20,146 bases of DNA from positions 1 through 20,146 of IMG/VR virus record IMGVR_UViG_3300035458_000023; one strand, given 5' to 3'. Below are positions 1-20,146 of this stretch, one piece after another (position 1 is the first letter of the stretch; each line of letters opens with the position of its first letter). The translations under genes were made by a program, and so were the position numbers. Under the pieces are notes generated by a model. The model ran no database searches, was not told the DNA's origin, and was given only the letters and a program-made list of their open reading frames with translations. This DNA is from a virus.

Positions 1-31
1 ACTCTTTCCCTACACGACGCTCTTCCGATCT
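1..31 (+). other. Illumina sequencing adapter remnant (artefact)
   Basis: The first 31 bases match the 3' part of the Illumina TruSeq read-1 adapter, ending in GCTCTTCCGATCT. This is library sequence, not phage DNA. It marks the left end as a read or contig end and explains why the first gene has no start. Confidence 0.97.
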
Positions 32-32
32 G

Positions 33-230
33 CTGGCGACCGCCGCGCTGAAGCCTATGACCATCCAGGCCGCTCCAGCCCCCACCGCAGCCCCTGCTAG
101 CGTGACCGAGGTGTATGCGCTAATGGTTGACGCTAAGGAACGGCTGTCAGTCCATGCGTTATCAACGGTCGCGGACTATATCGATAGGGCAATTCAACTG
201 CTGGAGCCAACTCCCAAGGAGACGACATGA
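33..230 (+). CDS. Small hypothetical protein, 5'-truncated, paralogue of the next gene
   Basis: This is an open frame from the adapter junction to TGA at 228-230; the start is lost at the contig end. The visible product is about 65 aa: an Ala/Pro-rich first part, then a helical C-terminal part with DAKERLSVHALS, YIDRAI and LL. The next gene has the same pattern (DAKERLAVNSLS, FIGRAI, LL), so the two are tandem paralogues. The stop overlaps the next start in an ATGA, which implies translational coupling. I do not recognise a function. The low-complexity head plus short helical tail would suit a virion-associated or protein-binding peptide, but that is inference. Confidence 0.75.
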   Translation: MATAALKPMTIQAAPAPTAAPASVTEVYALMVDAKERLSVHALSTVADYIDRAIQLLEPTPKETT

Positions 231-511
231 CCGACGAAACACAGCCGACCGTAGCTGCCACTCTGACGGCAGCACCGACCACATCGTTTGGGCCGAGTCC
301 GTTTGCGACGACGACCGCGCTTAGTCCTGCGGCTGAAGGCGGCACCAAGCCGAAAACCGTCAAGCAGCCCGCTACTGGCGATGTCGCGGAGGCAATCACG
401 CTCTTGCAGGATGCAAAGGAACGGCTGGCGGTCAATTCGTTGTCCGATGTCGGGTATTTCATCGGGCGGGCGATTACCCTCCTTGGAGGCCCGAACGATG
501 CCGGACAATGA
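227..511 (+). CDS. Small hypothetical protein, tandem paralogue of the preceding gene
   Basis: 94 aa. ATG at 227 overlaps the previous TGA (ATGA) and is preceded by AAGGAG at about 214-219, a good ribosome binding site. Residues 1-55 are Thr/Ala/Pro-rich and probably disordered. Residues 56-90 are predicted helical and hold the motif shared with the upstream gene (DAKERL.V..LS, then RAI.LL). No catalytic motif, membrane segment or cysteine is visible. Function unknown; the tandem copy suggests a local duplication followed by divergence. The following gene starts 14 bases before this stop. Confidence 0.8.
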   Translation: MTDETQPTVAATLTAAPTTSFGPSPFATTTALSPAAEGGTKPKTVKQPATGDVAEAITLLQDAKERLAVNSLSDVGYFIGRAITLLGGPNDAGQ

Positions 512-839
512 GGAAAATCCGGAATTGCATTATGATTTTCGCGGATATCTAGCGCAGAAGGCTGAGGTAGCTGGATGTGTTATTCTGGGGGAACGTTATG
601 CTGTAGGCGCGGATAGTGTTACATTCGTTTTGGTGAGTAAGGACGATCCTCCAAGGCGGTCCAAGGTCTCTATTTCCGGATTGGAAGAGATTCAGAATGC
701 CAGCCGCGATGCCATCCAAAACCTGCTTGATGGGCGCTTTGCGAAGGCTCTAGCGGAGATAAGTGGATTTGTTGCAAAGCCAGAATGGGTTGAACAGACC
801 TATCCGATTGTCCATGCCGCGCCTCTACAGGGGGATTGA
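498..839 (+). CDS. Hypothetical protein containing a major-capsid-like segment
   Basis: 113 aa. I chose ATG 498 because TTGGAGG lies 7 bases upstream (484-490); the open frame continues upstream but only over the previous gene. The middle of the protein contains SISGLEEIQN followed by AI.NLL.GR. The spliced capsid protein encoded at 17639-19948 has the same 24-residue pattern, with about 17 identities, although the third codon positions mostly differ. The flanking residues do not resemble the capsid protein. It may be a capsid-derived fragment fused into a small protein, or a protein that mimics a capsid helix. No enzyme motif is seen, and the function is unknown. Confidence 0.8.
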   Translation: MPDNEENPELHYDFRGYLAQKAEVAGCVILGERYAVGADSVTFVLVSKDDPPRRSKVSISGLEEIQNASRDAIQNLLDGRFAKALAEISGFVAKPEWVEQTYPIVHAAPLQGD

Positions 840-841
840 CT

Positions 842-1453
842 ATGGTTGGAATGAAAAAGACGATGGGCGAATGGAAGGCAGGCGACCTGCACAGCGGAAG
901 TAAGCATGGTCCAGTCGTAAAATCGCAAAAGCAGGCCGTCGCGATCGGCCTTTCAGAGCAACGCAAGGAAGGAAAACAAGTGGCTAAGAAGCACGAACCG
1001 CACCACGAAGCTACCGCCCCGGGTCATATGGGAAAAGTTCACGACCACCACGAGGAGCAAACCCACGCGGTGAAGGCTCCGAGGCACGCTGAGCGCGACG
1101 GCGCCGGCCGTGGGGGCCACGATATGCAATATCACTCGGCGTCGGAACATAAAGAGCCCCGCCATCCTGAGGGTTCGCACGCTTCCACCAATGATGCTGC
1201 TGGCACCATGGGATATCCTGGGACTGTCATGGGCCTCGCCCACGATGGCGGCAAGCTGATTGGTGACAACTATAGCCAGACGGCACACGAACCCGCCAAA
1301 CTGACGAACGTCAAGGGTCCAGCAGGCGGCATCGGTATGACGGCAGGTATGGGAACGAAGCCACACGGGTTTGGCCATCAGCAATCGCAGCGCAAGGGGA
1401 ACCTGAGGCTTAGCGGTCATAGTGGCTCGCATCAGTTAGGCAAGCGAAAGTAA
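842..1453 (+). CDS. DUF6496-like N-terminus with His-rich disordered tail
   Basis: 203 aa from ATG 842. An AGGGGGA ribosome binding site at about 829-835 supports this over the in-frame TTG at 836. Residues 1-45 (MGEWKAGDLHSGS, GPVVKSQKQAVAIGLSEQRK) match the short DUF6496 pattern seen in many phage and bacterial proteins: a basic helix after a G..HSGS.GP.VK turn. The rest is very rich in His, Gly, Lys and Ala, with clusters such as HDHHEE and HHEATAPGHMGK, and is probably disordered. Possible roles are metal or nucleic-acid binding in the virion, but neither is shown. The next gene begins directly after the stop. Confidence 0.8.
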   Translation: MVGMKKTMGEWKAGDLHSGSKHGPVVKSQKQAVAIGLSEQRKEGKQVAKKHEPHHEATAPGHMGKVHDHHEEQTHAVKAPRHAERDGAGRGGHDMQYHSASEHKEPRHPEGSHASTNDAAGTMGYPGTVMGLAHDGGKLIGDNYSQTAHEPAKLTNVKGPAGGIGMTAGMGTKPHGFGHQQSQRKGNLRLSGHSGSHQLGKRK

Positions 1454-2176
1454 ATGAAGAAGCCGGAATCTAGGTCATTGAGGGACATTATCGAGGAGGC
1501 ATACCACGGGGAATCCTCTGTGTATCTTGTCCGTCACGGCTCTACCGTGATGAACCGAGGCGGTGCCGGCAAAGACCTGATTCGAGGTTGGAAGGATGTC
1601 AGCCTCTCGAAAGAGGGCATTGAGCAGGCCCACCGCATTGCGGTAGACTTGGAGGATTGCGCGTTCAAACTTATCCGCACATCGGACCTGATTCGCGCCG
1701 AGAAGACGGCGGACATCATCGCTGATGCGACTGGAGCAGAGGTCGAATCGCTGCCTGATCTAAGGTCATGGAACCTCGGTCCGAAATTCGAGGGTAAGCT
1801 GACGAACGCTAAGATCGTTGATGACATCAAAGACCTCGTTGAGAACGACGACAAGACGCCAGAGGGCGGAGAATCGTTCAATGATTTTGTGCAGCGCGTC
1901 ATTGATTGCGCAATGCCGATATTTGAGGATGCCAAGGGCGAGACGGCGATCGTGACGCATGGTCGTTGCGTACAGATAATTTCGCTGTGGATAGCGGCGG
2001 ATTGCGATCTGGACTGTATGCGGCGGGAATACGCGACTGAATTGGCATCGGAGCCTGATTCGATCTCGCCTGGCGGATATTTGGAATTGAAGAAGATTGA
2101 CGGTCGATGGCGGTGCATGGAGGAGGAAAATTATAGCGAGGATGGCGAGAAGCCCAAGGCTGTAGTTGGATCGTGA
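1454..2176 (+). CDS. Histidine phosphatase superfamily (phosphoglycerate-mutase-like) protein
   Basis: 240 aa, starting at the ATG directly after the previous TAA. The core has the superfamily signature: RHG at residues 27-29 with His28 as the expected phospho-acceptor, the TSDLIRAEKTA segment with Arg81, GGESF near residue 140, and VTHG with the second catalytic His169. Members remove phosphate from small molecules or proteins through a phosphohistidine intermediate. The substrate cannot be read from sequence. The protein has an N-terminal extension of about 22 residues and an acidic tail. In a phage this is an accessory enzyme; it could act on host metabolites or signalling phosphates. Cytoplasmic, with no signal peptide or membrane segment. 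Confidence 0.88.
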   Translation: MKKPESRSLRDIIEEAYHGESSVYLVRHGSTVMNRGGAGKDLIRGWKDVSLSKEGIEQAHRIAVDLEDCAFKLIRTSDLIRAEKTADIIADATGAEVESLPDLRSWNLGPKFEGKLTNAKIVDDIKDLVENDDKTPEGGESFNDFVQRVIDCAMPIFEDAKGETAIVTHGRCVQIISLWIAADCDLDCMRREYATELASEPDSISPGGYLELKKIDGRWRCMEEENYSEDGEKPKAVVGS

Positions 2177-2177
2177 T

Positions 2178-2612
2178 ATGGCTGCGCAACCACCATTTGC
2201 CGTACAGCCATCACAGAATACCAAGCTTCCCACGCTGCAGGAAATGCAGTTTCTCAATTGGCTGAAACAAAACAATGTTCCGTTCAATCCAAACGCCCAG
2301 CAGTCCGATTATGATATGAGGGGGTTCTATCGAGGCATGCAGCAGGGAAACCCGATGGCGACGACCGGGATAAACCCTAACGATAACCTCATGCATTACA
2401 CGGACTATTGGAAGACACCCTCGCATCAGTCTTTCTCTGCAGGTTCTCAGTGGGCAACTCCGAGCACGCCAGATTGGATCAACGATAGCCAGTTAGCGGC
2501 ACCGAGTGGTAAAATCGTGTTTGACGAGAAACTTGCAAATGCACCGACCACTACGGATAACCTGATGGATAAAGCCATGATGGGCCTCATGCAGTCTCCG
2601 ACTGGACAATGA
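2178..2612 (+). CDS. Conserved phage protein (YDMRGF...DYWKTP...F type)
   Basis: 144 aa. ATG 2178 follows the previous stop by one base; an in-frame TTG at 2166 is the alternative. The product has a helical head (LQEMQFLNWLKQ), then YDMRGFYRGMQQGNP, HYTDYWKTPSHQSFS and GKIVFDEK. This order (YD.RG, a D.WK.P.H..FS segment, then a short G.V.FDE) recurs in small proteins of many tailed phages, often near lysis or structural genes. Their biochemical role is not established to my knowledge. No signal peptide or catalytic motif is seen. Confidence 0.8.
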   Translation: MAAQPPFAVQPSQNTKLPTLQEMQFLNWLKQNNVPFNPNAQQSDYDMRGFYRGMQQGNPMATTGINPNDNLMHYTDYWKTPSHQSFSAGSQWATPSTPDWINDSQLAAPSGKIVFDEKLANAPTTTDNLMDKAMMGLMQSPTGQ

Positions 2613-2616
2613 TTAG

Positions 2617-2865
2617 ATGAGAACCGGAACGGCGATATTTATTCTCGGGATTATATTCCTGGCCATGAACTCGGCGGGGTTCCGTAACGCGCTGTTCGGG
2701 CTTGTGGTGATTGTCGGGATCGCGATCGAGGTCCTGATCATGTATGGTTCGGACAAGCCACAGACGATATTCTATGACCATGACGCGCATCCGGCATTTC
2801 TGCTGCGGGTGGGTGATTCGTGCCCTGGCGATCGGCATATTTGGAATGGGTGGTGTGTGAAATGA
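2617..2865 (+). CDS. Small membrane protein
   Basis: 82 aa starting 4 bases after the previous stop, with only a weak ribosome binding site. Residues 4-20 and 25-45 are strongly hydrophobic (AIFILGIIFLAM and LFGLVVIVGIAIEVLIM) and read as two membrane segments. The polar C-terminus holds two cysteines (DSCPGD, WCVK). The size and two-helix pattern would suit a holin, spanin-like or superinfection-exclusion protein, but no endolysin is visible nearby, so I leave it unnamed. The stop is 5 bases before the tRNA. Confidence 0.65.
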   Translation: MRTGTAIFILGIIFLAMNSAGFRNALFGLVVIVGIAIEVLIMYGSDKPQTIFYDHDAHPAFLLRVGDSCPGDRHIWNGWCVK

Positions 2866-2870
2866 TATTT

Positions 2871-2942
2871 GCCGGGGTAGCTCAGCGGTAGAGCAGCGAC
2901 TTTGTAAGTCGATGGTCGTCGGTTCGAATCCCTCTCTCGGCA
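2871..2942 (+). tRNA. tRNA-Thr (anticodon UGU)
   Basis: A cloverleaf folds by eye: 7-bp acceptor GCCGGGG/TCTCGGC (two G.U pairs), TA, D-stem GCTC/GAGC with loop AGCGGTA, anticodon stem GCGAC/GTCGA (one mismatch at its base), loop TTTGTAA giving anticodon TGT, and T-loop TTCGAAT. The T-stem (GTCGG/CCCTC) has two mismatches, so the molecule is somewhat degenerate. CCA is not encoded. Phage tRNAs usually supply codons that are rare in the host. Confidence 0.85.
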
Positions 2943-2943
2943 C

Positions 2944-2990
2944 GCGGGGTTGGCCTATTGGTTGGGCAAGTTCGAGTCTTGCGCTTTCCG
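2944..2990 (+). pseudogene. tRNA-like remnant lacking an anticodon arm
   Basis: Directly after the tRNA comes a 47-base element with a perfect T-arm (GCAAG-TTCGAGT-CTTGC at 2966-2982), a D-arm-like segment (GGCCTATTGGTTGG) and ends that pair loosely (GCGGGGT with GCTTTCC, 6 of 7 with wobbles). No anticodon arm fits between the D-like and T segments. It looks like a second tRNA deleted internally. It sits between the intact tRNA and a homing-endonuclease-like gene, so a homing or repair event may have eroded it. The call is weak apart from the T-arm. Confidence 0.4.
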
Positions 2991-3013
2991 ATTTCCTTGT
3001 CTAAACTCTCCAT

Positions 3014-3562
3014 ATGAAGAAATATAACGATTATCGTCCTTATCGTCACCTCAACGATGATGGAAGACTTCCAAAATCTTTTACGAGTAAGAGGTCCCAT
3101 GCGAAAATGGAGGGAATTGAGTTTCATCTAACCATTGATGAATATTGCTCATTAATGGAATGTGGTGGAATAATATCTTCCGACATCAGACCTTGGGGCT
3201 ATCATTTAGCTAGATACGGCGACGTTGGGCCATATTCTCTAAATAATTGTCGATTTGTTCCATACCTTGTTAATCTGAGAGAAAAAGATATGACAAAAAC
3301 AACTGCTGTTCTATTGGAGTATTACAAAACACATCCGGGAACATTCGCGGGCAAATCTCACAAAGAAGAATCAAAAAGAAAGATTGGATTGGCCAATCAA
3401 AAGATGAAAGGTGATCTCAACTCTCAGTACGGTACTTGCTGGATTACTGATGGCAAGAATAGTCGAAAAATTAGGAATGGGAGCGATTTGCCAGAGGGAT
3501 GGAGATTAGGAAGAGTTAACGGCTGCAAGCCCCTCGAAATTGCACGCCACCGCCTCTCGTGA
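3014..3562 (+). CDS. Putative free-standing homing endonuclease (HNH-like, NUMOD3-type repeats)
   Basis: 182 aa from ATG 3014, with no clear ribosome binding site. The N-terminal half has GYHLARYGDVGPYSLNNCRF, the pattern of a divergent HNH-like nuclease family common in T4-like and other phages. Then come a NUMOD3-like DNA-binding segment (GKSHKEESKRKIG, residues about 114-126) and a WITDG...PEGWRLGR tail that is often appended to phage homing endonucleases. Base use is clearly more A/T-rich than in the flanking genes, a sign of recent transfer. It lies just after a tRNA and a tRNA remnant, a typical niche for such genes. The target site and activity are unknown. Confidence 0.75.
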   Translation: MKKYNDYRPYRHLNDDGRLPKSFTSKRSHAKMEGIEFHLTIDEYCSLMECGGIISSDIRPWGYHLARYGDVGPYSLNNCRFVPYLVNLREKDMTKTTAVLLEYYKTHPGTFAGKSHKEESKRKIGLANQKMKGDLNSQYGTCWITDGKNSRKIRNGSDLPEGWRLGRVNGCKPLEIARHRLS

Positions 3563-3603
3563 TAGGCTTGGGACATCTTTGGTCATTTAATTTGGAGAAA
3601 AGC

Positions 3604-4005
3604 ATGCGTGAGATTACCAGCCATATCGTCAATCCAGTCAATGATAAGCTCAAGATCACTGTATTGGATCAGCCGGGGCATGGTGGTGCGAATCATGTCT
3701 ATGGTATCGGAGGTATGGAATTAGTCCGCAACACGGCTGCGATGAATACGCCAGATGATCGTCCAGAAGGTGAGGCGTCAATCATTTTTCAATGCGGGCC
3801 GATTGCCGAGCACGGCGTAAACGGCGTGACACAGGAAGCGCTGTTGGCCATCGTTGCCGATCGGCTCGAATGTTTCCAGGCTGGGCCTTTTGCCAGCGAC
3901 TATAATGCGCGAGCCTTGGAACACGTCAAGGCTGCTCAGGAATCACTTTTGAGCAGGACGCGAGATCGTATGGCGCGCGGTGTCGAAGGCAAGACGCTGG
4001 CCTGA
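3604..4005 (+). CDS. Probable Tad1-like anti-defence protein (Acb2/Tad1 hairpin family)
   Basis: 133 aa. ATG 3604 has GGAGAA about 6 bases upstream; the longer open frame (from 3559) lacks a better start. The layout is an N-terminal beta-rich half (residues 4-65) and a C-terminal helical hairpin. The latter contains GPIAEHGVNGVT, LLAIVADRLECFQAGPF, then Asn101, and SRTRDRMARGVEG (residues 117-129). This matches my memory of the Acb2/Tad1 hairpin domain. Tad1 proteins sequester the glycocyclic ADP-ribose signals of Thoeris and can also bind CBASS cyclic nucleotides. The spacing Phe91/Asn101/Arg118/Arg122 fits the ligand-binding spacing I recall for Tad1 (F82, N92, R109, R113). No search was run, so the assignment is by motif. 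Confidence 0.62.
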   Translation: MREITSHIVNPVNDKLKITVLDQPGHGGANHVYGIGGMELVRNTAAMNTPDDRPEGEASIIFQCGPIAEHGVNGVTQEALLAIVADRLECFQAGPFASDYNARALEHVKAAQESLLSRTRDRMARGVEGKTLA

Positions 4006-4013
4006 TGTAAGCC

Positions 4014-4223
4014 ATGGCGAAGCTGAGCAAAGACGCGGTAGACTACTCCAAGGGCCTACCGGACGCGCACTGCGGGATTTGTGAACACTATCGCGCCGGC
4101 CAATGCTTGCTCGTGGCGGGAGATATTGACCCAAATTATTGGTGCGATCGGTTTAAGGCTGGCGTCCGCGCGACGATCGTAAAGGCGGCGCTGGATCAAA
4201 GACCGCATAAATCGGGTAGCTAA
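4014..4223 (+). CDS. Small four-cysteine protein, possible metal or Fe-S binding
   Basis: 69 aa, starting 8 bases after the previous stop. The motif HCGICEHY...QCLLVAGDIDPNYWCDRF places Cys20, Cys23, Cys31 and Cys44. This spacing (C..C, then C, then WC..F) recurs in very small phage proteins and resembles high-potential iron-sulfur or zinc-binding folds. There is no membrane segment. The basic C-terminus (RATIVKAALDQRPHKSG) could touch nucleic acid. Function unknown. It is the last gene before a terminator. Confidence 0.7.
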   Translation: MAKLSKDAVDYSKGLPDAHCGICEHYRAGQCLLVAGDIDPNYWCDRFKAGVRATIVKAALDQRPHKSGS

Positions 4224-4403
4224 AAACCATCGTCGGTGATATAAATACTGCGCCACTCCGATATCTGCATCCGCTGCAACGGATTTGTAACTCGGAGGGA
4301 GGATAGATCGATTGCAGAAGGTCTTGGGCATGGTAAGTCAGTCGCGGTAGGGATGGGCAAGTTGCGTCCCGTCAAGGAACGGCCCGTCGAGTTCAGAAAA
4401 GAG
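4224..4403 (+). other. Non-coding structured intergenic region
   Basis: No convincing gene lies here. The DNA has nested inverted repeats: CTCCGA (4256-4261) with TCGGAG (4292-4297) enclosing ATCCG (4269-4273) with CGGAT (4280-4284). Further on, GGTCT (from about 4320) can pair with AGACC near 4403-4407, and CCGT with ACGG lies within it. Together with the terminator that follows, this could be a 3' untranslated region or a small phage RNA. I could not match it to a known RNA family. Confidence 0.45.
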
Positions 4404-4436
4404 ACCTCCTCAAGGTAAAACTTGGGGAGGTTTTTC
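4404..4436 (+). terminator. Rho-independent terminator
   Basis: An 11-bp stem (ACCTCCTCAAG with CTTGGGGAGGT, one G.U pair) closes a GTAAAA loop and is followed by TTTTTC. It separates the early small-gene block from the terminase gene, so terminase transcription probably needs its own promoter or read-through. Confidence 0.85.
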
Positions 4437-4443
4437 TTTGGAT

Positions 4444-4460
4444 CAATCATGATATGATTG
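4444..4460 (+). promoter_or_regulatory. Perfect inverted repeat before the terminase start
   Basis: CAATCAT-GAT-ATGATTG is a perfect 7+3+7 palindrome ending 4 bases before the terminase ATG. No ribosome binding site of normal strength is visible there. The repeat could be an operator for a dimeric repressor, or an RNA hairpin that controls initiation. Its function is inferred from position only. Confidence 0.5.
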
Positions 4461-4464
4461 GTTA

Positions 4465-7017
4465 ATGTCTACATTTCGTCAGCGAACCGATGAAAAATAC
4501 CGTGTTGTCTGGGAGCCCCAACCAGGTCCCCAGACATGGTTGCTGTCGTGTCCTGTATTTGAGCTATTCTTCGGTGGCGCTCGCGGCGGCGGAAAATCCG
4601 ATGGGATGCTTGGCGATTTTGCATCTCATGCTGATGAATTCGGAGAGGATGCAATTGGATTAATTATCCGCAGGGAACTGACGCAACTCAAAGAATTAAT
4701 TGAACGAAGTAAGCAGATTTATACGCCGTTGGGCGCTGTTTGGCACGTTGGCGACAAGATGTGGCGCTTTCCAAATGGCGCTCGTTTGATTTTTGCGTAC
4801 ATCGATAACGATGCTGACGCCGATAAATATCAGGGCCACAGCTATAGCAGGGTTTATGTCGAAGAATTAGGAAATTTTCCCAGCCCGGTTCCGATATTTA
4901 AACTAATGGCTTGCATTCGTTCTGCCAACCCTAAGGTGCGTTGCGGGTTCAGAGCAACCGGAAATCCAGGCGGCCCAGGTCATTTGTGGATCAAACAGCG
5001 TTACATAATGCCTGCACCGCGTGGCATGCAGATCATCAAATCCAAGTTTGTGAATCCGTTCACCAAACAAGAATACGAAATAGAGCGCGTTTTTATTCCT
5101 TCGAAAATAACTGACAATCGATACACGAATAATTCTGCTTACGTCGCCCGCCTGCAAATGGTTGGCAATGCGCGGCTTGTTGACGCTTGGTTGCTCGGAA
5201 ACTGGGATATCATTGAGGGCGCGTTCTTTGATGAATGGGACGAGCGCAAGCACGTCATTGATCAATTTATTATTCCTGCGCACTGGACTAGATTTACGTC
5301 TATGGACTGGGGCGGGGCGCATCCGTTCTCTGTTGGATGGTGGGCGGTTGTGCCAGATAGGTACGATCAGATGCCAGAAAACATGCCGAGCACATTCAAC
5401 CCACGATATGCCTACAAGAACAATCTGCCGCGAGGTGCACTCGTGCGGTATCGTGAATGGTATGGTTGCCAAATCGACGAAAATGGCGAGTCGATGCACA
5501 ATAATACCGGTTTAAAACTTACGATTGAACAAATAGCTAGCGGTATAGCGGAGCGGGAAAAAAACGAGCCAAAAAATGATGCTGGGCGACCTCGGATGGC
5601 CTACAGAGTAGCTGGTACCGATCTTTTCCAAGAAAGAAGCGGTCCATCACTGGCAGAGCGCATGGCTGGAGACCCATATTATCAACATTGGATAGGAGCC
5701 AGCGTCGCGCGCACGGCAAGAGGCGATACTCTCGGTGGTTGGGATATGGTCCGCTCCCGCTTAATTGGGCAAGACGGTGACCCAATGATTTACTTTTTCC
5801 CGAATTGCATAGATAGTATAAGGACATTACCGGCGCTTCAGCATGACAAAAACAGAATCGAAGATGTTGATTCCTCCGGCGAAGATCACTGCTTTACGGG
5901 GGAAACACTTGTAAGAACATTGTATGGGGTATATTCGTTCGCTGAATTAGTTGGTTCCGAAGGCTTTACCCGTTCACATGACGGGAAATGGCATCCTTAC
6001 AGGTCGGTGAGGCTTGTAAGACGGAATCAGCGGATTGTTCGTCTTGAATTTAGCGAAGGAACAATAATTCGATGCACTCCAGACCACAAATTTCTGACGG
6101 CGAATGGGTGGATAAAGGCGGAAAATTTGATAGGGATGTCAATCCTGTCGTTATCTCCTCAACAATCCAAGAGTTTGATGGGACAAGGTATTACTTCTGT
6201 GGCGGCAGGTACTATCGACATAAGGGAAAATTGCTTCACCGAGCAGTGTGGCAAAAAAACCGTGGGCCAATCCAAGAAGGATGGGAAATCCACCACAAAG
6301 ACCGCAATCGACACAATAACAGCATCGAAAATCTGGACTGTTTATTGGAATTCGATCATCTCTCCGGCGAGCATGGAGATGAATTTGCTGAGCGGCTTAG
6401 GCCGCATATGGCCAAGGGTGTGGAGGCAGCTAAAGCGTGGCATGCAAGCCCTGAAGGTATCGATTGGCATCGTAAGCACTATACTTTGCACTGCGCCGAA
6501 GCGATGCATCGCAGGGAGCGACAAGTTTGTAAGCATTGCAGTTCCGAATATGATGCCCATCACAACAATCTATTCTGCTCCAACAAGTGCAAATCAGCGT
6601 GGCGACGGGCATCCGGTATCGACAATGAAAAGCGATCTTGTTCCGAGTGCGGAGCGGAATTTGTGGTCAACCGATATAGCAGAGTCAAAACATGCTCTCT
6701 TGTTTGCGGCAGCAAGAGCAGTGCAAAAACCAGGACCGGTGTGTCTTACCCTAGACGACGCGGGGTGGGATGATGTGTATTGTCTAACCGTACCGGAGAC
6801 GGGGAACTTCGAACTTGCAAATGGGATGATAGTTGCGAATTGTGGTGATGAAATTCGGTACGCCTGTATGTCCCGCCCCTATTCGCGCCCCGAAGGCGAC
6901 CCCGACAAAGGCCGCATCATGACGGTAGGCCCGGACAATCAGTTGACCATAAAGGACGCGATGGGCGACATGGAGATGCCGCGCGAGGCGAAGTTCATTC
7001 CGGTTAAGAGGATTTGA
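4465..7017 (+). CDS. terL: Terminase large subunit, interrupted by an intein
   Basis: 850-aa precursor. The ATPase domain has Walker A GGARGGGKS (residues 37-45), Walker B-like RVYVEE (129-134) and RATGNPGG (163-170). The RNase H-like nuclease part begins with SMDWGG (Asp281). Residues 476-792 are an intein inserted after SSGEDH and before CGDEIRYACMSRP, a conserved segment near the end of the nuclease domain. Splicing would give a 533-aa enzyme, a normal length for TerL. It drives DNA into the prohead through the portal encoded downstream and cuts concatemers. No small terminase is recognisable; the HTH-like gene just downstream is a candidate. ATG 4465 has only a weak ribosome binding site behind a palindrome. 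Confidence 0.93.
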   Translation: MSTFRQRTDEKYRVVWEPQPGPQTWLLSCPVFELFFGGARGGGKSDGMLGDFASHADEFGEDAIGLIIRRELTQLKELIERSKQIYTPLGAVWHVGDKMWRFPNGARLIFAYIDNDADADKYQGHSYSRVYVEELGNFPSPVPIFKLMACIRSANPKVRCGFRATGNPGGPGHLWIKQRYIMPAPRGMQIIKSKFVNPFTKQEYEIERVFIPSKITDNRYTNNSAYVARLQMVGNARLVDAWLLGNWDIIEGAFFDEWDERKHVIDQFIIPAHWTRFTSMDWGGAHPFSVGWWAVVPDRYDQMPENMPSTFNPRYAYKNNLPRGALVRYREWYGCQIDENGESMHNNTGLKLTIEQIASGIAEREKNEPKNDAGRPRMAYRVAGTDLFQERSGPSLAERMAGDPYYQHWIGASVARTARGDTLGGWDMVRSRLIGQDGDPMIYFFPNCIDSIRTLPALQHDKNRIEDVDSSGEDHCFTGETLVRTLYGVYSFAELVGSEGFTRSHDGKWHPYRSVRLVRRNQRIVRLEFSEGTIIRCTPDHKFLTANGWIKAENLIGMSILSLSPQQSKSLMGQGITSVAAGTIDIRENCFTEQCGKKTVGQSKKDGKSTTKTAIDTITASKIWTVYWNSIISPASMEMNLLSGLGRIWPRVWRQLKRGMQALKVSIGIVSTILCTAPKRCIAGSDKFVSIAVPNMMPITTIYSAPTSANQRGDGHPVSTMKSDLVPSAERNLWSTDIAESKHALLFAAARAVQKPGPVCLTLDDAGWDDVYCLTVPETGNFELANGMIVANCGDEIRYACMSRPYSRPEGDPDKGRIMTVGPDNQLTIKDAMGDMEMPREAKFIPVKRI
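5890..6840 (+). mobile_element. Intein in the terminase (317 aa) with a dual-coding centre
   Basis: It begins with Cys1 in CFTGETLV (block A), has the block B TPDH motif (precursor residues 538-541, CTPDHKFLTANGW), and ends with DVYCLTVPETGNFELANG (block F) and GMIVAN before the +1 Cys (block G). The usual penultimate His is Ala; the terminal Asn and +1 Cys are kept. The splicing halves span about 90 residues at the front and 25 at the back. The intervening 200 or so residues resemble no protein in this frame, because another frame there encodes the HNH endonuclease at 6072-6773. The frame nevertheless has no stop across it. Confidence 0.9.
6072..6773 (+). CDS. HNH homing endonuclease nested out of frame inside the intein
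   Basis: 233 aa, in a different forward frame from terminase and intein. ATG 6072 has GAAGGA about 11 bases upstream and a stop at 6051. The HNH core is KGKLLHRAVWQKNRG, then GWEIHHKDRNRHNNSIENLD (His74, His75, Asn82, Asn83). Two zinc ribbons follow: Cys153/156 with 169/173, and Cys190/193 with 208/212, the usual tail of such phage nucleases. The stop lies where intein block F begins, so the gene sits exactly between the splicing halves. Expected role: cutting intein-free terminase genes to spread the intein. Independent translation from an internal site is inferred; ribosomal frameshifting is the alternative. Confidence 0.85.
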   Translation: MHSRPQISDGEWVDKGGKFDRDVNPVVISSTIQEFDGTRYYFCGGRYYRHKGKLLHRAVWQKNRGPIQEGWEIHHKDRNRHNNSIENLDCLLEFDHLSGEHGDEFAERLRPHMAKGVEAAKAWHASPEGIDWHRKHYTLHCAEAMHRRERQVCKHCSSEYDAHHNNLFCSNKCKSAWRRASGIDNEKRSCSECGAEFVVNRYSRVKTCSLVCGSKSSAKTRTGVSYPRRRGVG

Positions 7018-7021
7018 GTGC

Positions 7022-7276
7022 ATGGGTAATAGCCGCTTCAAACGGTTCGATTTTCGCGAGGATGATTATATCGTTGCCTATTTGGGTTGTGCTGGCGAAA
7101 ATGCGGTCGCGCGTGATTTGGGTCGCCAGAATACATCGATCAAGGTGCGAGCTAAGAAACTGAGAGATAGTGGTGCTTGGGAGGCGATCGAGCGAATCAG
7201 ACAAGCGCAACAAGACTATCTCGCATGCTTAGGTTACGATGAAGTAGATCAATCTCTAGCAACACTAGCCCGGTAA
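7022..7276 (+). CDS. Small HTH/SANT-like DNA-binding protein
   Basis: 84 aa starting 4 bases after the terminase stop. The segment EDDYIVAYLGCAGENAVARDLGRQNTS-(I)KVRAKKL reads as a short three-helix fold of the Myb/SANT or GcrA-like kind: an acidic helix, a G-turn, an ARDLGR helix and a recognition-type helix. A Gln-rich amphipathic helix follows. It could be a transcription regulator. Its place between terminase and portal also makes a small-terminase-like DNA-recognition role possible, but it is shorter than usual for TerS. Both are inference. Confidence 0.7.
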   Translation: MGNSRFKRFDFREDDYIVAYLGCAGENAVARDLGRQNTSIKVRAKKLRDSGAWEAIERIRQAQQDYLACLGYDEVDQSLATLAR

Positions 7277-7297
7277 TTAATTGAGGGGATGGCTGCA

Positions 7298-7579
7298 ATG
7301 GCGCCGAATGGAGTGACCAGCCGAGCGAGCGCAAAGGATCGTGACATGCCCGATCACGCTCAGGTGCCGTCCTCTCGATCCGTATTTGAGGTCGGCAAGA
7401 CCTATCGCATGTGTGGCGGTGGAAGCGCTACCATCACCGATAAGAAGAAATCGCTTCTGATTGGGTACACCTCGCCGCATCATCCCTATGTTAGGGTATG
7501 GAGTTTGAACGGGGAATTTTCTCCCGGGGCGAGACAGTTTACCCTGGTTCCGAGGGAATTTGATCGTGTCAATGGTTGA
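7298..7579 (+). CDS. Hypothetical protein upstream of the portal
   Basis: 93 aa from ATG 7298, which has TTGAGGGG ending 9 bases upstream; ATG 7289 is in frame but touches the ribosome binding site. The N-terminal 25 residues are polar. The rest reads as a small beta-rich domain (FEVGKTYRMCGGGSATITD, LLIGYTSPHHPYVRVWSLNGEF). It overlaps the portal start. No known domain is recognised; the length and beta pattern would suit a small barrel adaptor, which is a guess. Confidence 0.65.
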   Translation: MAPNGVTSRASAKDRDMPDHAQVPSSRSVFEVGKTYRMCGGGSATITDKKKSLLIGYTSPHHPYVRVWSLNGEFSPGARQFTLVPREFDRVNG

Positions 7580-10184
7580 GGACGATCGCGACCCGACAGA
7601 AGAAGACGAGCCGGAAGACACCGGCCGCGATCCGATCATGGATGATGCCCAAGAATCCCAGCGGATGGCGAAGTATTGGAAGGGCGAGATTCATGCGGTC
7701 GAACAGGCCAATGAGAACTGGTACAAGCGCGGGGAGGATATCCTAAAGCGATATCGGGATGAACGGAAGGCGGCTCAGGACGGGCAGCGCCGGCTGAACT
7801 TGCTTTGGTCGTCGGTACAGATTTTAAAGCCGGCAGTTTACGCCAAGGTTCCCCAGGCGGTTTGCGAGAGGAAATTCAATGATCGTGATCCTGTCGGGCG
7901 CGTATCTGCTACTATCCTTGAGCGCGCCCTGCGTAACGAGTTACAGGAAAATGGTTTCCACCCCTCAATGCGGCGGGCGCGCGACGATTACCTTCTCCCC
8001 GGTCGCGGTCAATTATGGGTCCGCTATGAGCCAGAAATCGGTGAAGGATTATCCGTCCCGACCTCAGTTGAGCCGGACGTTGCTGATGCTAGCGGAGAAA
8101 TTGAGCCGCCAGACGAGAGCGAGGAGACCGAGAAACTTGAGGAGACAGGTTCCCAAATCCTGAGCGAATCGGTTCCAGTGGATTATGTCCATTGGAAAGA
8201 TTTTGGCATGATGCCAAGCACAGCGCGAACTTGGGAGGAAGTGCAGGCTGTTTTCAAACGGATATTCACGAGCAAAACCTACAATATTGAGAGATTCGGC
8301 GAGGAAATCGGCCGCAAGATATTGGCCGATCCGCAGATGTCGATGCGCGATCGTATCGCAGGGGATACAGCCGCTTATACATTGGACGATCATAATACTC
8401 GAAAGCGGGTGATTTACGAGATTTGGAACAAGGCGGACCGCAAAGTTTTCTGGGTTTCGACGGGATATGATTCGCTATGCGACTGTCGGCAGGACCCGCT
8501 TGAACTTAGGAATTTTTTCCCGTGTCCGGAGCCGCTTTCGGCCACGATGACGAACGAATCACTGATTCCGGTACCAGATTTTACGGAATATCAGGATCAG
8601 GCCAACCAAATCGACAAATTGACGCAGCGAATCAGCCTTTTGGCCAAGGCGTGCAAGCTTGCTGGCACCTATGATGCCTCAAATAAGGGTTTGCGCCGTC
8701 TTTTAGATGAAACGGTCGAGAATGAACTGATTCCGGTCGATAATTGGGCGATGTCGGCGCAAAAAGGCGGTGTGGCGGGCTCGATTTCGTTCCTGCCGAT
8801 CAAAGAAGTTGCGGAAGTGCTCCAAATATTGATGGGCGTCCGCGATAAGGTCATGCAGGACTTCGATCGCGTGACCGGAATGCAGGCATTGGTCAGCCAA
8901 ACCGATGATGCGCGTGAGACATTGGGCGGACAGCGGCTCAAGGCGAACGGGGGGCAGACCAGGATTGAGGATCGTCGCGAGGAAGTGGGCCGATTCGCTC
9001 GGGATGTTGTCCGGTTGGTGGCAGAGGTCATCGCTAAGCATTTCCAGCCGGCCACGCTGATCGAAATTTCCGGCATTTTGTATGAGGAGGGGATTGATCC
9101 GGCCTCAATGCAGCCGGTTGCGACAGATGCCCCGCCGATCGCCCCTCCAATGGCTCCCCCAGCCCCGGGATTGGCCCCTCCTGGCGGACAATTGCAGTTA
9201 CCGCCGCCACAGCCTGGCGCACCGATAGCCCCGCCAATGGCGCCAGGACAGTCTCCCGGCATGATGCCGCCACCCGGGACCGGAATGGTGCCGTTTCAGC
9301 CCCCGATGGGTGGCGCACCTCCCGGAATGCCGATGCCCGGCCAGATGCCAGCCCCGCCCGGTGGTGGAATGGGCATGCCGACGCCTCCACCCGGGGCATC
9401 TCCGTTGCTATCGCCAAAAGTGATGCAGGTATTGCAGCGCATCAAGAAGGCGATAGACCTCCTAAAGCAGGATATCCCGCGCGGTTACCGGATTGATATT
9501 GAAACCGACACGATGATTGCGGGCGATGTCCAGCAGGAACGGCAGGACGCGACCGAGTTTATCACGGCGGTGACGAAATTCCTTGAGACGGCGCAGATGT
9601 TGGGCGGCCAAAATCCTGCCATCGTCCCGTTACTGGCCAAGATGCTGCAATGGGGAGTGCGGAAATTCAGAACCGGCCGCGATTTGGAATCAGCGATCGA
9701 CGAATATGCGGAGAAGGCTGAGAAGACAGCCACGGCCAATGCTGCGAATATGGGTGGGCATCCCAACCCCGAGGCGGCCAAGCAGCAAGCCGATGTTGTG
9801 AAAGCTAACGCCGAAATCACGGCGGCAAAATTGAAAGCTCAGAGCGAAAACGCTAACGATCAGCGGGAACAGACTATTGCAGCGCAAAACCATCAAGCGG
9901 ATATGGAAAAGCTGCAAATGGAAATGACGATGATGCGGGAGCGACATGCGTTCGACATGCAAAAGCTGGCAGCCGATCGTATGGCGCATGCGGCGCAGAC
10001 TGGTTTACCGGTCCCGTCGATGGCGACCGCGACGGCGCAAGGCCACCAAGACAATGTGACGCAGCTTGCGAATGCGGCTAGTTTAATCCACAAGGCTGCG
10101 ACGACGAAAAAACGTATTGTTCGCGATCCGAGCGGCAAGGCTATCGGTATTGAGCCTATTCCTGAAATGGAGAATCCTGTTTGA
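7572..10184 (+). CDS. Portal protein with Pro/Met/Gly-rich insertion
   Basis: 870 aa from ATG 7572. GTG 7566 sits better behind GAGGGA (7552-7557) and may be the true start. The order is: acidic N-terminus; helical QDGQRRLNLLWSSVQILKPAVYAK, as in large phage portals; ALRNELQENGFHPSMRRARDDYLLPGRG; the clip/stem region; and QTDDARETLGGQRLKANGG with a long helix after it. The product forms the dodecameric DNA channel at a capsid vertex and docks terminase. Residues about 520-613 are an unusual low-complexity stretch built from AP, PP, GM and PG units. The C-terminus (about 710-810) is an Ala/Gln/Lys-rich coiled coil, as expected of a portal barrel. Family assignment is by overall pattern and position. 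Confidence 0.85.
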   Translation: MVEDDRDPTEEDEPEDTGRDPIMDDAQESQRMAKYWKGEIHAVEQANENWYKRGEDILKRYRDERKAAQDGQRRLNLLWSSVQILKPAVYAKVPQAVCERKFNDRDPVGRVSATILERALRNELQENGFHPSMRRARDDYLLPGRGQLWVRYEPEIGEGLSVPTSVEPDVADASGEIEPPDESEETEKLEETGSQILSESVPVDYVHWKDFGMMPSTARTWEEVQAVFKRIFTSKTYNIERFGEEIGRKILADPQMSMRDRIAGDTAAYTLDDHNTRKRVIYEIWNKADRKVFWVSTGYDSLCDCRQDPLELRNFFPCPEPLSATMTNESLIPVPDFTEYQDQANQIDKLTQRISLLAKACKLAGTYDASNKGLRRLLDETVENELIPVDNWAMSAQKGGVAGSISFLPIKEVAEVLQILMGVRDKVMQDFDRVTGMQALVSQTDDARETLGGQRLKANGGQTRIEDRREEVGRFARDVVRLVAEVIAKHFQPATLIEISGILYEEGIDPASMQPVATDAPPIAPPMAPPAPGLAPPGGQLQLPPPQPGAPIAPPMAPGQSPGMMPPPGTGMVPFQPPMGGAPPGMPMPGQMPAPPGGGMGMPTPPPGASPLLSPKVMQVLQRIKKAIDLLKQDIPRGYRIDIETDTMIAGDVQQERQDATEFITAVTKFLETAQMLGGQNPAIVPLLAKMLQWGVRKFRTGRDLESAIDEYAEKAEKTATANAANMGGHPNPEAAKQQADVVKANAEITAAKLKAQSENANDQREQTIAAQNHQADMEKLQMEMTMMRERHAFDMQKLAADRMAHAAQTGLPVPSMATATAQGHQDNVTQLANAASLIHKAATTKKRIVRDPSGKAIGIEPIPEMENPV

Positions 10185-10366
10185 ATGAGCGCATGAAACA
10201 TCCATCAGGTCGCCCTATCCGCGATCGATATATCAAGGCTTCTCCATATCGCTTGGCACCGAGCGAGCCTTTGACGCCCGGCCTCAAGCACAAGCCGATA
10301 TCAACATCTGCCATTGGATTTACGGCGGATTTGATCTCAAACAACCATGACATAGACGAGGATTAA
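10181..10366 (+). CDS. Small basic hypothetical protein
   Basis: 61 aa. TTG 10181 overlaps the portal stop and lies 7 bases after GGAGA (10169-10173); ATG 10193 is in frame but badly spaced. The product is Pro/Lys/Arg-rich (HPSGRPIRDRYIKASPYRL, TPGLKHKP) with an acidic end. Its TAA shares a base with the next ATG. No domain is recognised. Its position between two conserved genes in a tightly overlapped operon supports it as real. Confidence 0.6.
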   Translation: MNERMKHPSGRPIRDRYIKASPYRLAPSEPLTPGLKHKPISTSAIGFTADLISNNHDIDED

Positions 10367-11118
10367 TGCGCGTAGCTCTGATCGGAACCTGCCCCAGTTC
10401 CCGCATGCTAGCCCCCTACGCTAACGGCGATTGGGAAATATGGGCATGCTCTCCCGGTAATGCCTATGGGATTCTGCCTCGGGTAACGCGGTGGTTTGAG
10501 ATACACGGCGATCTCGGCTGGGCGGAATCTGGGAAGTGGGGTGCCTCGAAATACGTCGATTGGCTGAATGAGCAAGAGTTCACGGTCTACGCTCAGAGCC
10601 GGGAATATATCAAGCACGCCACTCCATATCCGCTTGAGGAAATGATAGCGAAGCACAGCCTGTATTTCTTCACGAGCACGTTTGCCTATATGATGGCGCT
10701 GGCGATTGCAGAGGGGGCGACTGAAATCGGGCTGTACGGCATCGATATGTCGGGAGACATTGAATATCAGGAACAGCGTCCCGCGATGCAGCATTTTATT
10801 GTCATGTGCATGGCGATGGGGATCAAGGTTGGGGCTCCGGATGAGAGCGACATCATGCGCCCGCCGCCGCTGTATGGTTACGGCGATGCCACACCGCACG
10901 GACGGAAAATGCACGTCTACCAGAACGAAATCGAGTCCAAGATCAAGGAAACCGAGAACTTCAAGCGGCAGTCCGAATTGGATATTGCCTTGCTCAGGGG
11001 TGTGAGCGAGGGAATCGATTATGCCCGTCGCATTTGGGGAAATGATCGGGTTCCACTTCGTCCGTTGAACGTGGTAGAACCCAAACCGCTCAAACTTGTG
11101 ACAACGCCAGTCAAATAG
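10366..11118 (+). CDS. Conserved phage protein with Rossmann/glycosyltransferase-like pattern
   Basis: 250 aa, start overlapping the previous stop (TAATG). The N-terminus RVALIGTCPSSRMLAPY followed by WEIWACSPG has the look of a nucleotide-binding beta-alpha unit. Later come VTRWFEIHGDLGW, TPYPLEEMIAKHSLYFFTST, an Ala-rich helix, GLYGIDMSGDIEYQEQRPAMQHFI and SDIMRPPPLYGYGD. This set recurs in phage structural regions. The IDM...EYQEQRP segment resembles DUF115 or sialyltransferase-type folds, but no catalytic residue can be assigned. The C-terminal 60 residues are helical (IESKIKETENFKRQ). It may modify virion glycans or bind a nucleotide. Function unproven. Confidence 0.7.
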   Translation: MRVALIGTCPSSRMLAPYANGDWEIWACSPGNAYGILPRVTRWFEIHGDLGWAESGKWGASKYVDWLNEQEFTVYAQSREYIKHATPYPLEEMIAKHSLYFFTSTFAYMMALAIAEGATEIGLYGIDMSGDIEYQEQRPAMQHFIVMCMAMGIKVGAPDESDIMRPPPLYGYGDATPHGRKMHVYQNEIESKIKETENFKRQSELDIALLRGVSEGIDYARRIWGNDRVPLRPLNVVEPKPLKLVTTPVK

Positions 11119-11130
11119 GAGGTTCCAACG
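11117..11130 (+). promoter_or_regulatory. Strong Shine-Dalgarno site before a putative ACG start
   Basis: AGGAGG (11117-11122) overlaps the preceding TAG stop and lies 5 bases before ACG (11128-11130). The next possible in-frame ATG is 114 bases further on with no such site. The sequence and spacing therefore point to initiation at ACG. Confidence 0.7.
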
Positions 11131-11592
11131 GCCTACTTTTTTATCAACGGTGCGCTGACTGCATCAGCCGCATTTAACCAATACGGTGCTCTCGTCTATG
11201 CTGGCGCAACGCCTCGACGCGGCAAGGTCTATGAGCTTCTGATGGGAGCGGCATCGGCACCGAGCGCGACGGATACGCCGATTCAATACGATCTTTCTCG
11301 GGTCACCAGCTCGGCAAGTGGAGGAACATCATACGCGCCGCAGGTTCTTGATCCTGCGGATATTGCCACACCATCTGCGGTTGCCTATATCACGGCGTCA
11401 GGCGCGACGCTAACCGCATCAAGTTCGGTATTCAACGTCAACCTCAACCAGCGCAACTCACAGCGATGGACGGCAGCGCAGGAAAGTCAGATGCTGATTT
11501 ATCCAGCGACGGCGAGCAATGGGTTTGCGTTCCGCGCGCTATCACCGTCCTATGGCGGTTCGGTCGGTACCGGATTGTACTTCCAGGAGTGA
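11128..11592 (+). CDS. Conserved phage structural protein, probable ACG start
   Basis: 154 aa if initiated at ACG 11128. The upstream extension (AYFFINGALTASAAFNQYGAL, VYAGATPRRGKVYELL) continues the protein smoothly into GAASAPSATDTPIQYDLSRV, so the ATG at 11242 would cut off a folded segment. Features include LDPADIATPSA, NLNQRNSQRWTAAQ and YPATASNGFAFRAL, ending in GTGLYFQE. I recognise this pattern (LDPAD..., NQR...RW.A, PATA.NG.., FEE end) in virion-region proteins of many uncultured phages. It is probably a beta-sandwich head or tail surface protein. The ACG could also be a base error for ATG. Confidence 0.72.
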   Translation, partial: TAYFFINGALTASAAFNQYGALVYAGATPRRGKVYELLMGAASAPSATDTPIQYDLSRVTSSASGGTSYAPQVLDPADIATPSAVAYITASGATLTASSSVFNVNLNQRNSQRWTAAQESQMLIYPATASNGFAFRALSPSYGGSVGTGLYFQE

Positions 11593-11596
11593 TCGC

Positions 11597-11899
11597 GTGT
11601 CGCTCCGTTACGGCAAATCGACCGGGTTTCTCGAAACAATCGGGCCAGATGGAACGCAGCATCGGGACACATTCACCTGTAAACATTGCCAGTTCATCGT
11701 CAGTTTCGAGCCGTTTTGTGATCCTGCGGATGTTGGCGGTCACTGTAAGCTATGCGATGATTTGATCTGCAAGAACTGTGTCCGGCGCGGTGTCTGTATC
11801 ACGGTTGAGGAAATGTTGACGCATATGGAGGGCGGCTGGATCGATCGCGCCAAGCTTGCGGAGTGGGAACGAACCCCCGTCATTGCGATCGGAACCTAA
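11597..11899 (+). CDS. Small zinc-finger-like phage protein
   Basis: 100 aa. GTG 11597 is chosen because AGGAG (11585-11589) lies 7 bases upstream; longer versions of the frame run over the previous gene. Cysteines are arranged CKHC, then FCDPADVGGHCKLCDDLICKNCVRRGVC, at least eight in all, enough for two zinc sites. This treble-clef-like pattern (CK.C..LIC..CV) recurs in small proteins beside phage structural genes. The C-terminal helix (VEEMLTHMEGGWIDRAKLAEWE) is amphipathic. Binding partner unknown. The following gene starts immediately after the TAA. Confidence 0.75.
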   Translation: MSLRYGKSTGFLETIGPDGTQHRDTFTCKHCQFIVSFEPFCDPADVGGHCKLCDDLICKNCVRRGVCITVEEMLTHMEGGWIDRAKLAEWERTPVIAIGT

Positions 11900-12676
11900 G
11901 TGTCAGCATTCGCCGATCTGGTCAGATTTCTCCCCGTTGCTGGCGGTACCACCGATTGGGTCGTTTCGTCGGCAGTTGGTGGCTGTCAATTGCCGAGCGC
12001 TGCGAATGTTCTCAACGGTGTCTCATATAAACTTTATGCCGTTTCGACTGATCTAACACAATGGGAAGTCGTAATCAGTGTTTACAACTCTGGAACCACT
12101 ACATTTCCACGAACCACTGTTCTTTATAATTCATCAGGTACGGGCACGGCGACAGGGCAGAGCGGAGCCGGGACCAAGATCAACTTCTCGACGATACCTC
12201 AGGTTTCCGTTGTCGCGATTGCGGAGGATATGGTTCCGCAGCAGCAAGGGCATCTTCCGGGTGAGCCGAGCACAGGTTCAGCAGCAGCGGGAGAAGTTGG
12301 AGAATTTATTTCCGCTACGGCTACCACATCAACATTAGTGTCAACAACTCAGACCAATATCACTTCAATTACGTTGTCAGCCGGCGATTGGGACATCACA
12401 GCGGGATATTCCGGAATCGGTTCTAGTACTCCAATTGTAACGGTGATCAACGTTTCGATTAACACTGTGACAGCCACTATTGTTAATACGGCTGGCCAAT
12501 CATTCGGATTGCGTGGGACTTCTTTGACCGACCCCATTCTCAATGGAAACATAGGCCCATTACGAGTTTCGATATCTGGATCAACATCGTATTTTTTAAA
12601 TACCCAGGCTACATATACAGGTGCTGGCGCAACATTTGCGGTAACTGGCATTATCCGCGCGAGACGAGCGAGGTGA
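11900..12676 (+). CDS. Tail-fibre or virion-surface-like protein
   Basis: 258 aa. GTG 11900 abuts the previous stop. The N-terminal domain (residues about 1-110) has WVVSSAVGGCQLPSAA, YKLYAVSTDLTQWEVVISVYNSGTTTFPRTTV and a NFSTIPQVSVVAIAEDM end, the pattern often seen as an attachment domain of phage fibres (beta strands with an R-TTV turn). The second half, after a Gly/Ala hinge (GSAAAGEVGEF), is a Thr/Ser/Val-rich beta domain (TNITSITLSAGDWDITAGYS) ending in Arg-rich RARRAR. It probably decorates the virion or binds receptor. Its stop overlaps the tailspike start. Confidence 0.7.
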   Translation: MSAFADLVRFLPVAGGTTDWVVSSAVGGCQLPSAANVLNGVSYKLYAVSTDLTQWEVVISVYNSGTTTFPRTTVLYNSSGTGTATGQSGAGTKINFSTIPQVSVVAIAEDMVPQQQGHLPGEPSTGSAAAGEVGEFISATATTSTLVSTTQTNITSITLSAGDWDITAGYSGIGSSTPIVTVINVSINTVTATIVNTAGQSFGLRGTSLTDPILNGNIGPLRVSISGSTSYFLNTQATYTGAGATFAVTGIIRARRAR

Positions 12677-14385
12677 TAAAAACTTCTCGTAGATCGTTCC
12701 TGACTAATATGGTTGCGTTTGGTGTCAGTCCTAGTCTCACGAAAAATCCAAGGAAAAAAATGACGATCCTTCTTGCAAACGAAACCTCCGTTGCTGGTGA
12801 CGGAGTCACTGATGATATGGCCGCTTTGTCCGCTCTATTTCAACAGGCATCGCTTAACGGTGACGAGATTATCGCGAAACGGGGAGCAACTTATCGGATC
12901 GCCAGCAACGCCGGGATACCAAATCGCGGGCTTGTGCTTCAGAACGCAAAGTTATGTGTCAATGGTGCCGCATTCGATTTCGAGTGCGACGGCTTGAGCT
13001 ATGCCATGCGGCTCGGCTCTAATGCCAAGATTGAGGGAGAGGGCTCTATCCGGACTACCAAATCAACGAACGTTCCGGCCTTTCCCACGAGCACATGGCA
13101 CGCTCCAGTGTCGGCCGGATATGCCTATCTTGATCCTGACAAGGGCACTATCACTGCACCTGGGACTCTCTCAACCATTCGCGGCGTGTTTGTCAAAGGC
13201 GTCACGCTCGGCACCGTGCGCACCAACAATTCCAGCGTGTTCGCTATTATTGGTGATGTAGCCGATGGTGAAATTGCTGACATCAATTTTGATCCGTCTG
13301 CCACGACCACGCTTGCGCTTGGGTTCGATTGGTCATCAATGGCGGCTGCTGGAGCGCTATATTCGGATTCCAGCGGAGATTATCTGCCGATGGCGACGCT
13401 GGCTTCGAATTTCAATAGCGGGGCGCTTTATACGGTGCATCCTCACAACTTTGACATTCGTCGCTTATGCATAGGCGCGATGACGCTGCCCACCGTAAGT
13501 GGTTCCGGGGGAATGGGAGTGCGCCTCTCGGGATGCCGAGACATGGTGATTGATCAGGTTGATGTCGTGGAAGCCGGTTTTGCTGGTTTCTTCAATACTG
13601 CTGGCGATCTTGGTTGGGAGTTTGCGCCGCTGACGGAAAAGACACGAGCAGCCAAGGGCATTAGAGTGAGCAACGTTAGAGTTGCGAAGGCCGATTGGTA
13701 CGGAGCTTATATTGATTGGTACGCCGACAACGTGGCGCGCGCGGTCGGATATTCGCCGATGATCAGCACGGTACTTCACAGCGACACTATCATTCAGGGT
13801 TTCCAGACCTACGGTCCTCAGAGCGGCAATCCGGGAACGCCGATCCTGCCCGCTACGGATGGCATCTTTATTCAATATGCTGCGGGCGTGAGAATACGCG
13901 ATAGCTATGCGCGAGGGCATCTACATGGCATCAACATCGCAGGCGGATGCGATCGCGTGCGCGTCCAAGATTGCGAGGTAATATTCTCGCAGCTAGATGG
14001 CATTGTTGCTGGGGACTCGACATCGCCGCCGCAGGATTGTTTGATCGAGGGCTGCTCTGCCTTTGCCAATGGAGTCAACTCTGTCGAAACCAATCCATCA
14101 GGTATTTACGATGTGCAGTCAAATAGGACACAAATTATTCGCAATATCACGGGCGTTGTCGGCGAGTCTAGACAGCTATTCGGTATTCGAACCGGCATGA
14201 GTACGCTAGCCGCAACTGTGGTCGGGAACTACTGCCGTGGCGTGAAGTCCGGCGGCGTCGGATGCTGGATTGGTGGGACGGACGTACCGGGAACTTGCGC
14301 CGTCTATCGTGATAACCTAGCGGCGAGTGGCACCACCCCATATGGAGGGGCCACGTCCATGCCTCCTTCGTACATACCTGCATAA
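12673..14385 (+). CDS. Right-handed beta-helix tailspike (pectate-lyase-like)
   Basis: 570 aa from GTG 12673, or 541 aa from ATG 12760, which has AAGGA 5 bases upstream. The mature part opens with SVAGDGVTDDMAALSALFQQ, the signature of pectate-lyase-3-type beta-helix depolymerases. Many short beta-strand coils follow (GIRVSNVRVAK, GVRIRDSYARGHLHGINIAGG, RVRVQDCEVIFSQLDGIVAG). Such trimers cut or bind capsular or O-antigen polysaccharide. Catalytic acids cannot be picked by eye. The leader encoded between the two starts, KTSRRSFLTNMVAFGVSPS, has a twin-arginine pattern, odd for a virion protein. Confidence 0.82.
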   Translation: MIKTSRRSFLTNMVAFGVSPSLTKNPRKKMTILLANETSVAGDGVTDDMAALSALFQQASLNGDEIIAKRGATYRIASNAGIPNRGLVLQNAKLCVNGAAFDFECDGLSYAMRLGSNAKIEGEGSIRTTKSTNVPAFPTSTWHAPVSAGYAYLDPDKGTITAPGTLSTIRGVFVKGVTLGTVRTNNSSVFAIIGDVADGEIADINFDPSATTTLALGFDWSSMAAAGALYSDSSGDYLPMATLASNFNSGALYTVHPHNFDIRRLCIGAMTLPTVSGSGGMGVRLSGCRDMVIDQVDVVEAGFAGFFNTAGDLGWEFAPLTEKTRAAKGIRVSNVRVAKADWYGAYIDWYADNVARAVGYSPMISTVLHSDTIIQGFQTYGPQSGNPGTPILPATDGIFIQYAAGVRIRDSYARGHLHGINIAGGCDRVRVQDCEVIFSQLDGIVAGDSTSPPQDCLIEGCSAFANGVNSVETNPSGIYDVQSNRTQIIRNITGVVGESRQLFGIRTGMSTLAATVVGNYCRGVKSGGVGCWIGGTDVPGTCAVYRDNLAASGTTPYGGATSMPPSYIPA

Positions 14386-14410
14386 TTCGAAGAGAGGTGA
14401 ATAAAAACTC

Positions 14411-15496
14411 GTGTCTCTTCTCGGCTTCGATGCGATTGGACGGCTCGCGATTGGCCAAAATCCAATCGCAGGAGCCCTGCCGGCTGTCTACGGTGGATCG
14501 TTTGGGATATGGCCGCCAGCCCCGGCCCCGCCAGTATCGGCCCGCAACCTCCTAAACCGCGTACAGCAGCGCGGCTTTCAAGATTTCGTCAATGCTCCAG
14601 GAAACCCGAATCAGTTCTTCGGGAACGATATCTCATGGTGGCCACATGCACCTAGACCGGTCAACTTTTCCCGTGATTGGATAGCGTTTTCCGGAAATTT
14701 CAACGTTGAGGCACCGGTTTATAGCGAACCGTTCTCGCCATTCGATATCGGCAAGCATGCACGCAATTCAGCGATAGACTGGATTACGCAGTTCGGGAAT
14801 ATCAGTGTCGATACCCTCCCGATTGAGTCGTTTTCGTTCCTGCCGTTCGGGCTGGGTCTCACCGCAAAGAACTTTGCCAAGGACTGGATAACCTATTCGG
14901 AAACCGGATTTACCGTCGTTCCAGTTAATAAGATCGGTATTGATTTTACGCAGTTCTCGCCGGGGCAGCACGCTCCAAACTTTGCCCGAGACTGGATCGC
15001 ATACTCTGGCAGCATCCAGATCGAAGAATTTCCGCTCATCGGCATCGATTTCCTGCCATTTGCGCCGGGACGAGCCGCGAAACTATGGTCTGGCCAAGGT
15101 CCGCAATGGTGGCCCTACTACTTCAACGCGCCGTTCAAGCCGTCAGGACGGGATACCCATGACGGCGGCCACCTGCGGCGACATTGGCATCACCGCCGGC
15201 CATCGGTTTATTCGCAGGAATATTACGATGAACTCCGCAGGCTCCAGAAGCTTCGCGAGCGTGGGGATGTTGACGACGAAGAGTTAGTCGAAGAAATCAA
15301 GCGGATCGTTCCGAATCTGCTGATTCCGATCAATCGGTTAATTCCGCCGTTAATGCTGCCATCGCTGAGACAATTACCCCCATTTCGACCGGTACCATCA
15401 TTGACGATGAACCCGCCGCCCTTTAGATTAGCCACACCAGAGGAAATTGCGGCGGATGACGAACAGATAATTGCTATGATTCTTTCGGAGGAATAA
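14411..15496 (+). CDS. Conserved phage protein with tandem 34-36 residue repeats
   Basis: 361 aa from GTG 14411 (GAGAGG lies rather far upstream, near 14390). The start SLLGFDAIGRLAIGQ recurs in phage proteins of this kind. Residues 75-226 contain four or five tandem repeats centred on DWI: Asp89, Asp123, Asp158 and Asp194, each preceded by a G..A.NFA-like turn and followed by a YSG-like strand and an aromatic F.PF strand. A His/Arg-rich linker follows (GGHLRRHWHHRRPS), then a helix (YYDELRRLQKLRERGDVDDEELVEEIKR, split here as two units) and a Pro/Leu-rich tail. The repeats suggest a solenoid or fibre. Function unknown. Confidence 0.75.
   Translation: MSLLGFDAIGRLAIGQNPIAGALPAVYGGSFGIWPPAPAPPVSARNLLNRVQQRGFQDFVNAPGNPNQFFGNDISWWPHAPRPVNFSRDWIAFSGNFNVEAPVYSEPFSPFDIGKHARNSAIDWITQFGNISVDTLPIESFSFLPFGLGLTAKNFAKDWITYSETGFTVVPVNKIGIDFTQFSPGQHAPNFARDWIAYSGSIQIEEFPLIGIDFLPFAPGRAAKLWSGQGPQWWPYYFNAPFKPSGRDTHDGGHLRRHWHHRRPSVYSQEYYDELRRLQKLRERGDVDDEELVEEIKRIVPNLLIPINRLIPPLMLPSLRQLPPFRPVPSLTMNPPPFRLATPEEIAADDEQIIAMILSEE
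14633..15088 (+). repeat. Protein-level tandem repeat block (DWI repeats)
   Basis: Four full copies and one degenerate copy of a 34-36 residue unit. Anchors are RDWIAFSG, IDWITQFG, KDWITYSE and RDWIAYSG, with spacings of 34, 35 and 36 residues; the fifth is KLWSGQG. Each unit carries an F.PF-type strand between anchors. The DNA copies have diverged, so duplication is old. Confidence 0.75.
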
Positions 15497-15664
15497 ATGG
15501 GACCGCATTCTGTGATTTGGCAGCCGACTCCTGACTGTCCGGATGTGAAAGCGTGGCTTGAACAGCATAAAATAGAACCCCATCCGGGGTGGGTCATAAA
15601 GGAGTTCGGGAACGGTTCTTACAGCCACGAGCCGCCTCTTGTGATGATGCTCTCCGACGAATGA
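15497..15664 (+). CDS. Very small hypothetical protein (55 aa)
   Basis: ATG 15497 begins right after the previous TAA and has a strong ribosome binding site, GGAGGA at 15487-15492. The product starts MGPHSVIWQPTPDCPDVKAW and contains WLEQHKIEPHPGWVIKEFG, with a helix and a short beta pair likely. It ends in an acidic SDE. The stop overlaps the next ATG. No function is recognised; the strong initiation signal and overlaps support it as a real gene. Confidence 0.7.
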   Translation: MGPHSVIWQPTPDCPDVKAWLEQHKIEPHPGWVIKEFGNGSYSHEPPLVMMLSDE

Positions 15665-15801
15665 TGATTTTGGAAATGATGCTTCGCAACCTATGGTGCA
15701 TGCTGTTTCACCGCCGAGCGGTCCACGAGATATCGGCGGTCGGGGATTACAAGATAATGCGGTGCGATAAGTGCCAGATTACGTGGACGGAGCCGCGATA
15801 A
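15661..15801 (+). CDS. Very small CxxC protein (46 aa)
   Basis: ATG 15661 overlaps the previous stop (ATGATG context; ATG 15664 is also possible). The product has a hydrophobic basic helix (LEMMLRNLWCMLFHRRAV) and ends with a beta-type KIMRCDKCQITWTEPR, a single zinc-knuckle half with Cys..Cys. Similar tiny proteins occur in phage structural operons. One CxxC could bind metal only as a dimer or with Cys/His from the helix. Its stop shares a base with the next ATG. Confidence 0.55.
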   Translation: MMILEMMLRNLWCMLFHRRAVHEISAVGDYKIMRCDKCQITWTEPR

Positions 15802-16103
15802 TGGAGCGTCTTTGCAAAGTCTGTCGAAAATGGCACGACCTCGACAAGCCGTGGCCCGCCAAATGTGTCCGCTTTACCAAATTCAGCGCGCCGAACGTCA
15901 TTTCGGACAGCCTCGGGACGCATCTGCGGCACATGGGGACGGGACAAATGCTGGATAGCAAATCGGCATTTCGAGCGGCGGACAAGGCCTGCGGTGCGGT
16001 ATGCGTCGGGAACGAAGCGACGGCCAAGCCACGGAAATTCATTGAACCACCGCGACCGGGGCCGGATATCAAAAGAGCCATTGATCAGTTGCGGGGAAGG
16101 TGA
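15801..16103 (+). CDS. Conserved phage protein with Cys motif and DSKSAFR helix
   Basis: 100 aa. ATG 15801 shares its A with the previous TAA. The N-terminus is CKVCRKWHDLDKPWPAKCV, a possible zinc site (Cys5, Cys8, His, Cys near 21). Then come APNVISDSL, HMGTGQMLDSKSAFRAADKACG and VCVGNE, ending in helical IKRAIDQLRGR. The VISD...DSKS..RA....G....GNE order recurs in small phage proteins encoded close to scaffold and capsid genes. No biochemical role is known to me. The TGA overlaps the next ATG. Confidence 0.75.
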   Translation: MERLCKVCRKWHDLDKPWPAKCVRFTKFSAPNVISDSLGTHLRHMGTGQMLDSKSAFRAADKACGAVCVGNEATAKPRKFIEPPRPGPDIKRAIDQLRGR

Positions 16104-16354
16104 TGAAAACCGTAGCCGTTTATTCGAAATATATCACCTATACCCATTATGGTTTCCCAGTGGACCATTTCACCGTATCGGTGCAGGTATCAGATGAACT
16201 GACGCCAGATGAAATTGAGTTTGCCAAGGAAAACGCAAGACATCGGCTGGAGGAAATGCCGGTTGATACGTTCCCGGTTGCTGGTGATTACGCGACATTG
16301 ATGCCGGAATATCTCAAGCGTCATCCAGAACTTGCACAATTCATAATTCAGTGA
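16103..16354 (+). CDS. Small hypothetical protein (83 aa)
   Basis: ATG 16103 overlaps the previous TGA and follows GGGGAAGG. The product is an alpha/beta type: N-terminal strands (KTVAVYSKYITYTHYGFP, HFTVSVQVSD), then a helix (TPDEIEFAKENARHRLEEM), and a second helical end (LMPEYLKRHPELAQFI). No cysteines, catalytic motif or membrane segment. Function unknown. The scaffold gene begins 13 bases after its stop. Confidence 0.65.
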   Translation: MKTVAVYSKYITYTHYGFPVDHFTVSVQVSDELTPDEIEFAKENARHRLEEMPVDTFPVAGDYATLMPEYLKRHPELAQFIIQ

Positions 16355-16367
16355 TATTCGAGGAACC

Positions 16368-17618
16368 ATGATCAGGAATTATCTCCTAAATTCGACAGCA
16401 ATGTTTGCTCCTCCCGATGCCCCCGGAAGTGATGCTGGAGGTAGTTCAGATCAGGTTGCCGATCTCGGCGGATCGCCCGAACCCGCAGGAGGCGCACCAG
16501 AAGGTGGTGAAGCCCCTGCGGGCGGTGCGGCTCCCGAACCTGCAAAGGAAGATCATTCCAAGCCCCGCGTCGAGACAGTCGGGGAGAGCGTTAGGCGCGC
16601 CACCGCCGAGACGAAGGAAAAGGCTGAGGCTGCCGCAAAGGCAAAGACAACCAAAGCCGCTGCCAAGAAAGATTCAACGCAGGCCGGCGCCGAGACTGGC
16701 GACGCCGCAAAACCCGGTTCCGAGACCACGACCGAAGGCAACACCGAGACGGCCCCACAGGCTCAGTCCGCCGCGCCCAAGGCATGGAGCAAGGAAGAAA
16801 AAGCCCTTTGGAATGACCTCCCCGAGGCCGCACGCGCGGCAATTACTCGGCGCGAGGCCGACACCGACAAGGGCGTGAACGAGTTACGCACACGATACCA
16901 AGAAATCGATACAGCTATTGCTCCGTATAAGGCCGTGATGACGCAAAACAACGTCACCCCCGGTCAGGCCATCAATCAACTATTCAAATGGCACATGGAG
17001 CTTGCCGGACCCAACAAGGTCGAGGCATTCAGACAGCTCGCGAAATCGTTTGGTGTTGACCCAGCAACCATTGCTGCTGCTCCCGCAACGACGGAAAAGC
17101 CAGCGGATGCTAACCCCGACAATTCGATTCCTGAAAACCTCCGACCGGTAATCACCAATCTGGAAACGCGCCTCAAGACATTTGAGGAACGCGAATCTGC
17201 CGCAATGCAAAACGCGGCAAAACAGACATGGCAGAATTGGTCGAAAGACAAGCCGCATGCAAAAACGGTTGGTCCTCTGATGGCTCAACTGATTAACGGA
17301 GACCTTGCCCTCATTCAGGCAGGCCAGCCGCAGGTCAGCAATACCTTCAAAAACGGATCAATCGACATGGATGCCGCATACGAAGCGGCGAAATACGCAC
17401 ATCCCGAAGTGCGAGCGGCGATCATCCAAGAGGATCAGGCAAAGCGTGACAAGGAAGCCCGAGCGGCTGCCGAGAAGGCCAGGAAAGCGGGCGCAAGCCT
17501 GAAATCTGGCGCCCCGGCCGGCCCGATCAGCGCCAGTTCAAACGCAGCGCCAAGGAACGAAACCGTCGCGGAAAGCATCAAGCGTGCTCTCGCCGAAGTT
17601 CGGGGTACGCAGCACTAA
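16368..17618 (+). CDS. Scaffolding (prohead assembly) protein
   Basis: 416 aa directly upstream of the MCP gene; ATG 16368 follows GAGGAA. The first 140 residues are Ala/Gly/Pro/Glu/Lys-rich and disordered. WSKEEKALWNDLPEAARAAITRREAD begins a helical core typical of phage scaffolds (split here: WSKEEKALWNDLP, then ARAAITRREAD). A coiled-coil region and a basic C-terminal helix follow (ETVAESIKRALAEVRG), the usual capsid-binding end. A near copy of that helix occurs at residues 67-81 (RVETVGESVRRATAE), 10 of 15 identical. It organises capsid subunits into a prohead and is then released. Assignment rests on composition, helix pattern and position. Confidence 0.85.
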   Translation: MIRNYLLNSTAMFAPPDAPGSDAGGSSDQVADLGGSPEPAGGAPEGGEAPAGGAAPEPAKEDHSKPRVETVGESVRRATAETKEKAEAAAKAKTTKAAAKKDSTQAGAETGDAAKPGSETTTEGNTETAPQAQSAAPKAWSKEEKALWNDLPEAARAAITRREADTDKGVNELRTRYQEIDTAIAPYKAVMTQNNVTPGQAINQLFKWHMELAGPNKVEAFRQLAKSFGVDPATIAAAPATTEKPADANPDNSIPENLRPVITNLETRLKTFEERESAAMQNAAKQTWQNWSKDKPHAKTVGPLMAQLINGDLALIQAGQPQVSNTFKNGSIDMDAAYEAAKYAHPEVRAAIIQEDQAKRDKEARAAAEKARKAGASLKSGAPAGPISASSNAAPRNETVAESIKRALAEVRGTQH

Positions 17619-17638
17619 CCCCATAGGGGAAATGTGCC

Positions 17639-19948
17639 ATGGCCTCTCCCGGCCTTTCCGAAATTGTTACGACGACCCTCCGCAATAGGACGGGTTCGCT
17701 GCAGGATAATGTGTCTTAACTTCGGGACACAATAAACCGGGTGAAACGGGGAATCTCTCAGGGCAGACTGAGACAATCCCGTAGCAAGCCACCTATGTAA
17801 GGCGAAAGCCCTAGGGCGGTGGAAGCTCTAACGACCAGATGGTGACGAAAGAATAATCCATCCACGAGCGCCCGGCTCTTCATAGTTTAATGCCAAAGAT
17901 GGGGTTCCAGAATGGCAGCAGTCTACGGAATAGTTCACCTAGCTTCGATGAAAACTCTTGTTGGTAGCGTTGGAGACGGCAGAGAAAATTCAAAGCGTCT
18001 CTATAAATCAACAAAGTCCAAGCTATCGAAACGGTTCAGAGAACATAAAAGCCTTCTAAACCGAGGCAAGCATGCTGAACCGGACTTGCAGAGTGATTGG
18101 ACCCAATACGGTCCCGAAGCTTTTGCAATGAGATTGCTGGAAGAAATCGAAGGCTCGGTTGAAAGCAAGAGGGAAGCCGAACTTCGTTGGATGGCTAATC
18201 TCGATAAGCAAGGTCTTCTCTACAATAAAAACAGACTAGCTTATGCGCTTTCACCTGAAGCAATAACCAAGGGTATTGAGGCGTCTCGCCATGTAGCGGG
18301 AAACCGATGGACCCCAGAGGCGAACTTGAAACGTAGATTGTCACAGCTTGGTAAGCCGAAAGGTCATGGCGCAAAGATTAGCGCAACCAAGCGGGCTAAG
18401 AAGATGATGAGATGGCCTGACCTGTGCGGTGACGTACAGAAAATATCGGGTAAAGAACCGGTATGAAGAACAAGTTGGCGAAACAACGCGTTACTCCATC
18501 GGTTGAACAAGAAGGGAAACATCAAAACCTTCGACGGCGGCCGAACCATCGTTCAAGAGTTGGATTACAACAACAACTCGACGTTCGTATGGTACAGCGG
18601 GTTAATTGAGGCCCCTTTGGCAGCGTAAGCTCCATCGAATAACTGGGTGAAACGGAGAATCCCTCGGAATTAAGCTGATTATTTCGAGACAACTCCGTAG
18701 CAAGCCGCATACGTAGCAACCCCACACGGTTGTCAGGGATGCGGAAGCTCTAGAGACTACGTGGTGACGAAAGAATAACCCACGCACGAGCGCCCGGCAC
18801 CTTTCGAGGTGATGAAATAGTCCGACCCAAGCGGTGACGTTTGGAATTTCTCGAATAAAGAGTCGAGAAGGAGAAATGTTGAGATCAAACTTTGAATATC
18901 AGCCCTTCGCAGACGTTTACTGCGGCGGAATTCCCGATCAGGCAGGCCGCTCTTGCGATCTCCATTTCGGGTCTGGAGGAAATCCAGAACAGTGGTTAAC
19001 TGCTTGGCCACTTAATCGGACTAATTCGGTGGACCTCTCAGTAAGGCCTGAGACAATACCGAGCCAAGCCGCACATGTAGCCCGAGAGGGTCAGGGGTGC
19101 GGAAGGTGTAACGACCAGGGCTTGACGAAAGAATAATAGCCCCACGAACGTCCGACACTCCTAACAAGGGTGAAGAGCTAGTCTGGGCTGCAGGGCGACT
19201 TGCAGAAATCGGTCATAAACAGGCCGATAGAGAACAAACGGAAGAAGCCATTATCAACCTGCTTGAGGGCCGCGTCAAAAACGGTGAGCGCACTTTTTTG
19301 AACGGACTCAGCCAAGGGGCGTACGGCGACGGCACGGTTGCCAACTCGATTGGCGGCTTGCAGTTGCTTGTGGCGGCGTCGCCGAACACGGGTATCGTGG
19401 GCGGTATCGATCGGTCGCAGTATTCGTTCTGGCGGAACATCACGTTCTCGGCGGCAACGAATGGTGGCGCACCGACATCGGCAGCGAACATCCAGGACTA
19501 CATGGATCAGATGTACGTACAGCTTGTGCGTGGCAATGACCATCCGGACCTGATCGTGGCCGACAACAACATGTATCGGTACTACCTGTCGTCATTGCAG
19601 GCCATCCAGCGCTTGCAGGGAGACACCGAACTGGCGAACCTCGGATTTGAGACGCTGAAGTATCTCAACTGCGATGTCGTCCTCGACGGTGGCTACCAGG
19701 GCCAGTCAACCGATCCGCTGCCGTTCCAGACTTCATCGGGAACATCGGCAGTTGGTGGCGCGCCGCTGAACAACATGTTCTTTCTTAACACCAACTATAT
19801 CCATTGGCGTCCGTATGCCGGCCGCAACATGGTCCCGCTTGATCCCGATCGGTTCAGCGTGAACCAAGACGCGATGGTCCGTTTGGTGGGTTGGGGCGGG
19901 AATATGAGCCTTAGCTGCGCTTTTCTGCAAGGAGTTATAACGACTTAG
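17639..19948 (+). CDS. Major capsid protein gene, four exons split by three group I introns
   Basis: The exons are 17639-17716, 18479-18602, 18884-18996 and 19241-19948; joined they give 340 aa, a normal size. Exon 1 reads ASPGLSEIVTTTLRNRTG; exon 2 NNALLHRLNKKGNIKTF and GGRTIVQELDY to WYSG. The tyrosine codon is completed across intron 2, then exon 3 gives QTLNISPS, FTAAEFPIRQAALAISISGL and EEIQNSG. Exon 4 continues EEAIINLLEGR, ANSIGGLQLLV, GIVGGIDRSQYSFWRN and PDLIVADNN, ending NMSLSCAFLQGVITT. This is a known metagenomic phage MCP family, probably HK97-like in fold. Unspliced mRNA would yield only 26 residues. AGGGGAA precedes ATG 17639. Confidence 0.9.
17717..18478 (+). ncRNA. Group I intron 1 of the MCP gene (762 nt, with ORF)
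   Basis: P1: exon GTGTCT (17711-17716) pairs with GGACAC (17725-17730), with the U.G at the splice site. P10: TTCG (17721-17724) pairs with exon start CGAA (18479 on). P5 CTCAG/CTGAG (17757-17761, 17768-17772), P6 CCACC/GGTGG (17789-17793, 17818-17822) and P8 GATGG/CCATC (17838-17842, 17858-17862) are present. Q-like GACAATCC-CGTAGCAAGCC and R-like CTAACGACCAGA are also visible; the S element (near TCATAGTTT) is weak. The intron ends in G at 18478. The ORF lies after the core, in the P9 region. Confidence 0.88.
17912..18466 (+). CDS. GIY-YIG-type intron endonuclease, possibly degenerate
   Basis: 184 aa, wholly within intron 1, ending 12 bases before the 3' splice site. The N-terminus AVYGIVHLASMKTLVGS occupies the place of the GIY...YIG signature, but the two tyrosines of the motif appear as Val8 and Leu16. 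Downstream elements are conserved: LSKRFREHKSLLNRG with the expected Arg (41 or 43), SDWTQYGPEAFAMRLLEEIE, and an acidic SKREAELRWM segment. The C-terminus has a NUMOD3-like repeat region (GIEASRHVAGNRWTP, LSQLGKPKGHG) for DNA binding. It would cut intronless MCP genes. The start is ATG 17912, with only a GGGG-type ribosome binding site. Confidence 0.8.
   Translation: MAAVYGIVHLASMKTLVGSVGDGRENSKRLYKSTKSKLSKRFREHKSLLNRGKHAEPDLQSDWTQYGPEAFAMRLLEEIEGSVESKREAELRWMANLDKQGLLYNKNRLAYALSPEAITKGIEASRHVAGNRWTPEANLKRRLSQLGKPKGHGAKISATKRAKKMMRWPDLCGDVQKISGKEPV
18603..18883 (+). ncRNA. Group I intron 2 of the MCP gene (281 nt, no ORF)
   Basis: P1: exon GGGT (18599-18602) with GCCC (18611-18614). P10: TTGA (18606-18609) with exon TCAA (18885-18888). 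P6 is CCGCAT/ATGCGG (18705-18710, 18739-18744), P8 CGTGG/CCACG (18760-18764, 18780-18784), and P7 GACTA (in R) with TAGTC (in the S element ATGAAATAGTCCGA). A P9-type hairpin TTCTCG/CGAGAA follows. The intron ends in G 18883, which restores the Tyr codon (T from exon 2 plus AT). It shares GGGTGAAACGG, GGAAGCTCTA and CACGAGCGCCCGGC with intron 1, so the two are close relatives. Confidence 0.9.
18997..19240 (+). ncRNA. Group I intron 3 of the MCP gene (244 nt, no ORF)
   Basis: P1: exon AGTGGT (18991-18996) with GCCACT (19007-19012), 6 bp including U.G. P5 is CTCAG/CTGAG, P6 CCGCAC/GTGCGG (19069-19074, 19097-19102), and P8 GGGCT/AGCCC (19118-19122, 19138-19142). Q-like GACAATACCGAGCCAAGCC and R-like GTAACGACCAGG are present, with S-like GAGCTAGTCTGG. 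Two 3' hairpins follow (CTGCA/TGCAG and ATCGG/CCGAT). The 3' end at G 19240 is the least certain junction. It is chosen because SG|EEAIINLLEGR keeps the protein at family length and matches the related segment at 498-839; 19195 is the main alternative. Confidence 0.85.
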
Positions 19949-19967
19949 CTGTTGTTGTACTTGTCTG

Positions 19968-19983
19968 TTTGACGAAAGTCAAA
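19968..19983 (+). other. GNRA-type hairpin after the MCP stop
   Basis: TTTGAC-GAAA-GTCAAA is a 6-bp perfect stem with a GAAA tetraloop, 19 bases after the MCP stop. No T-run follows, so it is not a standard terminator. It may stabilise the mRNA 3' end. Confidence 0.5.
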
Positions 19984-20000
19984 ATCAGGATATAGAAAGT

Positions 20001-20018
20001 CCTTTCTGGCCAGAAAGG
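20001..20018 (+). promoter_or_regulatory. 18-base perfect palindrome overlapping a ribosome binding site
   Basis: CCTTTCTGG-CCAGAAAGG is a perfect palindrome. Its right arm runs into AAAGGAG (20014-20020), the ribosome binding site for ATG 20028. Folded in RNA it would hide that site and lower translation of the endonuclease-like gene. It could equally be an operator. Confidence 0.55.
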
Positions 20019-20027
20019 AGCTGCATC

Positions 20028-20146
20028 ATGAGATTGATAGATCGACGAGGAGAGAAGTACACGAGGCTTACGGTCGTTGAGCGAGTACCAAATGCGAGCA
20101 AGACCGATACGAATGCTCGGTGGTGTTGCAGATGCGACTGCGGAAA
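20028..20146 (+). CDS. AP2/HNH-type homing endonuclease, N-terminal fragment
   Basis: At least 39 aa, cut by the window end. ATG 20028 follows AAAGGAG by 7 bases. The product begins MRLIDRRGEKYTRLTVVER and continues to WWCRCDCG. LID..G..Y.RLTV.ER followed by W.C.CDCG is the characteristic N-terminal zinc and AP2-like head of a family of phage HNH homing endonucleases. It follows the intron-rich MCP gene and may target it or a neighbour. The nuclease motif itself is outside the window. Confidence 0.75.
   Translation, partial: MRLIDRRGEKYTRLTVVERVPNASKTDTNARWCCRCDCG

Follow-up and report, generated by a model that had tools for sequence, protein, structure and literature searches.

A phage terminase intein whose linker DNA also encodes an HNH nuclease in a second reading frame, an arrangement that recurs in about sixty divergent phage genes

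Inteins that carry a homing endonuclease usually carry it in frame, as a domain of the intein itself. A terminase (TerL) gene in the 20,146-nucleotide virus record IMGVR_UViG_3300035458_000023 (positions 1 to 20,146 of the record, referred to as the window) raised the question of whether a single stretch of DNA can instead encode an intein linker in one frame and a complete nuclease in another. A preliminary description, made from the sequence alone, had proposed such a nested, dual-coding homing unit. To determine whether this arrangement is real, we first re-examined the locus, all features of which lie on the plus strand. The TerL ORF (4465-7017) has no internal stop. Its N-extein (4465-5889), which comprises the ATPase and most of the nuclease domain, matched the PHROG terminase large subunit (5.7e-32), and its C-extein (6841-7017, including the stop) begins CGDEIRY in nuclease motif III. 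Between them lies an intein of 317 aa (5890-6840), starting CFTGETLV and ending MIVAN before Cys+1. Its N-terminal splicing half (5890-6159) contains blocks A and B, with C1 and T63-P-D-H66 (TIGR01445, 5.6e-7), and its C-terminal half (6730-6840) contains blocks F and G and ends in Asn317 (TIGR01443, 8.1e-5). Pfam Intein_splicing was also detected in this frame (1.2e-9). The penultimate intein residue is Ala rather than the usual His.

The DNA between the two halves encodes, in the intein frame -1, an intact 233-aa HNH_3 protein (6072-6773), running from ATG to a TGA at 6771-6773 just before block F. This ORF matched Pfam HNH_3 (2.4e-12; residues 53-90, core at 6228-6341) and phrog_15471 (3.1e-39). 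Residues H74, H75, N87 and H96 are invariant in 55 relatives, as are the four Cys of a first zinc ribbon (6528-6590; C153, C156, C169, C173), while those of a second ribbon (6639-6707; C190, C193, C208, C212) are nearly invariant. No group I intron core surrounds the HNH, since no Rfam match was found in 5700-7100 up to E 0.1. Three group I intron matches do occur elsewhere in the window, near the coat-type gene (18987-19205, E 2.6e-11; 18594-18844, 7e-9; 17677-18439, 8e-6), the last holding most of an ORF (17912-18466) that resembles by eye a GIY-YIG nuclease but has no Pfam hit. A 182-aa ORF at 3014-3562 similarly resembles a homing-type nuclease without a Pfam match. The window also contains a tRNA gene (2871-2942; RF00005) and a histidine phosphatase superfamily gene (1454-2176; PF00300, 1.7e-32), and begins (1-30) with a frame reading SFPTRRSSDL.

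To establish whether the open intein frame could be due to chance, we shuffled the HNH codons synonymously. The intein frame remained free of stops in 5% of cases with the gene's own codons and in 2.6% with flanking codon usage. The argument of the preliminary description, that some 234 codons without a stop are unlikely by chance, is therefore weaker than it appeared, because the HNH protein itself yields few stops in that frame. This locus alone would be only suggestive, and we turned to its relatives.

Two IMG/VR contigs, L001 and L002, matched the intein frame over its full length at 55% and kept the HNH at 70% in the same phase. A tblastn search of annotated phages identified the same arrangement in a gut phage (MT838676), Tetrasphaera phage TJE1, Acinetobacter phage Highwayman and Rhodobacteraceae phage MD07, whereas a search of plasmids added nothing of note. 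Profile scans of viral and genome contigs yielded 94 non-redundant HNH loci (under 80% nucleotide identity). Of these, 62 have both intein halves in one open frame with the HNH in the -1 phase, 22 are free-standing, 9 have both blocks but stops between them or different frames, and 1 is cut by the contig end. None has the HNH as an in-frame intein domain. GC content of the nested loci ranges from 0.31 to 0.70. The nine loci with stops or different frames are split, interrupted or remnant. L047 and L054 appear to be fractured TerL genes (about 2200-3220), in which the N-intein ends in a stop, the HNH follows and the C-intein has its own ATG; L108 and L115 share the phase of the nested loci but contain seven stops of two or three kinds between the intein halves, being split or decayed; and L017 (Brochothrix phage BL3, 1936-2544) keeps only about 60 aa of the HNH, with two stops in the intein frame, an apparent relic.

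All 60 nested loci tested lack a stop in the intein frame over the HNH domain, whereas the 20 free-standing ones tested average 5.6 stops and none has zero. With one representative per 50% identity cluster, 42 of 42 nested HNHs have no stop, against 0 of 17 free-standing ones (log10 P about -53 for the nested set under own-codon shuffling). Since these loci share ancestry, this figure overstates the evidence and is a guide rather than a strict probability; 'nested' was itself defined by an open frame, although only 9 loci with both blocks failed that test. Across relatives the case against chance is nonetheless overwhelming. We conclude that the arrangement is real and conserved in many divergent loci in the same place and phase.

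We next asked which of the two frames is selected. Between the window and L001, HNH codon positions 1/2/3 differ by 0.17/0.17/0.56, HNH third positions being linker second positions. dN/dS for this pair was near 0 for the HNH frame, 1.7 for the linker frame and 0.12 for the Hint half. Eight other pairs agreed, with the HNH at 0.3 or less and the linker frame at about 1 or more. Furthermore, linker similarity among divergent pairs was close to that expected from the HNH protein plus the no-stop rule (mean z about 0.3). Structure prediction was in agreement. The Hint halves were modelled with pLDDT 89-98 (89-98 over residues 1-90; 95-98 for the C-terminal half), while the linker (6160-6729; residues 91-280) gave about 44-55 with almost no secondary structure and is predicted to be disordered. 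The Hint model matched the Npu DnaE intein (Foldseek, E 6e-6) and many other inteins, gp41-1 being the nearest solved intein by profile. The HNH frame was modelled confidently apart from its ends (mean pLDDT 89.8), but Foldseek gave no convincing fold match for the whole model. Thus the earlier suggestion that both frames are kept holds only in part: the HNH frame is under purifying selection as a protein, while the linker frame is only kept free of stops.

At least 45 of 57 N-exteins matched terminase large subunit families, and the junctions lie in nuclease motif III, at points differing by a few residues. Two nested inteins (L022, 2250-3206; L031, 2253-3203) end in Gln rather than Asn before Cys+1. 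Interestingly, close relatives lack the insert exactly: L136, whose TerL is 90% identical, reads SSGEDHCGDEIRYACMSRP uninterrupted through the site. A phage with a natural HNH-less mini-intein at the same site (L018) shows that the long linker is dispensable.

The HNH frame opens about at the end of block B and stops about at block F (median -3 and -7 nt). ATG is available in 56 of 62 loci and GTG in 5, and the best start has a better Shine-Dalgarno match than controls (-5.3 vs -3.2 kcal/mol; paired P = 5e-5). In the window itself, an AAGGA at 6056-6060, 11 nt before the ATG at 6072, is a plausible but weak signal (-5.7 kcal/mol; 17.5% of control sets are as good). The first 20 or so HNH residues overlap block B and are predicted to be disordered, so the true start is uncertain. 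Internal initiation on the TerL transcript is favoured, by inference.

Taken together, these results are best explained by a phase-locked, dual-coding homing unit, a reading in which we have good confidence although it rests on sequence and not on expression, splicing or cleavage data. The intein, two Hint halves joined by a linker of about 190 aa predicted to be disordered, should excise itself in cis and leave intact terminase. The HNH nuclease, placed where inteins usually carry an in-frame endonuclease domain, is probably made as a separate protein; it would cut the intein-less TerL allele at motif III in co-infecting phages, and repair would copy the whole unit. That this represents a widespread, ancient class of dual-coding inteins in phage terminases, with the nuclease always in one phase and made by internal initiation, is probable.

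Other explanations are less satisfactory. Ribosomes could slip from the intein frame into the HNH frame just after block B, producing a TerL-intein-N-HNH fusion, a frameshifted version of the canonical bifunctional intein. The constant -1 phase, the opening of the HNH frame only near the end of block B, and an AAATTTG at 6123 in the right register in the window would fit this view. However, slippery heptamers are not enriched in the entry region (4 seen against 5.8 expected), whereas start codons with Shine-Dalgarno matches are, and free-standing homologues use normal starts; frameshifting as the main route thus appears unlikely. It is also unlikely that the HNH is a DNA-packaging helper of terminase, as in HK97. 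The family does sit in or beside TerL, and HK97-type HNH proteins assist cos cleavage (discussed in PMC10448857), but this HNH comes and goes with the intein between close relatives, and its best solved relative by sequence is the homing nuclease I-HmuI (a weak match, E 0.0018).

A degenerate intein, with a relic HNH and a linker frame open by coincidence or transiently, is very unlikely. The modest improbability of the open frame in the window alone and the existence of relics such as BL3 leave room for it, but the low dN/dS and invariant HNH and Cys residues, together with persistence of the arrangement in 42 lineages under 50% identical, bring it close to refutation. Finally, assembly or sequencing indels that displaced an in-frame HNH, for which we found no evidence, are excluded by the same phase in 62 non-redundant loci, including independent contigs and four INPHARED phage records.

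The origin of the unit is less clear. Free-standing members in named phages sit beside TerL or the terminase genes; those of phages PAE1, SN1 and FBPa53, next to TerL, are 43-47% identical and lie outside any intein. Nested and free-standing forms mix on the HNH tree (at least 17 changes), but this tree is weakly supported and cannot decide between one origin and many. The constant phase need not mean one origin, since in free-standing copies this frame has about 5.6 stops and the other alternative frame about 15, making it the easier one to clear. A likely path, whose direction is not proven, is that an HNH gene targeting TerL entered a mini-intein, giving either a split gene or, once stops were purged, the nested form.

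The preliminary description knew of no described example, but the arrangement is not quite without precedent. In the ShiLan element of mycobacteriophage DNA methylases (Arsenault et al. 2025, PMC11855218; also PMC12613952), an HNH with zinc fingers is likewise encoded out of frame inside a host gene whose own frame stays open, with a patchy, mobile distribution. The authors found no intein splicing domain and think that the insert stays in the methylase, whereas here a clear Hint intein surrounds the HNH, so the host protein can be restored. Canonical large inteins (LAGLIDADG, or HNH as in Dalgaard 1997) also have an endonuclease between blocks B and F, but in the intein frame. In fractured genes with split inteins, a free-standing endonuclease gene appears to lie between the halves (Dassa et al. 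2009), as in L047 and L054; in the window and 61 others the intein frame runs unbroken, so splicing would be in cis. Full-text searches, which covered only part of the literature, found no out-of-frame HNH in an intein.

Textbook inteins carry the homing nuclease as a domain of the same polypeptide. Here the two functions are separated by reading frame but not by DNA, in about 60 divergent genes, most of them recognised as terminase genes, from phages of many hosts. This gives a way for a free-standing nuclease gene to colonise an intein without splitting the host gene, and provides a large natural data set for the evolution of overlapping genes with sharply different constraints on the two frames. 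It also means that nucleases inside annotated terminases are being missed, as in the TJE1, Highwayman and MD07 records, which annotate only the terminase.
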